The notes beneath the pieces were generated by a model. It made no database searches. It saw only the letters and a list, made by a program, of their open reading frames with translations, and was not told the DNA's origin. DNA of 64,000 nt from an uncultured Clostridia bacterium. Its GTDB lineage: Bacteria; Bacillota; Clostridia; TANB77; CAG-508. The stretch covers positions 1 to 64,000 of the forward strand of contig CALXHG010000008.1 of NCBI GenBank assembly GCA_944388045.1, read 5' to 3'. This document shows, piece after piece, positions 1 to 64,000 of this stretch. Every line of letters starts with the position of its first letter. Position 1 is the stretch's first letter. Made by a program: the position numbers and the translations under genes.

Positions 1-99
1 GTGCTATATTTTTTATCAAAAAAATAAAAATGTTGAAGTAGTTTAATTAACCACCCCAACACTTATTATAGAACCGATTAATATTTCATTATTCAAATT

Positions 100-285
100 C
101 TTTTTTTATTATATTTAAAATTGAAATCTATATTTTTTTGAAAATAAAATTTTTATATTCAAAATTATATTTTCACTTTGAGTTGCGAAACTTAAAGTTG
201 CATATTATATTTGAAATTATATTTTCACCTTGAGTTGCGAAACTTAAAATTGTACACTGTTTTCTATTTGCTTAAAATTTTCAAA
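100..285. repeat. Two tandem degenerate copies of the dispersed structured intergenic repeat
   Basis: This AT-rich stretch follows the mreB stop codon and holds two successive copies (about 136-200 and 201-262) of a block seen elsewhere in the window: GAAAATAAAATTTTTATATT followed by CACTTTGAGTTGCGAAACTT and AAAGT. ACTTTGAGTT and AAACTTAAAGT are inverted around GCG and can form a hairpin. Related copies lie near 23.3, 52.6, 54.7 and 63.6 kb. The function is unknown; the position downstream of a stop codon would allow a role as an RNA end structure. Nothing coding was seen in 1-285. Confidence 0.6.
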
Positions 286-1281
286 TTATCTTCTATCTAA
301 ATTATCTAAATTGTCTAGTGCTTTACCTGTTCCTAGTGCAACACAAGAAACTGCATCATTTGCAATCATAACATTTATTCCTGTTTTTTCTTGTAATAGT
401 CTATCTAATCCATCAATTAAACATCCTCCACCAGTCATATAAATTCCTCTATCACTTATATCTGCAGAAAGTTCTGGTGGTGTTTTTTCTAGCACAGAAT
501 GCACTGCTTCTACAATTTGCATAGCTGGTTCTATAAGAGCTTCTAGCATTTCACTTGAGTAAACTACGATGTTTTTTGGTAGCCCTGTTGTTAAGTCTCT
601 TCCTCTTATTTCCATTTCTAAATCTTGTACTTTTGGGTATACACATCCTATACTTATTTTTAAATCTTCTGCTGTTCTTTCTCCAATCATAATATTATGT
701 TTCTTTTTAATATATTTAACAATTGCTTCATCAAATTTATCACCAGCAACTTTTAAAGATGTGCTTTCTACTGAACCTCCAAGTGAAATTACTGCTATAT
801 CTGTTGTTCCTCCACCAATGTCTACTACCATGTTTCCACATGGTTTTGCTATATCAATTCCTGCTCCAATTGCTGCTGCAATAGGTTCTTCTATTAGAAA
901 TACTTTTCTTGCACCAGCTTGTGTTGCTGCATCTATCACTGCTTTTTTTTCTACTTCTGTTACTCTAGATGGTATACATATCATAGTTCTTGGTGAAAAG
1001 ATAGTTTTTCCATTTACTTTGTTAATAAAATATTTTAACATTTTTTCTGTTACTGTATAATCTGATATAACCCCTTCTCTTAATGGTCTTGTTGCTACAA
1101 TACTTCCAGGTGTTCTTCCTAACATTCTTCTTGCTTCTTGTCCAACTGCTAAAACCTCTTTTGTATTACTATCTACTGCAACAACAGATGGTTCTCTTAA
1201 CACAACACCTTTTCCTTTAACATATGCAATAATTGTTGCTGTACCTAAATCAATTCCAATATCTTGACCAAAATTAAACAT
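286..1281 (-). CDS. mreB: MreB/Mbl-family rod-shape-determining actin homologue
   Basis: The 331-residue product is a bacterial actin that forms membrane-associated filaments guiding lateral peptidoglycan synthesis with RodA-type machinery. It shows the N-terminal phosphate-1 loop (GIDLGTA, about residue 9), the phosphate-2 motif DIGGGTTD near 155-162 and the adenosine-motif TGGG near 285, at full family length. A GGAAGGATTG ribosome-binding site precedes the ATG. No mreC/mreD lie beside it, so MreB cannot be told from its Mbl paralogue; rodA is about 35 kb away. It is the last gene of the leftward run, and degenerate intergenic repeats follow its stop. Confidence 0.95.
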   Translation of the reverse strand: MFNFGQDIGIDLGTATIIAYVKGKGVVLREPSVVAVDSNTKEVLAVGQEARRMLGRTPGSIVATRPLREGVISDYTVTEKMLKYFINKVNGKTIFSPRTMICIPSRVTEVEKKAVIDAATQAGARKVFLIEEPIAAAIGAGIDIAKPCGNMVVDIGGGTTDIAVISLGGSVESTSLKVAGDKFDEAIVKYIKKKHNIMIGERTAEDLKISIGCVYPKVQDLEMEIRGRDLTTGLPKNIVVYSSEMLEALIEPAMQIVEAVHSVLEKTPPELSADISDRGIYMTGGGCLIDGLDRLLQEKTGINVMIANDAVSCVALGTGKALDNLDNLDRR

Positions 1282-1421
1282 AACTAATTCAATCCTTCCA
1301 ATTTCCTTATTTTTTTACTTTTGTAATTCAAATTTAGTATATTACTAAATTTTGAACTTATGTATTTCTTATATTTAATTTATGTACATTTTTTATTAAT
1401 TATATTCACTTTTAATCATTT

Positions 1422-1778
1422 TTATTTTAATTTTAAATTCATTATAATAACTCCTGCAATAATTAATAGTGCTCCACCTAATGTTGCTACAGAATATTCT
1501 TCTTTTAAAAATATTATTGATGCTATAACAATACATGCTTGTGCAATTCCATTACATATAGGAGATATATAACTTACATTATCAAACATCATTATTATTC
1601 TTGTAAATAATAAAAAACTTATTATATAACATATAAAACCTAATGCACTTATCCAACTTATGGTAAAGCTGAATTCTCCTGAACCTATTCCTATTTTTCC
1701 AGCATTTCCACCTTTTTTCATTAAAATTAGTCCTGATACTGTAAATGCTATATATATTACAATCATTAAATATTTCAT
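1422..1778 (-). CDS. Small EamA/SMR-like four-helix membrane protein, possible lipid-linked sugar flippase subunit
   Basis: The product of about 118 residues has four hydrophobic segments and the overall look of the drug/metabolite transporter superfamily (EamA, SMR, ArnE/ArnF-like), including a LKEE loop before the last helix. I place the start at the internal ATG ending at 1778 because AAGGAG lies 10 nt upstream of it; an upstream ATG at 1800-1802 is less well served. It lies directly downstream of an ArnC/GtrB-like glycosyltransferase. Small EamA-like proteins in that setting often move undecaprenyl-phosphate sugars across the membrane, so that role is inferred. A multidrug-efflux role cannot be excluded. 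Confidence 0.75.
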   Translation of the reverse strand: MKYLMIVIYIAFTVSGLILMKKGGNAGKIGIGSGEFSFTISWISALGFICYIISFLLFTRIIMMFDNVSYISPICNGIAQACIVIASIIFLKEEYSVATLGGALLIIAGVIIMNLKLK

Positions 1779-1823
1779 GATATCTTTGCTCCTTATCTTC
1801 ATGTTTTTCTTTCCCTTCTCTTA

Positions 1824-2774
1824 TTAATCATTTTCTGTTTCTCTTACTATGTATATTGGGCGTTTTTTTACTTCTAAATATGTTTTTGATAAATATTGTC
1901 CAATTATTCCTATTGTAAATAGTTGTATTCCACTAACAAATACAACTATACATATTGTTGATGGCCAACCTGGTGTTGGGTCTCCAAATGCTAGTGTTCT
2001 AACTATAATAAATATAATTGCAATAAATGCTACTAAACAGAAAATTAAACCTAATAAAGATGATAATATTAATGGTGTTGTTGAAAATGCTGTTATTCCC
2101 TCTAAAGCATATTTAAATAATTTCCAGAATGACCACTTTGTCTCTCCTGCTACTCTTTCTACATTTTCGTATTCAATCCATTTTGTTTTAAATCCAACAA
2201 AACTGAAAAGGCCTTTTGAATATCTATTATATTCTTTTAAAGATATTATTGCATCTACCACTTTTCTTTTCATTAGTCTATAATCTCTTGCTCCATCTAC
2301 CATTTCTATTGATGACATTTTGTTTATTATTTTATAAAACATTCTTGCAAAAAAACTTCTGATTGGTGGCTCTCCTTTTCTTGTAACTCTACGTGTTCCT
2401 ACAGAATCATATCCTTCATTTTTTATTGCATTATACATTTGTTTTAATAATGCTGGTGGGTCTTGTAAATCTGCATCCATTAGTGTTACATAATCTCCTT
2501 TTGATGCTTCTAGTCCTGCATACATTGCTGCTTCTTTTCCAAAGTTTCTAGAAAATGATACATATCTTACTTTACTGTCTTTTGAATGTAGTTCTTTCAT
2601 TATTTGTAAAGTGTTATCTTTTGAGCCATCATCTACAAAAATGTATTCAAAATCTACAATTCCATCAAAATCTTGTTTTCTTACTCTTTCCATTTCTTCA
2701 TAAAATAATGGTAAAGCTTTTTCTTCGTTGTAACATGATACTACTACAGATATTTTCTCCATTTTTTGATACAT
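1824..2774 (-). CDS. GT2 glycosyltransferase with C-terminal membrane helices (ArnC/GtrB/DPM-like)
   Basis: The 316-residue protein has an N-terminal GT-A domain (VVSCYNEE near residue 10, DADLQDP near 100) and two C-terminal transmembrane helices (about 230-300). This is the architecture of enzymes that load a sugar onto undecaprenyl phosphate at the inner leaflet. The strong site TAAGGAG lies 29 nt from the first ATG, too far for a normal start, but an ATTGG/CCAAT hairpin in between would bring it to about 7 nt. The leader carries one copy of the four-member 5' motif described at 2804-2850. The small EamA-like protein downstream is a plausible flippase partner. The exact sugar is unknown; the start could also be the ATG four codons in. 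Confidence 0.85.
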   Translation of the reverse strand: MYQKMEKISVVVSCYNEEKALPLFYEEMERVRKQDFDGIVDFEYIFVDDGSKDNTLQIMKELHSKDSKVRYVSFSRNFGKEAAMYAGLEASKGDYVTLMDADLQDPPALLKQMYNAIKNEGYDSVGTRRVTRKGEPPIRSFFARMFYKIINKMSSIEMVDGARDYRLMKRKVVDAIISLKEYNRYSKGLFSFVGFKTKWIEYENVERVAGETKWSFWKLFKYALEGITAFSTTPLILSSLLGLIFCLVAFIAIIFIIVRTLAFGDPTPGWPSTICIVVFVSGIQLFTIGIIGQYLSKTYLEVKKRPIYIVRETEND

Positions 2775-2803
2775 CTATTGGTATATTGGTATTCCAATGA
2801 TTT

Positions 2804-2850
2804 CTCCTTATTTATTTTATTTAGGTTTTTAAAGGCACCCTATAAACCAT
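2804..2850 (-). promoter_or_regulatory. 5'-leader motif copy 1 (candidate cis-regulatory RNA)
   Basis: Read on the minus strand: GGTTTATAGGGTGCCTTT, then AAAAACCT, then 13 nt to AAGGAG. GGTTT pairs with AAACC (outer stem) and AGG with CCT (inner stem). The same order, with 13-14 nt between ACCT and the ribosome-binding site, recurs at 24272-24355, 44160-44204 and 55049-55098. The CCTT of the inner stem could alternatively pair with the AAGG of the ribosome-binding site, suggesting translational control. I know of no described riboswitch class that fits. Confidence 0.55.
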
Positions 2851-2918
2851 TTTTACATATTCCAAAAAATTTCTTTCTTTTGGAAGCTTTTTATTTATTT
2901 ATAATTTTTTAAAGGCAT

Positions 2919-3926
2919 TTATTTCTTCCTATTTTGTATATATCTCCATGAGTCTTTACACATATCTTTTAATGTTTTATTTGCTTCCCAACCTAATTCT
3001 GTTTTTGCTTTTTCTGGGTTTGAATAACATGTTGCTATGTCTCCTGGTCTACGTTCTACTATTTTGTAATTTACTTTTTGCTCTGTTGCTTCTTCAAATG
3101 CTTTTACCATGTCTAATACACTATATCCTGTTCCAGTTCCTAAATTATAAACAAAAATTCCTTTATTTTCTTTTTCAAGTTTTTCTAATGCTTTTATATG
3201 TCCTTTTGCTAAATCTACAACATGTATATAATCTCTTACTCCTGTTCCATCTGGAGTATTATAATCATTTCCAAATACTGATAATTGTTCTAATTCTCCT
3301 GATGCAACTCTAACTATATATGGCATTAGATTATTTGGTATTCCTTGTGGCTCTTCTCCTATTAATCCACTTTCATGTGCTCCAACTGGATTAAAGTATC
3401 TTAATATTGCAATATCCCAACTGTTGTCTGATTTATATAAATCTTGTAATATTTGTTCTATAAATAGTTTTGTAGTTCCATATGGATTTGTTGTTTCTCC
3501 TGTTTTACATTCTTCTGTTATTGGTATTTGTTCTGGCTCTCCATATACTGTTGCTGATGAACTAAATATAAATTTTTTTACATTGTATTTTTGCATTGTT
3601 TTTAATAATACTAAAGCTCCAGATATGTTATTTTCATAATATTCTAGTGGTTTTTTTGTTGATTCTCCTACTGCTTTGTATCCTGCAAAATTCATAACTG
3701 CTTCTATTTTATTTTCTTCAAATACTTTTTCTAAGTTTTCTTTATCTAAATAGTTTATTTCGTAAAATTTAAAGTCTTTTCCTGTTATTTTTTTAATGTT
3801 TTCTAATACTTCTGGTTTACTGTTTGAAAAATTATCTATTATTACAACTTCTCTTCCTAAGTTTAATAATTCTACTACTGTGTGGCTTCCTATATAGCCA
3901 GCTCCTCCTGTTACTAATATTGACAT
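2919..3926 (-). CDS. galE: UDP-glucose 4-epimerase
   Basis: GalE interconverts UDP-glucose and UDP-galactose with bound NAD, supplying UDP-galactose for surface polysaccharide. The 335-residue product starts with the Rossmann motif [10 protein letters not shown] and has the SDR active-site Ser in SSSATVYG (near 125) and the YxxxK pair in NPYGTTK (near 150), followed by a C-terminal substrate domain of normal length. I choose the ATG ending at 3926, since the AAAGGTG just upstream then serves as its ribosome-binding site; an upstream GTG would use part of that site as its start. It lies between the flippase and the lipid-sugar transferase genes, all on the same strand. Confidence 0.96.
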
Positions 3927-4007
3927 TTTTTGCACCTTTCTTTCTATATAATATTTTCCGTTAGTATTTTATCATATTTTTATATATATTTCAATCTTAT
4001 ATTTTCT

Positions 4008-5456
4008 CTACATATTATTTTTCTTGAAAATCTTATCTAAAATTGCAAAAATCATTTTTCTATATTTATATAAAATGTAAATTCCGCTTACAAGAAGTAT
4101 TGCATATCTTAAAATAAAGATTTTATTAAATACAACATTTATTATTGTAAATATAGTTAAACTTAAACTTAATATTATTAATGTTTTTATATCATAATAT
4201 TTTGTCTTGTCCACTTTTCTCATTCCAAAATAATGCAAAATACATAATACAAAATAACTAATTACTGTTGTATAGGCAGCTGCTTGATATCCCCATATTT
4301 TTATTGCTATAGCATTTAATATAATATTTATTACTGCTGTAATTATTGAAAATACTGCAATTTGAATATTTTTTTTATGGAAATATTCAATATCATAAAA
4401 GAATGTATACATCATCTGGAAGAAAATTCCCAAACATATTGGTGCTACTATAACTGATGCTTCTACATATTCTGCATTTATAAATAATTTTATTAATTCT
4501 GGTGCTAATGTAAATAAACCTATACATAAAATCCATATAACATGCATTACTATCTTTGAGTTTTCTTTTATTGAATCTGTTTCTTTATTTTCTATTCTTC
4601 TATATACCCAAGGAGACCATGGTTTAAAGATTTGTAATGATATTGTATATAAAATATTCGCAATTGTATATGCTACACTATAAATTCCAGCTTGAGATTC
4701 TCCTACCATATTTTTTATCATTAGTAAATCGCAACTTGATAAAAACACTTGTGCTAGTAAATGTGGAACCATTGGCAAACTTATTTGTAAACTTTCTTTT
4801 ACATATTGTTTTTTTATTGTAAATTTGCCTCTTACTAAAATTATAATCCCACAAAATAATCCTAATACAATATTAAAAAAGTCAACACCTATTATTCTTC
4901 CTAAATATTTATTTGTTGCAAGTACATAAACAAGTATTATAGAAAGAATTTGAGATACTGGCGAAACTAATAAATTATAAATAAATGTATTTTTTGCTTT
5001 ATTGCAAAAATTCCAGTAAGAATTCATTAATGTACATCCATTTATTAGTAAACACATAATAAACATTAATGTCATAAATTTCGTATCAAATCCTAATATT
5101 GGATTTAAAAAATCTCTAAAAATAAAATATATTGCATAAATTACAATTCCGGCAATTGTAGAAAATATGTATATAGAAGATAGAAATTTATATCTATCTT
5201 CTTCTGGTTTTAGTGTTACAAATATTTTATCTATAGAAATATACATTGATAATAATAAAATTATTGTTACTATGTTTTTTAGTGTTATAAAACTTGTTGC
5301 TATTCCCATATCTGAAGTTGATAAGAGGTTTGTTAATATTGGTAATGCAACTAGTGATACCAATAAACCAATCATATTAGCAAATAAATATGATGCCATT
5401 GATATTATCGTTTTTTTTCCATCTGTTTGTCTATCTTCTTCCAATATAAATTTCAT
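4008..5456 (-). CDS. Wzx-type polysaccharide flippase (MOP superfamily)
   Basis: The 482-residue integral membrane protein has about 12-14 hydrophobic helices and the layout of the polysaccharide-biosynthesis/Wzx branch of the MOP superfamily. It begins with a short hydrophilic tail, then helices from about residue 20, and a middle region (MVPHLLAQVFLSSCDLLMI) typical of the start of the second half. Such proteins flip lipid-linked oligosaccharide units to the outer face. It lies in a run of glycan genes downstream of the heptose block. AAAGGA directly abuts the ATG; a TTG five codons in has a more usual spacing of about 12 nt, so the start is uncertain by a few codons. Confidence 0.85.
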   Translation of the reverse strand: MKFILEEDRQTDGKKTIISMASYLFANMIGLLVSLVALPILTNLLSTSDMGIATSFITLKNIVTIILLLSMYISIDKIFVTLKPEEDRYKFLSSIYIFSTIAGIVIYAIYFIFRDFLNPILGFDTKFMTLMFIMCLLINGCTLMNSYWNFCNKAKNTFIYNLLVSPVSQILSIILVYVLATNKYLGRIIGVDFFNIVLGLFCGIIILVRGKFTIKKQYVKESLQISLPMVPHLLAQVFLSSCDLLMIKNMVGESQAGIYSVAYTIANILYTISLQIFKPWSPWVYRRIENKETDSIKENSKIVMHVIWILCIGLFTLAPELIKLFINAEYVEASVIVAPICLGIFFQMMYTFFYDIEYFHKKNIQIAVFSIITAVINIILNAIAIKIWGYQAAAYTTVISYFVLCILHYFGMRKVDKTKYYDIKTLIILSLSLTIFTIINVVFNKIFILRYAILLVSGIYILYKYRKMIFAILDKIFKKNNM

Positions 5457-5538
5457 TCCTTTCTTCTGTGAATTTTTATAATATTATTTTAATATACTAC
5501 TTTTCTACGATTTTTATCTTAACATATTGTTTTTTACT

Positions 5539-6759
5539 TTAATTATTTTCTTCTATCATTTTTTCTATCTGTTTCCAAGCATCTTCTACTGTAACTTCAT
5601 CTAAACAAGGCCATGTTTTATCTAACTCATTTGATTTAACACATCTATTATCACAATTTGCACAATCCATTTTTTTACATACCACATATGGTCTTTTGTA
5701 TTTATCTTTTCCTTTAAAATTATAAGTTAAATATCTATCATAAGTATATGCTCCTGCTGTAATACATACTGGAACTTGTGATACAACAGAAACATGATAT
5801 ATTCCAGTATCATTTGTTATTACAAATTTTGCTTTTTTTATTAAATCTATATATTCTAATATAGATGTTTTATCAGTTAAGTCTATATATTTAACCTCAT
5901 CTTTTACTAAAGATATTAATTTATCATTTACTTCTCTATCCACATTTGTTCCACATACAACTAATTTATAACCAGTTTTTTTGTAAATTCTTTTTGTAAT
6001 TTCTGCAAATCTTTCTATTGGCCATCTTTTATATTCAGTACTTGCACTTGGATATACAATAAAATAATCTTTTGGCAATTTTTCTTTTATTGGCACACTT
6101 GGTAAATCAACAAATTCTGGTTCTTTTTTTATATTTCCTAAAAGATTAAAAAATTCAAAATAATGGTCTATTAAATGCATTTTAGAATTATCAACTTCTA
6201 AAATTTTTGTATATACTTTTTTATAGATTTTTTTAGGACATGTTACTTTTCTTCCATTATTTATTATCCCTATTTTTTCGTCTCCACATATTGCTCTAGT
6301 TGTTAGTAAATTTGTAGAACATTCTTCTATTCCTATTGGATCTATAACTATGTCATATTTTTCTTTTCTTAATTCTTTAAATATTTTTCTTCTTTCTGAC
6401 AAACTTACTGCTGATTTTGTATAATTAAATGGTAATACTTTATCAAATAAATTTGTTGCTTCATATATTTTGTTTAATCCCTTTTGACATGTTATTGTTA
6501 ATTCATATTTATCTTTTGGATATATTTCTCTTATATTTTTTAAAGCACAACAAAACATTGCTCCATCACCAAGTGATAGATTATATACTATTATAACTTT
6601 CTTTTTTGAATTTTCTTGTTTTTTTGGTTTTTTTATAAATTTTAAATTTATTCCATCAATATAATAATAAATTGATTTTAAGTTTCTTAGTTTTTCATTT
6701 TTTAATACTGCATTATTTACTTTTGTAAAAAATGTCGAAAAATATCCCTTTTTAGCCAT
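5539..6759 (-). CDS. GT9 family heptosyltransferase-like glycosyltransferase
   Basis: The roughly 406-residue protein belongs to the ADP-heptose:LPS heptosyltransferase family (GT9, GT-B fold). Visible features are the N-terminal VYNLSLGDGAMF nucleotide-fold start near residue 60, YPSAS..YKRWP near 240, and ITNDTGIYHVS near 318, the family's donor-binding stretch. A cysteine-rich segment (CKKMDCANCDNRC) lies near the C terminus. It follows gmhB with a short overlap. That position at the end of hldE-gmhA-gmhB makes ADP-heptose its likely donor. I prefer the ATG ending at 6759, with AAGG 9 nt upstream, over the one at 6768. There is no evidence for lipid A here, so the acceptor is probably a lipid-linked or wall glycan. 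Confidence 0.85.
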   Translation of the reverse strand: MAKKGYFSTFFTKVNNAVLKNEKLRNLKSIYYYIDGINLKFIKKPKKQENSKKKVIIVYNLSLGDGAMFCCALKNIREIYPKDKYELTITCQKGLNKIYEATNLFDKVLPFNYTKSAVSLSERRKIFKELRKEKYDIVIDPIGIEECSTNLLTTRAICGDEKIGIINNGRKVTCPKKIYKKVYTKILEVDNSKMHLIDHYFEFFNLLGNIKKEPEFVDLPSVPIKEKLPKDYFIVYPSASTEYKRWPIERFAEITKRIYKKTGYKLVVCGTNVDREVNDKLISLVKDEVKYIDLTDKTSILEYIDLIKKAKFVITNDTGIYHVSVVSQVPVCITAGAYTYDRYLTYNFKGKDKYKRPYVVCKKMDCANCDNRCVKSNELDKTWPCLDEVTVEDAWKQIEKMIEENN

Positions 6760-7276
6760 TTTGTTCATCCTTTTTTATTAAATTTACAGCTTCATAAAGA
6801 TTTTTGCATTTTCTTATATTTTTATTTTCTATTTCTGGCACCATATCTAATAAAAATCCTTTAACTTGCTCTTTTTCACATATTGCTAAATCTCTTATTT
6901 TATCTCCTATTGCATAACTTTTTGAAAAGTCTATATCAAAATCTTTTTGAGCTTGATAAAATAAACCAAGTTTTGGTTTTCTACAATTACACTCATTACC
7001 TATATGAGGGCAATAATAGTATTTATCTATTATTACCCCATATTTTTTTAATTCATTTACCATATATTCAAAAATTTTATCTGCATCTTCTCTTGTATAA
7101 TATCCTCTTGCAATTCCAGATTGATTTGAGATTACAATTAATTTATACCCTAAATTTTGTAATATCTGCAATCCATCTACTACTCCATCTATAAATTCCC
7201 AATCTTCTTTTTTATATAGATAATCTTTATCTACATTTATTGTTCCATCTCTATCTAAAAATACTGCCTTATTCAT
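6752..7276 (-). CDS. gmhB: D-glycero-beta-D-manno-heptose 1,7-bisphosphate 7-phosphatase (HAD family)
   Basis: The 174-residue HAD phosphatase removes the 7-phosphate from heptose 1,7-bisphosphate. It shows the catalytic DRDGTIN motif near residue 8 (nucleophile and acid/base aspartates), ISNQSG near 50, and the zinc-binding loop CPH...CNCRKP near 96-110 that is typical of GmhB and histidinol-phosphatase relatives, with GDKIRD near 130 as motif IV. Its start overlaps the end of gmhA by 8 nt and its end overlaps the heptosyltransferase, so the block is translationally coupled. The neighbours make GmhB much more likely than a histidinol phosphatase. Confidence 0.92.
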   Translation of the reverse strand: MNKAVFLDRDGTINVDKDYLYKKEDWEFIDGVVDGLQILQNLGYKLIVISNQSGIARGYYTREDADKIFEYMVNELKKYGVIIDKYYYCPHIGNECNCRKPKLGLFYQAQKDFDIDFSKSYAIGDKIRDLAICEKEQVKGFLLDMVPEIENKNIRKCKNLYEAVNLIKKDEQNG

Positions 7277-7844
7277 ATAATTTTTTCTCTACAATCTCAC
7301 ATATTGTGTGCATAATCATTTCATGTGCTTCTTGGATATTTGGAGTTCTTGGATATTCTATTACAATTGGAATATCACATAATTCTTTGCATGTACCTCC
7401 TGTTTTTCCTAAGAAGCCAATTGTTGTTGCACCTATTTCTTTTGCAAGTTTAAGTGCATTATAAATATTTTTTGAATTTCCACTTGTAGAAATACCAAAT
7501 ACTACATCACCTTTTTCTACTAAAGCTTCTGTTTGTCTTCTAAATACATCATCATATCCATAATCATTTCCAACAGCTGTTAAAATACTTGTATCTGTTG
7601 TAAAAGCCACTGCTGGCAAACCTTTTCTTTCCATCATGTATCTTCCAACTAATTCTGCAGAAAAATGTTGTGCATCTGCTGCAGAACCTCCATTTCCCAT
7701 TATATAAACTCTATGACCATTTTTATAACATTCTATTAATTTATTACATACATCTTCCACTTGTGATATTATTTTATCATCATTAATTACTTTTGTTTTA
7801 CACTCTATACTTTGCATAAATTTTTCTTTAATATCTTCTTTCAT
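7269..7844 (-). CDS. gmhA: Sedoheptulose 7-phosphate isomerase
   Basis: GmhA converts sedoheptulose 7-phosphate to D-glycero-D-manno-heptose 7-phosphate, the first committed step to nucleotide-activated heptose. The 191-residue SIS-domain protein has MGNGGSAADAQHFSAEL near residue 50 and the ISTSGNSKN phosphate-binding loop near 118, plus a conserved QEAHEMIMH C-terminal motif. The start at 7844 is chosen because AAAGGAAG lies about 9 nt upstream; an in-frame upstream extension of 20 codons lacks such a site. It sits between hldE and gmhB on the same strand. Confidence 0.95.
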   Translation of the reverse strand: MKEDIKEKFMQSIECKTKVINDDKIISQVEDVCNKLIECYKNGHRVYIMGNGGSAADAQHFSAELVGRYMMERKGLPAVAFTTDTSILTAVGNDYGYDDVFRRQTEALVEKGDVVFGISTSGNSKNIYNALKLAKEIGATTIGFLGKTGGTCKELCDIPIVIEYPRTPNIQEAHEMIMHTICEIVEKKLYE

Positions 7845-7887
7845 AACACAACTTCCTTTCTTTTGCAGAACAACAACGCCAAAATTG

Positions 7888-9357
7888 CTATGGCTTTTCA
7901 ACAAAGGTGTTTTTAATTTTAGTAATAATACTAGTAGTCGACTTCCCCTCTACTAATTTACAAATTACAACTTTTCCGCCCCTATTTTCAACAATATCTT
8001 TACCAACAACATCATCAGGTTTATAATCTCCACCCTTAGTAATAATATCTGGTTGAAGCTTTTTAATCAACTCATAAGGAGTATCTTCACTAAATTTTAC
8101 AACATAACTTACACATTGCAAATCTGCCAATAATTCCATTCTTTCTTTTTCTGGAATAATTGGTCTTTCTGAACCTTTTAATCTTTTTACAGAAGAATCT
8201 GAATTAACACCTACAATTAGTATATCGCCATAAGTAGAAGCCTGTTTTAAATATCTTGCATGTCCAACATGAAAAATATCGAAACAACCATTTGTGAATA
8301 CAATTTTTTTGCCTTTTTCTCTTTCATCTTGTATGATTTTCACCAATTCATCAACTTCTACCATTTTATTATCATATGATACTTCATTTTCTTTACTAAT
8401 GTGTTCTTTAATTTCTTCAATAGATACTGCATATGTACCCATTTTTGATACTTCAATACTTGAAGCTATATTGGATAATCTTGCTGTATCTACTATATCA
8501 AAATTATTTGCAAGACCTACTGCTAAATATGAAATTACTGTATCTCCTGCTCCTGATACATCATATACTTCTTTAGAAACACCTCTTATATGTTGAAAAT
8601 TATTTTCTCCAATAAGTGTCATTCCTTCTTTTCCTCTTGTTGCTAATACATATTTTGCATTTGTTTGTTTTCTTAGTTCTTGTCCGGCTTTAACAATTTC
8701 TTCATCATTATTTACACTCATTTTTGTTAAGTTTTGCAATTCTGTTTTATTTGGCTTTATTAAAAATGCATTTTTGTATTTTGCATAAGATGGCTCCTTT
8801 GTGTCTATTAATGTTTTTTTGCTAAATTTATTTGCAATTTCTATTAATTTAGATGTATTTTCTATACTTAAAACACCTTTTTTGTAATCAGAAATAAGAA
8901 TTATATCAAATTCTTTGACTTTGTTTTCAAATTCTTTAATCATTTTATTTGATATTTCTTCTGATATTGGTGTTGTATCTTCTACATCTAGTCTTAACAT
9001 TTGAGCATTATTAGGTCCAATCATTCTTGTTTTTACTGTTGTTACTCTTGCATTGTCTGTAATTAATAATTCTGTGTTTATTTTATTTTCTTCTAGAATT
9101 GCTTTTAATTGTTTTCCTTCTTCGTCTTTTCCTATAACACTCATAATCCATACATTTTGATTTGCTCTTACTAAGTTTCTCGCTACATTTGCTGCTCCAC
9201 CTAATACTACTGTTTCTCTTTTTTTGTGTAAAATTGGTATTGGTGCTTCTGGTGATAATCTTGTTGCTTCTCCAAAAAAGTATTTATCTAACATTATGTC
9301 ACCAATAACTAGTATTTTTTTTGTTTTTATATTATTTAGTTGAGTTTCTATATTCAT
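7888..9357 (-). CDS. hldE: Bifunctional heptose-7-phosphate kinase / heptose-1-phosphate adenylyltransferase
   Basis: The 489-residue fusion has an N-terminal PfkB-type kinase (about 1-325, with VLGGAANVA near 52 and SGAGDTV near 268) and a C-terminal cytidylyltransferase-like domain (about 345-489, with TNGCFDIFHVGHARYL and its HxGH motif). In characterised homologues the two halves phosphorylate heptose 7-phosphate at C1 and attach AMP after GmhB has acted. With gmhA and gmhB adjacent, all enzymatic steps to ADP-D-glycero-beta-D-manno-heptose are encoded here. The HldD epimerase is not in the window. AGGAGG lies about 14 nt before the ATG. Confidence 0.95.
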   Translation of the reverse strand: MNIETQLNNIKTKKILVIGDIMLDKYFFGEATRLSPEAPIPILHKKRETVVLGGAANVARNLVRANQNVWIMSVIGKDEEGKQLKAILEENKINTELLITDNARVTTVKTRMIGPNNAQMLRLDVEDTTPISEEISNKMIKEFENKVKEFDIILISDYKKGVLSIENTSKLIEIANKFSKKTLIDTKEPSYAKYKNAFLIKPNKTELQNLTKMSVNNDEEIVKAGQELRKQTNAKYVLATRGKEGMTLIGENNFQHIRGVSKEVYDVSGAGDTVISYLAVGLANNFDIVDTARLSNIASSIEVSKMGTYAVSIEEIKEHISKENEVSYDNKMVEVDELVKIIQDEREKGKKIVFTNGCFDIFHVGHARYLKQASTYGDILIVGVNSDSSVKRLKGSERPIIPEKERMELLADLQCVSYVVKFSEDTPYELIKKLQPDIITKGGDYKPDDVVGKDIVENRGGKVVICKLVEGKSTTSIITKIKNTFVEKP

Positions 9358-9459
9358 TTATAATCTCATTTCCTCCTTGTATTCACTAATGTTAATTTTG
9401 TGAATAGTGTAAATTCTTTTTTAATATTAGGTTGATTTTCTTTATTTAAATTTTATATT

Positions 9460-10245
9460 TTATCCATTTGTTTTTACTGCATCTTTATATTTTTTCATTA
9501 ATAATTTTGCAAACCATTCTGGCCAAAATTTTTTAAACATTAAATAATCTTCTTCAAGTCTAACATTGTTTTGTATTAAGTTACTTGTTTCTGACCCTCC
9601 ATGAATTCTATGCTTCATTAATGGTTTTGGAATATATAAAAATCTTCCTTTTCTTTTTGATATTTCATACCAGGTATCCCAATCCAAATTGCTTTTTAAT
9701 TCTGTTTTATATGGTTTTTTTCCTAGTATTTTTGTATTAAGTGTTACTGCAGGGCAGCAAATACTTGAACCAAATGCTACTGCAAATTTTTTGTTAATTT
9801 TCCACATGTTGTTCACTCTTAGTGGAAATAATAGTATTTTTTTTATTTTTAAATTTGTTGTTAATGGTATTGTCTCTCCATTTTTTATTTCATTATAATC
9901 TGAAAATGCTATTAAAAAATCTTTTCCTTTTTCTAATTTTCTAACTATTTCTTCTAAGTAATTTTCACAATATACATCGTCTTGATGTGCAACTGTAACA
10001 TAATCTGTTTTTGTGTTACTTACTGCAAAATTCCAGTCTTGTCCAATTCCTTTTTCTCCATTATTTATAAAAAGTTGTATCTCATATTTTTGTGCTAAAT
10101 TTTTTATATGGTCATTTGGTGTTGATGTTGCCATTATTATATTACTTTTTACGGTTTGATTTTTTAATGATTTTATACATTCTTCTAAATAAGGTGATTC
10201 TTTATATGCACATATTGCAAATGTGTGGTTATTGTACTCTTCCAT
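9460..10245 (-). CDS. GT2 family glycosyltransferase
   Basis: The roughly 261-residue GT-A transferase has an N-terminal FAICAYKESPYLEECI start, a DDV divalent-metal motif in AHQDDVY (near residue 90), and a C-terminal half with LDWDTWYEISKR and KHRIHGGS, the His-rich loop often found in rhamnosyltransferase-like GT2 enzymes. I start it at the ATG ending at 10245, which has GAGGAAG about 7 nt upstream; an ATG 13 codons earlier would overlap DUF2304. No membrane helix is evident. It belongs to the surface-glycan cluster; donor and acceptor are not known. Confidence 0.82.
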   Translation of the reverse strand: MEEYNNHTFAICAYKESPYLEECIKSLKNQTVKSNIIMATSTPNDHIKNLAQKYEIQLFINNGEKGIGQDWNFAVSNTKTDYVTVAHQDDVYCENYLEEIVRKLEKGKDFLIAFSDYNEIKNGETIPLTTNLKIKKILLFPLRVNNMWKINKKFAVAFGSSICCPAVTLNTKILGKKPYKTELKSNLDWDTWYEISKRKGRFLYIPKPLMKHRIHGGSETSNLIQNNVRLEEDYLMFKKFWPEWFAKLLMKKYKDAVKTNG

Positions 10246-10264
10246 CGTTTCTTCCTCTTTTTTA

Positions 10265-10606
10265 TTATTTGTTTTTTTCTTCATTTTCCTTTAATGCTAT
10301 ATAATGGTTTAGATCTTTTATTTTTTCGTTTAGTTCAGAAATTCTTATATTATATATAAACATCTGTATTAGTAAAAATCCAATCATAGTTAAAAACACA
10401 AAATTAACAGGTGCTATAAATCCTAATTTTACAGAAATCCATTCAACTACATTTGAAAATATACTCATTAAGATTAATATTAGACATCCAACCATCCACA
10501 TTACTGAGTTTGATACTTTTAATTTTGCTTGTTTAATTCTTTTAACACATAGAAAAAATGCAATTAATGAGCCTATTATTAATATTACTCTTAGTGTTAT
10601 TGTCAT
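10265..10606 (-). CDS. DUF2304 small membrane protein
   Basis: The 113-residue protein has three predicted transmembrane segments (about 5-25, 35-55, 70-90) and a charged coiled C-terminal tail. It matches the DUF2304 pattern, a family commonly paired with DPM1-like GT2 enzymes, as here with the gene just upstream. The role is unproven: it may anchor the transferase or take part in lipid-sugar handling. AGGAGGAAATATAA precedes the ATG. Confidence 0.8.
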   Translation of the reverse strand: MTITLRVILIIGSLIAFFLCVKRIKQAKLKVSNSVMWMVGCLILILMSIFSNVVEWISVKLGFIAPVNFVFLTMIGFLLIQMFIYNIRISELNEKIKDLNHYIALKENEEKNK

Positions 10607-10691
10607 TTATATTTCCTCCTTTTTATTGGCATTAGTTTAATCAAATTCTTTTTGTGTTAGCAAAAACAATTTTTACTATTTAATAAGCAAT

Positions 10692-11381
10692 TTAAATATT
10701 TTTTCTTGTAATTGCTCTAATAAATATTATAGAGAAAAACATATTTATCATATATTCTATTGATTTTAGTGGTTTTAAATAACTTTCACCAAATTCTCTA
10801 TCTTTCATTTCTACTTGTACTTCTTTTATTGTCATTTTCTTTTTTAACATATAAACTAATGTGTCTGGTTCTGGTGTTAAACTTGCATTTCTAACAAATA
10901 ATTCTATAGCTTTTCTGTTATATGCTCTCATTCCAGATGTTGGGTCTTTTATCTTTTTTCCTGTTGTTAAAAATATTGCCATTGTTAATAATTTGCTTCC
11001 AAACATTCTTAAACTATGTGGTTTCTTTTTTGTTACAAATCTTGAGCCAATTACTATATCACTTTTTGTTTTTTCCATTTCTTCAACTAAATTTTTTACA
11101 TATTTTGCTTGGTGTTGTCCATCTCCATCAAATTGAATTGCTATATCATAATTGTTTTTATATGCATATTTCATTCCTAGTTGTATTCCACTTGTTAATC
11201 CAAAGTTTATTGGTAATGATAACATATTAAAATTATTTTTTTCACATACTTCTTTTGTTTTATCTTTTGAACAGTCATTTACAACTACATAATCATAGTC
11301 TGTGTTTTGAATTACATCATTTACTGTTTTTTCAATATTTTGTTCTTCATTATATGCTGGTATTATTAATAAAACTTTCAA
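10692..11381 (-). CDS. DPM1-like GT2 glycosyltransferase (polyprenyl-phosphate sugar synthase type)
   Basis: The 229-residue soluble GT-A enzyme has LLIIPAYNEEQNI at the N terminus, VVNDCSKDKT near 35, QFDGDGQHQ near 82 (the DxD motif) and SGMRAYNR near 150. These are hallmarks of dolichol/polyprenyl-phosphate hexose transferases lacking membrane helices. The start is a TTG ending at 11381, with AAAGGA about 11 nt upstream and no nearby ATG. The adjacent DUF2304 gene supports membrane-linked sugar activation. It is the first gene of its leftward run; a 456-bp intergenic region precedes it. Confidence 0.88.
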   Translation of the reverse strand: MKVLLIIPAYNEEQNIEKTVNDVIQNTDYDYVVVNDCSKDKTKEVCEKNNFNMLSLPINFGLTSGIQLGMKYAYKNNYDIAIQFDGDGQHQAKYVKNLVEEMEKTKSDIVIGSRFVTKKKPHSLRMFGSKLLTMAIFLTTGKKIKDPTSGMRAYNRKAIELFVRNASLTPEPDTLVYMLKKKMTIKEVQVEMKDREFGESYLKPLKSIEYMINMFFSIIFIRAITRKNI

Positions 11382-11837
11382 TTGTTTATCTTTCCTTTCT
11401 TTTTGGTTTTTAGATTTTATTTTAGTATTTTATTCTTTTTTTATATTTTCTTCCATAAAGGCGTGTCTCCTTTTTATAGTCATTACTTTGAGATTATAAT
11501 ACCACAAATGCTTTATTTATACAATATTTTTATAATATTTAACAAGTTCTATATATTAAATTCTTCATTGTTTTGCATTATTTGCTAATAAAATAAATAT
11601 ACTATATCATCTAAATTTTTGTATAATTTGAATATTTCCTTTCTGCTATATTTTATATTATAAACCTCTTTTTGTAAAGTAATTTTCTTCTTTTTATTGA
11701 GTTGCATTACTTAAAGTTGAAATAGGAAAAAGAGTTCTTGACTTAGTCAAGAACTCTTTTTTATACAATCGCCAGCCATTTGAGATTTTCTCCTTGTAGT
11801 CAAAACTTAAATCAGGCAAGAACAATAGCGTTTTTTT
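11382..11837. other. 456-bp intergenic region with terminator and repeat fragments
   Basis: No coding region is supported here. The left part is featureless AT-rich leader for the DPM1-like gene. At about 11698-11730 there is a short fragment (TTTTTATTGAGTTGCATTACT, TTAAAGTTGAAATAGGAAAA in two halves) resembling pieces of the dispersed intergenic repeat. A strong terminator follows at 11729-11763, and GAACAATAGCG, the first 11 bases of the long repeat, occurs at about 11820-11830. Confidence 0.5.
11729..11763 (-). terminator. Perfect hairpin terminator downstream of the 227-residue membrane protein gene
   Basis: AAAGAGTTCTTGAC and GTCAAGAACTCTTT form a perfect 14-bp stem around a 3-nt loop, flanked by A and T runs, so it could terminate in both directions. 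It most likely ends the leftward transcript from 11838-12521. Confidence 0.85.
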
Positions 11838-12521
11838 CTAAACATATGGTTGATATTCATTTATATCTGGTTGTATAAAAATATTATCATCTACATTATT
11901 AAATTCGTATTCATATTCTGTTATTACATCATCTGCAACTGTTTTTACAATCATATTTGTTTCTTTATCTATATATATTCTTCTATCTTTTGCTTCATCT
12001 CTTAACATATCATCAAAAATTGGTAAACTTGATTTTTCTACTAAGTAACAGTCTTTTCCGTCTATATTAACTGATTTAAATGGTGTAAATGCTCCTGCAA
12101 AAAATGTTGCTATTTTACTTTCTTTTTCAAGTGATGCACGAGCATCTTCTTCAGTAGGTTTTTCTATTTTTTGAATTTCATCTTGCTGTACAAATTTTCC
12201 TGCTTTATTTTCATAATATATTGTTTCTTTATCTCCATCTATATACATTGATATTTTTGTTGAATTACCATCTTCATTATTCATAATATTTATTGTCAGT
12301 TCTTTATCACCTTTTTTATAATTTTCAAATGTTTCACTAATATTTTCTTCTTCTTTTATTGTAGTTTTTGCATAAATACTTTCACTATTTATTGCTTTAT
12401 CTATATTTTCATCTATGATATTTTTGGCAATTGTATAATTTCTTATCATATAAAATAATAATATTGCTATAATTAAGACTATCATTATTAAGCAAATTTT
12501 TAATATTTTTTTCTTATCCAT
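11838..12521 (-). CDS. Membrane-anchored protein of unknown function
   Basis: The roughly 227-residue product has an N-terminal helix (about 5-25, KILKICLIMIVLIIAILLFY) and a hydrophilic extracytoplasmic part containing a run of beta-type segments and paired motifs such as IYIDKETNMIVKTV. That layout resembles lipoprotein carrier-like (LolA/DUF) folds, but I cannot assign a family. There is no lipobox cysteine. I place the start at the ATG ending at 12521, with GGGGGA about 7 nt upstream. It stands alone between two terminators, inside the glycan region. Confidence 0.7.
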   Translation of the reverse strand: MDKKKILKICLIMIVLIIAILLFYMIRNYTIAKNIIDENIDKAINSESIYAKTTIKEEENISETFENYKKGDKELTINIMNNEDGNSTKISMYIDGDKETIYYENKAGKFVQQDEIQKIEKPTEEDARASLEKESKIATFFAGAFTPFKSVNIDGKDCYLVEKSSLPIFDDMLRDEAKDRRIYIDKETNMIVKTVADDVITEYEYEFNNVDDNIFIQPDINEYQPYV

Positions 12522-12627
12522 AATACATTCCCCCATTCTTTTGTTTTTTTCTAATTTCAAAATATACTTTTATTATACCATTTTTTACATTAACTGTCAA
12601 TTTTGGTACAAAAAAGCAGACGATTAA

Positions 12628-12666
12628 AAGCCAAGATTGTTGTAAATATAGCAATCTTGACTTTTA
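12628..12666 (-). terminator. Hairpin terminator after the GT-C-like membrane protein gene
   Basis: CAAGATTG (minus strand, from about 12659) and CAATCTTG (about 12637) form an 8-bp stem with flanking TC/GG bases, followed on the minus strand by a short T run. It lies directly after the stop of the gene at 12673. Confidence 0.6.
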
Positions 12667-12672
12667 TTAATT

Positions 12673-14934
12673 TTAATTTATTCTATAAATATATTGATAT
12701 GTATTATCATTTTCGTAAAGTGATTCTAAAGCAAATTTTTGCATTTTTTCTTCATTTATTTTTTCATTTGTATAATAATACTCAATATTCATATCTTTTA
12801 AATTTTGATATGTTAAATGCAAAGAATATGAATCTGCAGCTATTAATTCAAAATATGTTTTGTCATCTAATGTTATAAAAATATGTGCATATCTATTCCA
12901 TATTTCTTCATATTTATGTTCTGGGTCTATTAAATTTATCCAATCATAATTTGGATATTCATTTATTCCATTTAATACTTTTATACCGTTAGCTACCAAA
13001 TATTGTGAATTTGTTCTAGTTGCTCCAATCCAAATTCCTTGTGGATTTTCTTTTGCTATATTTACTGCTGTTTTTGCTATTTCTGTATTTGTTATTGGAG
13101 CAATTCCTACTGCTATAGGATTTACAAATCCACCTACTAGTAAACTTATAATTATCATCACATATCCAAAAGCTTTTTTATTACTAGATAAAAAAGTATA
13201 ATTAATAAGAAATATACTTGGAAGTAATATACTAAATTTAAATATTGTATATGTTTCTGCACATTTAGTCTTTTGTGCTACAAAATAGGTTAAAATCGTT
13301 ATTAATATTGATATTATAAATGCAATTTGTGGTTTAATTATTTTGTCTTTTTTATCAAATATTTTTTTTGCTATCAATATTGTTAATATTACACAAGCAA
13401 ATTGAAATATTGTTTCTGTCCTTTCTGTTGGTGAAAAATATAATAGTGTTATTTTTCTTAATATTGTTGGCCAAGAAAAAGCCATCCATAATAAAAATAT
13501 TGTTATTACTATTACAATTCCATATATATACCAATTATTTCTATCTTTAAATTTTTCTTTTAATGTTTTATTTTTTATATTTTTGATTATAATATATGTA
13601 GATATTAATAAAATAGATATACTTGGATAAATAAATGCTGATATTTCACATGGATTTGCATATTCATCAAAATATGGTGTAAAGAAATTTAAGTAATAAT
13701 TTACTAATCTCGAAAAATCATAAGTTCCACCAGTTTCATCTCTTCCTCCTGGATATTTAGTACTCATTATGTCTTTAATTCCTTTCCATGATGAAATTAC
13801 AAAATACCCCAATAATAAAACTGTTATAAGAATAGTCACTCCCATAATTATGAAGTCTTTTTTTTGCAAGTTTTTTCTATATTTAATAAAATCTATTATA
13901 ATAAATACAAGTATCAAATATGCTAGTGGTACTTGCCAAGCAGGGTACAATTGATATACAAAATAAAATAAAGCTACAATCATTGCATATGCAATTAAAA
14001 TCTTCTTTTTCATTCTAAGTTCTTTATTAGATACAAAAGTATGAAATAATACTATTATTGCTATTGCATATACTATAGTTTCTAATATTGACCACCAAAC
14101 TATAGCTGGTGAGAATGATAACCATATAGCAAATACTAATGATAACCATTTATCTTTTTTGGTCAACATCATCCCAAATTCAAAAAATACCATAAACATT
14201 ACAATAACTTTTAAACACCATGACCAAGAAAGACCTATTTCATTTCCAAACAAGAAATATCCCCAATGAAATACTTTTACAAATATAGTTGCATCTAAAA
14301 CAGGAGCGTGAAAAATATTCATATCATTATTTCCCACATTTAAATTTTCATTTACTAAATGAAATCCATCATATTCTTGTGATAAAATAAATGGAGTTGT
14401 AACTAGCCATTCATCTGATCTAATTGCTCTGCTTTTTCCAATTATTGTAGAATCAACATCTTCTTTTATATATTCATTCCAAATTCCTATAGAAGAAAAA
14501 TGTACTCTACACATAACTAATATTATAAATACAATCACTGCAATTTTATATCTATTTTTTACTACAAAATTTAAGATTTTTTCTAATTTTTCAGTTCTTT
14601 TGGTTCCCCAAAAATATATGTATATTAGCAATATAACTGTATAAGCATAGGCTAATCTTATATATGTATCTTTTGAAAATGCAATTAAATAATTTTTATA
14701 TAAGACAATTTCAAGGATAATAGGAATAATTGTTGAAATTATTCCTATTAAATATTGATTTTTTAATACTCTAATTAATTTTTCCTTTATTGTACCTCTA
14801 TTTTTTATCTCTTTATATAAAAATTTTATAAATTGAAATCCCAAAAAGGCTAGTATTGTCAATACAATTCCAAAATACATATATCTAAATTCGCTCGTGT
14901 TTTCTAATAACTTTTTTTTCAATAAATTTATCAT
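12673..14934 (-). CDS. Large polytopic membrane protein, GT-C glycosyltransferase-like
   Basis: The roughly 753-residue protein has about 14 hydrophobic helices with a long extracytoplasmic loop after the third (IIGKSRAIRSDEWLVTTP, near 175-200) and a soluble C-terminal tail of about 130 residues (INEYPNYDWINLIDPEH). Acidic motifs in the first outer loop and many helices recall the GT-C fold of enzymes that use polyprenyl-phosphate sugars. It is the right kind of partner for the DPM1-like enzyme encoded nearby, but substrate and family are inferred. The start at 14934 is supported by AAAGGTG 9 nt upstream; a further 21 upstream codons lack a site. Confidence 0.7.
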   Translation of the reverse strand: MINLLKKKLLENTSEFRYMYFGIVLTILAFLGFQFIKFLYKEIKNRGTIKEKLIRVLKNQYLIGIISTIIPIILEIVLYKNYLIAFSKDTYIRLAYAYTVILLIYIYFWGTKRTEKLEKILNFVVKNRYKIAVIVFIILVMCRVHFSSIGIWNEYIKEDVDSTIIGKSRAIRSDEWLVTTPFILSQEYDGFHLVNENLNVGNNDMNIFHAPVLDATIFVKVFHWGYFLFGNEIGLSWSWCLKVIVMFMVFFEFGMMLTKKDKWLSLVFAIWLSFSPAIVWWSILETIVYAIAIIVLFHTFVSNKELRMKKKILIAYAMIVALFYFVYQLYPAWQVPLAYLILVFIIIDFIKYRKNLQKKDFIIMGVTILITVLLLGYFVISSWKGIKDIMSTKYPGGRDETGGTYDFSRLVNYYLNFFTPYFDEYANPCEISAFIYPSISILLISTYIIIKNIKNKTLKEKFKDRNNWYIYGIVIVITIFLLWMAFSWPTILRKITLLYFSPTERTETIFQFACVILTILIAKKIFDKKDKIIKPQIAFIISILITILTYFVAQKTKCAETYTIFKFSILLPSIFLINYTFLSSNKKAFGYVMIIISLLVGGFVNPIAVGIAPITNTEIAKTAVNIAKENPQGIWIGATRTNSQYLVANGIKVLNGINEYPNYDWINLIDPEHKYEEIWNRYAHIFITLDDKTYFELIAADSYSLHLTYQNLKDMNIEYYYTNEKINEEKMQKFALESLYENDNTYQYIYRIN

Positions 14935-15004
14935 TTTTATATTCACCTTTCTAAATTTGCAAATAATAGAACATTTTGTAAAAACGCTAAATTTCAATTA
15001 TTTT

Positions 15005-16873
15005 TCAATTTTCAGTGTCTTTATATTCAATTTTTTCTGTACTTATATTATATTGTGCGGTATTTTTATCAAAATTTATATTAGAATATGGGTCTCCTTC
15101 TTCTAATACTTTTTTCCATTTTACTCTAAAATTTGTTGCTTCTCTGTCAAATCTGGCTTTTTTCTCTGGAGTATCTTCATATCCTCTTGTTTTTGATTCG
15201 TAATGCATAAATTCTACATATGGATTATATACAATTAAATATCCTGCTTGTCTTATCTTTAAGCAAAAGTCTACATCATTAAATGCTACTTTAAAGCTTT
15301 CTTCATCCATATATCCTACTTCTTCATATATACTTCTTTTAGAAAATAAACATGCTCCTGTAACAGCAGATAAATCTTGTGTTAAACATTCTCTTCCAAA
15401 ATAAGCATGGAAATTTTTTGGTGTATTTGTTAATAAATTTGCAGCCAAATTACATATTCCAACACCTATACCAGCATGTTGAATAGATTTATCTTCATAA
15501 TATAATCTTGCTCCAACTGCTCCTACATCTTTTCTTTGTGCATATCCTAAAAATTTTTCTATCCAATTATTTGTTAATACTTCTGTATCACTATTTAATT
15601 GAACTACATAATCACTATCTTTACAATTTTTAACACCAAAATTTATTATTTTTGAATAATTAAATCCTTTTTCTTTATATTTTATTACTCTTACTTTTTC
15701 TAATTTTTGTATATTTTCATAATAATCAAATGTTTTTTGTTCTTCACTATTATTTTCTATAATTACAATTTCGTAATTATTATATGTAGAAAGTTTTAAT
15801 ATTGAATTAACACAATTTCGCAATATTTTTACACTATCTTTATTTGGTATTAATATTGAAACTTTCGGATTTCCTTTTACTTCATATTCAACTTCATATA
15901 CACCTGGAATATCTCCACCATGTGTTACTTTTGCTTTTAAATTACATCTTTCTAAATGGTCTTGTATTACTTTTATTCCAGCTTCATATGCATATGGTTT
16001 TGCATCTGCTACCATTGCTGTTGAATTTGCATGTACTCTCCAATGATATAAAACTTTTGGTATATGTATTATATTTTTTGTATTTTCTGTTGCTCTTATA
16101 ATTATGTCAAAATCTTGTGCTCCATTATATTTTTCTCTAAATCCTCCTAATTTATCCATTAATTCCTTTTTGAATACAGATAAATGTGTAATGTAATTAT
16201 TAGATCGTAATGTATCTATTGCAAAATCTGGTTTAAAATGAGGATCACATCTTTTGTCTTTTGTTCCCTCTATTTTATCTTCATCTGTATATATAAATTC
16301 AACTTCTGGATGATTATTTATTGTTTTTGCTAATTCATATAAACAAAATATTGGTAATAAATCATCATGGTCAACTAATAAGATATAATCTCCTGTTGCT
16401 AGTTTTAGTGCTTCATTAGAATTACCTGATATACCTTTATTTTCATTTATAAAGTGATATTTAATTCTTTTATCACTATTGATTATTTCTTTTAATTCTT
16501 CATTTTGTGTTGGACTTCCATCTGCTAAACAAAGTTCCCAATTTGAATATGTTTGCTCTTTTAAACAATCTACCAATTCTGTAAAAAAGTTTATTGGTGT
16601 ATTATACATTGGTACTACAATACTAAATTTAGGATTTATTTTAAATTTTGTTTTTCTTTGTTCTTCTAATTGTTCAGCATTTGGTTCATTATTTTGTATC
16701 CAAACTTGATATTTCTCTCTTTCGCTTTGTGCTTTTGCAATTTCTTGTTTTCTAAAAATTTTTGCATATGTTTTAGATACAATTTTTTTTATTGTTTTTC
16801 TTATTCCATATTTTTTTCTATAATATCTAACTTGATTTATTACATTTTTGATTCTTGCAATTAACATCTTCAC
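15005..16873 (-). CDS. Tandem-domain GT2 glycosyltransferase
   Basis: The 622-residue protein carries two GT-A domains. The first (about 83-310) has VVPMYNTP and VDHDDLLP; the second (about 340-590) has ILIPNKDS, QLNSDTEV and TGACLFSKRS. An N-terminal basic helix of about 60 residues precedes them. This two-domain form is common in O-antigen, rhamnan and galactan assembly proteins, where the two halves may add alternating residues. The start is a GTG ending at 16873, with AAAGGA about 10 nt upstream; an ATG two codons on is the alternative. It is downstream of the methyltransferase-like gene on the same strand. Confidence 0.88.
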   Translation of the reverse strand: MKMLIARIKNVINQVRYYRKKYGIRKTIKKIVSKTYAKIFRKQEIAKAQSEREKYQVWIQNNEPNAEQLEEQRKTKFKINPKFSIVVPMYNTPINFFTELVDCLKEQTYSNWELCLADGSPTQNEELKEIINSDKRIKYHFINENKGISGNSNEALKLATGDYILLVDHDDLLPIFCLYELAKTINNHPEVEFIYTDEDKIEGTKDKRCDPHFKPDFAIDTLRSNNYITHLSVFKKELMDKLGGFREKYNGAQDFDIIIRATENTKNIIHIPKVLYHWRVHANSTAMVADAKPYAYEAGIKVIQDHLERCNLKAKVTHGGDIPGVYEVEYEVKGNPKVSILIPNKDSVKILRNCVNSILKLSTYNNYEIVIIENNSEEQKTFDYYENIQKLEKVRVIKYKEKGFNYSKIINFGVKNCKDSDYVVQLNSDTEVLTNNWIEKFLGYAQRKDVGAVGARLYYEDKSIQHAGIGVGICNLAANLLTNTPKNFHAYFGRECLTQDLSAVTGACLFSKRSIYEEVGYMDEESFKVAFNDVDFCLKIRQAGYLIVYNPYVEFMHYESKTRGYEDTPEKKARFDREATNFRVKWKKVLEEGDPYSNINFDKNTAQYNISTEKIEYKDTEN

Positions 16874-16955
16874 AGCTAAAATTTCCTTTCCTTTATATTT
16901 TTGTCAAACTAATTTAAAATTGTGTAACTTACTTTTACAAAAATCCCCTATCTTT

Positions 16956-18620
16956 TTATTTCTTTTTAAATTTTCCGTTAATCCATCTCATTGGTTTTGT
17001 TATTTTCCATGATGTAGAATTACTAATTATTTCTCTTTCTTTTAATAAATCGCTTATTCTTCTTTCTAGTTCTGTTTTTTCTTTTGTTAATTTTTCAACT
17101 TCTTCTTCTGTATTTCGTAATATTGGTTTATAATTTTCTAATTCCTTTATTTTATTATAATATAAATTTAATAACGTTTGTCCTGTTTTTGTTCTATTAT
17201 GAATATTCCACATTTCTTCATCTCTAATATTTCTTTGAATCCTTATATCTAATTCTTTAAACAAACTTAAACATTTTTCTAATCCTAATCTCTTATATAA
17301 TTCTTCTGTTTTTATAAATGCATGTGCAGTAGGGAAATATGCAATTGTTCTATAAATAATAAATTCTATAGGGACATTTTCATCAAACCATTCTTGGTCA
17401 TAAAAATATAATTCATCATCTATGTAAAAGGAATTTTGAAAAATCAAATCCCATAACCCATATTTAACAAATGTTAATGGTAGTTGTTCATAATTATATT
17501 CTAAATTATATTTTGTAAATATATTGTTTTCTTTTATTTTTGAATATTCCACTTTTTCTAGTTTTGTTAGTAAATCTTGTTTAAAATTATTTATATGCTC
17601 GAAAAATTCATTATTTTTTTCTTTTTCTAATAATTCTATTAAAAATTTATCATAACTTTTCCCATTTTCAATAAATTTACTTATAATTTTTCCATCCTTA
17701 TATTCATCTACAGTCTTTATGTTTTGATTTTTCATTATATCTATATACTTTTTTATATTTTCTATATGAGTTCTAGACTCTTCTATTAAATTTGTTTTTT
17801 CCACATTTTCATTATATATTATTGTTTGTATTTTATATTCCTTTTTTCTTAAATTTGTAAAAGAAACAAATCTTATATTATTATCTTCTAATTCTTTTTT
17901 TGATGCTTCTATAAAAAATGAATTTGCAAAAAATTTAAATTTATTAGGATCTTCTTTTAATATTTCTATATATGCATCTACTTCATTAAAATTTACATAT
18001 TCTTCTTCTCCATATAAAAAGTCTCTATGAATACTTTCAAAATTAGGTAAATATTTATCTGTAAAAATTACATTTGGTGCTTTATAATCTGGTAAAACAT
18101 AATAATATTTATAATTTTCATATCCTTTTTGTTTAAGTATTTTCTCTATTGTTCTTTTACTTAATGCAAAATTTTGATTACACAATATATTTTTTTGTGC
18201 TTGTAAGGTTGTCCAAAACTTCATTCCATATTGGTTGTCTATTACCAATAGAATTTTACTTTCTTCTTCTATATAGTTTTCTATAAGGTCTAATATAATT
18301 TGTAATTTTTTATGTGCTTTAACTTGTGGATTTATTTCATAATTTTCTATTGTTCCAATTAAAGAAATATAGTCAAACTTATTATTTTTTAGTTCTGCAA
18401 AATCTGTTATTATATCTAAATTTTCTGCATTTAATTCTGATTTTATTTTTTTCTTTTGTTCTTCATTATTTACTATTATTACTACTTTATTAAATTTATC
18501 ACATAGTTCTTCTATAATTTCTTCTTCTACATATCCAATCTGTAATATTTTTTTATTTTTTTGATTAGGATACCAGTGTAAAACGTTCTTTTTTAGTTTG
18601 TGTTCCTTAATTAAGTCCAT
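16956..18620 (-). CDS. Glycan-cluster protein with degenerate methyltransferase-like N terminus and C-terminal coiled coil
   Basis: The 554-residue protein begins with a segment resembling the Rossmann-like core of SAM-dependent methyltransferases found in polysaccharide clusters (KILQIGYVEEEIIEEL, near 24), but the usual glycine-rich SAM loop is weak: only one Gly is kept. The C terminus has a heptad-like coiled coil (about 490-535) and ends in SNSTSWKITKPMRWINGKFKK, a tail shared with many surface-glycan transferases. It may therefore be a scaffold or length regulator rather than an active methyltransferase. A GGAGGGGAA site lies just before the ATG. Confidence 0.6.
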   Translation of the reverse strand: MDLIKEHKLKKNVLHWYPNQKNKKILQIGYVEEEIIEELCDKFNKVVIIVNNEEQKKKIKSELNAENLDIITDFAELKNNKFDYISLIGTIENYEINPQVKAHKKLQIILDLIENYIEEESKILLVIDNQYGMKFWTTLQAQKNILCNQNFALSKRTIEKILKQKGYENYKYYYVLPDYKAPNVIFTDKYLPNFESIHRDFLYGEEEYVNFNEVDAYIEILKEDPNKFKFFANSFFIEASKKELEDNNIRFVSFTNLRKKEYKIQTIIYNENVEKTNLIEESRTHIENIKKYIDIMKNQNIKTVDEYKDGKIISKFIENGKSYDKFLIELLEKEKNNEFFEHINNFKQDLLTKLEKVEYSKIKENNIFTKYNLEYNYEQLPLTFVKYGLWDLIFQNSFYIDDELYFYDQEWFDENVPIEFIIYRTIAYFPTAHAFIKTEELYKRLGLEKCLSLFKELDIRIQRNIRDEEMWNIHNRTKTGQTLLNLYYNKIKELENYKPILRNTEEEVEKLTKEKTELERRISDLLKEREIISNSTSWKITKPMRWINGKFKKK

Positions 18621-18723
18621 TTCCCCTCCACTACCTTTTATTTTTTATTTTAACTTTTATTTTATACAATAGTAAAGTATAAATTTCTTCTGAAAATATA
18701 ATATTTAATACTAAATTTTATTT

Positions 18724-18770
18724 TTAAGTGAGTTACAAAGCCCAAAACTTTAATGTTGTTTCCTATTGTT
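18724..18770. repeat. Relic of the dispersed intergenic repeat overlapping a gene end
   Basis: GTGAGTTACAAAGCCC, AAAACTTTAATG and TTGTTTCCTATTG in order resemble the right half of the structured repeat (GAGTTGCGAAACTT, AAAGTTTCATA, TTGTTTCCTATTC). The last bases encode the C-terminal NNRKQH and stop of the GT2 gene at 18750, suggesting the repeat supplied the end of that reading frame. Confidence 0.4.
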
Positions 18771-19718
18771 AAAAAAAGTTCTTACTATACAAGGAATATT
18801 AAGTATTAAAAAATTTTCTATATAGTATTTAAAATTTTCATTTTTATATAATTTATGAAATAATAGCCAGTTCTTAAAGTTTATATTTTTCTTTTTACTT
18901 AACATTTTATAATAATTATAAGATTTTTCATTTAATTTTTTTAATTCATCTGTAAAAATCTTTGGATTTTGTACATATGTTCCAAATATTCCCAATTTCA
19001 CATCTATAAAATGATTTCTTATTTCATCAAATTTGTTAAATTTATCTATTGTATGTTTTGCCCCTACTTGGTTGTCTCCATGTTGCCTATATTTTATTAA
19101 TGGTTCTTCTAAATAACTTACCTTTCCATTTATAGATACTGATAATGCTATCCAATGGTCATGAAATACATGTTTTGAATTTGTTGGTATATCTAATATC
19201 TTATTTAATTGTTCCTTTTTAGACATTATTGTACATCCTGTTACACAATTATATAAATAAGCTAATTTATATGTTCCCACTGTTTTTTTTATTTTTTTTG
19301 TTAAGTTCATTAATTTATCAAATGATTTGTTTACTTCATTTCCTTTTTCATCTACAACTAATAAGTCTGTAAAAACTAAGTCTGAGTTATTTTGTTTTAA
19401 AAATTTGTATGTTTTTTCTACCTTTTGAGGTAACCATATATCATCTTGATCTGATAGCATATAAATGTAATTTTCTACTTTTGTAAGTAGAAAATTAAAG
19501 TTTTTTAAGTATCCTAAATTTTGTTCTTGTAAATATACTTTTATTCTACTATCTTTTTTTTCATATTGTTTTATTATTTCTCTTGTTTGGTCTGTTGAAC
19601 AATCATCAGAAATTATTAATCTAATATTTTTATATGTTTGGTTTAATATACTTTCTATTTGCTCTCTTAAATATTTTTCACCATTATATGTTGCCATTAA
19701 TATATCTATTTGTTCCAT
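18750..19718 (-). CDS. GT2 glycosyltransferase, rhamnosyltransferase-like
   Basis: The 322-residue enzyme has DILMATYNGEKYL at the N terminus, ISDDCSTDQT near 37 and LSDQDDIWLP near 90 (catalytic metal motif). It continues with FHDHWIAL near 185 and KYRQHGDNQVG near 212, a signature of the rhamnosyltransferase-like GT2 subfamily. A C-terminal hydrophobic stretch may associate with the membrane. The ATG has AAAAGGA 12 nt upstream. It is probably co-transcribed with the ComEC-like gene, whose stop is 18 nt before its start. Its last codons fall in a repeat relic. Confidence 0.88.
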   Translation of the reverse strand: MEQIDILMATYNGEKYLREQIESILNQTYKNIRLIISDDCSTDQTREIIKQYEKKDSRIKVYLQEQNLGYLKNFNFLLTKVENYIYMLSDQDDIWLPQKVEKTYKFLKQNNSDLVFTDLLVVDEKGNEVNKSFDKLMNLTKKIKKTVGTYKLAYLYNCVTGCTIMSKKEQLNKILDIPTNSKHVFHDHWIALSVSINGKVSYLEEPLIKYRQHGDNQVGAKHTIDKFNKFDEIRNHFIDVKLGIFGTYVQNPKIFTDELKKLNEKSYNYYKMLSKKKNINFKNWLLFHKLYKNENFKYYIENFLILNIPCIVRTFFNNRKQH

Positions 19719-19736
19719 TTAAAATTTAATTCCTTT

Positions 19737-20639
19737 TTATTTTATTTCAATTACTTGGTTTCCATCTTTTCCTATATAATTTTTTTCTACATTTAAATTT
19801 TCTAACCATTTTCTTGTTTCAAATGTTTTCCATTCACCTGTATTTTCTCCGCTTCCTGCATCATTATTCCATAGCCATGTTGGTGTTGGCCATAAACAAA
19901 TTTGTGGATTTATTATTTTATACAATTCTTCTGTAGCTCCTGCCTGCCCATGATGTGCAACTTGTACTATATCACTTTTTAATTTTTCTTTTTGTGTTTT
20001 TATTAATTTTTCGCTACTTTGTGTTCCTGTATCTCCTAAAACTAAAAATGATGTCTTTCCTGTGTCAAATTTTATTACCATACTTTGTTCATTTCCAGCA
20101 TTTTCTGTAATTTCTGGATTTTTAATTCCTAATATTTCTGCTTTTATTCCATCTATTTGAATTATTTCATTAAGCTCTGGCTGATGCACATTTTCTTTTA
20201 TTTTTTCATTTTCTAATGTTTTAAAAACTTCTTTTGTAAACTCTATTCTTGAACTTTCGTGTTGTTCATACCAAGATAAATCATTTAATGAAACATATAT
20301 ATTATTTATTTGAATATTGGTGTTTTTTATAATTTCAACAAATGCTCCTAAATGGTCATCATGTAGATGTGTTAAAAACCAATAGTCAACAGTCCCTCCG
20401 TTCTCATTAATCTGATTTATAAGATTTTGTGTATTTTCTTTTAGCCCTCCATCTATTGCAATTAATTTATTGTTTTTAGTTTTTATTAAATATCCCATTG
20501 ATTGCCTATCTTCTATTTGTGCCAGTTGAATTATTTCTACTTGTTTATTATTTATTTTTATTATTCCTATTGTTGTAATACTTATAATAATAATTATTAG
20601 TACAAAATAGATTTTTTTATTTTTTATTTTATTTTCCAT
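19737..20639 (-). CDS. Membrane-anchored ComEC/Rec2-like metallo-beta-lactamase-fold hydrolase
   Basis: The roughly 300-residue protein has one N-terminal transmembrane helix (about 8-28) followed by an extracytoplasmic metallo-beta-lactamase domain. THLHDDHLG near 87 supplies the metal ligands, VLGDTG near 200 the bridging Asp, and VAHHGQAG near 225 the last His, as in the C-terminal domain of ComEC. There is no competence channel domain. Related free-standing proteins are hydrolases of unknown substrate; nuclease or phosphodiester hydrolase activity is an inference. The start follows AAGGA by 12 nt (an ATG abutting the site at 20651 is the alternative). The leader carries a small hairpin motif shared with the tetR gene. 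Confidence 0.75.
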   Translation of the reverse strand: MENKIKNKKIYFVLIIIIISITTIGIIKINNKQVEIIQLAQIEDRQSMGYLIKTKNNKLIAIDGGLKENTQNLINQINENGGTVDYWFLTHLHDDHLGAFVEIIKNTNIQINNIYVSLNDLSWYEQHESSRIEFTKEVFKTLENEKIKENVHQPELNEIIQIDGIKAEILGIKNPEITENAGNEQSMVIKFDTGKTSFLVLGDTGTQSSEKLIKTQKEKLKSDIVQVAHHGQAGATEELYKIINPQICLWPTPTWLWNNDAGSGENTGEWKTFETRKWLENLNVEKNYIGKDGNQVIEIK

Positions 20640-20684
20640 ATTTAATTTCATTCCTTCCTATAGGCATAAATCTGGTTGGAAAAA
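20640..20684 (-). promoter_or_regulatory. Leader hairpin motif with ATTTATGCCTA loop, copy 1
   Basis: On the minus strand TTTCC, AACCAGATTTATGCCTATA and GGAAGG form a small hairpin whose 3' arm is the ribosome-binding site. A related element precedes the tetR gene (61911-61944), with TTTC/GAAA replacing TTCC/GGAA and the loop ATTTATGCCTA kept. With only two copies this is tentative. Confidence 0.35.
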
Positions 20685-20768
20685 AATTAAATTTGGAATT
20701 ATAATTATTTTTCAACCTTAATTCTTTCCTAAGTACAAATATAGTCAGAAAAGAAATATTTTTATTTA

Positions 20769-22058
20769 CTATTCTTTTATAATATTAATTTTAGGATCAA
20801 TTCTTAATAATCCAACACAGTCTTTACTAGATAAAATTTCTATTAATAATGCTTCATATTTCCTGTTTAATACTTCTAATTCTCCATTTGCATTAATATG
20901 TGTGCAACTAAATGAAAGTGTATACTTATTTGGGGCTATTGGTAATTTTTGTATAAATTCTGTTGTTACTATATCACCTTTTTTAAATTTCCCTGGATAT
21001 ATTTTTTCTAACATAGTATTTGTTCCAACAATCTCTATTCCATTAAAATTTTTTATAGTCATTGTAAATATTGGATTATCTACATCTTTATTAAACCTTA
21101 CTTTTGATTTTAATTTTATTATTTTATCATTGTCTATTGCATTTAAATAATTATCTTTTTCATCAAAGATGCCGTAGTCAATTACTTCTGCATCAAGATT
21201 GCCATATTCTATTAAATTAGGATTTTCATTAAAATGTGATTTCCATGTACTTGTGTCTTTTTGTTTGTTATTTTTCTTTTCTTTTTTATCTTCTTGCTTT
21301 TTTTCTTTGTTACTTGTTTTTGGCATATTTCCTGTTATAATTTTTTTATATAATTCTACTCCCTCTTTTACATCTCCATCAAAAATTTTTGTTCCTTCAG
21401 ATAATATTATTGTTCTTGTACAATTTTTTAATATATCAGATACATTATGTGTTACAAATAATATTGTTTTTCCTTGTGATTTAAATTCTTCGAATTTTTT
21501 GAAACATTTTAATTGAAATGCCATATCTCCAACTGATAAAACTTCATCAACTATTAATATTTCTGGATTTACATTTATTGCACAAGAAAATGCAAGTCTT
21601 GCAAACATTCCTGATGAATATGTTTTTACTGGTTGGTATAGATGGTCTCCTATGTCTGCAAAGTCTATTATTTTTTGCTTGCTATTTTCTATTTCTTCTC
21701 TTGTTAGTCCCATTACTTGCCCATGTTGATATATATTTTCTTCTCCAGTTAAATCCATATTAAATGCTGTTCCTAATTCAAGTAATGAACTTATTTTTCC
21801 ATTTACTTTTATTGTTCCAGATGTAGGTACAACAACTCCTGTTATCATTTTTAAAAGTGTAGATTTTCCTGCTCCGTTTTTTCCTAATATTCCAACAACT
21901 TCTCCTTTTTTTACATTTAAATTTAAATGGTTCATTGCTGTAAAGTCTGTATGTCTTTGCACTTTTGGAAACATAATTTCTACTAATCTATCTTTTTTCT
22001 GTTTATACATTTTATATTTTTTGACTAAATCTTGTATTTCAATAACGTTTTCTTCCAT
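20769..22058 (-). CDS. wzt: Polysaccharide/teichoic acid ABC exporter, ATP-binding subunit (Wzt/TagH type)
   Basis: The 429-residue protein couples ATP hydrolysis to export of a completed lipid-linked glycan through the permease encoded upstream. It has Walker A GKNGAGKST near 60, a YSSGM signature near 148, Walker B ILIVDE near 170 and the H-loop THN near 203. A Lys/Glu-rich linker (about 250-275) leads to a C-terminal domain of about 150 residues of the Wzt type, which in O-antigen exporters recognises the modified chain end. The presence of this domain suggests that chain termination and export are coupled. The ATG has AAAGGA 12 nt upstream. Confidence 0.92.
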   Translation of the reverse strand: MEENVIEIQDLVKKYKMYKQKKDRLVEIMFPKVQRHTDFTAMNHLNLNVKKGEVVGILGKNGAGKSTLLKMITGVVVPTSGTIKVNGKISSLLELGTAFNMDLTGEENIYQHGQVMGLTREEIENSKQKIIDFADIGDHLYQPVKTYSSGMFARLAFSCAINVNPEILIVDEVLSVGDMAFQLKCFKKFEEFKSQGKTILFVTHNVSDILKNCTRTIILSEGTKIFDGDVKEGVELYKKIITGNMPKTSNKEKKQEDKKEKKNNKQKDTSTWKSHFNENPNLIEYGNLDAEVIDYGIFDEKDNYLNAIDNDKIIKLKSKVRFNKDVDNPIFTMTIKNFNGIEIVGTNTMLEKIYPGKFKKGDIVTTEFIQKLPIAPNKYTLSFSCTHINANGELEVLNRKYEALLIEILSSKDCVGLLRIDPKINIIKE

Positions 22059-22214
22059 TAAAATAGAGTTCCTTTCTCGTTCTTCTTTATTGAATATTCT
22101 CCTTTTATTTTAAAAATTTATAAATAATTTGAAATATTAAAATTACTTTATTTTCATTTTGATTAAATAGTTTTTATTTTAAATTATATAATTATATATC
22201 TTTAATTAAATTTA

Positions 22215-23006
22215 TTATAATACATCAGCAAAGTCTTTTTTAGTCCTTTTAAATATTGCATTTCCCCATATAAATAATATTATTGTTATTGCCCAAAATA
22301 CTATTGTAAATAATCCATGGTTTGCAAAAATAATATTTTCTCCTATAAATGCTTGTCTAAAAGATGTTACTAGATATGTAAATGGTACACATTGCATTAG
22401 TTTTAATATTGTTTGATGTTCTGCTAACATTCCTAAATTCCATACTACAGGTGTAAACCAGAAAAATAATTGCATTGCTATTGATAATAAATTCGAAAAG
22501 TCTGGTAATACTGTTGTAATTGCTGATGTAAATCTAGTAAATGCTACTACAAAACAATAAAATGCAAATATTACATATATTAATATTAAAATATTTGGTA
22601 TATATCCATATACTACACAAATCCCTACAGCAATTGCTACTAAAAATAATCCTACAAAACTTGATGCTACAATTGATATTGTTGGTATTATATTTACAGG
22701 AAACACTACCTTTTTTACTAAATAACTATATTGTCTAATTGAATTACTTGCAGACATGATACTATCATTTAACCATTGCCACATTGTCATTCCTGGAAAA
22801 AACCATACTGCATATGGATATTCTCCACTGCTTCCTGTTTTTAGTATAAATTGGAATACAATGGCATATGTTATCATAAATATAAATGGTTGTAAAAATC
22901 CCCATATTGTTCCTAAACTTGTACTTGCAAATCTATTTTTAAAATCGTTTTTTCCTAATTGCCATATTAATTTTCTATTTTTTATAATATCTTTGAAAAA
23001 TTCCAT
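22215..23006 (-). CDS. wzm: Polysaccharide/teichoic acid ABC exporter, permease subunit (Wzm/TagG type)
   Basis: The 263-residue ABC-2 permease has six hydrophobic helices and the family features FKNRFASTSLGTIWGFLQP near residue 20-38 and WFTPVVWN near 180. It forms the transmembrane half of the exporter with the ATPase encoded 156 bp downstream on the same strand. AAGGAG lies 5 nt before the ATG. Two copies of the GGGGTCGGTCCC repeat lie just upstream of the start, followed by a copy of the long dispersed repeat. Confidence 0.92.
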   Translation of the reverse strand: MEFFKDIIKNRKLIWQLGKNDFKNRFASTSLGTIWGFLQPFIFMITYAIVFQFILKTGSSGEYPYAVWFFPGMTMWQWLNDSIMSASNSIRQYSYLVKKVVFPVNIIPTISIVASSFVGLFLVAIAVGICVVYGYIPNILILIYVIFAFYCFVVAFTRFTSAITTVLPDFSNLLSIAMQLFFWFTPVVWNLGMLAEHQTILKLMQCVPFTYLVTSFRQAFIGENIIFANHGLFTIVFWAITIILFIWGNAIFKRTKKDFADVL

Positions 23007-23028
23007 ACTTACTCCTTGTTGATTTGTT

Positions 23029-23062
23029 GGGGTCGGTCCCTTTTTACGTTGGGGTCGGTCCC
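23029..23062 (-). repeat. Pair of GGGACCGACCCC repeat units
   Basis: GGGGTCGGTCCC occurs at 23029-23040 and 23051-23062, 22 bp apart and followed by T runs. On the minus strand these are the same unit and spacing as the 12-copy array at 47736-47983. They lie 22-55 bp upstream of the wzm start. Confidence 0.8.
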
Positions 23063-23195
23063 TTTTTAACCCATTTTTCTTCTTCTTTATTCGTATTACA
23101 TTCTATCTTTAAATTGCCTATTTGTCAAGAAATTTAAAGAAGTTTAAGGTTATTGTATTATTTTATTTTCGAGATTCAACTAGCATAAATTTTCA

Positions 23196-23411
23196 GAACA
23201 ATAGCGGACTTTTTCATTTTATATATTCATAACATTTTAAAGTCCGCGTCATTGTTCGTGCGCCAAATTTTACAAAGTAAAATTTGTGTGCATCCGTTTG
23301 AGCGAAGCTCTTTTATTGAATAGGAAAAAGCGATTTTTCTTTTGAAAATAAAATTTTATTTTCACTTTAAGTTGCGAAAACTAAAGTTTCATATTGTTTC
23401 CTATTCAATAA
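23196..23411. repeat. Full-length copy A of the dispersed structured intergenic repeat
   Basis: This 216-bp element consists of three inverted repeats in a row. GAACAATAGCGGACTTT (23196-23212) pairs with 23239-23257; AAATTTTAC/GTAAAATTT follows; the terminal arms are TTATTGAATAGGAAA (23313-23327) and TTTCCTATTCAATAA (23397-23411), enclosing ACTTTAAGTT..AACTAAAGT. It matches copy B at 52433-52667 closely on the same strand, including GTGCATCCGTTTGAGCGAAG. It has no ORF of its own. The 508-bp gap between wzm and the next gene holds this element, the repeat pair and a terminator. Confidence 0.85.
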
Positions 23412-23413
23412 AA

Positions 23414-23497
23414 AATGAATCTTTAATATTAAACATTTCTTAATTGATTTAATTAATAATTAGAATTCAATCAAAAGTTTAATATTTAAGATTCATT
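23414..23497 (-). terminator. Long hairpin after the 248-residue membrane protein gene
   Basis: AATGAATCTTTAATATTAAAC (in two parts AATGAATCTT and TAATATTAAAC, 23414-23434) pairs with the 21-nt arm at 23477-23497 with one mismatch. It lies directly downstream of the stop at 23515, on the minus strand, and adjoins the repeat element. Confidence 0.6.
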
Positions 23498-23514
23498 TAA
23501 AATTACAATTTTAA

Positions 23515-24261
23515 CTAATCTTCTTTTAGTATTCTAAATAAACTTTCATATATTTCTTTTTTATCTAAGTGATTATCATTATTTTCTGCTAAATATATTA
23601 TCATTTTATTTTCATCTGTTAAATATGAATAAGTTTGATATTTGTCTAATTCCTCATATGGATTATCAAAAATTTCTCCTGTTATTGCATCAATATAATA
23701 CATTGTTCCACAAATTCCTATAATACATTGTTTTTCTCCATTTATAATCTGATTTAATATCATATCATTTTCACTTTCAACATATTCAACAATTTTTAAA
23801 TATCCATTATCTGATATTTCGTATTTTGATTTTAATATACTATTTAAGTCATTTAAAATTTTCTCTCTACTTTCTGGTTCAATCCAAATTCCATTTTCTT
23901 TTGGATATTGTTCATTATATATTTGGGATGATTCTTCAAATGTTGGTTTTGATTTTTTTATAAGTCCTGCAAAGGCAACTTTAAAATCTTCGCTTGCTTT
24001 TATTACTAATACTTTTCTTCCATCATATTCTGTTTGAATTTCATATAAATCAGAATTGCCTTCCATTTTATATTCTTCTTTTAAATCATCAATTGTTGCA
24101 TCTTCATCATACATTACTGATTCACTTTGTAAATTATTTAAATCTAATTCAATTGTTGTTTCTGTCATTTGACTACGTTTTTTTAATAGATATGTAATTT
24201 CAAAAATTATAAAACCAATAACTAATATAATTAATATTATTTCTATTATTATCTTTTTCAT
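23515..24261 (-). CDS. Membrane-anchored protein of unknown function, controlled by 5'-leader motif
   Basis: The 248-residue product has one N-terminal transmembrane helix (about 3-25, IIIEIILIILVIGFIIFEITYLL) and an acidic extracytoplasmic remainder. A stretch ITGEIFDNPYEEL near 203 resembles the PepSY-like 'D..TG.I' strand, but I cannot assign a family. The ATG follows AAGGA by about 10 nt. The leader carries the second copy of the four-member 5' motif, with an extra hairpin in the middle, so the gene is probably regulated with the other carriers of that motif (GT2 gene, HPr, gerAB). Confidence 0.7.
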   Translation of the reverse strand: MKKIIIEIILIILVIGFIIFEITYLLKKRSQMTETTIELDLNNLQSESVMYDEDATIDDLKEEYKMEGNSDLYEIQTEYDGRKVLVIKASEDFKVAFAGLIKKSKPTFEESSQIYNEQYPKENGIWIEPESREKILNDLNSILKSKYEISDNGYLKIVEYVESENDMILNQIINGEKQCIIGICGTMYYIDAITGEIFDNPYEELDKYQTYSYLTDENKMIIYLAENNDNHLDKKEIYESLFRILKED

Positions 24262-24271
24262 TTAATTTTTT

Positions 24272-24355
24272 TCCTTGTATAAAATATTTAGGTTTTTATA
24301 TACATTTCTGAGAAAATATTTTCTTGTATTGATAAAAGGATAAACCTATAAACCT
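24272..24355 (-). promoter_or_regulatory. 5'-leader motif copy 2 with inserted hairpin arm
   Basis: On the minus strand AGGTTTATAGG, TTTATCCTTTT, then a 38-nt insertion with its own palindrome (AGAAAATATTTTCT), then AAAAACCTAAATATT, 13 nt from ACCT to AAGGA. The outer stem AGGTTT/AAACCT and the inner AGG/CCT are kept. TCCTT of the inner arm could pair with AAGGA of the ribosome-binding site. Confidence 0.55.
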
Positions 24356-24373
24356 TTTTAATTAATTATAATG

Positions 24374-27300
24374 TTACATACCTCTTAAAAAATTTAATGT
24401 TGCTGTTATATATTTTTCTGGTAATTTCATACTTAATGCTTCTGCCATACTATTTGCTAATGGTAATTCAACTAAAGCAACTTTTGCACCAATATTTAAT
24501 CTAGCCCAAGATATAATATATTGTGAACCATATCTTCCATATCCAGTTGTTCTGCAAGAAGGATATTGTTCTTTATAATATTTGCATACACTTTCATCTC
24601 CTATTAATTGGTTTTCCCATCCATGAAAATCAATTAATACATTTTGACCAACATTTGTTTTATGTGCTAATATAAAATCTCTTAAATATTCTGCTTCATA
24701 TGCTTGGAATCCTTCTGTTCCATTATAATTTCTATCTGAAGTAAATCTCTCATATTCTGTTCCTGTTTGCCAACATCTATTTATATCTATTCCTTTTCCA
24801 ACTTTACTATATAAAGTCGTTCTTCCTGGTCCATTTTTAGATTGTCCTAATCTTCTACCATCTGGATTTACTTCTGGAAAAATATAAATAGTCCATTTTT
24901 CTGCTATTGAATAATCTTGGTCTTTGATTAATCTATCATAAAAATCATTTGCTGTTTTTACTAAAATTTCTCCATCTCTATCCCAAGAATCTTCATATCC
25001 ATGAACACAAAATGTTGCAAATAATACATTTGGACCATCTCCATATTTATAGCATATTAATTCAGAACCTCCACTTACACCATGTAAATAAGCTCCACTA
25101 TATCCATATTTAATTGTTTCTCTTTCTATTTTTCCTAAATAAACTATATTTTGGCTTTGTTCATGAATTACTTCATTTGTTTCATTTGAATATACTTGAA
25201 TTGTAATATTGTGTGTTCCTTTACCATAAGAATTTAAATCTACTGTTGTTTTAAATTCTGGTTTTGGATTTTCTTTGATTGTTCCATATCCTTTTATTGC
25301 ACTTATTACATCTGGTCTTTCATTATATTGTATATTTCCTATTTCTTTTCCATCTATTTTTATTATAACTTTTTTATTAGCTAATTCAGACATTACCCAG
25401 CCTCTAATTGTTATTACACTTTCTCTGGTTGATGATTTTGCTGGGTCATCAATATAAGAACTTGTTTGATATTTTTTAACAGAAAAAGTTTTTGTTATAC
25501 TTACTTGTGTTTCTTCATTATTAACTACTGAAACTATTTTTAAAGTATGTTTTCCATCTTTTATTTTTGTAGTATCTATAGTTGCTTCAAATCCTGGTGT
25601 TGGATTTTCTTTAATTGTGCCATATCCTTTTATTGCATTTATTACATCTGGTCTTGCTTGTCTAGTAATATTAACATCATTTATTTTTTGATTATCTATA
25701 TATATATTTATTTTTGCATTTTTTTCAGTTGACATTACCCAACCTTTTATAAATAATGATTTTGAAACTTCATCATTATTTATAGGAAAATCTACACATA
25801 GTTTTGTTGTATATTTATCTAATATAAATTTTCGTTCTTGTGTTTTTATTATTTTTCCTTCTCCTGATAAAACATCAATTTTTAATGTATGTGTACCATT
25901 AGAAAGTTTCGATAAATCTATATCAAATTTAAAACCTGGAGTTGGATTTTCTTTTTTTGTTCCTGTATCTTTTATAGCTTCTAATACATCATTTCTTTGT
26001 AGTCTAACTAAATTATTAAAATTTTGTTGTTTTCCATCTATATATGCTTTTATACTTGTATTTTTATCATTTGACATTACCCAACCAACTACATTTAATG
26101 TTTTTCCAACAATATCAATTTTTGTTGAAGGTTTATCAATACAAATTTTTGCTCTGCTTTCTTCTAAAGTAAAATTTGTAGAATGTTCTGCAATTACATT
26201 TCCTTCTCTAGAAAATGCTTTTAATGTTAATTTATGTTTTCCTTTGCTTATTTTACTTGAGTCTATATTACATATTATCCCTGGCTGTTTATTTATTTCT
26301 GTATTATATTCCTTATAAAAATCTAATACATCATTCCTTTTTATTCTTATAAAATTTATATCTTTTTGTTCAACATCATCTAAATATAATTTATATGTAG
26401 ATTTTTCATCATTTGATATAAACCATCCTTCAAAGACAAAGTCTCCTGCTAATGAACTTTTTGGATAGTCTATCCAGGTTTTTGCATGATATTTTTCTAT
26501 AACAATATTTTTTACATATTCTTTTAATATCTTTCCTTCTTTTGAAAGTACTTGGATTTTTAAAATATGATTTCCATCTTTAATATTCGCATTATTCATT
26601 ACACATTCGAAACCAGGTTGTGGATTTTCTCTTTTGCTTCCACTATCTTGTATTTTATCTAATACATCTTGTCTATTTAATCTTTTTATTTGATTTTGTG
26701 TTTGTTCTTTATCATCTATAAATATTTTTATTTGTGTATTAGGTATATTTGCCATTACCCAACCTTTTAATACATAATTACTTCCAATAACATTATTTTG
26801 TTCTAATGGAGAATCTACACATATTTTTGCACTTTCATCTTGGTATGTAAAATATGTTTGATAATTTGCAATAGTTTTATTTTCTCTTGATATTACTCTT
26901 AATGATAATTTATGCTTTCCTTTTGTTAATTTTGAACTATCTAATGAAAAAATAATACCTGGTTGCTTATTTTGTTCTTCTGTTCCATAATCTTTTATCT
27001 GAGTTAAAACATCATTTCTAGATTTTCTTGTTGTTGAAAGAATATCTGCTTCTTTATCATCTATATATAGTTTTACTTTTGATTGTGTATCATTTGTCAT
27101 TACCCATCCTTCAACATTAATACTTCCTCCAAGAAAAGTATTTTGGGGATAATCTATCCATGTTTTTGCTTTGTATTTTTGAATTGTAATATTATCTGTA
27201 TATTGTCCAATTGTTTTTCCGTTTTCTGATAAAACAACTATTTTTAATGGATATGTTCCATCAACATAATTTGAACAATTAATTATATACTCAAATCCAG

Positions 27301-27961
27301 GGTTTGGATTTTCTACATTACTTCCATAACCTTTTATTTGATCTAATACATCTTTTCTTGAAACTCTTTTTATTTGCTCTTGAGGTTGTTCTTGATTATT
27401 TATATAAATCTTTATTTTTGAATTTGCAGTATTAGCCATCACCCATCCTCTTAATGTATAATTTCCACTAAAAGCATTATTAGTACCTAATGGTGTGTCT
27501 ACCCATATTAATGAATTTTCATTATCATAAATAAGTTCTTTATTAAATTCTGCAATTTCCTTATTTTCTCTTGAAAATACTTTTATTGAAACTGTATGTT
27601 TTCCTTTTGATAAGTTTGTACAATTTAAAGTTAATCTAATTCCTGGTTGTTTATTTTGTTCAATTGTTCCATAGCCTGTTATTTGCTCTAATACATCATA
27701 TCTTTCTTTTCTTATTAATGATAGTATTTCTGCTTCTTTACCATCTATATATGCTTTTATTTTTGAATTACTATCATTTGTCATTACCCATCCGTCTATA
27801 ACAATATTTCCTCCAACATTACTTCCTGTTGGATTATCAATATATGTTTTTGCAACATAATTTGATTCATTATTTTGTGCATTTGCAAAAACTATACCAA
27901 AAAATGATATTAATACTATTGCAGTAAAAATAAAAATTAACTTTTTATTAATTATTTTCAT
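24374..27961 (-). CDS. Secreted M14 zinc carboxypeptidase with eight N-terminal repeat domains
   Basis: The 1195-residue protein has a signal peptide (about 1-28, ending FANAQ) and eight repeats of about 110-116 residues, each with GWVM near its start and DVL..IKGYGT..ENP.PGF in the middle. A C-terminal M14-type domain (about 960-1195) follows, with HGYED (zinc His and Glu), INRCW, the third ligand in IDFHGW, and the catalytic Glu in LVELP. Repeats alternate between two subtypes ('NKQPGI' and 'NPQPGF'). The repeats look like beta-rich wall-binding or spacer modules. The enzyme probably trims peptidoglycan stem peptides or other surface peptides. It lies in the glycan cluster with AAAGGA 7 nt before the ATG. 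Confidence 0.9.
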   Translation of the reverse strand: MKIINKKLIFIFTAIVLISFFGIVFANAQNNESNYVAKTYIDNPTGSNVGGNIVIDGWVMTNDSNSKIKAYIDGKEAEILSLIRKERYDVLEQITGYGTIEQNKQPGIRLTLNCTNLSKGKHTVSIKVFSRENKEIAEFNKELIYDNENSLIWVDTPLGTNNAFSGNYTLRGWVMANTANSKIKIYINNQEQPQEQIKRVSRKDVLDQIKGYGSNVENPNPGFEYIINCSNYVDGTYPLKIVVLSENGKTIGQYTDNITIQKYKAKTWIDYPQNTFLGGSINVEGWVMTNDTQSKVKLYIDDKEADILSTTRKSRNDVLTQIKDYGTEEQNKQPGIIFSLDSSKLTKGKHKLSLRVISRENKTIANYQTYFTYQDESAKICVDSPLEQNNVIGSNYVLKGWVMANIPNTQIKIFIDDKEQTQNQIKRLNRQDVLDKIQDSGSKRENPQPGFECVMNNANIKDGNHILKIQVLSKEGKILKEYVKNIVIEKYHAKTWIDYPKSSLAGDFVFEGWFISNDEKSTYKLYLDDVEQKDINFIRIKRNDVLDFYKEYNTEINKQPGIICNIDSSKISKGKHKLTLKAFSREGNVIAEHSTNFTLEESRAKICIDKPSTKIDIVGKTLNVVGWVMSNDKNTSIKAYIDGKQQNFNNLVRLQRNDVLEAIKDTGTKKENPTPGFKFDIDLSKLSNGTHTLKIDVLSGEGKIIKTQERKFILDKYTTKLCVDFPINNDEVSKSLFIKGWVMSTEKNAKINIYIDNQKINDVNITRQARPDVINAIKGYGTIKENPTPGFEATIDTTKIKDGKHTLKIVSVVNNEETQVSITKTFSVKKYQTSSYIDDPAKSSTRESVITIRGWVMSELANKKVIIKIDGKEIGNIQYNERPDVISAIKGYGTIKENPKPEFKTTVDLNSYGKGTHNITIQVYSNETNEVIHEQSQNIVYLGKIERETIKYGYSGAYLHGVSGGSELICYKYGDGPNVLFATFCVHGYEDSWDRDGEILVKTANDFYDRLIKDQDYSIAEKWTIYIFPEVNPDGRRLGQSKNGPGRTTLYSKVGKGIDINRCWQTGTEYERFTSDRNYNGTEGFQAYEAEYLRDFILAHKTNVGQNVLIDFHGWENQLIGDESVCKYYKEQYPSCRTTGYGRYGSQYIISWARLNIGAKVALVELPLANSMAEALSMKLPEKYITATLNFLRGM

Positions 27962-28122
27962 TTACTTTTCCTTTCTTTCTTATGTATTTTAACTTATTAC
28001 AAGTTTAAATTAATTAACACAAAAAAATATTTTTATTTGTGTTTTCTATTATTAGATACATTTTATTTATAAAAAAGTTTCAATTTTTTTATTTTTATTT
28101 TAATTTTTTATTTAAAACTGAA

Positions 28123-29106
28123 TTATGTAATAATAAATTTAAAATAAGCAATTATTGGAAAATGGAACAAAATAATTTCTCTTATCTTCTTTTTGCCTAT
28201 ATTTCTTCCATTTAATATTTTAAAATATTCTTGTATTTTTGTTAAATTAATTATTTTTGTTTTATATATTTTTTCATAATAATTTTCTGCATTTTTACAA
28301 AAATCCTGATTTTCCTTTTTTGTAGAATATTTTAAACACATCTTTATTCCGCTTTCATAGGCTCTTTGAATAGCATCTTTTCTATAATTTAAAAAAGCTT
28401 CAAAACTTTTTCCATTTTTCTCTTTCCACCTATTTAAATTTTGTGATAGACTTCTTCCTCCAAAAACATTCGAATTATGTAATCTATAATCAAACAATGG
28501 CTCTTTAATATATGTAATTCCTTTTCCTTCATTTGCTATAAAACCTGCTAGCCAGTCATGTGCAATTACCTCTTTTTTAAAGGGAATCATTTTTTGTTTA
28601 ACTTCTTTTGTTATAATTTGTGAACATCCAATTCCTACACATCTTGAAATTGCTAATTTCCCATTCTTATTTATTAATGGTACATTTTTATATTTGAAAT
28701 AATTTTCTTTTAAAACAATTCCATTTTCATTTATTTGTCTACAATTGCAATAAACCATGTCTACATTTTCTTTTTTTAATTTTTTTAGACTTTTTTCTAT
28801 TTTATCTAAATACCATATATCATCATGGTCTGAAAAAGCTATATAATTTGCAGTGGATTGATTTAATAAGAATTCAAAGTTTTTATTATATCCTATGTTT
28901 TGAGGTTGTAAAAATAGTTTTATTCTTTTATCTTTTTTTGCAAAATTTTTTAAAATTTCTTGTACTTCTGGTTTTGTTGAACAATCATCACTTATATATA
29001 TTTGTAAGTTTTTATATGTTTGTTTTAATATACTTTGTATTTGCTTTTCTAAGTATTTTTTTTCAGTATTATATGTTGCAATTAATACATCAACTAAATC
29101 TTCCAT
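28123..29106 (-). CDS. GT2 glycosyltransferase, rhamnosyltransferase-like
   Basis: The 327-residue enzyme has VLIATYNTEKKYLEKQI at the N terminus, ISDDCST near 38 and FSDHDDIWY near 93 (DxD-type motif). AHDWLAGF near 182 and YRLHNSNVFGG near 207 follow, as in the protein at 18750-19718, of which it is a diverged paralogue. A hydrophobic C-terminal stretch ends the protein. A GAAAGGTAAGAG site precedes the ATG. It is the first gene of the glycan region in the direction of transcription. Confidence 0.87.
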   Translation of the reverse strand: MEDLVDVLIATYNTEKKYLEKQIQSILKQTYKNLQIYISDDCSTKPEVQEILKNFAKKDKRIKLFLQPQNIGYNKNFEFLLNQSTANYIAFSDHDDIWYLDKIEKSLKKLKKENVDMVYCNCRQINENGIVLKENYFKYKNVPLINKNGKLAISRCVGIGCSQIITKEVKQKMIPFKKEVIAHDWLAGFIANEGKGITYIKEPLFDYRLHNSNVFGGRSLSQNLNRWKEKNGKSFEAFLNYRKDAIQRAYESGIKMCLKYSTKKENQDFCKNAENYYEKIYKTKIINLTKIQEYFKILNGRNIGKKKIREIILFHFPIIAYFKFIIT

Positions 29107-29456
29107 CTCTTACCTTTCATTTTTATATTTTATAAGTGTTTAACTATTATTTTTTATTTAAATATATAAAATATTGTTTACAAAAAATCTGGAAATTTAA
29201 TATAAAAAATAAATAACTTTTTTAAATAAAATGTTTAAATATAAAAAATTTCAAAATAATTTTATATAAAATGTTGTTTATTACTTTATATATAAAGTTC
29301 CAGATTTTTTAATATATATTAAAGATTTTAGAACAATATTATTTTATCATATATATTTTTTTAAGTCAATAATTTGACAATAATCTTTATAAGTGTTATT
29401 ATTATTTTAGATACCATTTATAAAATGGTAAATTATATGAAAGAGGTTTATCTATT
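29107..29456. other. 350-bp AT-rich intergenic region with 13-bp inverted repeat
   Basis: This region separates the divergently oriented GT2 gene (minus) and GC-rich small gene (plus). AAAAAATCTGGAA (29182-29194) recurs inverted as TTCCAGATTTTTT (29298-29310), 103 bp apart. The promoter for the plus-strand gene lies to the right of the second arm. No ORF is supported. Confidence 0.6.
29374..29430 (+). promoter_or_regulatory. Sigma-A type promoter with palindrome at the expected start of the transcript
   Basis: TTGACA (29374-29379) and TATTAT (29397-29402) are 17 bp apart, a near-consensus housekeeping promoter. The perfect palindrome TACCATTT-ATA-AAATGGTA (29412-29430) lies just after the predicted start site. 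It could be an operator or an RNA 5' hairpin. The small gene starts at 29457. Confidence 0.7.
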
Positions 29457-29723
29457 ATGGCTTATGGAAACGAATTATTTTCGGACATGTTTTCTCGTGA
29501 AATTGAATGGGAGCCCATCGAACGGTTAAGCAAAGAAACGGAAAGGACCACAAAGAAATTTCCTTCGTGTGATGTAAGAGTTGTTAAGCAGCCTGCGAAG
29601 GTTAGGACTAAAGTGGCAGGAATTTCTTATTACGAACAGCTTTGCCAGGAGCAGGGTTTGCTCGGCTTTGCGACCGCTCCTTGGAATTCCATCAATATAT
29701 TCCCGGAAAGCAAAAAAAGATAA
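29457..29723 (+). CDS. GC-rich orphan small protein, probably acquired
   Basis: The 88-residue hydrophilic product is not recognised. It has no signal peptide or membrane helix, two cysteines, and a basic middle (KQPAKVRTKVAG). By hand count 114 of 267 bases are G or C (about 43%), far above its neighbours, with codons such as GCG, CGG, CCC, CTC and GAC that are rare in this window. It has its own promoter, an AGAGG ribosome-binding site 9-10 nt upstream and two hairpins downstream. It is the only plus-strand gene in the left 55 kb. The compact self-contained unit looks like a transferred gene cassette; a role in phage or host interaction is only speculation. Confidence 0.75.
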   Translation: MAYGNELFSDMFSREIEWEPIERLSKETERTTKKFPSCDVRVVKQPAKVRTKVAGISYYEQLCQEQGLLGFATAPWNSINIFPESKKR

Positions 29724-29736
29724 CCTTAAATTTTCT

Positions 29737-29800
29737 CTCACTTAAATTTTAGGTGAGATACAAGAGCCCCCCAGTTTCTAACGAAGCTGGGGGGCTAATT
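29737..29800 (+). terminator. Two tandem hairpins after the GC-rich gene
   Basis: CTCACTTAAA and TTTTAGGTGAG (29737-29757) form a first hairpin. AGCCCCCCAG (29765-29774) and CTGGGGGGCT (29787-29796) form a 10-bp GC-rich stem with a 12-nt loop. The second stem is far stronger than others in this window but lacks a clean U run, so it may protect or end the transcript in some other way. Confidence 0.7.
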
Positions 29801-29845
29801 ACATTAAAATCTTTTAAAATAAAATTTTTATATAATCAACATTTA

Positions 29846-30556
29846 TTATAAAATAAAATTTAATTTATCTTCAAAATATAATTTTGTTATCATTTTTAAT
29901 TCTTCTAAAGATTCATCTCTTAAATTAAATGAATAAAGTTTCTTTGGTGGAGCCAAAACTATATATTTTATTGCAGAAACTGTACCTTCTGATACTCCAA
30001 TAGCACCTTTATCAACTTTTCCACAATTTTCACACTTGAATCCATTATCTTTTATACTAAAGTATTTTATATTATCTTTTTTTTTGCAATTAACACATTC
30101 ATTAATTCTTGGCGAGTAACCTAAAAGACATAATATTTTTAATTTAAAAATTGAATCAACAAGTTCCATATTTTTATCTGTTTCTGATAATGTATATAAT
30201 GTATTTAAATATAATTGCATAATTCTATAACAATTTTCATTTTCTTCAGTTACATTTTTTACTATTTTTGTAATTTCAATAGCTTTGTTTAATTTATCTA
30301 AATCTGTCCTTAAATTATAAAACACTTCAATTGTTTCACAAGAATTTATATTATATGTATTAACCCCTTTATACATTAAGTATTCTCCAAAGCAAAATAG
30401 TTGTGTACCAGCAAGTAAGGCACTTTTAGGCCTTCTTGCTCCTTTTGCTACACATGATATTTTTCCTAATCCCGGAGTTAACATTGTTAACATCTTATCA
30501 TAATCTCCTAAGTTACTTTCAGAAATTATGATTCCACTCATTTTTACTGTCCCCAT
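29846..30556 (-). CDS. recO: DNA repair protein RecO
   Basis: RecO promotes RecA loading and strand annealing in RecF-pathway repair. The roughly 236-residue protein has an N-terminal OB-fold (SGIIISESNLGDYDKMLTMLTP) and a four-cysteine zinc cluster near 150-180 (CVNCKKK...CENCG), as in Gram-positive RecO. The start at 30556 is supported by AAAGGTGG 6 nt upstream and overlaps yqzL by 38 nt, implying coupled translation. The order era-yqzL-recO matches that of other Firmicutes. Confidence 0.94.
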   Translation of the reverse strand: MGTVKMSGIIISESNLGDYDKMLTMLTPGLGKISCVAKGARRPKSALLAGTQLFCFGEYLMYKGVNTYNINSCETIEVFYNLRTDLDKLNKAIEITKIVKNVTEENENCYRIMQLYLNTLYTLSETDKNMELVDSIFKLKILCLLGYSPRINECVNCKKKDNIKYFSIKDNGFKCENCGKVDKGAIGVSEGTVSAIKYIVLAPPKKLYSFNLRDESLEELKMITKLYFEDKLNFIL

Positions 30557-30707
30557 ATTGTTCCACCTTTGATACTTGCTCAAAATCGTTATATATACTT
30601 TTTTGTTTTTTTAACTCTTCTTCTACAGTTTTAAATTGTTTAAATTCCAAAAAGGTATTCACATTTCCGGTATTTTTAAAAGTTTCCCATGCAATTTTTT
30701 TAATCAT
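30519..30707 (-). CDS. yqzL: YqzL family small protein
   Basis: The 62-residue protein contains AWETFKNTGNVNTFLEFKQF near its N terminus, the signature of YqzL, a short protein of unknown function conserved between era and recO in Bacillus and Clostridia. This copy has a longer acidic/basic C-terminal tail than the usual roughly 47 residues. Its 3' end overlaps recO by 38 nt. Confidence 0.8.
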   Translation of the reverse strand: MIKKIAWETFKNTGNVNTFLEFKQFKTVEEELKKQKSIYNDFEQVSKVEQYGDSKNEWNHNF

Positions 30708-30772
30708 AAGCTCACATCCTTTAATATTATCTTTTGCATTTTATTATTTTTTATTCATTTTGGTGAATCTTT

Positions 30773-31675
30773 TTATGTTAATTTAAACTTATCAACAATT
30801 GAATTATCATCTTGCCAATCTTTTTTTACTTTTACCCATGTTTTTAAATTTATTTTTACTCCAAAATTTTTTTCCATATCAATTCTTGCAGATTGACCTA
30901 TTTTCTTTAACATTTCTCCATTTTTTCCAATAATAATTCCTTTATGTGAATCTCTTAAACAATATATAGTAGCTTCTATATCATACATTTCGTGACCTTT
31001 TTGAGTCTTTTTTAATTTCATTTTTTCAACTTCTACATAAATTCCATGTGGTACTTCGTCTTGCAAATATATTAAAGCTTTTTCTCTAATTGTTTCTTCT
31101 GCAAGTTGTCTTAATGTTTGATCTGTATATTCTTCTAAATCATAGTATGCTGGTCCTTTTTCTAATTGTTTTTCTATTTCGTCTAAAATAATTTCTTTAT
31201 ATTTACCTTTTATAGAAGAAATAGGTATTACAGATTCAAAAGGATATTCTTTTTGATATATATCAATTAAATGCAATAAATTTTCTTTTTTAACTAAATC
31301 TATTTTATTAATAATAAGAATTGTTTTTTTATTTGCTTCTTTAATTTTTTCTAAAATTTTCATATCACCTTTGCCTATTTCTTGGCTCGTTGCTTCTATT
31401 ACAAATAAAATTACATCAATATCATTTAATACTCCAAATGATGTTTCTATCATAACTTCATTTAATTTTGTTTTTGGCTTATGTATTCCAGGAGTATCTA
31501 TAAATATTATTTGTGAATTTTTTCTATTTACAATTCCTTTTATAGCTGTTCTTGTTGTTTGAACTTTGTTTACTGTTGCCGCTACTTTTTCTCCTACAAG
31601 AAGATTTAATAATGTAGATTTTCCAACATTCGTCCTTCCTATAATTGCTACAAATCCTGATTTAAATTCTTGCAT
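30773..31675 (-). CDS. era: GTPase Era
   Basis: Era is an essential GTPase that binds the 3' end of 16S rRNA during 30S maturation. The 300-residue protein shows G1 GRTNVGKST near 12, G2 TTRTA, G3 DTPG near 60, G4 NKID near 122 and G5 SSIKG, followed by a C-terminal KH domain with GIIIGKNGEMLKKIG near 235. The G1 loop has Thr where most Era proteins have Pro. The ATG ending at 31675 has GAGGA 10 nt upstream; an upstream TTG is the alternative. Confidence 0.97.
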   Translation of the reverse strand: MQEFKSGFVAIIGRTNVGKSTLLNLLVGEKVAATVNKVQTTRTAIKGIVNRKNSQIIFIDTPGIHKPKTKLNEVMIETSFGVLNDIDVILFVIEATSQEIGKGDMKILEKIKEANKKTILIINKIDLVKKENLLHLIDIYQKEYPFESVIPISSIKGKYKEIILDEIEKQLEKGPAYYDLEEYTDQTLRQLAEETIREKALIYLQDEVPHGIYVEVEKMKLKKTQKGHEMYDIEATIYCLRDSHKGIIIGKNGEMLKKIGQSARIDMEKNFGVKINLKTWVKVKKDWQDDNSIVDKFKLT

Positions 31676-31726
31676 AATCAATTTTTCCTCTTTTTCTTTA
31701 TTATTTACTAATTAAATTTTTTTACA

Positions 31727-31758
31727 AGATATTTATTTTATTATAAAATAAATATCTG
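31727..31758. terminator. AT-rich palindrome between era and the 772-residue gene
   Basis: AGATATTTATTTTAT and ATAAAATAAATATCT are exact inverted arms directly downstream of the stop at 31763. There is no clear U run on the minus strand, so terminator function is uncertain; it could also be an mRNA end-protecting hairpin. Confidence 0.45.
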
Positions 31759-31762
31759 TGTT

Positions 31763-34081
31763 TTACTTCTCTTCAATTGGATTAATTGTATATTCTAATA
31801 AATTAATAGTTTTTACAGCTAGCTTTGAAGATAATTCATCATTGCCTTCTAATAATCCAATTCTAATTGTTTTTTTAGAATCTAATGTAATATCAGTATC
31901 TTTTAATTTTACTATAAGTCTTGTATCTTTGTCCATTCCACGAGGTAAAGTTTTATTTAAATTATCAAAATAAATACAATTTGAAAATGCAATAATATTT
32001 ACTCCGCTTTTTACATTCATTTTATATAAATTAACTTTATTTCCTTTTGAATTTTCTATTGCATTTGATATTTCTTCTTTTACATCTAAATTAAAAATAT
32101 TTATTTTATTTGCATCAATGTTTTCTTCATCTTCTGTCCACATATAAGTTAATAGCTCTTGATTCGTTGTTATTTTTTCTAATGCTTCATTTATTCTCCA
32201 AATTGTTTGACTCAAATTTACTTTATAATCAACTACCTTATATTGTTTTGAAACACCTAAAATTAAAAATTTATTTCTCTGATTTTCTCTATGTGTTTTA
32301 TTTGCTAATTTTTTTATTTTTGTTGTATCTTCTTCAAGAACACCAAATATATTACTATCATCTTCTGCTATACTACTATCTTTTTTTTGTTCAGCTTTTA
32401 ATTCTTTTAGATATTTATCCAATTCTTTAGGTTCTAAAGAGTTTGTTTTAACTTTATTAATAACATCTAATTGATTTGTTGTTGTTAAATAAAGAGCATT
32501 TAATTCCACTTTATTTAATTTTGTTGATTGCAAATCATCTATTTCTTTTCCAAACTCTTCAAAGTTTTCTTCAAAATTCATTATCTTTGAATATGTTTTT
32601 ACATTTATAATTTCTTCTTCGCCTTCTGCTAAGCTTTGTATTTCATCTTTATTGCTATATTTCCAAAACTCAAATATACTCTTTTTATGACTATCTATTT
32701 CTTCTATATATGCAGTTGCATTTTCAATTTTCTTCTTTAAATTAACATTTTTTAGTTTTAGAGCATTTATATCCATTTTTATGTTTTTTAATTTATTTTC
32801 TTCATTTGTTATATTTTCTCCTATTTCTAATAAATCATCTAATGTGTATTGTTTTTTTATATTACTATCATTATTATTTTTTTCTTGCTCATTTTTTTCT
32901 ACTTTAATTTCATCATTGCAATTCTCTTTTTCTTCAACTTTTTTATCATTTTTTTTCTTTGATTTTTTTCCATTATATTTAAAAAAGTATTTTACTTTTC
33001 CAAAGAAACTTTTTTTACATTCTAAAAAAGTTGATATTTGCTTTTCTTTAGCTAAATATTCTATCTCCAAATTTTGTGATTCTTCTTTAAATTTCTTTAA
33101 TTTTTCAGAAAATTCTATAATCTCTTCTGATATATTTTTTTCTAATTCAATAAATTTCTCGTATTGTGAATTAATCCATTCACCAATTTCATCGTATTCT
33201 AATAATTCATCTTGATAATAAATTTCTATTTTTCCCTGTTTATCAATTTGTGTATTAAAATTATAATGTGATGGAATTTTTGATTTTAGAATAAACAAAA
33301 TTTTTACCAATTTAAAAAATTTATCTGCTTCTATTTTGTTATTAAGCTTTACTTTATATTCAGATTCAATTTTTTCAATTACTTGAGTTTGTCCTATAAT
33401 TTGAATTGAGCCTTTATCTGTTTTATCATAAACCTCATATATTGTTGGCCAATTTCCAGTTATAGACCATAAATAATTTTCTAAACTTTGTATTTCTGTT
33501 GGATTTAATATTTCTTTTGTATAATTTATATTACTTATTGGCACAAATATTTTTCCTGCTTTTTTCTTTTCTAATTGTTTTTTTAATACATAAAAAAATG
33601 CTGAATAGTCTTTATCATCTGTTGTTACTATCATAAAATATTTATTATCTATTTCTGAATAGTAAATTTGCCATAAATAATTTCCTGGATATCTTATTTT
33701 AAATGGTATTTTTTTATTTAAAATTTGTTGTTCTTCTTCTATTTTTTCTATATCTTCTATTTTAACTTCTTTTAACATCTCTAAAAATTTTTCATGTAAT
33801 TCTACTTCTTCATCAGTTTTTGGTTCTAAATAAGAAACTAATGGCTTAGTTTTTGAATATTTAGTTCTAATATCTTCTAATCTATTACATGGTGATAATA
33901 AAATCTCTAGTTCTTTTGGTGAAACATATCTATATTGCCTATATTTATTTTCTTCAATTCCTATATTAGGTTTAAAATTTATTTGTTCAACATATTTTAA
34001 TGTTTCTGGAATCTGTTCGATATTTAAACCTATATATTCTAGTTTTTTTTCTATTTCTCGTGGTATATTATTTTTTTCCAA
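31763..34081 (-). CDS. Large coiled-coil protein of unknown function
   Basis: The 772-residue soluble protein is not recognised. From the sequence: an N-terminal alpha/beta region (1-250) containing a YFMIVTTDDKDYSAFFYVLKK core; a long charged coiled-coil centre (about 300-530), including a Lys/Glu/Asn-rich low-complexity segment near 370-415; and a compact C-terminal part (about 600-772) that looks beta-rich. There is no signal peptide or membrane helix. The start is TTG ending at 34081 with AAAGGAG 9 nt upstream. It lies between era and dusB, a housekeeping setting, suggesting a lineage-specific cellular role rather than a mobile origin. Confidence 0.75.
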   Translation of the reverse strand: MEKNNIPREIEKKLEYIGLNIEQIPETLKYVEQINFKPNIGIEENKYRQYRYVSPKELEILLSPCNRLEDIRTKYSKTKPLVSYLEPKTDEEVELHEKFLEMLKEVKIEDIEKIEEEQQILNKKIPFKIRYPGNYLWQIYYSEIDNKYFMIVTTDDKDYSAFFYVLKKQLEKKKAGKIFVPISNINYTKEILNPTEIQSLENYLWSITGNWPTIYEVYDKTDKGSIQIIGQTQVIEKIESEYKVKLNNKIEADKFFKLVKILFILKSKIPSHYNFNTQIDKQGKIEIYYQDELLEYDEIGEWINSQYEKFIELEKNISEEIIEFSEKLKKFKEESQNLEIEYLAKEKQISTFLECKKSFFGKVKYFFKYNGKKSKKKNDKKVEEKENCNDEIKVEKNEQEKNNNDSNIKKQYTLDDLLEIGENITNEENKLKNIKMDINALKLKNVNLKKKIENATAYIEEIDSHKKSIFEFWKYSNKDEIQSLAEGEEEIINVKTYSKIMNFEENFEEFGKEIDDLQSTKLNKVELNALYLTTTNQLDVINKVKTNSLEPKELDKYLKELKAEQKKDSSIAEDDSNIFGVLEEDTTKIKKLANKTHRENQRNKFLILGVSKQYKVVDYKVNLSQTIWRINEALEKITTNQELLTYMWTEDEENIDANKINIFNLDVKEEISNAIENSKGNKVNLYKMNVKSGVNIIAFSNCIYFDNLNKTLPRGMDKDTRLIVKLKDTDITLDSKKTIRIGLLEGNDELSSKLAVKTINLLEYTINPIEEK

Positions 34082-34243
34082 AACTAGATGCTCCTTTCAT
34101 TTTTCTTAACTTTATATATTTTACTATTCTTTCAATAAAATATCAATATTCTATTTTTATTTTATTAATTTTATAAAACAATTAAAATTATTCTATAATA
34201 TATGTAATATTATTCCAAAATTAAAATTGCTTTATATGTAATA

Positions 34244-35218
34244 TTATCTCATAAGATAAAATTCTTTTATTTTATTAATAAAATCATAATAATTATTTAT
34301 ATGATTTATTTCATCTCTAAATTTAGATGCTCCTGGCATATCTTTAGAATAAGCAGAAATATATTTTCTTATTTCATTTATAGCAGTTTTTTCCCCTTTT
34401 TCTTTTATACTTATTTCAATATGTTCTTTAAGAATTTTATATTTATCTTGATTAGATGGTTTTTCTTTTTTTAGTCCTGTTTCTAAATAATATTTTATTT
34501 GTTCAAATATCCATGGATTTCCTATAGCTGCTCTTCCTATCATAATTCCATCAACTCCTGTATATTCAAACATTTTTTTTGCAGATTCTTCATCAATTAT
34601 ATTTCCATTGCCTATAACAGGAATTTTTACAGATTCTTTTACTTTTTTTATAATATCTAAGTCTACATTTCCAGAATAATAATCTTCTCGTGTTCTTCCA
34701 TGTACTATTATAGCAGATACTCCACATTTTTCTGCTATTTGTGCAATTTCACATGCAACAATATGATATTTATCCCAACCTTTTCTTATTTTCAAAGTTA
34801 CTGGTTTTTTTGAATTCTCTACAACTGCTTTTATGACTTTTTCTGCTTTTTCTAAGTCCATTAATAATTTGCTTCCATCTCCGTTTTTTACAACTTTTGG
34901 TGCTGGACATCCCATATTTATATCTACAATATCAGCATAAGCACTAATATATCTTGAAGCAAAGCCCATTGTTTCAGAATCACTTCCAAAAATTTGTATA
35001 CTGATAGGTCTTTTTTCTCCGTCTGTCTTCAATAACTTTTTTGTTTTTTCATCTCCAAAAAATAAAGCCTTAGAGCTAATCATTTCTGTACAAACCAATC
35101 CTGGATTAAATTTTTCTACAATAATTCTAAAAGGCAGGTCTGTAACGCCTGCCATTGGAGCTAATATTAAATTATTTTTTAATTCTACATTTCCAATTTT
35201 TAGTTTCTTTAAATACAT
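34244..35218 (-). CDS. dusB: tRNA-dihydrouridine synthase
   Basis: This FMN enzyme reduces specific uridines in the tRNA D-loop. The 324-residue protein has the TIM-barrel start LAPMAGVTDLPFR, the catalytic Cys in NMGCPAPKV near 100, the KIRKGW phosphate-binding strand near 145, VHGRTRE near 172 and the FMN phosphate loop GNGNI/IGRAAIGNPW. This is the DusB/NifR3 type. AGGAG lies 5 nt before the ATG. It starts 9 bp after the rodA stop, so the two are almost certainly co-transcribed. Confidence 0.95.
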   Translation of the reverse strand: MYLKKLKIGNVELKNNLILAPMAGVTDLPFRIIVEKFNPGLVCTEMISSKALFFGDEKTKKLLKTDGEKRPISIQIFGSDSETMGFASRYISAYADIVDINMGCPAPKVVKNGDGSKLLMDLEKAEKVIKAVVENSKKPVTLKIRKGWDKYHIVACEIAQIAEKCGVSAIIVHGRTREDYYSGNVDLDIIKKVKESVKIPVIGNGNIIDEESAKKMFEYTGVDGIMIGRAAIGNPWIFEQIKYYLETGLKKEKPSNQDKYKILKEHIEISIKEKGEKTAINEIRKYISAYSKDMPGASKFRDEINHINNYYDFINKIKEFYLMR

Positions 35219-35226
35219 TTTTACTC

Positions 35227-36342
35227 CTATTTATTAAATAGTCCATTTTTTCTTTGACTACTAATATTCAATAATATTCCTATTGCAATAAAACTTGTCA
35301 TCATAGAACTACCTCCATAACTAACAAATAGTAATGGTACACCTGTTATTGGTAATAATCCCATCGTCATTCCAATATTTTCTAATGTATGAAATAGAAA
35401 TATTCCTGCAATTCCTATTGCTACATATGCTCCAGCTTGGTCTTTAATTCCTTTTGCTACTTGTATAGCTTTTATTATAATCATTACATTTAATAATATA
35501 ACAACACATGCAACAATAAATCCCATTTCTTCACTTATAACAGCAAAAATAAAATCTGTAGTTTTAGGATATAAATATCCTAGCTGTGTTTGATTTCCTT
35601 CTAAAATTCCCATTCCGGTTATTTGACCTGCTCCTATAGCCAACTTTGATTGTAATATATTATATCCCGCTCCTGTGGGATCTGTTTCTGGATGTAAATA
35701 TGTGTCAATTCTAGTTTTTGCATGTTCTGGCAAAACAAATAAATATAGTAATGGTACTGCAACAATTACTATAGTTACTGCAAGAAAAATATATTTTTTA
35801 TCAATTCCTGCAACAAATATAATTAGTAAAAATGATACAATAAATGCTGCAGCAGTTCCATAGTCTGGTTCTAAAACAATTAGTATTATTGGAATTGTAA
35901 CAGTTAAAATAATTAATGTTAATTTATAAATTTTATTTATTTCTTTTCTTCCTTTTTGGATTTGTATCTTTGAAATTACATATGATACAAATAAAATTAC
36001 ACAAATTTTTGAAAATTCGGCTGGTTGAAGAGAGAATAAATCATCTCCTATCGAAAACCAACTTCGTGCACCACTAATTGGCTCAGTAAATAATACTGCA
36101 ATCAACATAATAATTGCAATACCATATAAAATTGGAGATATTTTTATTAAAAATTTATAATCTATAAACATTACAATTAACATTAAAAATATTCCTGTAC
36201 AAACCCAAACAACTTGCTTTTTAAATTCTTCTAATCCAGAATCATAAGAAGCAGAAAATAGAGCAACTAGTCCTATTGCACATAATATTATTGCAAATAA
36301 TGGTATTAACCATTCTATTTTTCTTAATCTTCTAATATTCAT
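35227..36342 (-). CDS. rodA: Rod-shape peptidoglycan glycosyltransferase RodA (SEDS family)
   Basis: SEDS proteins polymerise lipid II into glycan strands. The 371-residue protein has about ten transmembrane helices and the family motifs SGARSWF...LQPAEFSK (near 92-115), EPDYGTAAAF (near 160), GYNILQSKLAIGAGQ and TDFIFAVISEE (near 230-275) and VSYGGSSMM near the C terminus. The catalytic Asp is in the TDFIF motif. Features and the minCDE-like neighbours fit RodA rather than FtsW. It is followed closely by dusB and preceded by minE. Confidence 0.93.
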   Translation of the reverse strand: MNIRRLRKIEWLIPLFAIILCAIGLVALFSASYDSGLEEFKKQVVWVCTGIFLMLIVMFIDYKFLIKISPILYGIAIIMLIAVLFTEPISGARSWFSIGDDLFSLQPAEFSKICVILFVSYVISKIQIQKGRKEINKIYKLTLIILTVTIPIILIVLEPDYGTAAAFIVSFLLIIFVAGIDKKYIFLAVTIVIVAVPLLYLFVLPEHAKTRIDTYLHPETDPTGAGYNILQSKLAIGAGQITGMGILEGNQTQLGYLYPKTTDFIFAVISEEMGFIVACVVILLNVMIIIKAIQVAKGIKDQAGAYVAIGIAGIFLFHTLENIGMTMGLLPITGVPLLFVSYGGSSMMTSFIAIGILLNISSQRKNGLFNK

Positions 36343-36359
36343 CTTCTCACTCTTTATTT

Positions 36360-37085
36360 TTAATATTTTTTATGTTTATGTTTTTTAAAATTCTTATTAT
36401 GTTTTTTAAAATTTCTATTTTGTTGTTGATAATTATTATTTTGTTTATTTGAATTATTTTCTATTTTTATTTCTTCTTTTTTTTCTTCTTCTTTTAAATT
36501 TTTTTCTGTTTCTACAATATTTGTGTTTTCTTCTTTTTCTTCATTATTACAATCATCTTGTATATTATTATTTATATTTTCATAGTTGTTAAATTGTGTT
36601 TCTTTTTCATTAGATTCTTCATAATTATATTTTTCATTATCCAAATTTTCTCTATTATTATTTATACTTACCTCTTTTGACTCATAATCTTCTGTTCTTT
36701 GATTATTTATATCAATATAATTATATTCTTCATGAAAATATTCATTTTTTTCTGTTTTGTTAGATTCAAATTTTACAGTTTGTCTTGCTTCATCTTTTAT
36801 ATTTAATATTGGTATATTTGCATACAAAGCAGGAGCTCCATTTGTTCCATCCCCGTTTTCTTTATTGGTTAATCTAACATCCATTGCACTTTCATCTATA
36901 TCTATATATTTTTTTATTACTTCTATTATTTCTTGTTTCATCAAATCTAAAAAATCAGCAGATACATTTGCTCTATCTTGCATTAGCACTAAATGTAATC
37001 TTTCTTTTGCAGCATCTTTAGATTTTAATGTTTGATCTTCTTTTTTTGTAATTTTTTTTATTTTGTTCATTATGCTTTCAAACAT
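36360..37085 (-). CDS. minE: Cell division topological specificity factor MinE with long disordered tail
   Basis: MinE stimulates MinD ATPase and drives Min oscillation that places the septum. The N-terminal part (about 1-100) is a complete MinE: SKDAAKERLHLVLMQDRAN is the MinD-binding/beta region, followed by FLDLMKQEIIEVIKKY and the DVRLT...LYANIPI dimerisation strands. The remaining 140 or so residues are extra: a low-complexity Asn/Glu-rich stretch that ends in a basic His/Lys/Asn segment (KKHNKNFKKHKHKKY). Usual MinE is under about 100 residues. GGAGGAG precedes the ATG; minD is just upstream. Confidence 0.9.
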   Translation of the reverse strand: MFESIMNKIKKITKKEDQTLKSKDAAKERLHLVLMQDRANVSADFLDLMKQEIIEVIKKYIDIDESAMDVRLTNKENGDGTNGAPALYANIPILNIKDEARQTVKFESNKTEKNEYFHEEYNYIDINNQRTEDYESKEVSINNNRENLDNEKYNYEESNEKETQFNNYENINNNIQDDCNNEEKEENTNIVETEKNLKEEEKKEEIKIENNSNKQNNNYQQQNRNFKKHNKNFKKHKHKKY

Positions 37086-37107
37086 TATTTTTCTCCTCCA
37101 ATGTATT

Positions 37108-37899
37108 TTATTTTTTAAATATATTTTTTATTTTTTCTAAAAAACCTTTTTCTCTTCCTGGTATTGTTACTTCTATATTTTCTCCTAAAACTCTTTTAGC
37201 TATTTCTAAATACGCTTTTCCTGATGGAGCTTTTCTATTTTGAATAACAGGTTCTCCTTTATTTGTTTGTGTTATTATATATTCATCATCTGGTACTACT
37301 CCTATCAAATCTATAGATAATAAATCTACAATATCATCTACATCCATCATCTCACCCTTTTTTACCATATTAGGTCTTATTCTATTTATTACTAATTCTG
37401 GGTTTTTGATTTCAGAAGCTTCTAATAATCCTATAATTCTATCAGCATCTCTAATTGAAGAAATTTCAGCTGTTGTTACAACAATTGCTCTATTTGCCCC
37501 AGCTATAGCATTTTTAAAACCTTGTTCTATTCCTGCTGGGCAATCTATTAATATATAATCAAATTCTTCTTTTAATTTTCCAACTAAATCTCTCATTTGT
37601 TCTTCATTTACTGCACTCTTGTCTCTTGTTTGTGCAGCAGGTAACAAATATAATTCTTTAAATCTCTTATCTTTTATTAATGCTTGTCTTAATTTACATT
37701 TTCCTTCAACAACATCTACAATGTCATATACAATCCTGTTTTCTAGTCCCATTACAACATCTAGGTTTCTAAGCCCTATATCTGTATCTATTAATGCGAC
37801 TTTTTTTCCTTCTAGAGCCAAGCTTGAACCTAAATTTGCTGTTGTTGTTGTTTTACCTACTCCACCTTTTCCTGATGTTATTACTATAACTTCTCCCAT
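37108..37899 (-). CDS. minD: Septum site-determining ATPase MinD
   Basis: MinD is a membrane-binding ParA-type ATPase that recruits MinC or other partners and is released by MinE. The 263-residue protein starts with the deviant Walker A GKGGVGKTTTTAN, has Walker A' IDTDIGLRNLD near 40 and Walker B YILIDCPAG near 117, and ends with the amphipathic membrane-targeting helix GFLEKIKNIFKK. minE follows by 22 bp. No minC is seen between rodA and cwlD. GGAGGG lies close before the ATG. Confidence 0.96.
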   Translation of the reverse strand: MGEVIVITSGKGGVGKTTTTANLGSSLALEGKKVALIDTDIGLRNLDVVMGLENRIVYDIVDVVEGKCKLRQALIKDKRFKELYLLPAAQTRDKSAVNEEQMRDLVGKLKEEFDYILIDCPAGIEQGFKNAIAGANRAIVVTTAEISSIRDADRIIGLLEASEIKNPELVINRIRPNMVKKGEMMDVDDIVDLLSIDLIGVVPDDEYIITQTNKGEPVIQNRKAPSGKAYLEIAKRVLGENIEVTIPGREKGFLEKIKNIFKK

Positions 37900-38035
37900 A
37901 TTTTCCCTCCTTAGGATCTGTTTATCTATTTTGTCCTAATTATCTTTTTATATAATACACTCAAATTGAAAAAAAGTCAAGGGAAAATTGGTGTCTGAAA
38001 TGTTTTTTTGTTACAGTTTAGTGAGAAATTTTATG

Positions 38036-38112
38036 TTAGTAAAATTTGTGTGCATCTGTTTGAGCGAAGTTCTTTTGTTGAATAGGAAAAATTGGTTTTT
38101 CCTATTCAATAA
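38036..38112. repeat. Shortened copy of the dispersed structured repeat, with terminal hairpin after cwlD
   Basis: GTAAAATTTGTGTGCATCTG, TTTGAGCGAAG and TTCTTTTGTTGAATAGG match copies A and B. Here TTGAATAGGAAAA and TTTTTCCTATTCAA are separated by only a few bases, where full copies carry about 70 bp between the arms. The hairpin sits right at the cwlD stop and could act as its terminator. Confidence 0.7.
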
Positions 38113-38822
38113 AAATATTCTATTATTCCATTATATATTCCCCAAGCTAGTTTGTTTTGATATTCATCTGTTAATAATTGTTTTTCTTCATCTGGGTTTG
38201 ACAGAAAACCACATTCAACAATTGTAATAGGAATTTCAACATGTTTTATAATATAAATATTATCTATAGTTTTTGCAACTCTATTATTTTCTTTTTGTAT
38301 ACTTTGGTTTAAATTATTTTGAATAGATACAGCTAGTTTTTGGCCTTCGCTACTTCCTTCTTTATAAAATGTTTGCCATCCATCATATTGTTGTTGAGGA
38401 ATTTTATTTAAATGAATTGATACAAATATATCTGCAGAACTTTCATTTCCTATTTTTACTCTATTATGAATATCTGAAATCTTTTTTTGTTTTAGTGTTT
38501 TACTATCTATGTCATATATTGCATTTTCGTCAGATCTAGTTAATATAACTGTTGTTCCACTTTGTTCTAATAAATTTTGTAATTTTAATGCTATTTTTAA
38601 ATTTATTGCAGCTTCTGTAGTTCCTGTACTACTCTCTGCTCCTTCATCTGGTTTGCCATGTCCTGCATCTATTACTATCGTTTTTCCTGATACTGGCAAA
38701 GAAACAGTTGGAACTGTATCATTAATATCTGTAATAAATGCAAAAAAAAGTATTGATACAAAAACACTTAAAACTATTATTGATATTCTTTTTTTACTAA
38801 AAACAATCATTTTAATTTTCAT
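38106..38822 (-). CDS. cwlD: N-acetylmuramoyl-L-alanine amidase CwlD (spore cortex type)
   Basis: CwlD removes stem peptides so that muramic-delta-lactam can form in the spore cortex. The roughly 238-residue protein has an N-terminal signal anchor (about 8-28), then an amidase_3 domain with the zinc His in VIDAGHGKPDEG near 50, Glu in TTEAAINLKIAL near 70, the second His in VSIHLNK near 135 and ECGFLSN near 205. Length and anchor match CwlD. The site AAAGGA abuts the chosen ATG; an in-frame ATG four codons on has a 12-nt spacing. It stands alone after minD in the leftward order. Confidence 0.9.
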   Translation of the reverse strand: MKIKMIVFSKKRISIIVLSVFVSILFFAFITDINDTVPTVSLPVSGKTIVIDAGHGKPDEGAESSTGTTEAAINLKIALKLQNLLEQSGTTVILTRSDENAIYDIDSKTLKQKKISDIHNRVKIGNESSADIFVSIHLNKIPQQQYDGWQTFYKEGSSEGQKLAVSIQNNLNQSIQKENNRVAKTIDNIYIIKHVEIPITIVECGFLSNPDEEKQLLTDEYQNKLAWGIYNGIIEYFY

Positions 38823-38875
38823 TCCTTTCAAATTTTTGGATAATATAAATATTATTAAGTCAAATTATTGTAAAT

Positions 38876-38922
38876 AAAAAGTTCTCACATAATTATATAA
38901 AATTATATGAGAACTTTTTATT
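38876..38922. terminator. Bidirectional hairpin terminator between cwlD and the GGDEF gene
   Basis: AAAAAGTTCTCA and TGAGAACTTTTT form a stem extended by AT pairs (TAATT/AATTA) around a short loop. A and T runs on both sides allow termination of the leftward GGDEF transcript. Confidence 0.85.
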
Positions 38923-38951
38923 TTTATTACTATTAAATTTCTACTAAAATT

Positions 38952-39878
38952 TTAATTTTGTCTTCTATCTATTACATAACAACTTCCTAATATAGTCTTT
39001 GCTGTATGTTTTATTTGTGCACCAACTTCACCTATTTCTAATATGTTAGAAAATTTGTTTTTTTCAGCTATTACTGCTCCAATTGATATTGAGGTTAATG
39101 GAAATTGTTCTATAATTCCTTTTCTATTTGCAACTTCAATATATCCTCTTTCTATGTCTTCATCTGTAAAGAACTTTCCAACATCATGATCAAAATTTGC
39201 AATTATCATTTGACAAACATCATCAACTTGTAATGTTGGAACAATAGCTATAAAATCATCTCCGCCAATATGCCCAACAAAAGCATTTTCAACAAATTTT
39301 TCATGTATGCATTTTAGAATTACTTGTGCAGTATATTCTATTATTTCATCTCCCTTTAAAAAACCATAAACATCATTATATGCTTTAAAATTATCTAGGT
39401 CCATATATAATACTGAAAAATCTTCTTTTTTTATTAATCTTTTTTTTAATTCTGCATGTATCTGAACATTTCCTGGTAATCCAGTTAAAGGACTAATTCT
39501 TCGGTTTGTTCTTAATAATCTTTCTATATTTTTTATAGTATAATATAGATATTCTGCATCAACAGGTTTTCTTATATAATATTCTACAGATTCTTTTAAT
39601 AATTCTAGTTTGTGTTTTTTTTCTGTATTAGATGAAACAATTATAATTGGTGTAATTTGATTATCTTCATCAGTTCTTATTTGTTTGCAAAGTTCAATTA
39701 TATCCCTATCTATAGAATCTTCATTTATTATAATTAAAAATGGTATATCTTTAAGAGCCATATCAATTTGTTCTGATTTTATGCCTATAAATTTAAATTC
39801 CTTATCATTTTTGAATAATTCTTTAAATATTGGTATAGAAGAATCATCATCATCTATTACATATATATCTTGTGTCAT
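38952..39878 (-). CDS. Receiver-like plus GGDEF domain protein (putative diguanylate cyclase)
   Basis: The 308-residue protein has a response-regulator-like N terminus (VIDDDDSS near 6, KP near 102) and a GGDEF domain (about 130-308) whose motif reads GGDDF near 205. In the receiver, the beta-3 strand reads LIIINEDS, with Asn where the phospho-acceptor Asp is expected, so it may not be phosphorylated. No RxxD inhibitory site precedes the GGDDF motif. The GGDEF domain keeps DLDNFKAYND and LKGDEI near 155-180 and may be active. AAAGGA precedes the ATG. No c-di-GMP riboswitch or EAL domain was seen here. Confidence 0.85.
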   Translation of the reverse strand: MTQDIYVIDDDDSSIPIFKELFKNDKEFKFIGIKSEQIDMALKDIPFLIIINEDSIDRDIIELCKQIRTDEDNQITPIIIVSSNTEKKHKLELLKESVEYYIRKPVDAEYLYYTIKNIERLLRTNRRISPLTGLPGNVQIHAELKKRLIKKEDFSVLYMDLDNFKAYNDVYGFLKGDEIIEYTAQVILKCIHEKFVENAFVGHIGGDDFIAIVPTLQVDDVCQMIIANFDHDVGKFFTDEDIERGYIEVANRKGIIEQFPLTSISIGAVIAEKNKFSNILEIGEVGAQIKHTAKTILGSCYVIDRRQN

Positions 39879-39905
39879 AACTTTCCTTTCTTTCTATAAT
39901 TTTTA

Positions 39906-40898
39906 TTAGTTCAATGAATTCGTATCTAATCCTTTTTTATCTATTGTTTTTAATCCATTTCTATTTTCTGCTTCTATAATTAATCTATTTTCTCCATCTA
40001 TAGCTTTAATTTCTACATAATATGTTTTTTCATTTACTTGAACATTTTCAATTTCTTCATCATTTAATGTTATCTTTACATTTTTTAATTGATCTTCATC
40101 TTCTACATTGATTACAAAATAAATTGCTCCGTCTTTTCTTCCTAATTTTGTTTCTATAACTGGCACTGTTGCTCCAATTACTGTAGTTGTTTTTTCTGCA
40201 GGAATTCCTTTTTTATCTACAACTGTTATTTTTAGTGTGTGTCTACCTTTAGGTGCTGTTATTGTTCCTTCATAATCTTTTTTTCCAACATTAACTACAG
40301 TTGGTTCTGCATCATCCCAACTATATTCTAAATAATCAATTGTGTCTTCTGCATATGAAATTATTTTTACTCCATTATCTACATTTTGTAATGTTATTGT
40401 TGGAATATTACCAAATGAAAATTCTTTTTGATATCTTACGGTTTGACCATTCTCTTCTGTAACAGTAACTGTTAGAATATTTTTTCCTCCAATTAGTTCA
40501 ATACTTTCAGAAATATTATTTTGATTGTTTCCATTGATTTTTTTAACTTCTCCATCATTCCATTGATAAGTAATTTCTTGTATTCCTCTAATATGATTTA
40601 CAACAATATCAATTGTTTGATTACTGTCATTTTGATTTATATTTACTAATGGAGTTGCATTGGCTTTTACTTCTTCATTTATTTGTTCTTTAGCATAAAT
40701 ACTTCCTCCTATTAAGCAAAATCCTAATACTATAATTGAAATAGAAAAGAAAATCACTATTTTTTTTATATCAACTGTTTTATTTGTTGTATAAGAATTT
40801 ATCTGATTATATGATTTTGCTTTTGGCATTTTTTGTTTTTTTGTTTTTGGTTCTATTCTTTCTCTATCATCATCACCTGTAAATAATATTTGATTCAT
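39906..40898 (-). CDS. Membrane-anchored protein with Ig-like extracellular domains
   Basis: The 330-residue protein has a basic cytoplasmic N terminus of about 45 residues, one transmembrane helix (about 48-70) and an extracytoplasmic part with three or so Ig-like beta-sandwich units. Repeated strand patterns such as ITYQWNDGEVK, LEYSWDDAEPT and LTVTVTEENGQT/LKITVVDKKGIP are visible. It is not recognised as a named family. It lies upstream of the GGDEF gene (27-bp gap), so both are probably in one transcript. GAGGTGG precedes the ATG. Confidence 0.75.
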   Translation of the reverse strand: MNQILFTGDDDRERIEPKTKKQKMPKAKSYNQINSYTTNKTVDIKKIVIFFSISIIVLGFCLIGGSIYAKEQINEEVKANATPLVNINQNDSNQTIDIVVNHIRGIQEITYQWNDGEVKKINGNNQNNISESIELIGGKNILTVTVTEENGQTVRYQKEFSFGNIPTITLQNVDNGVKIISYAEDTIDYLEYSWDDAEPTVVNVGKKDYEGTITAPKGRHTLKITVVDKKGIPAEKTTTVIGATVPVIETKLGRKDGAIYFVINVEDEDQLKNVKITLNDEEIENVQVNEKTYYVEIKAIDGENRLIIEAENRNGLKTIDKKGLDTNSLN

Positions 40899-40982
40899 TT
40901 ATCCACCTCATATTTAATATATTTTACATTTGTATTCATTCGTATTATAACATAACAATTTTTTATTGTAAATAGAACAAAT

Positions 40983-41037
40983 AAAAAATGTTAATATTAG
41001 ATATTCCTTGTAAATATCTATATATTAACATTTTTTG
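40983..41037 (-). terminator. Hairpin terminator of the lactate dehydrogenase gene
   Basis: AAAAAATGTTAATAT and ATATTAACATTTTTT are exact arms, with GATATT/AATATC continuing the stem inside. It sits two bases beyond the ldh stop codon. Confidence 0.85.
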
Positions 41038-41038
41038 T

Positions 41039-41992
41039 CTATTTTAAAATTGGATCTATCTCATTTTTTATATTTTCCTTCATAATTTCGCAACTATGAT
41101 TAAATTTGTCTTGGTCTTCTTTATTCAATTTTAATTCTAGCAATTCTTTTACTCCGTCTTTATTTATTATTGCTGGAACTCCTATATAAATTCCATTTTG
41201 TCCATATTCATGGTCTAAGTATGATGAAATTGTTAAAATTGAATTTTCATCATTTAATACAGCTTTCACTAATCTTGTTAATGCCATTCCAATTCCATAA
41301 TATGTTGCTTTTTTCTTTTCTATAATTTCATAAGCAGCTTTCCAAACTCCATCATGTATTTTTTTCAAATCATCCATTGGATGATTATTATCTTTCATTA
41401 TATCAATCATTTTCTTACAACCAACATAACAATGTTCCCAAGGAACTAATGATGAATCTCCATGTTCTCCTAAAATATATGCATGTACATTTTTACTTGA
41501 AATACCAAGATAATCTGCAATCAAATATCTTAAACGGGCTGTATCTAATACTGTTCCTGACCCAAAAACTTTTGATTTTGGTGCTCCTGAAACTTGTGCA
41601 ACAACATATGTCATTAAATCTACTGGATTACTTGCCACAATATAAATTCCTTCAAAACCACTTGCTTTAACATTTTCTGTTATTTCTTTTACAATTTTAG
41701 CATTAGCAACAGCCAATTCTAGTCTTGATTGTCCTGGCTTTTGTGACAATCCTGCTGTTATTACAACAATACTAGCATCTTTGCATTCTGAATAATCTCC
41801 TGCTTTTATAACCATTTTTTGAGGTGCATATGGTAAACAATGTGACAAATCCATTTCTTCACCTATTGCTTTATCTTTAACAACATCTATTAGTACTAAT
41901 TCATCTACTCCACCTTGATTTAGTATTGAATATGCCATACTCATTCCTACAAAACCTGCACCAACTAATACAACTTTTCTATTTGTGTTCAT
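41039..41992 (-). CDS. ldh: L-lactate dehydrogenase
   Basis: LDH reduces pyruvate to L-lactate with NADH, closing redox balance during sugar fermentation. The 317-residue protein has the NAD loop VGAGFVGMSMA near 9, the Gln specificity residue in AGLSQKPGQSR near 83-92 (malate enzymes have Arg there), the NPVD strand near 120 and the active-site His in GEHGDSS near 175. GGAGGAAAAATT precedes the ATG. It is a single gene with its own terminator, next to the PTS genes. Confidence 0.95.
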   Translation of the reverse strand: MNTNRKVVLVGAGFVGMSMAYSILNQGGVDELVLIDVVKDKAIGEEMDLSHCLPYAPQKMVIKAGDYSECKDASIVVITAGLSQKPGQSRLELAVANAKIVKEITENVKASGFEGIYIVASNPVDLMTYVVAQVSGAPKSKVFGSGTVLDTARLRYLIADYLGISSKNVHAYILGEHGDSSLVPWEHCYVGCKKMIDIMKDNNHPMDDLKKIHDGVWKAAYEIIEKKKATYYGIGMALTRLVKAVLNDENSILTISSYLDHEYGQNGIYIGVPAIINKDGVKELLELKLNKEDQDKFNHSCEIMKENIKNEIDPILK

Positions 41993-42076
41993 AATTTTTC
42001 CTCCTTTACCACAAATTGATTTTTGACCTATAATATTATATCACATATTTTTTAAATTAAAATATTTTTTTTCATT

Positions 42077-43771
42077 TTATTCAAAAAAATTTTTTAATTC
42101 TTTTATTATATCACTAGAAGATTCAAGATTTTCTACTTTTTCAATCAATTTTTCGCATTGTTTCTTATCTAAATTTCCAATTAATTTTCTAGTTTGTAAT
42201 ATTTTATTAGAATTCATAGAAAATTCGTCAAGTCCCATTCCTATAAGAAGAGGAATCATTTTACTATCACTTGCTACTTCTCCACACATTCCACAAAATA
42301 TTCCCTCTTTATGAGCACCGTCAATTGCCATTTTTATTAATTTAATTACTGCAGGATGATATTGCGAATATAAATTTGCTATTTTTTCGTTTCCTCTTTC
42401 AACTGCAACTGTATACTGTATTAAATCATTTGTTCCTATACTAAAAAAATCACATTCTTTTGCAAATTTTTCTGCCATAATTGCTGTTGAAGGAATTTCT
42501 ATCATTATTCCTAATTTTATATCTTCTTTAAATTTTATATTTTTTTCTTCTAATTCTTTTTTACATTCTTCCACTAACTTTTTAGTTTTTCTTAATTCTT
42601 CAATTGATGAAATCATTGGAATCATAATTGATATATTTCCATATGCACTTGCTTTTAATATTGCCCTTATTTGTATTTTAAACATTTCTATATTATCTAA
42701 ACATAATCTAATAGCTCTATATCCCAAAAAAGGGTTAGTTTCTTTTGGTAAGTTTAAATATTTTATTTCTTTATCTCCACCAACATCTAATGTTCTTATA
42801 ATTACAGGTTTTCCTTGCATTTTTTCTGCAACTTCTTTATAGGCTAAAAATTGTTGTTCTTCTGTCGGCATTTTCTCACTATTCATATACAAAAACTCAC
42901 TTCTAAACAGTCCTATTCCTTCTGCTGTGCTTTCTATTACTTTTTCTATATCTGAAGGTATACCTATATTTGCTACTAATTCTACTTTGAATCCATCTTT
43001 TGTTTTTGTATCTTTATCTTTATATTCTTTTAATTCGTCATTTTCTTCTTCAATTAATTTTTGTATATTTAATAATTTATTTTCTTCTTCTTTTGATGGA
43101 TTTATATATATCTCTCCAGTTTTTCCATTTAATCCAACATATTGTCCATTATTAAAGACTTCAAAAATATTATGAATTTCTGTTACAAATGGTAAAGAAT
43201 GTGTTCTTGCCATAATTGCGGTATGTGAGTTAACTCCTCCTATTTCTGTAATAATTCCAGATACATTTTCAAAATCTAATTTGGCAGTTTCTGATGTTGT
43301 TAACTCTTTTGCAACTAGTATGGTATTTTGAGGCAATTTTTTTAAATTAAAATTATCTTCTCCAAAAATTTTATCAATAATTTTATTTTTTATATCTATA
43401 ATATCTTTCGCTCTTTCTGACATATAATCATCATTTATTTTATTAAACATTTCAACAATTTTATTAAATCCTTCTTCTGTAGCATATTCTGCATTATATT
43501 TAAAATTCTTTATTAAATTTTCTGTTTCTATTATTAGTGTTGGATCTTTTAATATCATTAAATAGGCATTCATAATTTCTTTTTCTTTTATAGATGATTG
43601 TTGTATTATTTCTTCTATCTCTTTTTCTTCTTCATTTAAAGCTTCTTTAAATTTTTTCAATTCATCTTCTGTATTTTCTACATTTTTCTTTTGGATTTTT
43701 CTATCTCTTTTTTCTAAAATAAAAATTTTACCAAATCCAATGCCTTTTGATATACCTTTTCCTTTTATCAT
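42077..43771 (-). CDS. ptsI: Phosphoenolpyruvate-protein phosphotransferase, PTS enzyme I
   Basis: Enzyme I takes phosphate from PEP and passes it to HPr, energising all PTS sugar uptake. The roughly 564-residue protein shows the phospho-His in GGVNSHTAIMAR near 185, PEP-binding GIGLFRSEFLYM near 285 and GTNDLIQYTVAVERGN near 445, and the CGEVASD motif near 500. The ATG ending at 43771 has AAGGAA 10 nt upstream; an upstream GTG is an alternative. It follows ptsH on the same strand but a terminator-like hairpin lies between them. Confidence 0.97.
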   Translation of the reverse strand: MIKGKGISKGIGFGKIFILEKRDRKIQKKNVENTEDELKKFKEALNEEEKEIEEIIQQSSIKEKEIMNAYLMILKDPTLIIETENLIKNFKYNAEYATEEGFNKIVEMFNKINDDYMSERAKDIIDIKNKIIDKIFGEDNFNLKKLPQNTILVAKELTTSETAKLDFENVSGIITEIGGVNSHTAIMARTHSLPFVTEIHNIFEVFNNGQYVGLNGKTGEIYINPSKEEENKLLNIQKLIEEENDELKEYKDKDTKTKDGFKVELVANIGIPSDIEKVIESTAEGIGLFRSEFLYMNSEKMPTEEQQFLAYKEVAEKMQGKPVIIRTLDVGGDKEIKYLNLPKETNPFLGYRAIRLCLDNIEMFKIQIRAILKASAYGNISIMIPMISSIEELRKTKKLVEECKKELEEKNIKFKEDIKLGIMIEIPSTAIMAEKFAKECDFFSIGTNDLIQYTVAVERGNEKIANLYSQYHPAVIKLIKMAIDGAHKEGIFCGMCGEVASDSKMIPLLIGMGLDEFSMNSNKILQTRKLIGNLDKKQCEKLIEKVENLESSSDIIKELKNFFE

Positions 43772-43830
43772 ATATACCACTTTCCTTATATAATAATTTA
43801 CTTTTCACAGTACAATACTTTTTGTATTTT

Positions 43831-43873
43831 AAAACACGACATTTTTTTATTTGTTTTCAATGCCGTGTTTTTT
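43831..43873 (-). terminator. Hairpin terminator or attenuator between ptsH and ptsI
   Basis: On the minus strand AACACGGCATT pairs with AATGTCGTGTT, followed by TTAAAATAC. It lies right after the HPr stop and before ptsI, so partial termination could give more HPr than enzyme I. Confidence 0.65.
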
Positions 43874-43878
43874 GACTT

Positions 43879-44142
43879 TTATTCTCCAAAATTATTTTCA
43901 AAAGCTGTTTCTAATTCTAATAATGCTGATTTTTCATCTTCTCCATTACATTGTATTTCAATTTCTGAACTAAACTTTATTCCTGCTGACATTATATTTA
44001 AAATAGATTTAGCATTTATAGTTTTTCCATTAACAATTAAATTAATTGTACTTTGATATTTTGATGCAATTTTTGCAATTTCTGATGCTGGTCTAGCATG
44101 TAGTCCAGACTCGTTTTTTAGAATAACTTTTTTTGTTTTCAT
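43879..44142 (-). CDS. ptsH: Phosphocarrier protein HPr
   Basis: HPr relays phosphate from enzyme I to the sugar-specific EIIA domains. In Firmicutes it also becomes a catabolite-repression signal when HPr kinase modifies Ser46. The 87-residue protein has the catalytic His in GLHARPAS near 15 and the regulatory Ser in NAKSILNIMSAG near 46. AAGGAG lies 17 nt before the ATG, which is wide. The leader carries copy 3 of the four-member 5' motif, so its translation is probably controlled together with the genes at 2.8, 24.3 and 55 kb. Confidence 0.95.
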   Translation of the reverse strand: MKTKKVILKNESGLHARPASEIAKIASKYQSTINLIVNGKTINAKSILNIMSAGIKFSSEIEIQCNGEDEKSALLELETAFENNFGE

Positions 44143-44159
44143 TAATTATCTACAATTTG

Positions 44160-44204
44160 CTCCTTGTAAAAAATATTTAGGTTTTCGGTTTAACCTATAA
44201 ACCT
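44160..44204 (-). promoter_or_regulatory. 5'-leader motif copy 3 upstream of HPr
   Basis: On the minus strand AGGTTTATAGGTTAAACC, GAAAACCTAAATATT, 13 nt from ACCT to AAGGAG. The outer stem AGGTTT/AAACCT is kept. The inner stem is GGT/ACC instead of AGG/CCT, a compensatory change compared with the other three copies. Confidence 0.55.
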
Positions 44205-44283
44205 CAAAAATAAACTTTCAAATTTTTAGTATATATAAGTTTTTTATTTGTAAAATATTTTTAATAATTTTCATATATTTTTA

Positions 44284-46203
44284 TTAAACAACTTGTTTTT
44301 CATACTCTGGTAAGTTTTTCTTTAATTTTGCCATAATTAAAGCAGAAATTATTGTACCAATTAGTATTGCTAATAAATACATTAGTGGATTTCCTATTGT
44401 TGCTATAACAAATATTCCTCCATGTGGTGCCATTAAAGAACAATTAAATACCATAGATAATGCTCCTGTAACTGCTGAACCAATAACAAATGCTGGTATT
44501 GTTCTTAATGGGTCACTCGAAGCAAAAGGAATTGCTCCTTCTGATATAAAAGAAAGACCCATTATATAATTGACATATGCAGCTTGTTTATCTTTTTTCT
44601 CTATTTTTTTAGGAAAAGTTGTTGCTAAAGCTGCTATTGCAAGAGGTGGTACCATTCCACCAGCCATTACAGCTGCCATAATTTCGTATTGTCCTGAAGC
44701 TAACATTCCTGTACCAAAAGTATATGCAGCCTTATTTATAGGACCTCCTAAATCTATTGCCATCATTCCTCCTAAAATTGCTCCTAATAATACCTTATTG
44801 GCAGTTCCCATTGATGATAGATAATTATTTATAGCTGTATTAATTCCTGCTACATATGGGTTAATTAATAGCATAAATAATCCTATTAATAAAATTCCAA
44901 AAACAGGATATAAAAGAATTGTTTTAATTCCCTCTATACTGTCTGGGAGATAACTACATATTTTCTTTAAAAATACTACAATATATCCTCCTACAAATCC
45001 TGCAATTAATGCCCCTAAAAATCCTGAACTAACTAGTGCAACAGAACTGTCTGTTAGAGAAGCAAATGTTGTACCTTGTACTGCTAAAATTCCTCCTACA
45101 AATCCAACTGCTAAACCAGGTCTATCTGCAATACTCATTGCTATATATCCTGCTAAAATATATAGCATAACATTAAATGCAGCTCCTCCTATTGTTTTAA
45201 AAAATGCAGCTATTGGTGTATTCATACCAAAATTAGATGGGTTTATTGAATAATCATCTAATAAAAACGATATTGCAATTAAAATTCCTCCACCTACTAC
45301 AAATGGTAACATATGTGTTACACCATTCATCAAGTGCTTATAAATACTTCTTCCTATTCCTTCTTTTGCTTGTGAATCACTTTCTTGTTTAGTATCTGAA
45401 TGGTATATAGGTGTATTAATTGAAAGTACATTTTCAATTAATTCCTGAGGTTTATTTATTCCATCAGCCACTCTTGCTTTTATTAATTTTTTTCCATCAA
45501 ATCTAGACAAGTCTATTTTTGTATCTGCTGCAATAATTACTGCTTTGGCATTATCTATTTCTTCTCTTGTAAATTTATTTTTTACTCCTGATGACCCATG
45601 TGTTTCTACTTTTACTTTATGTCCTAATTTTTCTCCCATTTTTTCTAATGCTTCTGCTGCCATATAAGTATGTGCAATTCCTGTTGGACATGCAGTAATT
45701 GCTAAAATTTCGTATGAATTATTTAAATTTTTATTTTCTGATAGTTTTACACTTTCTGCTCTATCAATACACATCAAAAATTCTTCTGGAGTTTTAGCAT
45801 TTAATAAAGCTTTTCTAAATTCTGTATCCATTAATAATGTTGATAATCTGCTCAATACATCTAAATGTACATTGTCTTTAGTGTCTGGAGCCGCTATTAA
45901 AAATAATATTTTTGCTGGCTTTCCATCTAATGCATTAAATTCAACTCCATCAGGAACTATAATTGCTGATAATCCTGGTTTTGTTACAGCATCTGTTTTT
46001 CCATGTGGTATAGCTATTCCATCTCCAATTCCTGTTGTTCCCTCTTCTTCTCTTTTTAATACCACTTTTTTATATTTTTCTTTATCTGTAATATTTCCAT
46101 TTGTAGTCATTAGTTCTATTAATTTATCTATTACTTCTTCTTTGTTTTTAAATGTTCCATTTAGTTGAATTGCATTTTTATTAAGTAAATCTGTAATTTT
46201 CAT
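44284..46203 (-). CDS. fruA: Fructose-specific PTS transporter, EIIABC fusion
   Basis: This permease takes up fructose and phosphorylates it at C1. The roughly 639-residue fusion has domains in the order EIIA (1-150; phospho-His in IAIPHGK near 66), EIIB (about 165-270; phospho-Cys in TACPTGIAHTYMAAEAL near 172) and EIIC (about 290-639; 8-9 helices with GGPINKAAY near 490). The ATG ending at 46203 is chosen; a GTG three codons upstream is the alternative. fruK lies upstream, so the order of transcription is fruK-fruA, then ptsH. No fruR repressor is present in the window. Confidence 0.94.
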   Translation of the reverse strand: MKITDLLNKNAIQLNGTFKNKEEVIDKLIELMTTNGNITDKEKYKKVVLKREEEGTTGIGDGIAIPHGKTDAVTKPGLSAIIVPDGVEFNALDGKPAKILFLIAAPDTKDNVHLDVLSRLSTLLMDTEFRKALLNAKTPEEFLMCIDRAESVKLSENKNLNNSYEILAITACPTGIAHTYMAAEALEKMGEKLGHKVKVETHGSSGVKNKFTREEIDNAKAVIIAADTKIDLSRFDGKKLIKARVADGINKPQELIENVLSINTPIYHSDTKQESDSQAKEGIGRSIYKHLMNGVTHMLPFVVGGGILIAISFLLDDYSINPSNFGMNTPIAAFFKTIGGAAFNVMLYILAGYIAMSIADRPGLAVGFVGGILAVQGTTFASLTDSSVALVSSGFLGALIAGFVGGYIVVFLKKICSYLPDSIEGIKTILLYPVFGILLIGLFMLLINPYVAGINTAINNYLSSMGTANKVLLGAILGGMMAIDLGGPINKAAYTFGTGMLASGQYEIMAAVMAGGMVPPLAIAALATTFPKKIEKKDKQAAYVNYIMGLSFISEGAIPFASSDPLRTIPAFVIGSAVTGALSMVFNCSLMAPHGGIFVIATIGNPLMYLLAILIGTIISALIMAKLKKNLPEYEKQVV

Positions 46204-46317
46204 TTCCTTCACATTCCTTTTAATTCTTAAATTTTGTTGAAAACTTTAATATTTTTTCAATATTGATATTTATTTTTTAAAAAATTTATATTATCTTTTT
46301 ATTAATAATATAATCTA

Positions 46318-47352
46318 TTAAATCTTTTCAATTTTAACTATTTGTAATAGTTTTTCTACATCTTTTTTTGTAGCTAATTCTTGACCAAATGCAGTTGCAC
46401 TCCCTGATGCAATTCCATATTTTAGTGCTTCTAAATAATTATTGTTTTTAAAAAATCCTGATATAAATCCTGCTATCATTGAATCTCCAGAGCCTACTGT
46501 GTTTATCACTTTTCCTTTTGGAGCATTTGAATAATATGTTTCATTATTTTGTGTTAATAAAATTGCACCATCTTCCCCTAGTGATATTAATACATTTTTA
46601 GCTCCATTTTCTTGAAGTTTTTTGCCATAAAAAATTATATCTTCTTTATTTTCTATTTTTACATTAAATGTTTCTTCTAATTCTTGTTTATTTGGTTTTA
46701 TTAATTCTGGTTCAAATCTTAATGTATTTACTAATAATTTTCGTGTTGCATCAACTACAAAAGGTATTTTTTTTTGATTTAATTCTTTACTTATTATTTC
46801 ATAAATTTTCTCATTTATACATTTAGGTACATTTCCTGATAAAATAACTAAATCTTGTGATTTTATTTGATTTATTTTTTCTAATAATTTATCTATATCT
46901 TGTTTTGTAATTTCTGGTCCATTGCCATTTAATGCTGTTTCTATAAATTCCTGTATATCTATATTTTCTTCTTTTTTTATATATTTACAATTGTCTTTTA
47001 AATTACTACTATTTTTTTCTAAAACAATTTTTTGACTTTCTATATTTTTTATTTTGTTTATTGAAGAACTAATTTTTACATTTATTCTAGTATTTCCTTT
47101 TTGTACTTTTATAAAATCTGTTTTTATATCATGTTCTTTTATTATTCTCTCTAGTTCATCTCCTGTAAATCCTGCTATAAAAGAAATTGCTGTATTATCT
47201 ATTTCTAAGTTTTTTAATACAATCGAAACATTTAGACCCTTTCCTCCTGCTAAAATTTTTTCTGTTATTGTTCTATTTACTTTACCAATTTCAAAATTAT
47301 CAACTTGTGTTATATAATCTAAAGCAGGATTAAATGTAATTGTATATATCAT
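46318..47352 (-). CDS. fruK: 1-phosphofructokinase with an internal insertion
   Basis: FruK converts fructose 1-phosphate from the adjacent transporter to fructose 1,6-bisphosphate. The 344-residue PfkB protein has NPALDYI near 8, AGGKGLNVS near 35, INVKISS near 93, SGNVPK near 175 and the catalytic Asp in TVGSGDSM near 285. Usual members have about 305 residues. The excess is a Lys/Glu/Asn-rich insertion (about 97-145) between INVKI and the NGNGPEI strand. It probably forms a surface loop. GGAGG precedes the ATG. It is the first gene of the fructose operon; the array at 47.5 kb lies upstream. Confidence 0.93.
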   Translation of the reverse strand: MIYTITFNPALDYITQVDNFEIGKVNRTITEKILAGGKGLNVSIVLKNLEIDNTAISFIAGFTGDELERIIKEHDIKTDFIKVQKGNTRINVKISSSINKIKNIESQKIVLEKNSSNLKDNCKYIKKEENIDIQEFIETALNGNGPEITKQDIDKLLEKINQIKSQDLVILSGNVPKCINEKIYEIISKELNQKKIPFVVDATRKLLVNTLRFEPELIKPNKQELEETFNVKIENKEDIIFYGKKLQENGAKNVLISLGEDGAILLTQNNETYYSNAPKGKVINTVGSGDSMIAGFISGFFKNNNYLEALKYGIASGSATAFGQELATKKDVEKLLQIVKIEKI

Positions 47353-47502
47353 TTTTATCCTCCATTTTTTAAGAAATTATATAATATATATTTTTCTATT
47401 TTATTCTATTATTAACATTTTTTTATTTTCTATTAAATTTTTTTATTGTAATCTTGATATTACTATTTTTCTATTGTTGTTATTGTTGCTATTGTCGCTA
47501 TT

Positions 47503-47750
47503 GGGGTCGGTCCCTTTTTTCGTTGGGGTCGGTCCTCTTTTTGTCTATGGTCAGTTCTAAAATCAAACCCAATATATAAATTGTTTTTTATACCTTGTGT
47601 GTCGCAACCTACAAAAAAATTTCAATATGTAGGTTGCTCCAAATCGCATTCGCTACGCTCATTTGGTCGCTTACGCGGTATTACAAAACAATTTATATAT
47701 TGGGTTTGATTTTAGAACTGACCATAGACAAAAAGAGGACCGACCCCAAC
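47503..47750. repeat. 66-bp perfect inverted repeat with paired GGGACCGACCCC units
   Basis: The arm 47522-47587 is an exact inverted copy of 47685-47750, separated by 97 bp. Each arm includes one GGGACCGACCCC-type unit, a TTTTTGTCTATGGTCAG block and ATATATAAATTG. The centre contains GCAACCTAC/GTAGGTTGC, a second hairpin, and the palindrome-like CGCATTCGCTACGCTCATTT. A further unit (GGGGTCGGTCCC at 47503-47514) lies just outside. It looks like a non-autonomous hairpin element; no transposase gene is present. Confidence 0.85.
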
Positions 47751-47983
47751 AAAAAAAGGGACCGACCCCAACAAAAAAGGGACCGACCCTAACAAAAAAG
47801 GGACCGACCCTAACAAAAAAAGGGACCGACCCTAACAAAAAAGGGACCGACCCCAACAAAAAAAGGGACCGACCCCAACAAAAAAGGGACCGACCCTAAC
47901 AAAAAAGGGACCGACCCTAACAAAAAAAGGGACCGACCCCAACAAAAAAAGGGACCGACCCTAACAAAAAAGGGACCGACCCT
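47736..47983 (+). repeat. Twelve-copy tandem array of 21/22-bp GGGACCGACCCYAAC units
   Basis: GGGACCGACCC[CT] occurs at 47758, 47779, 47800, 47822, 47843, 47865, 47886, 47907, 47929, 47951 and 47972, plus a degenerate first unit at 47736. Units are joined by AAC and an A run of 6-7, with a period of 21 or 22. The A-run length is the main variable. Apparent ORFs through it (repeats of DRPQQKR or GTDPNKK) are an effect of the repeat. The 666-bp gap between fruK and carD holds this array, the inverted repeat and a terminator. Confidence 0.9.
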
Positions 47984-47993
47984 AATAATCATA

Positions 47994-48021
47994 AAAAAAA
48001 GTGGCTAAAAGCCACTTTTTA
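47994..48021. terminator. Hairpin terminator at the carD stop
   Basis: GTGGCT and AGCCAC flank a 3-nt loop, with A run and T run on either side, so it can work in both directions. The carD stop codon lies in its right-hand T run. It separates carD from the tandem array. Confidence 0.85.
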
Positions 48022-48585
48022 TTCGTTCTCATTAAAAGGTATAAATTTGTTTACTATACTTCCTGCTGAAACTTCTTCTATATTTCCATCTGTTCTAAAT
48101 AATGCATATGATGAATTAATTTTATTTTCTACTAATTGTTCAACCTCATCTTGTGTTGAATGTTCTGCTAAGACTAATTCACTTATTAATATTTGTTTTG
48201 CATTATATAACATTTTCTTTTCTCCTGTTGATAATCCTTTTTCTTTTTGTTTGAAGCTTAAGTTTCTTACAACATCTGCAATTTCATAGATATTTCCACT
48301 TTTAATTTTATCCATGTTTTCTCTATATCTTTTGTTCCAATTCTTTTCCATTTCTGTTTCATCTTGTTCTAATATAGAAATAACTTTATCTGCCTCTGTT
48401 TTTCCGATAACATCTCTTATTCCATGTTCTTTCGCAGTTTCTGTTGGTACCATAACTCTAACTTCACCAGGCATTTCTAATATATAATATGATTGTTTTT
48501 TTCCCATTACTTCTTTTTCTTCAATTGATACGATACTTCCTGCTCCATGCATTGGATAAACTACTTTATCACCTATATTATACAT
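48019..48585 (-). CDS. carD: CarD/CdnL-family RNA polymerase-binding transcription factor
   Basis: CarD-family proteins bind the RNA polymerase beta subunit and stabilise open complexes at many promoters. The 188-residue protein has an N-terminal RNAP-interacting domain (YNIGDKVVYPMHGAGSI, about 1-60), then an all-helical DNA-binding domain (about 65-165, with KRYRENMDKIKSGNIYEIADVV). A small C-terminal tail follows. AGGAGG precedes the ATG. It is a single gene between two terminators. Confidence 0.93.
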   Translation of the reverse strand: MYNIGDKVVYPMHGAGSIVSIEEKEVMGKKQSYYILEMPGEVRVMVPTETAKEHGIRDVIGKTEADKVISILEQDETEMEKNWNKRYRENMDKIKSGNIYEIADVVRNLSFKQKEKGLSTGEKKMLYNAKQILISELVLAEHSTQDEVEQLVENKINSSYALFRTDGNIEEVSAGSIVNKFIPFNENE

Positions 48586-48677
48586 GTCTATTCACTCCTC
48601 CTAGAAAATATATTTTGGTATATTTCAATCATAAAATATTATTTTATAGATTTTTTCAACCTCTTATATTATATCAC

Positions 48678-48716
48678 AAAAAATGGCAAAAGTCAAAGGC
48701 TTTGCCATTTTTTTAT
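48678..48716 (-). terminator. Hairpin terminator after the dUTPase gene
   Basis: AAAAATGGCAAA and TTTGCCATTTTT form a 12-bp stem around a short loop, with a T run on each side. It lies 16 bp downstream of the dut stop. Confidence 0.85.
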
Positions 48717-48731
48717 AATTTTTTTACTAAT

Positions 48732-49193
48732 TTAAGAATTTGTAGATCCAAATCCTCCTGTTCTTTCTGCATTTGCATTATCATTGTCTACTAATAAATA
48801 TGGAGTAAATATTGCCTGGCCAATTCGTTCACCTTTTTTAATTTCTATATCTTCATCTTTTATATTATAAAAAGCAAACATAATATGACCATCATTTTCT
48901 GCATTTCCATAATAGTCTTTATCTATTATTCCTACACTATTCGCCATTATTAATCCTTTTTTCCCTGGGTTAGAGCTTCTATTTACTAACATTAAATATT
49001 CATTATCTTGCATATAGGCTTTTACTCCAGTTTTTATTATTGTAGGTTTCATTCCTTTTTTAAAACTTGGAATTATAACATCTTCTGCTGCTTCTATATC
49101 ATATCCTGCAGAAAATTTTGTTTTTCTTTCTGGCAAATTTATGCCTTTATCTTCAAATCCTTTTGCTATTTCAAATCCTCTTATCTTTTTCAT
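48732..49193 (-). CDS. dut: Deoxyuridine 5'-triphosphate nucleotidohydrolase
   Basis: dUTPase removes dUTP to give dUMP, preventing uracil incorporation in DNA. The roughly 153-residue protein has trimeric dUTPase motifs in order: AGYDIEA (motif 1), NRSS (2), GIIDKDYYGN (3, with an acidic insertion AENDGHIM following), KGERIGQAIF (4) and the C-terminal RTGGFGST lid (5). The start ending at 49193 has AAGGAA/AGGAAG 8-10 nt upstream and avoids overlap with the previous gene. An upstream ATG at 49235 would overlap it by 17 nt. Confidence 0.93.
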   Translation of the reverse strand: MKKIRGFEIAKGFEDKGINLPERKTKFSAGYDIEAAEDVIIPSFKKGMKPTIIKTGVKAYMQDNEYLMLVNRSSNPGKKGLIMANSVGIIDKDYYGNAENDGHIMFAFYNIKDEDIEIKKGERIGQAIFTPYLLVDNDNANAERTGGFGSTNS

Positions 49194-49218
49194 TTCTTCT
49201 TCCTTTTCCTTACTAATT

Positions 49219-49755
49219 TTATTTTCCATTAACATTAATCATTCCTGTACTACTAGCAGAGATTACATATTGTCCTGCATTAGAGAAACTTAAAAATGAA
49301 CTTTTTAAAGTTTGAGCTTGTGTTTCATTTGTATTTTTTACATCAACAACAATTCTATCTCCTTCTTTAAGTACAATTTTTCCAGTTCCACTTGTTGTTC
49401 CAACATTTAACTGATTTAAAACTTGTGTTGTATAATCTGAATAATATACATTTTCTCCTATTTTAGTATAATTCGCTTGAGTTGTTTTCTTCCCTGGGTT
49501 TTCATCCAAATGCTGGATTTCTATGTCTATATCATATGTATTTCCTGTTGCTGCAAGTTTATCTTCAAAATCTTGATATTTAGCATTTGTTAATACACCC
49601 GTATTTTGAATATCTGTAACAAATTCATTTACAATTAATTTTACATTTTCTTGAACTACATTATCATTTCTTGAAGCTAATGTAACTAATGGTGCAACTA
49701 ATAGTAAAGCTGCAGCTGCACACAAAGCAATTACAGTTGTTGCTGTGTTTTGCAT
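49219..49755 (-). CDS. Single-pass membrane protein, pilin/TadE-like, function unknown
   Basis: The roughly 178-residue protein begins with a short polar N terminus, then a long hydrophobic helix (about 5-30, TTVIALCAAAALLLVAPLVTLA), and has an extracytoplasmic beta-rich domain. The layout recalls pseudopilins, TadE-like or DUF4320 proteins of Clostridia, but no firm signature is present. The ATG has AAGGA 10 nt upstream. No assembly ATPase or prepilin peptidase lies nearby, so assignment to a pilus system would be speculative. Confidence 0.6.
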   Translation of the reverse strand: MQNTATTVIALCAAAALLLVAPLVTLASRNDNVVQENVKLIVNEFVTDIQNTGVLTNAKYQDFEDKLAATGNTYDIDIEIQHLDENPGKKTTQANYTKIGENVYYSDYTTQVLNQLNVGTTSGTGKIVLKEGDRIVVDVKNTNETQAQTLKSSFLSFSNAGQYVISASSTGMINVNGK

Positions 49756-49777
49756 AAAAATCACTTCCTTTCAATAT

Positions 49778-51721
49778 TTAAATTTTATATTTTGTCAAAA
49801 TATATTCCAATCCTTTTGAAAATTCTTTTAGCATAACTGTTTTAATTGATGTATTTTTATCTTTTATATATTCATCCATACTCTGTTTTAATATTTCGAT
49901 ATTTTCCTTCTCTTCTATAAGTTTTGGTCCATTTTTTTCTACTCTATTTATTAGTTTATCTTTTATTGTAAATAAATCCTCATTACTTACATATAACAAT
50001 CTTTGTAAAACTAATCTTGGATCTTGGAATTTAAATATCGGAACATCCATACAATTAGCATCAAATTTATCATAAAATGTTTCCATTTTCATTGGGATAT
50101 TTTTGAAAATATCTTCTGCTAAACTACTAAATAATTTTTCTTTAAGTTTATCATTTAATTTATAATATTCTTGTAAAATGTCTTCCATATCTTCTTGTTT
50201 TTGATCTATAGCTATTTTTTCTAATTCTTCATCAATATTATCACAATATTCTGATTTTTCTAATACTAAATTCATCCCATCTATAAAAATATTTTTTATA
50301 GTTTGTAATTTATATGGAATTAATTTTTTATTTATAAAATATGAAAAATATGCATATAATTTAACATTATCTACTAAATTTACTTTTCCATTTTTTACTT
50401 CTTTAATAATATCATTTATTACTTTTAAAAATTCATCATCTGGTATTTTCCAATATTCTTCTGTTAATAATTTTTTATATGCGGGCATATTTACTGTATC
50501 AGAAGTTTTTTGTATTTCATCCATATCATTTTTTAATAATTTCATATCTAAAATTCTTGTTCTTACATAATATTCAATAAATTTAAAGAACTTATAATCA
50601 GCTTTAAAATTATAATAATAATTATTATCAAATTCTTTTATATAAAATTGACTATTATCCATTAAGACTCTTGATGATACTAATATTGATTTATATTCTT
50701 CATTATTTTTTATATCCACAAATTTGTTTTTAGTAACTTTACCTGCTTTTATTTCATATGAAACTGCAATTGTAAATATAAGCATTGTTTGCATTACTCT
50801 ATTACTTATATTAGGATATTTTTGTACTACTGTTTTATATATCCTTTGAAAATCTTTTAATGAATGTTTTAATATTCTTAAATTTCTTGTTCCACTTTTA
50901 TTAAATGTTGATATTATTAAATTTGTATTTGCTTTTAAAAATCTTAAATATTCTTTGTCTGATTCATACCTCATTAATACTCCATTTATTATATAATCAA
51001 ACTTTGGAGCATATTCAAATGTTTCGCCTATAAGCTTTTCTTTTATTCGTTCATATTCATTTGCCTTATCAAATACATTTTCAATTTGATCTTTTATTTT
51101 TTCTACCATTGGTTTATCATTTGTAAGTAGTTCTCCTTTTTTATCTAATAAATATGTTGCAATAAAAGTTTTCATTTCTAAATTGTTACTTTTTAATTTA
51201 GTAGATAGTTCTTTTTCATTACAGATAATAATTGTTTTTATGTGGTCATGTTCAACAAAATTATTAATATATCCTAAAATATCTATAACGTCAACATTGG
51301 CTCTTTCTAAATCATCAAAACATAAAACTTTGTCATCTGTTGAAAAAAATTCTTCATAATCTATTTTTCCTTCATTTGCTGATATTCCAAATAAATTTGC
51401 CATATCTAATCCTGTTTTTGCATATTCTGGTATTGCCATCTCTTTATGTTGATTCATAAACTTTCTTAAATTTTTATCCATTAATTGGGTTGTTTCTATA
51501 AAAATTTTTTTGCTTATTTCTTCAAGATTAGAAATTCCATATAAAGACATATATATTGTTGTATAACGTTTTCCATTAAAATTTAATGAATCTATTTTTT
51601 TTCTAATTTTGTTATTCCAAAAATATGTTTTTCCTGAGCCCCATTCGCCATTTATCATAATAGCATAATCTGTATAATCAGCTCTTATATAGTCTAATAT
51701 ACTTTCAACTAAGTCTTCCAT
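49778..51721 (-). CDS. KAP-family P-loop ATPase
   Basis: The roughly 647-residue protein starts with a P-loop NTPase of the KAP type: Walker A NGEWGSGKTYF near 24, Walker B VLCFDDLER near 130, and a sensor-type IIICNEKE near 165. The remaining 450 residues are alpha-helical without a clear domain. KAP ATPases occur in membrane-associated and anti-phage contexts. No membrane helix is evident and no known partner gene is adjacent. The start at 51721 follows AAAGGA by about 9 nt and gives a 20-bp gap to comF upstream, so it is likely co-transcribed with it. Confidence 0.8.
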   Translation of the reverse strand: MEDLVESILDYIRADYTDYAIMINGEWGSGKTYFWNNKIRKKIDSLNFNGKRYTTIYMSLYGISNLEEISKKIFIETTQLMDKNLRKFMNQHKEMAIPEYAKTGLDMANLFGISANEGKIDYEEFFSTDDKVLCFDDLERANVDVIDILGYINNFVEHDHIKTIIICNEKELSTKLKSNNLEMKTFIATYLLDKKGELLTNDKPMVEKIKDQIENVFDKANEYERIKEKLIGETFEYAPKFDYIINGVLMRYESDKEYLRFLKANTNLIISTFNKSGTRNLRILKHSLKDFQRIYKTVVQKYPNISNRVMQTMLIFTIAVSYEIKAGKVTKNKFVDIKNNEEYKSILVSSRVLMDNSQFYIKEFDNNYYYNFKADYKFFKFIEYYVRTRILDMKLLKNDMDEIQKTSDTVNMPAYKKLLTEEYWKIPDDEFLKVINDIIKEVKNGKVNLVDNVKLYAYFSYFINKKLIPYKLQTIKNIFIDGMNLVLEKSEYCDNIDEELEKIAIDQKQEDMEDILQEYYKLNDKLKEKLFSSLAEDIFKNIPMKMETFYDKFDANCMDVPIFKFQDPRLVLQRLLYVSNEDLFTIKDKLINRVEKNGPKLIEEKENIEILKQSMDEYIKDKNTSIKTVMLKEFSKGLEYILTKYKI

Positions 51722-51741
51722 GTAGTATTTCCTTTCTTTAC

Positions 51742-52407
51742 TTAATCTTTGGCAAAAGTAAGTATTCCTAAATCTTCTTTTTTTATTCCACTTTTTGCAA
51801 AAACTTTGCAACATTCATTCAATGTACTTCCTGTTGTATATATATCATCAACTAATAATATTTTTTTATTTTTTATATTATCTATATTTTTAGCACTGTA
51901 TACACCTTTTATATTTTGTATTCTTTCTTCTTTATTTAATGTACTTTGTGGCAAAATATCTTTAGTTTTATATAATATACCATTTTGAATTTCTATTTGT
52001 AAAATATTTGAAATACATTGTGCAATTAATTGACTTTGATTATAGCCTCTTTTGAGTTTTCTTTTTCTACTCAAAGGTACTACTATAATTATATCATACT
52101 TTTTTATTTTTTCCAATTTTTTTTGATTTTTTTCTAAAAAATATTCAATTGTCTTGTAAATATATGGTTTTTTTTCAAATTTTAACTCTAAAATTAATTT
52201 TCTTGCAAAATTTTTATATTTAAAGAAATAATATTGTTCAATGAAAAAATTATTTTTTGATTTAATTTTTTTGAATTCAAACTCTTTTTGTAATTTTTCT
52301 CTACATTCATAACATAAAAAATTTTTGTTTTCTTTTCCACATATTCCACACATTGGTGGATAAAATGCATCTAAAATTTTTGAAATAATTTTTTTATTAT
52401 ATTTCGT
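51742..52407 (-). CDS. comF: ComF family phosphoribosyltransferase-like protein, with a possible ACG start
   Basis: ComF-family proteins have an N-terminal zinc ribbon and a C-terminal phosphoribosyltransferase fold. ComF is needed for DNA uptake in competent species. Visible are CGICGKEN...CYEC and the PRPP loop LVDDIYTTGSTL near the C terminus. The first ATG (52351-52353) has no ribosome-binding site and omits the conserved LDAFYPPMCGIC start. Reading upstream in frame gives KYNKKIISKILDAFYPP, preceded by ACG at 52405-52407 with AGGAGG exactly 6 nt before it. So either ACG is the start, or an ATG was mutated. Confidence 0.85.
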   Translation of the reverse strand, partial: TKYNKKIISKILDAFYPPMCGICGKENKNFLCYECREKLQKEFEFKKIKSKNNFFIEQYYFFKYKNFARKLILELKFEKKPYIYKTIEYFLEKNQKKLEKIKKYDIIIVVPLSRKRKLKRGYNQSQLIAQCISNILQIEIQNGILYKTKDILPQSTLNKEERIQNIKGVYSAKNIDNIKNKKILLVDDIYTTGSTLNECCKVFAKSGIKKEDLGILTFAKD

Positions 52408-52432
52408 TTTGTACCTCCTAATAATTTTAAAA

Positions 52433-52667
52433 GAACAATAGCGGACTTTTTTAGATATTTTATATGTTTATAACATTTTAAAGTCCGCGTTATTGTTCGT
52501 GCACCAAATTTTACAAAGTAAAATTTGTGTGCATCCGTTTGAGCGAAGCTCTTTTCTTGTATAGGAAAAACTTGATTTTCTTTTAAAAATAAAATTTTTA
52601 TATTTAACATTTTATTTTAACTTTTAGTTGCGAAAACTAAAGTTTCATATTGTTTCCTATACAAGAA
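52433..52667. repeat. Full-length copy B of the dispersed structured intergenic repeat
   Basis: Same order and strand as copy A at 23196: GAACAATAGCGGACTTT with its partner at 52480-52497, the AAATTTTAC/GTAAAATTT hairpin, GTGCATCCGTTTGAGCGAAG, then terminal arms TTCTTGTATAGGAAA (52554-52568) and TTTCCTATACAAGAA (52653-52667). Compared with copy A both arms change together (GAATAGG/CCTATTC to GTATAGG/CCTATAC), which supports a selected hairpin. It fills most of the 302-bp gap between comF and rnj. Confidence 0.85.
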
Positions 52668-52709
52668 AAAGTTTTATATACAATTATTTAGTTAATTAAA
52701 GCAATTTTA

Positions 52710-54593
52710 TTAAACTTCCATAATAATTGGTATAATCATAGGATTTCTTTTTGTTTTTATTGATAAATAATCTCTTAAATTATCTTTAACAGATGTTTTT
52801 ATTGTTGACCAGTCTCTAATTCCTCTTTCTTCACACTTAGAAACCTCATGTTTTACAACTGTTTTTACTTCTTCCATTAAATTTTCTGATTCTCTTACAT
52901 ATACAAATCCTCTAGAAATTACATCTGGTCCAGCTACAACCTCCCCTGTTTGAGAATCCATTGTTAAAACAATAACTATTAATCCATCTTGGGCAAGATG
53001 TTGTCTGTCTCTTAGTACTATATTTCCTACATCTCCAACACCTAATCCATCAACTAAAACTCTACCACTTGGAACTGTTCCTGTATATTTACATTCATCT
53101 TCATTCATTTCAAGAACTCGTCCATTAACTAACATAAATATATTATCATCTTTTATTCCCATTAATTGTGCTGTTTCAGCATGTGCTCTTAATTGCCTAT
53201 ATTCACCATGAACAGGTATAAAGTATTTTGGTTTAGTTAAAGCTAATATTAGTTTTTGTTCCTCTTGGCATGCATGTCCTGAAACATGTACATTTGCAAG
53301 TGCACTATATACAACCTCTGCTCCTAATTGCATTAAATCATCTATTACTTTTGATACATATTTTTCATTTCCTGGTATTGGTGTTGCAGAGATTATTATT
53401 AAATCATTTTGTGTAATAGTTATTTTTCTGTGGTCTCCAGCTGCCATTCTAGTTAGTGCTGACATTGGCTCTCCTTGACTTCCTGTTGTAATTATAACTA
53501 ATTGTTCGTCTGTATATGTTCCCATCATGTCTATATCTATAAATAGGTTGTCAGGACATTTTATATATCCTAATTCCATTGAAGTATTTATAATATTTAT
53601 CATACTTCTTCCACATACAGCTATTTTTCTTCCATATTTTACTGCAGAATTAACTATTTGTTGAATTCTGTGTACATTTGAGGCAAATGTTGCTACTACA
53701 ATTCTTTTATGGCAATTTTGAAATACTGTATCAAACATTTCTCCAACAGAACTTTCTGACATTGTAAAACCTTTTCTTTCTGAGTTTGTACTGTCTGACA
53801 TTAATGCTAATATTCCTTGATTTCCTAATTCTGCAATCCTTCCAAAGTCCATTAATTGTCCATCTATTGGGGTATAATCAACTTTAAAGTCTCCTGTATG
53901 CAATATTGTTCCAATTGGTGTTGTTATTGCTAACATAACAGAATCTGGAATACTATGAGAACTACGTATAAATTCAATTTTAAAGTATTTTCCTAATTTA
54001 ATTGTATCTCCTTGATTTACTATGTGCATTTCTGTACTTCTTAATAATTTATGTTCTTCTAGTTTGTTACTAATTAATCCAGCAGCTAATCTTGTAGCAT
54101 ATATTGGAGTATTTACTTGTTTTAAGAAATATGGTATTCCTCCTATATGGTCTTCATGTCCATGTGTTATTACTAAACCTTTTAGTTTTTCTTTATTTTT
54201 TATTACATATGTTATATCTGGAATAACTAAATCTATTCCTAACATATCATCTTCTGGAAATGAAAGTCCACAATCTACAACAATCATTTCGTCTTCATAT
54301 TCAAAAACAGTTATGTTTTTTCCTATTTCATGTAAACCACCTAATGGTATAATTTTTAAGTTTGATTTTTTGAAAATACTTTTCTTTTCTTCTAATCTTT
54401 TTTCTATATTTTCTATTTCTACCTCTTTTTCTTTAATTATTTTTGTTTTCCTTTTATTATAATTTCTTTTTGGCTTTATTGCCTCTTCATTTTTAAAATC
54501 ATTATTTTTATGATAATTTCTCTTATTTTTTCTTATTTTTTCAACTAAATTATTTGTAGAATTATCTTCTACAATTTTATTTTCATTTGTCAT
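52710..54593 (-). CDS. rnj: Ribonuclease J
   Basis: RNase J is a metallo-beta-lactamase-type 5'-3' exo- and endonuclease central to RNA decay and 16S processing in Gram-positives. The 627-residue protein has a poorly conserved, basic N-terminal extension of about 75 residues, then IPLGGLHEIGKN near 82, the metal motif THGHEDHIGG near 145, HSIPDSV and HTGDFKVD (near 220-245), and the beta-CASP portion with SGHACQEE and PVHGEYRQL (near 445-470). A C-terminal domain follows. A copy of the dispersed repeat lies upstream. Confidence 0.95.
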   Translation of the reverse strand: MTNENKIVEDNSTNNLVEKIRKNKRNYHKNNDFKNEEAIKPKRNYNKRKTKIIKEKEVEIENIEKRLEEKKSIFKKSNLKIIPLGGLHEIGKNITVFEYEDEMIVVDCGLSFPEDDMLGIDLVIPDITYVIKNKEKLKGLVITHGHEDHIGGIPYFLKQVNTPIYATRLAAGLISNKLEEHKLLRSTEMHIVNQGDTIKLGKYFKIEFIRSSHSIPDSVMLAITTPIGTILHTGDFKVDYTPIDGQLMDFGRIAELGNQGILALMSDSTNSERKGFTMSESSVGEMFDTVFQNCHKRIVVATFASNVHRIQQIVNSAVKYGRKIAVCGRSMINIINTSMELGYIKCPDNLFIDIDMMGTYTDEQLVIITTGSQGEPMSALTRMAAGDHRKITITQNDLIIISATPIPGNEKYVSKVIDDLMQLGAEVVYSALANVHVSGHACQEEQKLILALTKPKYFIPVHGEYRQLRAHAETAQLMGIKDDNIFMLVNGRVLEMNEDECKYTGTVPSGRVLVDGLGVGDVGNIVLRDRQHLAQDGLIVIVLTMDSQTGEVVAGPDVISRGFVYVRESENLMEEVKTVVKHEVSKCEERGIRDWSTIKTSVKDNLRDYLSIKTKRNPMIIPIIMEV

Positions 54594-55048
54594 AATATAT
54601 AATTCTCCTCTCTTTTTTATTTTTGTTGTATCAAAATTAGAAAATATATTTTTATATTTAAAATTGTATTTTCACTTTGAGACTAAGTAACTTAAAGTTT
54701 AATATTGTTTCCTAAATGTATAAATAAATATAGAAAAACTAAATTTGTTTATCTATATTTAATTCTCTTTATTTAATTATCTCTTCTAATTATTTACTAT
54801 TTTTTTCTTTTAATACAATAATCCATAAATCTTTTATATTAATTTGTTTTATCTCTACATAATTAATTTTATTTTTAAAATTTTAAAAAATAGATAATTG
54901 TATTTTTATAATCTCTTTACAACACGTTTTATATTATAACATATTTTTAAATCTCTGTCAAATGAATAATTTTCTAAATTTTGTAAATACTGTCTAAAAA
55001 CATTGTAATTTTCTTAATTATAATTATTTTATATAATTATTTTTATTA
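54594..55048. other. 455-bp divergent intergenic region with a degenerate repeat copy
   Basis: This region between rnj (minus) and gerAB (plus) is AT-rich. A degenerate copy of the right half of the dispersed repeat occurs at about 54643-54712 (AAAATATATTTTTATATTTA, CACTTTGAGACTAAGTAACT, TTAAAGTTTAATATTGTTTCCT). AAATATAG/CTATATTT arms lie at about 54727-54762. Promoters for both genes must lie here, but I cannot assign them with confidence. Confidence 0.5.
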
Positions 55049-55098
55049 AGGTTATAGGCTATCCTTTTTTTAAAACCTAAATATTTCTATGTAAGGAT
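55049..55098 (+). promoter_or_regulatory. 5'-leader motif copy 4 upstream of gerAB
   Basis: AGGTTATAGGCTATCCTTT, TTTTAAAACCTAAATATT, 14 nt from ACCT to AAGGAT. The outer stem AGGTT/AACCT and the inner AGG-CTAT-CCT are clear. Here TATCCTT is exactly complementary to the ribosome-binding site AAGGATA, so the inner arm and the site compete. Confidence 0.6.
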
Positions 55099-55105
55099 AT
55101 TTTAA

Positions 55106-56203
55106 ATGGAAAACACAAAAATTGGTAATAAAGAAGCTATTGCTCTTTTAGTAACTATTACATTTAATCAATTAATTATAAATGGTTCGAAAGCAATATT
55201 AAATACTACATCTTCTGCATCTCTTTTAAATATACTTTTCATTAGTATTATTGTTATTCTATTTACTTGTGCTATTTGCTTTTTCTTAAATAAGTTTCCT
55301 GCTTTTGATTTAATAGATATTTCTAAATATTTAGGTGGAAATTTTTTAAAATGGATTATTGGATTATTATATATCACATATTTTATAATATTTTCAGGAA
55401 ATTTATTATATTTATTTTCTACGTGTTTACAAATTATCTATTTTCCAGTAACATTATTATTTTTTATAAGACTTTTTTTTATAATTGCCGCTATTATTAT
55501 TTGTCTATTTAAAAATAATGCAATATATAGAAGTACTTTTGTACTATTTCCTATTTTAGTTATTAGTACTTTATTTTTATTTATTTCTGATATTCAATTT
55601 TTTGATGTTGAAAATATTTATCCAATGTTTGGATATGGTATTTTTTCCACTTTTGTAAGTGGATTAAGTAATTTATTGATTTTTCAAACTTTAGCTTATA
55701 TATTTTTTCTACCCCCAATAATGAAAAATCCTTCAGAAATAAAAAAAATAACAATTACATCAATTATAATATCTTCTTTATTTATTTTACTAACTATTTC
55801 AACTATATTATTTACTTTTAATGCTCTTGTAGAAATAGATGAATTACTTCCTTTATATTCTGCAGTTAGATATATTGATTATGGTTCATTTTTTCAAAAA
55901 ATGAATTCGATATTTTTACTAATTTGGATTATGAGTTTTGTAAGTTATTTGGGAATTACTTTAAAATTTTCTAGCAATATTTTAAAAAAATTATCTTTAA
56001 TAAAAACTGATTCTATTTTTATTGTTATTTTAGGTATTCTACTGTTCTTTGCCTCTGGATGGCAAAAAACATATGCTTCTTCTATACTTTTTGCACAAGG
56101 CGTTTTAAAATGGTCATTTTTTATTCTTATATTTGGAATTAGTTTTTTAATATTAATTTTTGCTTATTTAAAACTAAAATATTTCAAATCTAAGAATAAA
56201 TAA
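55106..56203 (+). CDS. gerAB: Spore germination protein, GerAB/GerKB type
   Basis: GerAB-type subunits are APC-superfamily membrane proteins that sense germinants in the spore inner membrane. The 365-residue protein has ten hydrophobic helices and the family start GNKEAIALLVTITFNQLI, with PLYSAVRYIDYGSFFQKMNSIFLLIW near 245-270. The ATG follows AAGGAT by 8 nt. gerAC lies 49 bp downstream. A gerAA-type subunit, normally first in such operons, is not upstream (455 bp of non-coding DNA lie there) nor elsewhere in the window. Confidence 0.9.
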   Translation: MENTKIGNKEAIALLVTITFNQLIINGSKAILNTTSSASLLNILFISIIVILFTCAICFFLNKFPAFDLIDISKYLGGNFLKWIIGLLYITYFIIFSGNLLYLFSTCLQIIYFPVTLLFFIRLFFIIAAIIICLFKNNAIYRSTFVLFPILVISTLFLFISDIQFFDVENIYPMFGYGIFSTFVSGLSNLLIFQTLAYIFFLPPIMKNPSEIKKITITSIIISSLFILLTISTILFTFNALVEIDELLPLYSAVRYIDYGSFFQKMNSIFLLIWIMSFVSYLGITLKFSSNILKKLSLIKTDSIFIVILGILLFFASGWQKTYASSILFAQGVLKWSFFILIFGISFLILIFAYLKLKYFKSKNK

Positions 56204-56252
56204 AACTACACTTATTAAAAAATTTAAATTATTAGATGAAAGGATCTTTTAT

Positions 56253-57632
56253 ATGAATAAAACTACAATTTGGATTTTAATATTTTTTATCTTTCTATTC
56301 TTTTTTATATATGGCTTTTCTAATTCATATATTTCCCATAATTTAAGTAATTTAGCATATGTTTTTTCTTTAGGAATAGACAAAGGAGAAAATGCCAATT
56401 TTAAAATTACTGCTCAATTTACAAAAAATTCTGCAATTTCCAAAGGAAATTCTTCTGATGATTCTTCTAATTTTGTTCTTACTTCTTGTGAGGCAGATTC
56501 TATTTTTAATGGAATTAATCTTATAAATAGTTATATTGGTAGAGAAGTTAATTTAGCACATTGTAGTGTTGTTGTTTTTTCAAAAGAAATTGCAGAACAA
56601 GGCATTTCTGAAGAAATCTATAGTTTAATTAATAATGAAGAAATTAGACCAGATGCAAATCTCGTTGTTAGTAATTGTTCAGCTTATGATTATATTAATA
56701 ATGTAAAACCTAATATAGAAACTTTGACTAGTCATTATTATGAAACATTCTCTATTACAAGTAAATTTACTGGTTATATTGCAGATATTACAATAGGTAA
56801 TTTTTTTAATGATCTTTCTGGAAGAAGTGGTGATTCTACAGCAATATTAGGTGGTCTTAATTTAACTGCAAGAGAAAATGATTCTTCATCAGGAAATTCT
56901 TCTCAAAGTTCTGTAGAAGATGAAGAATCATCAAAAAGCTCTTCAAACAGTTCAGAAAGTTCATCATCAGAAAGCTCTGAAAATAGTTCTTCAGAAAGTT
57001 CTTCTAACACTTCTAAAGTACAAAATTCAACATCATCAGATATTATAACTTCTTCAGAAAATTTAATTGCTGGAAATAGTTCTATATCAGGTGGGCGTGG
57101 TACAGAAAACTTAGGTCTTGCTGTTTTTAAAAATGATAAATATTGCGGAGAATTAACTGTTTCTGAAACAATTTCTCATTTACTTATTAATAATAAAATA
57201 AGTACTTGTGTTGTTTCTATTGATAACCCTTTAAAAGAAAATTCTAAAATCGAAATTCAAATTTCTCCTAAGAAAAAGTCTAAAATAACTACTAATATTG
57301 AAAATAATAATTTAAAAATTAATGTAAAATTGAATCTAGTTGCTGATATTATTTCTTTAGATAGAGAAACAGATTATGAAAATAATTTTATTTTAGAAAA
57401 AGTTTCTGAAGCTACTAGTTCTTATTTTAAAAATGAATTAAATAAATATTTTAATAAAGTCTCTAAAGAATATTCTGTTGATATTGATAAATTTTGCTTG
57501 TCAACTCTTAAATATTTTCCAACAGAAAAAGATTTTTATAATTTTAATTGGGACGAAAAATATAAAAATGCAGAATTCTCTGCAGATGTAGATGTAAATG
57601 TTGTTTCAAGCCTTCTTGTAACACAAACATAA
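56253..57632 (+). CDS. gerAC: Spore germination protein GerAC type, Ser-rich insertion and no lipobox
   Basis: GerAC subunits are normally lipoproteins on the spore membrane. The 459-residue protein has the family pattern LSNLAYVFSLGIDKGEN near 35, SHYYETFSI near 155 and the C-terminal fold with TLKYFPTEKDFYNFNWDEKYKNAEFSADVDVNV in pieces. At the N terminus, where the lipobox Cys is expected, the sequence reads IYGFSNSYIS with no Cys, so it probably stays as a signal anchor. A Ser/Glu/Asn-rich low-complexity stretch (about 205-285) interrupts the protein. It is unlike usual GerAC members in both respects. AAAGGA precedes the ATG. Confidence 0.88.
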   Translation: MNKTTIWILIFFIFLFFFIYGFSNSYISHNLSNLAYVFSLGIDKGENANFKITAQFTKNSAISKGNSSDDSSNFVLTSCEADSIFNGINLINSYIGREVNLAHCSVVVFSKEIAEQGISEEIYSLINNEEIRPDANLVVSNCSAYDYINNVKPNIETLTSHYYETFSITSKFTGYIADITIGNFFNDLSGRSGDSTAILGGLNLTARENDSSSGNSSQSSVEDEESSKSSSNSSESSSSESSENSSSESSSNTSKVQNSTSSDIITSSENLIAGNSSISGGRGTENLGLAVFKNDKYCGELTVSETISHLLINNKISTCVVSIDNPLKENSKIEIQISPKKKSKITTNIENNNLKINVKLNLVADIISLDRETDYENNFILEKVSEATSSYFKNELNKYFNKVSKEYSVDIDKFCLSTLKYFPTEKDFYNFNWDEKYKNAEFSADVDVNVVSSLLVTQT

Positions 57633-57848
57633 TATTAGTTGTATATATATCTTAAAAGACATATAATCATAGCAAAAATACTTTAATAGCCTATAAACTT
57701 CTTAAATGTTTATTGCTTTTTTATAAAAAATAGTGTATATTAAATATCAATAGAAATAAAATAACAGTTTTATTTAGCTGTTAACTTCAATAATCGAACA
57801 TGTAAAAAAAGCTTGTTATAACTAACTTAAAGAAAGGAATGAATTTTT

Positions 57849-58304
57849 GTGGAAACAATAACATTTACATCTCACAATGAATCTGAAACAAAAGATTTTG
57901 CAAAAAAACTTGCTAGCAAGTTAAATATAGGTGATATTATAGTCTTATCTGGAGAATTAGGTTCTGGCAAAACAAAATTTACAGAAGGTTTTTTAAGTTA
58001 TTTTGGATTAGAAAATGAAATTTCTAGTCCAACATTTACTATTGTAAATGAATATAAAAACAGTAAAGCAACTATTTTTCATTTTGATGTATACAGATTA
58101 GAAAATATAGATGAATTTTATGCAATTGGAGGAGAAGAATATTTTAATTCTGGAATATGTATTATTGAATGGGGAGAAATTATAAAAGATGCTCTTCCAA
58201 AAGAATATATAGAAATTACTTTAAAAAAAGACTTATCTGATGAAAATATTAGACTTTTGAACATTAATTTAATTGGTGAAAAATATAAGAACTTTAAGTT
58301 TTAA
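57849..58304 (+). CDS. tsaE: tRNA threonylcarbamoyladenosine biosynthesis ATPase TsaE
   Basis: TsaE is a small P-loop ATPase that supports t6A formation at position 37 of ANN-decoding tRNAs. The 151-residue protein has Walker A SGELGSGKTKF near 38, the SPTFTIVNEY motif near 62 and FDVYRLEN near 82, and IIEWGE near 110. It starts at GTG, with AAAGGA 10 nt upstream; the ATG touching that site is out of frame. That shows a gap of 10-12 nt between the site and start is normal here. A 216-bp gap separates it from gerAC, so it may have its own promoter. Confidence 0.94.
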   Translation: METITFTSHNESETKDFAKKLASKLNIGDIIVLSGELGSGKTKFTEGFLSYFGLENEISSPTFTIVNEYKNSKATIFHFDVYRLENIDEFYAIGGEEYFNSGICIIEWGEIIKDALPKEYIEITLKKDLSDENIRLLNINLIGEKYKNFKF

Positions 58305-58324
58305 CCTAAAGTTCTTATATTTTA
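58283..58324. terminator. Bidirectional terminator between convergent tsaE and the coiled-coil gene
   Basis: ATATAAGAACTTTA (58283-58296) and TAAAGTTCTTATAT (58307-58320) form a perfect 14-bp stem around a 10-nt loop, with A and T runs outside. The tsaE stop lies inside it and it serves both genes. Confidence 0.9.
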
Positions 58325-59317
58325 CTCTCCTCTACCTTCTGGCAAAGCATTTGGTAATTCAATTTTAATTCTAATTTTAAATATATATGAGAAAGCTCTT
58401 GCAATCTTTGTTTTCTTAAATTTTTGCCATAATGATGGTTTTTTATCAAATAAAATAGCTTCTTTATATTCTTCTATTTCATTATCTTTTTGATATTCAT
58501 CAACTAATTCTCCTAAATCTTGTTCTTTCTTTTCTTCTGTTTCTACTACTTGAGAAACTGGTTGTTTTGGTTGAGATTTATTTTCTGCTATTTCTTTTGT
58601 TTTTTCTTCAACAATAGGTTCTATTTTTATTTCATCAGCAACTTTTTCTTCTTTCTCAGCTTTAGAATCAACTTCCATTTCTATTGGTTTTGGTATTACT
58701 TTTAGGGCATCAGCAACTTCGATTCCAATATAGCTTAAAGCTTTTGATCTATCTTCTATTCTTTCCATGTCAATTTCTATATGAAGATTTGTCTCTAAAT
58801 TATTTACTCTAGCATTTAAAAGTTTTATTGCATCTAGATAATTTTGGTTTGTCTTTGTTTTTGCTTTTCCAACTATTCTTAATGTTTCTATAACATCAGA
58901 AGCAAATTTTCCTTCTTCTTCTACTTTATCTACTCTTTCTTTCCAATCTTCGTTTTTATTTTCTACAGCTTCAATTAAATCTTTAAGTTTTCCTGATAAA
59001 ATAATATTTTCTTCCCTTTGTCTAATTAATTCTTCAACTTTTTTTGTATTTTCTTCAAATTGATTTGTTGCGAATTCTACTAATTCATAAGCAGTTTTAT
59101 AAACACTTACTGGAAAATTCTTTTTCTTTGGATATTCTATTAAATAAGCTTTTATAGATTCAATCAAGTCTTTAAAATAAGTATCATCTTCAAATTGAAC
59201 TATTTGCTTCTTACTTTTTGGATTTATTAATTTTTGTACTTTATCTATATTGGATAGTATTTTTTCCTCTGTAATTACCATTCGAACATTTACTATGCCA
59301 GATCTTCTTCTTGACAT
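58322..59317 (-). CDS. Cytoplasmic coiled-coil protein of unknown function
   Basis: The 331-residue protein is not recognised. It starts MSRRRSGIVNVRMVITEEKI, has helical coiled-coil stretches (about 60-120 and 165-200) and a Glu/Lys/Pro-rich linker (about 215-275). A C-terminal basic/hydrophobic part follows (KKPSLWQKFKKTKIARAFSYIFKIRIKIELP). That tail could touch the membrane; no full transmembrane helix is present. AGGAGG lies 8 nt before the ATG, so the start is well supported. The gene stands alone between terminators. Confidence 0.7.
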   Translation of the reverse strand: MSRRRSGIVNVRMVITEEKILSNIDKVQKLINPKSKKQIVQFEDDTYFKDLIESIKAYLIEYPKKKNFPVSVYKTAYELVEFATNQFEENTKKVEELIRQREENIILSGKLKDLIEAVENKNEDWKERVDKVEEEGKFASDVIETLRIVGKAKTKTNQNYLDAIKLLNARVNNLETNLHIEIDMERIEDRSKALSYIGIEVADALKVIPKPIEMEVDSKAEKEEKVADEIKIEPIVEEKTKEIAENKSQPKQPVSQVVETEEKKEQDLGELVDEYQKDNEIEEYKEAILFDKKPSLWQKFKKTKIARAFSYIFKIRIKIELPNALPEGRGE

Positions 59318-59427
59318 TGCAAATACCTCCTCTTCATGTGTGGTATATAAATTATTATTCTTTTTTATTATATACTAGTTTCCGTAAAACTACAAGTATT
59401 TTTGAGATTTTTTGTGTTACTTTTTCA

Positions 59428-59473
59428 TTACAAAAATATTACAACTCGAAATATTGTTGTAATATTTTTGTAA
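59428..59473. terminator. 18-bp perfect hairpin between the coiled-coil gene and the acyl-CoA synthetase gene
   Basis: TTACAAAAATATTACAAC (59428-59445) and GTTGTAATATTTTTGTAA (59456-59473) form a perfect stem with a 10-nt loop. It follows the acyl-CoA synthetase stop on the minus strand. The U run is on the plus side, so the direction is uncertain. Confidence 0.7.
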
Positions 59474-59540
59474 TTTTTTATTTTTTCTTATACTATCTTT
59501 TATGTCTTATTTTTCGTTTTTGCTTAAATATTGCAATTAT

Positions 59541-61259
59541 TTATTTTGCTAGAACTTTTTTTAATTCTTCATGTCTTTTTATTTTTAATGTAGTTGTCTT
59601 TATTAAAGCTTCTTCTGTGATTACCATTTCTCTAACATATTTATATTTAGGCATTAATTTATTTACTTCTTTTACTTTTTCCCATAAAAATGTTTTAATA
59701 TTTTCTTCTCCTTCTATATGATAAAGGTCTTTTATTAAATCTTTATCATATACAATTTCTGCACATACTTTAACATCTCCGTCATCTTCTTTTTTCTCAT
59801 AAACAAAAGATTCTTTTATTCCTTCTACTTTATTTAATAATGTTTCTATTTCCTCTGGAAATACATTTTTACCATTATTTAATACTATAACACTTTTCTT
59901 TCTTCCTAAAATAAATATAAATCCTTCTTCATCTATTTTGGCTAAATCTCCTGTATGAAACCATCCATCAGGTTCTAATGCTTCTTTAGTTGCTTCTTCA
60001 TTATTGTAATATCCAATCATTATAGATGGTCCTTTTGCCATTAATTCTCCTATGCCTTCGGAATCTGGATTATCTATTTTAACTTCTATACTAGGAAATT
60101 TTTTACCTATTGAACCTAATTTTCTACATTTTGGAGTTTCTGCTGCTATAACTGGTGATGTTTCTGTTAAACCATATCCTTGTTCAACATCAAAACCTAA
60201 ATCATTAAATCCTTTTTCTGTTTCTGGGTCTAAAGCTGCTCCACCTGTTACTACTAATTTTAATTTAGGTCCTAAACTATCATGTACTTCTTTAAATAAT
60301 TTTTTTCTTAAATCTATTTTTACTTTTAATAGTAAATTTGATATTTTCTTTCCTTTTTCTAATGTTGCTAATTTTCCTTTTTTCTCTATTTCTTTCATTA
60401 CTTTTCTATATATAATATCAAAAACTGCTGGAACTGATATCATTGCTGTTATTCCATAATCTTTAATATTATTTGCCATGTGTTTTACGCCTTCACAAAA
60501 AACTATACATGAACCTATTGAAATTGGATATAAAAATCCTACTGTACATTCAAACACATGATGTAATGGTAAAAATGATAGTAAAACATCTTCTTCATTT
60601 AAATCAAATCTTTGAGTAATATCCATTATATTTGTAACTAAATTTTTATGTGATAACATTACTGCTTTAGACATTGCTGTTGTTCCTGATGTAAATAACA
60701 TTATTCCCATTTCTTCTGGATTGATTTTTGCTTCTAAATAGCTATTATCTCCATTTTTAATTAATTTTTTTCCTTTTTCTACTAAAACTTTTTGTGAATA
60801 TATTCCATTTGTATTTTCTTCTAAATCCATTGAAATAAAATATTTTAAATTTGTATTTTTCTTTTCTCTTAGTGTATTCATTATATTGTCATATTTTTTT
60901 GAATAAAATATTGCTTCTACTTGTGAACGAAGAACTAAATTTTCTAGTTCATTATCTGGTAAAGCTTTATCTAATGGTACAACTACTCCCACTCCAGCAA
61001 CTACAGCTAAATAAGCAAGTTCCCATTCATATCTATTTTCTGATATAACAGCAATTCTTTTATCTTTTAACCCCATTTGAATTAAAGCTGTTCCTAATGA
61101 ATTTATTTCATCTCTGAATTCTTTATGTGTTATTTTTTTTGTTTTTCCTGGTTCCTCTGTTTTGAACATATAAGCTGGTCTATCTCCATATGCTTCTCCT
61201 GTTTGTTTTAACATATCTTTTAAATCTGTATATTTAAATGATTTAGATTTTGATTCCAT
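59541..61259 (-). CDS. AMP-dependent long-chain acyl-CoA synthetase
   Basis: The enzyme activates fatty acids to acyl-AMP and then acyl-CoA. The roughly 572-residue protein has the P-loop-like LFTSGTTAMSKAVMLSH near 185, the LTETSP motif QGYGLTETSPV near 365, the GWFHTGDLA motif near 435, IFILGRKKS, and a C-terminal TTLKIKRHE with the adenylation Lys. It is a class seen in Clostridia for exogenous fatty acids. The start at 61259 follows AAAGGA by about 11 nt; a further 12 upstream codons lack a site. A TetR-type regulator lies just upstream on the same strand, suggesting substrate-responsive control. Confidence 0.9.
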   Translation of the reverse strand: MESKSKSFKYTDLKDMLKQTGEAYGDRPAYMFKTEEPGKTKKITHKEFRDEINSLGTALIQMGLKDKRIAVISENRYEWELAYLAVVAGVGVVVPLDKALPDNELENLVLRSQVEAIFYSKKYDNIMNTLREKKNTNLKYFISMDLEENTNGIYSQKVLVEKGKKLIKNGDNSYLEAKINPEEMGIMLFTSGTTAMSKAVMLSHKNLVTNIMDITQRFDLNEEDVLLSFLPLHHVFECTVGFLYPISIGSCIVFCEGVKHMANNIKDYGITAMISVPAVFDIIYRKVMKEIEKKGKLATLEKGKKISNLLLKVKIDLRKKLFKEVHDSLGPKLKLVVTGGAALDPETEKGFNDLGFDVEQGYGLTETSPVIAAETPKCRKLGSIGKKFPSIEVKIDNPDSEGIGELMAKGPSIMIGYYNNEEATKEALEPDGWFHTGDLAKIDEEGFIFILGRKKSVIVLNNGKNVFPEEIETLLNKVEGIKESFVYEKKEDDGDVKVCAEIVYDKDLIKDLYHIEGEENIKTFLWEKVKEVNKLMPKYKYVREMVITEEALIKTTTLKIKRHEELKKVLAK

Positions 61260-61323
61260 TATTATTACATTCCTTTCTTTGATTAAATATTGCATAAATT
61301 TTTTAGGACATAATTTATTTCTT

Positions 61324-61911
61324 TTATAAAGCTTTATTTCTTAATCCATTTATAACTGTATTTTCATATTCATGATATAATTGCATTATATTCATATTTT
61401 GTCCTTCTCTTTTTTGGTAAACTAATGTAGAACATATTAATCCATATATTTCTGAGGCTATTGCTCTTGTATCTCCTTTTTTTATTTCACCTTTCTCGAT
61501 TCCTTCTTGAACTATTTTTTCAATTTTTCCAATATATTGATAAATTAAATCTTGACACTTTTTGTTTCTTTCTTTAGTTCCCCAAAATTGACTTAATAAT
61601 ATTGTTATTATATTTTCATATTTTGCAACTATTTTTATTTGTATTAATACTATTGCTTTAATTTTATCAATATAATTATTATGTTTTGCAGTTTTTATAT
61701 CTACACTATTTTGCAATAATTTTATTCCTTCTTCAATTAAAAAATTGAATATTTCTTCTTTACTTGAAAAATGATAGTATAATGTTCCTTTTGCAACACC
61801 AACTGTTGCTGTTATTTCTTCTATGCTTGTTGCATCATACCCTTTTTCTGCAAATAGTTTCATTGATGTTTCAAATATTTTTCTTTTCGTTTTATTCAAT
61901 TTTACATTCAT
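61324..61911 (-). CDS. TetR/AcrR family transcriptional regulator
   Basis: The roughly 195-residue protein has the N-terminal TetR helix-turn-helix, with FAEKGYDATSIEEITATVGVAK and GTLYYHFSSKEEIFNFL, and a helical ligand-binding C-terminal half. It is transcribed toward the acyl-CoA synthetase, so a FadR/FabR-type role in fatty-acid sensing is likely but inferred. AAAGGA abuts the chosen ATG; another ATG three codons upstream, or a TTG four codons downstream at 12-nt spacing, are alternatives. The leader has the small ATTTATGCCTA hairpin motif also found at 20.65 kb. Confidence 0.88.
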   Translation of the reverse strand: MNVKLNKTKRKIFETSMKLFAEKGYDATSIEEITATVGVAKGTLYYHFSSKEEIFNFLIEEGIKLLQNSVDIKTAKHNNYIDKIKAIVLIQIKIVAKYENIITILLSQFWGTKERNKKCQDLIYQYIGKIEKIVQEGIEKGEIKKGDTRAIASEIYGLICSTLVYQKREGQNMNIMQLYHEYENTVINGLRNKAL

Positions 61912-61944
61912 TCCTTTCATTAGGCATAAATTTGATTGAAATTT
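61911..61944 (-). promoter_or_regulatory. Leader hairpin motif with ATTTATGCCTA loop, copy 2
   Basis: On the minus strand TTTC, AATCAAATTTATGCCTAAT and GAAAGG: the GAAA arm runs into the ribosome-binding site AAAGGA. The loop matches copy 1 at 20640-20684 in 13 or so bases, while the stem differs by a paired change (TTCC/GGAA versus TTTC/GAAA). Confidence 0.35.
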
Positions 61945-62138
61945 TCTCTATAAATAAAGCTCAAATATTTAAATAACAAATCTGAAATGCCCTATTTATA
62001 TTATTCGTTCTTCAATTTTACATGTATATTATATAACGTATTTGATTTTTGTGCAAGATTTTTTTATTGTTTGACTTGTTTTTTTTAACATAATATTGTA
62101 TAATTTTGCCATACTAACAGTAGAAAGAGGGAATTTTT

Positions 62139-63527
62139 ATGACTAATTTAACAATTAAAGATTTATACAAAGATACAAAATGTTATGATAACAAAGAGGT
62201 TATTATTGAAGGATGGGTAAAAACTATTAGAGATTCAAAAACATTTGGATTTATTGAATTAAATGATGGTTCATTTTTTAAAAATGTTCAAATCGTTTTT
62301 AATGATAATTTATCTAATTTTGAAAATATCACAAAATTAACTATTAGTTCAACAATCAAAGTTACTGGAAAGGTTATAATTACTGAAAATGCAAAACAAC
62401 CTTTTGAAATACAAGCAACTTCTATAGAAATAGAGGCACTATCACCTACAGATTATCCTCTTCAAAAGAAAAGACATTCTTTTGAATATTTAAGAACAAT
62501 TGCACATTTACGTCCTAGAACAAATACATTTAATGCAGTTTTTAGAATTAGAAGTGTTACTGCATTTGCTATTCATCAATATTTTCAAGAAAGAGGTTAT
62601 GTATATGTACATTCACCTATTATAACTTGTGCAGATTGTGAAGGCTCTGCAGAAATGTTTAAACTAACAACTTTTAATTTAGATGAAGAATTACCAAAAA
62701 AAGATGGAAAAGTTGACTTTTCTGAAGATTTATTCGGAAAAAAAGCTTATATTACAGGTTCTGGACAATTACATGGAGAAACTTTTGCATCTGCTTTTGG
62801 AAAAATTTACACTTTTGGTCCTACATTAAGAAGTGAAAATTCTAATACTAAAACACATGCAAATGAATTTTGGATGATTGAACCAGAAATATCTTTTTGT
62901 GATTTAAATGAATTAATGGATATTGAAGAAGATTGTTTAAAATATATTGTAAAAACTGTTATGGAAAAATGTCCAGAAGAAATTGATTTTTGTGATAATT
63001 TTATAGAAAAAGGATTAAAACAAAAATTAAATAAATTATTAGAATCTGAGTTTGTTAGAATTGACCATAAAGATGTTATTGATATTCTAAAAAAAGCAGA
63101 TAGAACTTGGGAATTTGAACCTGAATATGGTGAAGATTTAGCCAAAGAACATGAAAAATATATTACAGAATATTTTAATGGTCCAGTTTTTGTTAAAAAT
63201 TGGCCAAAAGATATAAAATCTTATTATATGAAATTAAATCCTGATGGAAAAACCGTTGCTGGTGTTGATTTAGAGGTTCCTGGTGCTGGTGAAATTATGG
63301 GTGGTTCTCAAAGGGAAGAAGATTATGATAAACTTGTAGCTCGTATGAAGGAAATGGGAATTGAACAAGAACCTTTATATTGGTATTTAGATTTGCGTAA
63401 ATATGGTACAAATATTCATTCTGGGTTTGGTCTAGGTTTTGAAAGATTACTTATGTATATTACTGGTATAGAAAATATTAGAGATGTTATTCCATTTCCT
63501 AGAACTCCAAATAATTGTGATTTTTAA
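62139..63527 (+). CDS. asnS: Asparaginyl-tRNA synthetase
   Basis: This class IIb synthetase charges tRNA-Asn. The 462-residue protein has an N-terminal OB-fold anticodon domain (about 1-105, VIIEGWVKTIRDSKTFGFIELNDG), the motif 2 region TFGPTLRSENSNTKTHANEFWMIEPE in pieces near 222-248, and class II motif 3 GFGLGFERLLMYITG near 430. It ends RDVIPFPRTPNNCDF, typical of AsnS. AGAGGGAATTTTT precedes the ATG. The 218-bp upstream region shows no T-box antiterminator (no AGGGTGGNACCGCG-like element). It is a single gene followed by a repeat copy. Confidence 0.96.
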   Translation: MTNLTIKDLYKDTKCYDNKEVIIEGWVKTIRDSKTFGFIELNDGSFFKNVQIVFNDNLSNFENITKLTISSTIKVTGKVIITENAKQPFEIQATSIEIEALSPTDYPLQKKRHSFEYLRTIAHLRPRTNTFNAVFRIRSVTAFAIHQYFQERGYVYVHSPIITCADCEGSAEMFKLTTFNLDEELPKKDGKVDFSEDLFGKKAYITGSGQLHGETFASAFGKIYTFGPTLRSENSNTKTHANEFWMIEPEISFCDLNELMDIEEDCLKYIVKTVMEKCPEEIDFCDNFIEKGLKQKLNKLLESEFVRIDHKDVIDILKKADRTWEFEPEYGEDLAKEHEKYITEYFNGPVFVKNWPKDIKSYYMKLNPDGKTVAGVDLEVPGAGEIMGGSQREEDYDKLVARMKEMGIEQEPLYWYLDLRKYGTNIHSGFGLGFERLLMYITGIENIRDVIPFPRTPNNCDF

Positions 63528-63539
63528 CATTTCTTATAA

Positions 63540-63637
63540 TAAAAACTTAATTTTTCTTTTGAAAATAAAATTTTTATATTTAAGATTTTGCTTTAAGTTG
63601 TATAATATAAAGTTTCATATTGTGTCCTATTCAATAA
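63540..63637. repeat. Copy D of the dispersed structured repeat (right half)
   Basis: TTTTTCTTTTGAAAATAAAA, TTTTTATATTTAAGATTTTG, CTTTAAGTTGTATAATATAA, AGTTTCATATTG and TCCTATTCAATAAC are in the same order as the right half of copies A and B. CTTTA/TAAAG arms are kept with a changed loop. It lies 12 bp past the asnS stop. Confidence 0.7.
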
Positions 63638-63645
63638 CAAATATC

Positions 63646-63700
63646 AGTGAAGACAAAGATTATTTATATGGTTTTAGTACCAAAAATCTTCGTCTTCACT
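63646..63700 (-). terminator. Hairpin terminator of the partial Cys/Asn-rich gene
   Basis: AGTGAAGAC and GTCTTCACT form a 9-bp outer stem, with AAGATT/AATCTT continuing it inside. It lies just downstream of the stop at 63707. Confidence 0.75.
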
Positions 63701-63706
63701 ATATTA

Positions 63707-64000
63707 TTATCTATATCTTCTACATGAATTACATGTTGAATTATTATTTTGTGTGCAAGTTATATTATCACCATTTATTTTTGCAATTATTTCCCCATCA
63801 CTATTCAAAATAGTTAATCTTTGTGATGAATTGCAATTACTATTAGCTGTATTTATACAATTATTTAAATTTGAACTAATATTATTTACGCCATTATTAT
63901 CATTACAATTATTTCTACCTCTTTCACCCATTCTTAAGCAATTGTTATTTCTAAAAAAGTTGCATTGTGAAAGTAAACAGTCTAATAAAGCTGATATAAA
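63707..64000 (-). CDS. Partial Cys/Asn-rich protein, runs off the right edge
   Basis: The visible 97 codons stay open to the window edge; an internal ATG at 63931 is not necessarily the start, since the frame continues upstream without a stop (…DCLLSQCNFFRNNCLR, then MGERGRNN). The protein is rich in Asn and Cys (Cys-X-Asn and NNC patterns), with a small beta segment ILNSDGEIIAKINGDNI near the end and a C-terminal CNSCRRYR. It has no recognised family. Such compositions occur in spore-coat or surface small proteins, so an envelope or spore role is possible but unproven. Confidence 0.55.
   Translation of the reverse strand, partial: FISALLDCLLSQCNFFRNNNCLRMGERGRNNCNDNNGVNNISSNLNNCINTANSNCNSSQRLTILNSDGEIIAKINGDNITCTQNNNSTCNSCRRYR

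Follow-up and report, generated by a model that had tools for sequence, protein, structure and literature searches.

A GC-rich orphan gene with its own promoter and terminal hairpins, resident at the recO locus of AT-rich Clostridia

In a window of 64,000 nucleotides from an uncultured Clostridia bacterium (contig CALXHG010000008.1, positions 1 to 64,000), a short GC-rich gene is located between recO and a glycosyltransferase gene, and in each of the three species nearest to it a diverged, GC-rich orthologue occupies that site. GC content that departs from the surroundings is commonly taken to mean that a gene was transferred recently, and an earlier sequence-only reading of this DNA had interpreted the gene in that way. 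Here I propose that it is a resident, lineage-restricted, moron-like accessory gene whose GC content is maintained, most likely by selection, a proposal that I regard as about equally likely to hold or to fail.

Composition and surroundings of the gene

The gene (29457-29723, + strand) encodes a protein of 88 amino acids, is present in a single copy in its own genome and has a GC content of 42.7% (0.427), against 24.8% (0.248) for the whole window and 9.6% just upstream of the gene (29125-29374). Its GC3 is 44% (0.438), while that of the adjoining genes is 0.12 (glycosyltransferase), 0.14 (recO) and 0.09 (era), and that of the host genome has a mean of 0.115, a standard deviation of 0.048 and a 99th percentile of 0.37 (788 open reading frames of at least 150 amino acids, 1.25 Mb). 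The neighbours, which code for a family-2 glycosyltransferase, an M14 peptidase, RecO and Era, flank it on the minus strand. The sequence-only reading had thus correctly placed the gene on the opposite strand and rightly estimated its GC content at about 43% in mid-20s surroundings. The peptidase gene (24374-27961, - strand) encodes a protein of 1195 amino acids with repeated Ig-like modules followed by an M14 zinc carboxypeptidase domain.

Signals at both ends

The near-consensus promoter TTGACA-17-TATTAT described earlier is indeed found at 29374-29402 (+ strand) with 11 of 12 matches, and it is kept in the three sister species. It stands back to back with the divergent promoter of the glycosyltransferase gene, TTGACT-17-TAAAAT (29341-29369, - strand; 10 of 12 matches, with a TG before the -10 box), with 4 bp between the two -35 boxes, and the resulting GTCAA...TTGACA arrangement is retained at the orthologous loci. 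The predicted transcript starts with a perfect palindrome, TACCATTT-ATA-AAATGGTA (29412-29430, + strand), which has the 8-bp arms reported before and could form a stem-loop (fold z -3.2). Orthologues have it at the same position, in species G335 with arms of different sequence (ATGTCA/TGACAT), a change consistent with either a hairpin or a re-tuned operator. The putative ribosome-binding site AAAGAGG (29440-29446, + strand) recurs as AAAGAGG or AAGAGG at the loci of G403 and G499.

On the other side of the promoter pair, the divergent intergenic region holds an AT-rich inverted repeat (29182-29310, - strand), whose arms (29182-29199 and 29293-29310) match at 94%. The corresponding arms are 29 nt at 97% in G499 (L008:1226-1350) and 48 nt at 83% in G403, and the repeat is absent upstream of the glycosyltransferase gene in G335. 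Its sequence changes between species while the pairing is retained, and it is probably part of the leader of the glycosyltransferase gene.

Downstream of the coding sequence, two hairpins follow each other, the first at 29736-29758 (+ strand, 10 bp) and the second at 29765-29796 (+ strand, a 14-bp stem with one G-U pair and a 4-nt loop). Folded together, they reach a z of -8.6. The earlier description of two terminal hairpins, one of them with a 10-bp stem and no U-run, is accurate as to their presence and the missing U-run; the second stem is longer than that, at 14 bp. Hairpin 2 lies between the convergent ends of the gene and recO and is its sole copy in the genome. Both hairpins show compensatory changes among the orthologues, in 7 of 24 pairs overall, and the loop of hairpin 2 differs in sequence between them. 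In contrast to the stems, the GAUACAAGAG block between the hairpins is nearly invariant, and the linker within it (29759-29764, + strand) is identical at the four orthologous loci. As there is no U-run, it is uncertain whether the double hairpin acts as a terminator, and a scan for consensus terminators gave no terminator-like match there.

The UACAAGAG between the hairpins is also found 3' of another GC-rich gene, L055:2271-3209, where the same hairpin-UACAAGAG-hairpin layout (L055:2185-2254, - strand) is retained in G499. I considered ACAAGAG as a general 3' tag of GC-rich genes and rejected it, as only 5 of its 204 sites in the genome are followed by a strong fold, and the hairpin-linker-hairpin layout is truly present at just one further site, that in L055. 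In sum, the anomalies listed in the sequence-only reading, a self-contained cassette of atypical composition with its own promoter, 5' stem-loop and 3' hairpins, are all present; what needs correction is that this is not the sole such anomaly in the genome.

Protein

As anticipated earlier, the product is not recognised: comparison of the 88-residue protein with the Pfam, PHROGs and NCBIfam profiles gave no match beyond chance, and no relatives were found in 50,697 phage and 72,556 plasmid records or in IMG/VR. The homology check suggested along with the transfer claim thus yields no phage, plasmid or viral-contig source. GTDB species genomes contain no homologue other than those in G499 and G403, the transcript has only weak sub-threshold hits in Rfam, and a literature search returned nothing on point. 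None of the libraries consulted describes the family. The predicted structure (pLDDT 57, a single helix at residues 56-65) suggests that the protein is probably mostly disordered. In a multiple alignment of the four orthologues, which measure 70-88 amino acids, the invariant residues fall at the N-terminus and in a C-terminal block, G-x-x-Y-Y-x-x-L-x-x-E-x-G-L, which continues roughly as ...FPxxK and holds the predicted helix.

Orthologues at the recO site

Among 391 genomes of the class, one clear relative was found, in G403 of the same genus, and a two-member profile run against all 211 genomes of the genus added G499 and G335. Weak matches at L003, L004, L005 and L010-L017 were discarded as probably due to chance. 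The three orthologues (L002:1495-1743, L008:1501-1761 and L009:1498-1710) all occupy the slot between recO and that glycosyltransferase gene, and their orientation is unchanged; G499, G403 and G335 are the nearest species by RecO (91%, 87% and 84% identity, respectively). Gaps in frame and substitutions in the order 2<1<3 by codon position establish it as a real coding gene, and the ribosome-binding site and start codon are conserved.

The proteins are only 37-56% identical to that of the window (54-56% for G403 and G499); in the multiple alignment the values are 54, 54 and 35%. Differences at third positions amount to 0.54-0.71 between the orthologues, which is close to saturation, whereas recO has 0.19-0.33 and the glycosyltransferase gene 0.20-0.31; codon positions 1 and 2 change fast as well. 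GC3 is nevertheless high in all four genes, at 0.44 (window), 0.42, 0.54 and 0.44. The promoter, the 5' palindrome and the 3' linker diverge gradually, in step with the flanks.

In six other species the site is empty, with 50-163 bp and nothing else between the glycosyltransferase gene and recO. The presence-absence comparison proposed in the earlier reading therefore supports an insertion: the unit was gained between recO and the glycosyltransferase gene before the four species split. A further species, G505, has a GC-rich open reading frame at this site, oriented alike, which comes with a TTGACT-17-TATAAT promoter, a leader palindrome, a terminator hairpin and a C-terminus, VTKPAGLPYYLELAGL, that resembles the family block. 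By sequence alone it is borderline (single-sequence E 0.0026, with at least 5 of 2000 shuffles scoring above it), and its probable status as a distant relative comes from position, orientation and composition. A tree built on RecO places G505 with two species whose site is empty (support 0.87), so that either a single older gain followed by a loss, or two gains, must be assumed.

Positions 28036-38009 of the window, some 10 kb around recO, are syntenic with G499 (L168) at an identity of only 83%, compared with a median of 94% for random genes, which suggests a recombined block.

A class of GC-rich solitary genes

A survey of 1.25 Mb of the 1.79-Mb genome (~70%), based on a mechanically made list from which a GC-rich tandem-repeat family was removed and which includes some doubtful entries, showed 18 testable GC-rich open reading frames that stand out, a few of which seem spurious, leaving about 15 credible ones. 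A promoter scoring 10 or more together with a strong 3' hairpin is found in 10 of the 18, against 7 of 195 ordinary open reading frames, and five have a perfect TTGACA-17-TATAAT. Units with a good promoter and a strong 3' hairpin, mostly orphans, are located at L078:457-819, L067:8005-8415, L085:13662-14123, L103:4118-4471, L055:5051-5443, L098:16293-16934, L052:117-1121 and L088:11744-12649. Among ten members tested, a single one has a Pfam match above the cut-off; it is thymidylate-kinase-like, is nearest to phage proteins (PHROG 761, E 2e-13), and has a GC3 of 0.42-0.54 in 6 of 8 species.

Codon usage is common to the class: the four orthologues fit it at +0.55 to +0.91 log units per codon, whereas no ordinary open reading frame scores above -0.07. 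Over the surveyed 70% of the genome, the GC-rich solitary units form a distinct class in codon usage and architecture. Most of the members found in G499 are still GC-rich at 93-99% DNA identity (ordinary-gene median 94%); fast-evolving exceptions are the gene of the window and two others, whose matches at L056 and L051 have 32 and 40% identity and may be paralogues. Distribution over the genus is patchy: of 118 genomes, 2 contain one of the members and 8 contain another, every copy of the latter having a promoter-like region as well as a 3' hairpin.

The genome also contains scattered GC-rich tandem arrays with a unit of about 20 nt, GGGACCGACCC(C/T)AACAAAAAA, for instance at 47720-47985 of the window, L099:6773-7018 and L103:3813-4121. 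Copies of GGGGACGGTCC, which is related to this unit, are present at the empty recO site of G053.

Folding of the transcripts

Relative to codon shuffles, the coding sequences of the orthologues fold with z values of -1.5 (window, by itself a weak signal), -2.8, -4.3 and -2.7, and that of G505 with -3.3; in a control Clostridia genome of 45% GC the mean is -1.24 (n = 33). The difference between family and control has a p of 0.003, an optimistic value, as the members are related and not independent samples. Members of the whole class fold better than ordinary AT-rich open reading frames (mean coding z -2.0 vs. -0.4), but against the control genome of matched composition the difference is not significant (p = 0.086), and I therefore dropped structured coding sequence as a class-wide trait and kept it as a lead for the orthologue family only. 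The 60 nt before the start codon have a more stable fold in the class (mean -8.5 vs. -4.5 kcal/mol), but are GC-richer there as well.

Discussion

If the third positions had been so thoroughly scrambled in a passively imported gene, a drift to the host GC3 of ~0.11 would be expected. As GC3 is still high at near-saturation, the GC content is maintained or renewed, and not a remnant of import. The most likely cause is selection, be it on the structure or stability of the mRNA or on codon use; of these, mRNA structure is the first candidate, though unproven.

Under the preferred reading of a resident accessory gene, the sigma-A-type promoter, half of a back-to-back pair common to it and the glycosyltransferase gene, would drive expression of a short, presumably monocistronic mRNA that has the stem-loop first and the double hairpin last. 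The terminal hairpins may serve in termination, in insulation from the convergent recO, or in stabilisation and protection of the message, and selection on this mRNA would uphold GC at the near-saturated third positions. The small protein could bind a partner through its conserved C-terminal block. The speed at which it changes points to an accessory role with shifting selection, and it may be a fast-evolving factor in, for example, defence or competition.

Alternatively, divergent alleles from a GC-richer pool may have recombined repeatedly into the site via its conserved flanks, with no selection on composition at all. Such replacement could account for the fast divergence of the gene compared with its flanks (54-56% protein identity vs. 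87-91% for RecO), and the low identity of the surrounding 10 kb to G499 and the patchy distribution of other class members fit it as well. I nonetheless consider it rather doubtful, as phage, plasmid, IMG/VR and GTDB sequences offer no donor beyond two sister species, and the gradual divergence of promoter, palindrome and linker is that of descent in place. An old capture of an accessory phage gene with its own promoter and terminator would explain the layout, which is that of a moron, and one other class member does resemble a phage thymidylate kinase. This is less probable still, since no phage genes are seen among the neighbours examined, no viral relative of the protein was found, and composition should by now have drifted toward that of the host. 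That the transcript is a structured functional RNA with an incidental open reading frame would agree with its overall fold (z -5.3), the covarying 3' hairpins and the coding regions that fold better than shuffles in most family members, but gaps in threes, the strongest conservation at position 2, the kept ribosome-binding site and start, and the absence of an Rfam match make it very unlikely. Recent horizontal transfer, to which atypical GC and codon usage and absence from most of the genus had pointed, is hardly credible, being refuted by the diverged GC-rich orthologues at the same site.

The sequence-only reading had itself allowed that the gene would count as resident if many AT-rich relatives had close homologues of equal GC at this locus. 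G499, G403 and G335, exactly the species nearest by RecO, have such homologues, and G505 probably has one too. That they are not many follows from the gene being confined to a small clade.

With a GC3 of ~42-54% in four species next to neighbours at ~10%, and third positions almost fully substituted, the resident gene is a clean counter-case to the rule that atypical GC means recent transfer, and it suggests that in an entire class of solitary genes composition is either selected or renewed; mRNA structure, codon supply and repeated allele import are candidate drivers. More tentatively, and with the odds against it in my judgement, the genome could keep its solitary GC-rich genes as a compartment of their own, with strongly structured, self-insulated mRNAs and a GC content actively maintained against AT mutation pressure. 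GC-rich messages might then, for example, persist or be translated while AU-rich mRNAs are degraded, with the gene of the window as a fast-evolving member.

Comparison with known systems

The taxonomically restricted orphan genes resemble this gene in being short and fast-evolving, with relatives not found outside one genus, but in several species with AT-rich genomes this one stays rich in GC, and it forms a complete unit from promoter to hairpin. Integron gene cassettes likewise carry one gene with a palindrome on its 3' side. However, they are usually promoterless, whereas this gene has its own promoter, and its hairpin is unique in the genome, with a loop not conserved as an attC core would be; by these features I reject an integron identity. 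The layout matches that of phage morons, single genes with their own promoter and 3' hairpins (here a putative terminator), a composition unlike the surroundings and an insertion between genes that are adjacent in relatives. The unit differs from them in its core chromosomal locus between recO and the glycosyltransferase gene, where no phage or prophage context is seen and about 10 kb are syntenic with the sister species, and in its age, having been kept over several species. It is best called an old, chromosomal, moron-like orphan unit that retains a foreign-looking composition.
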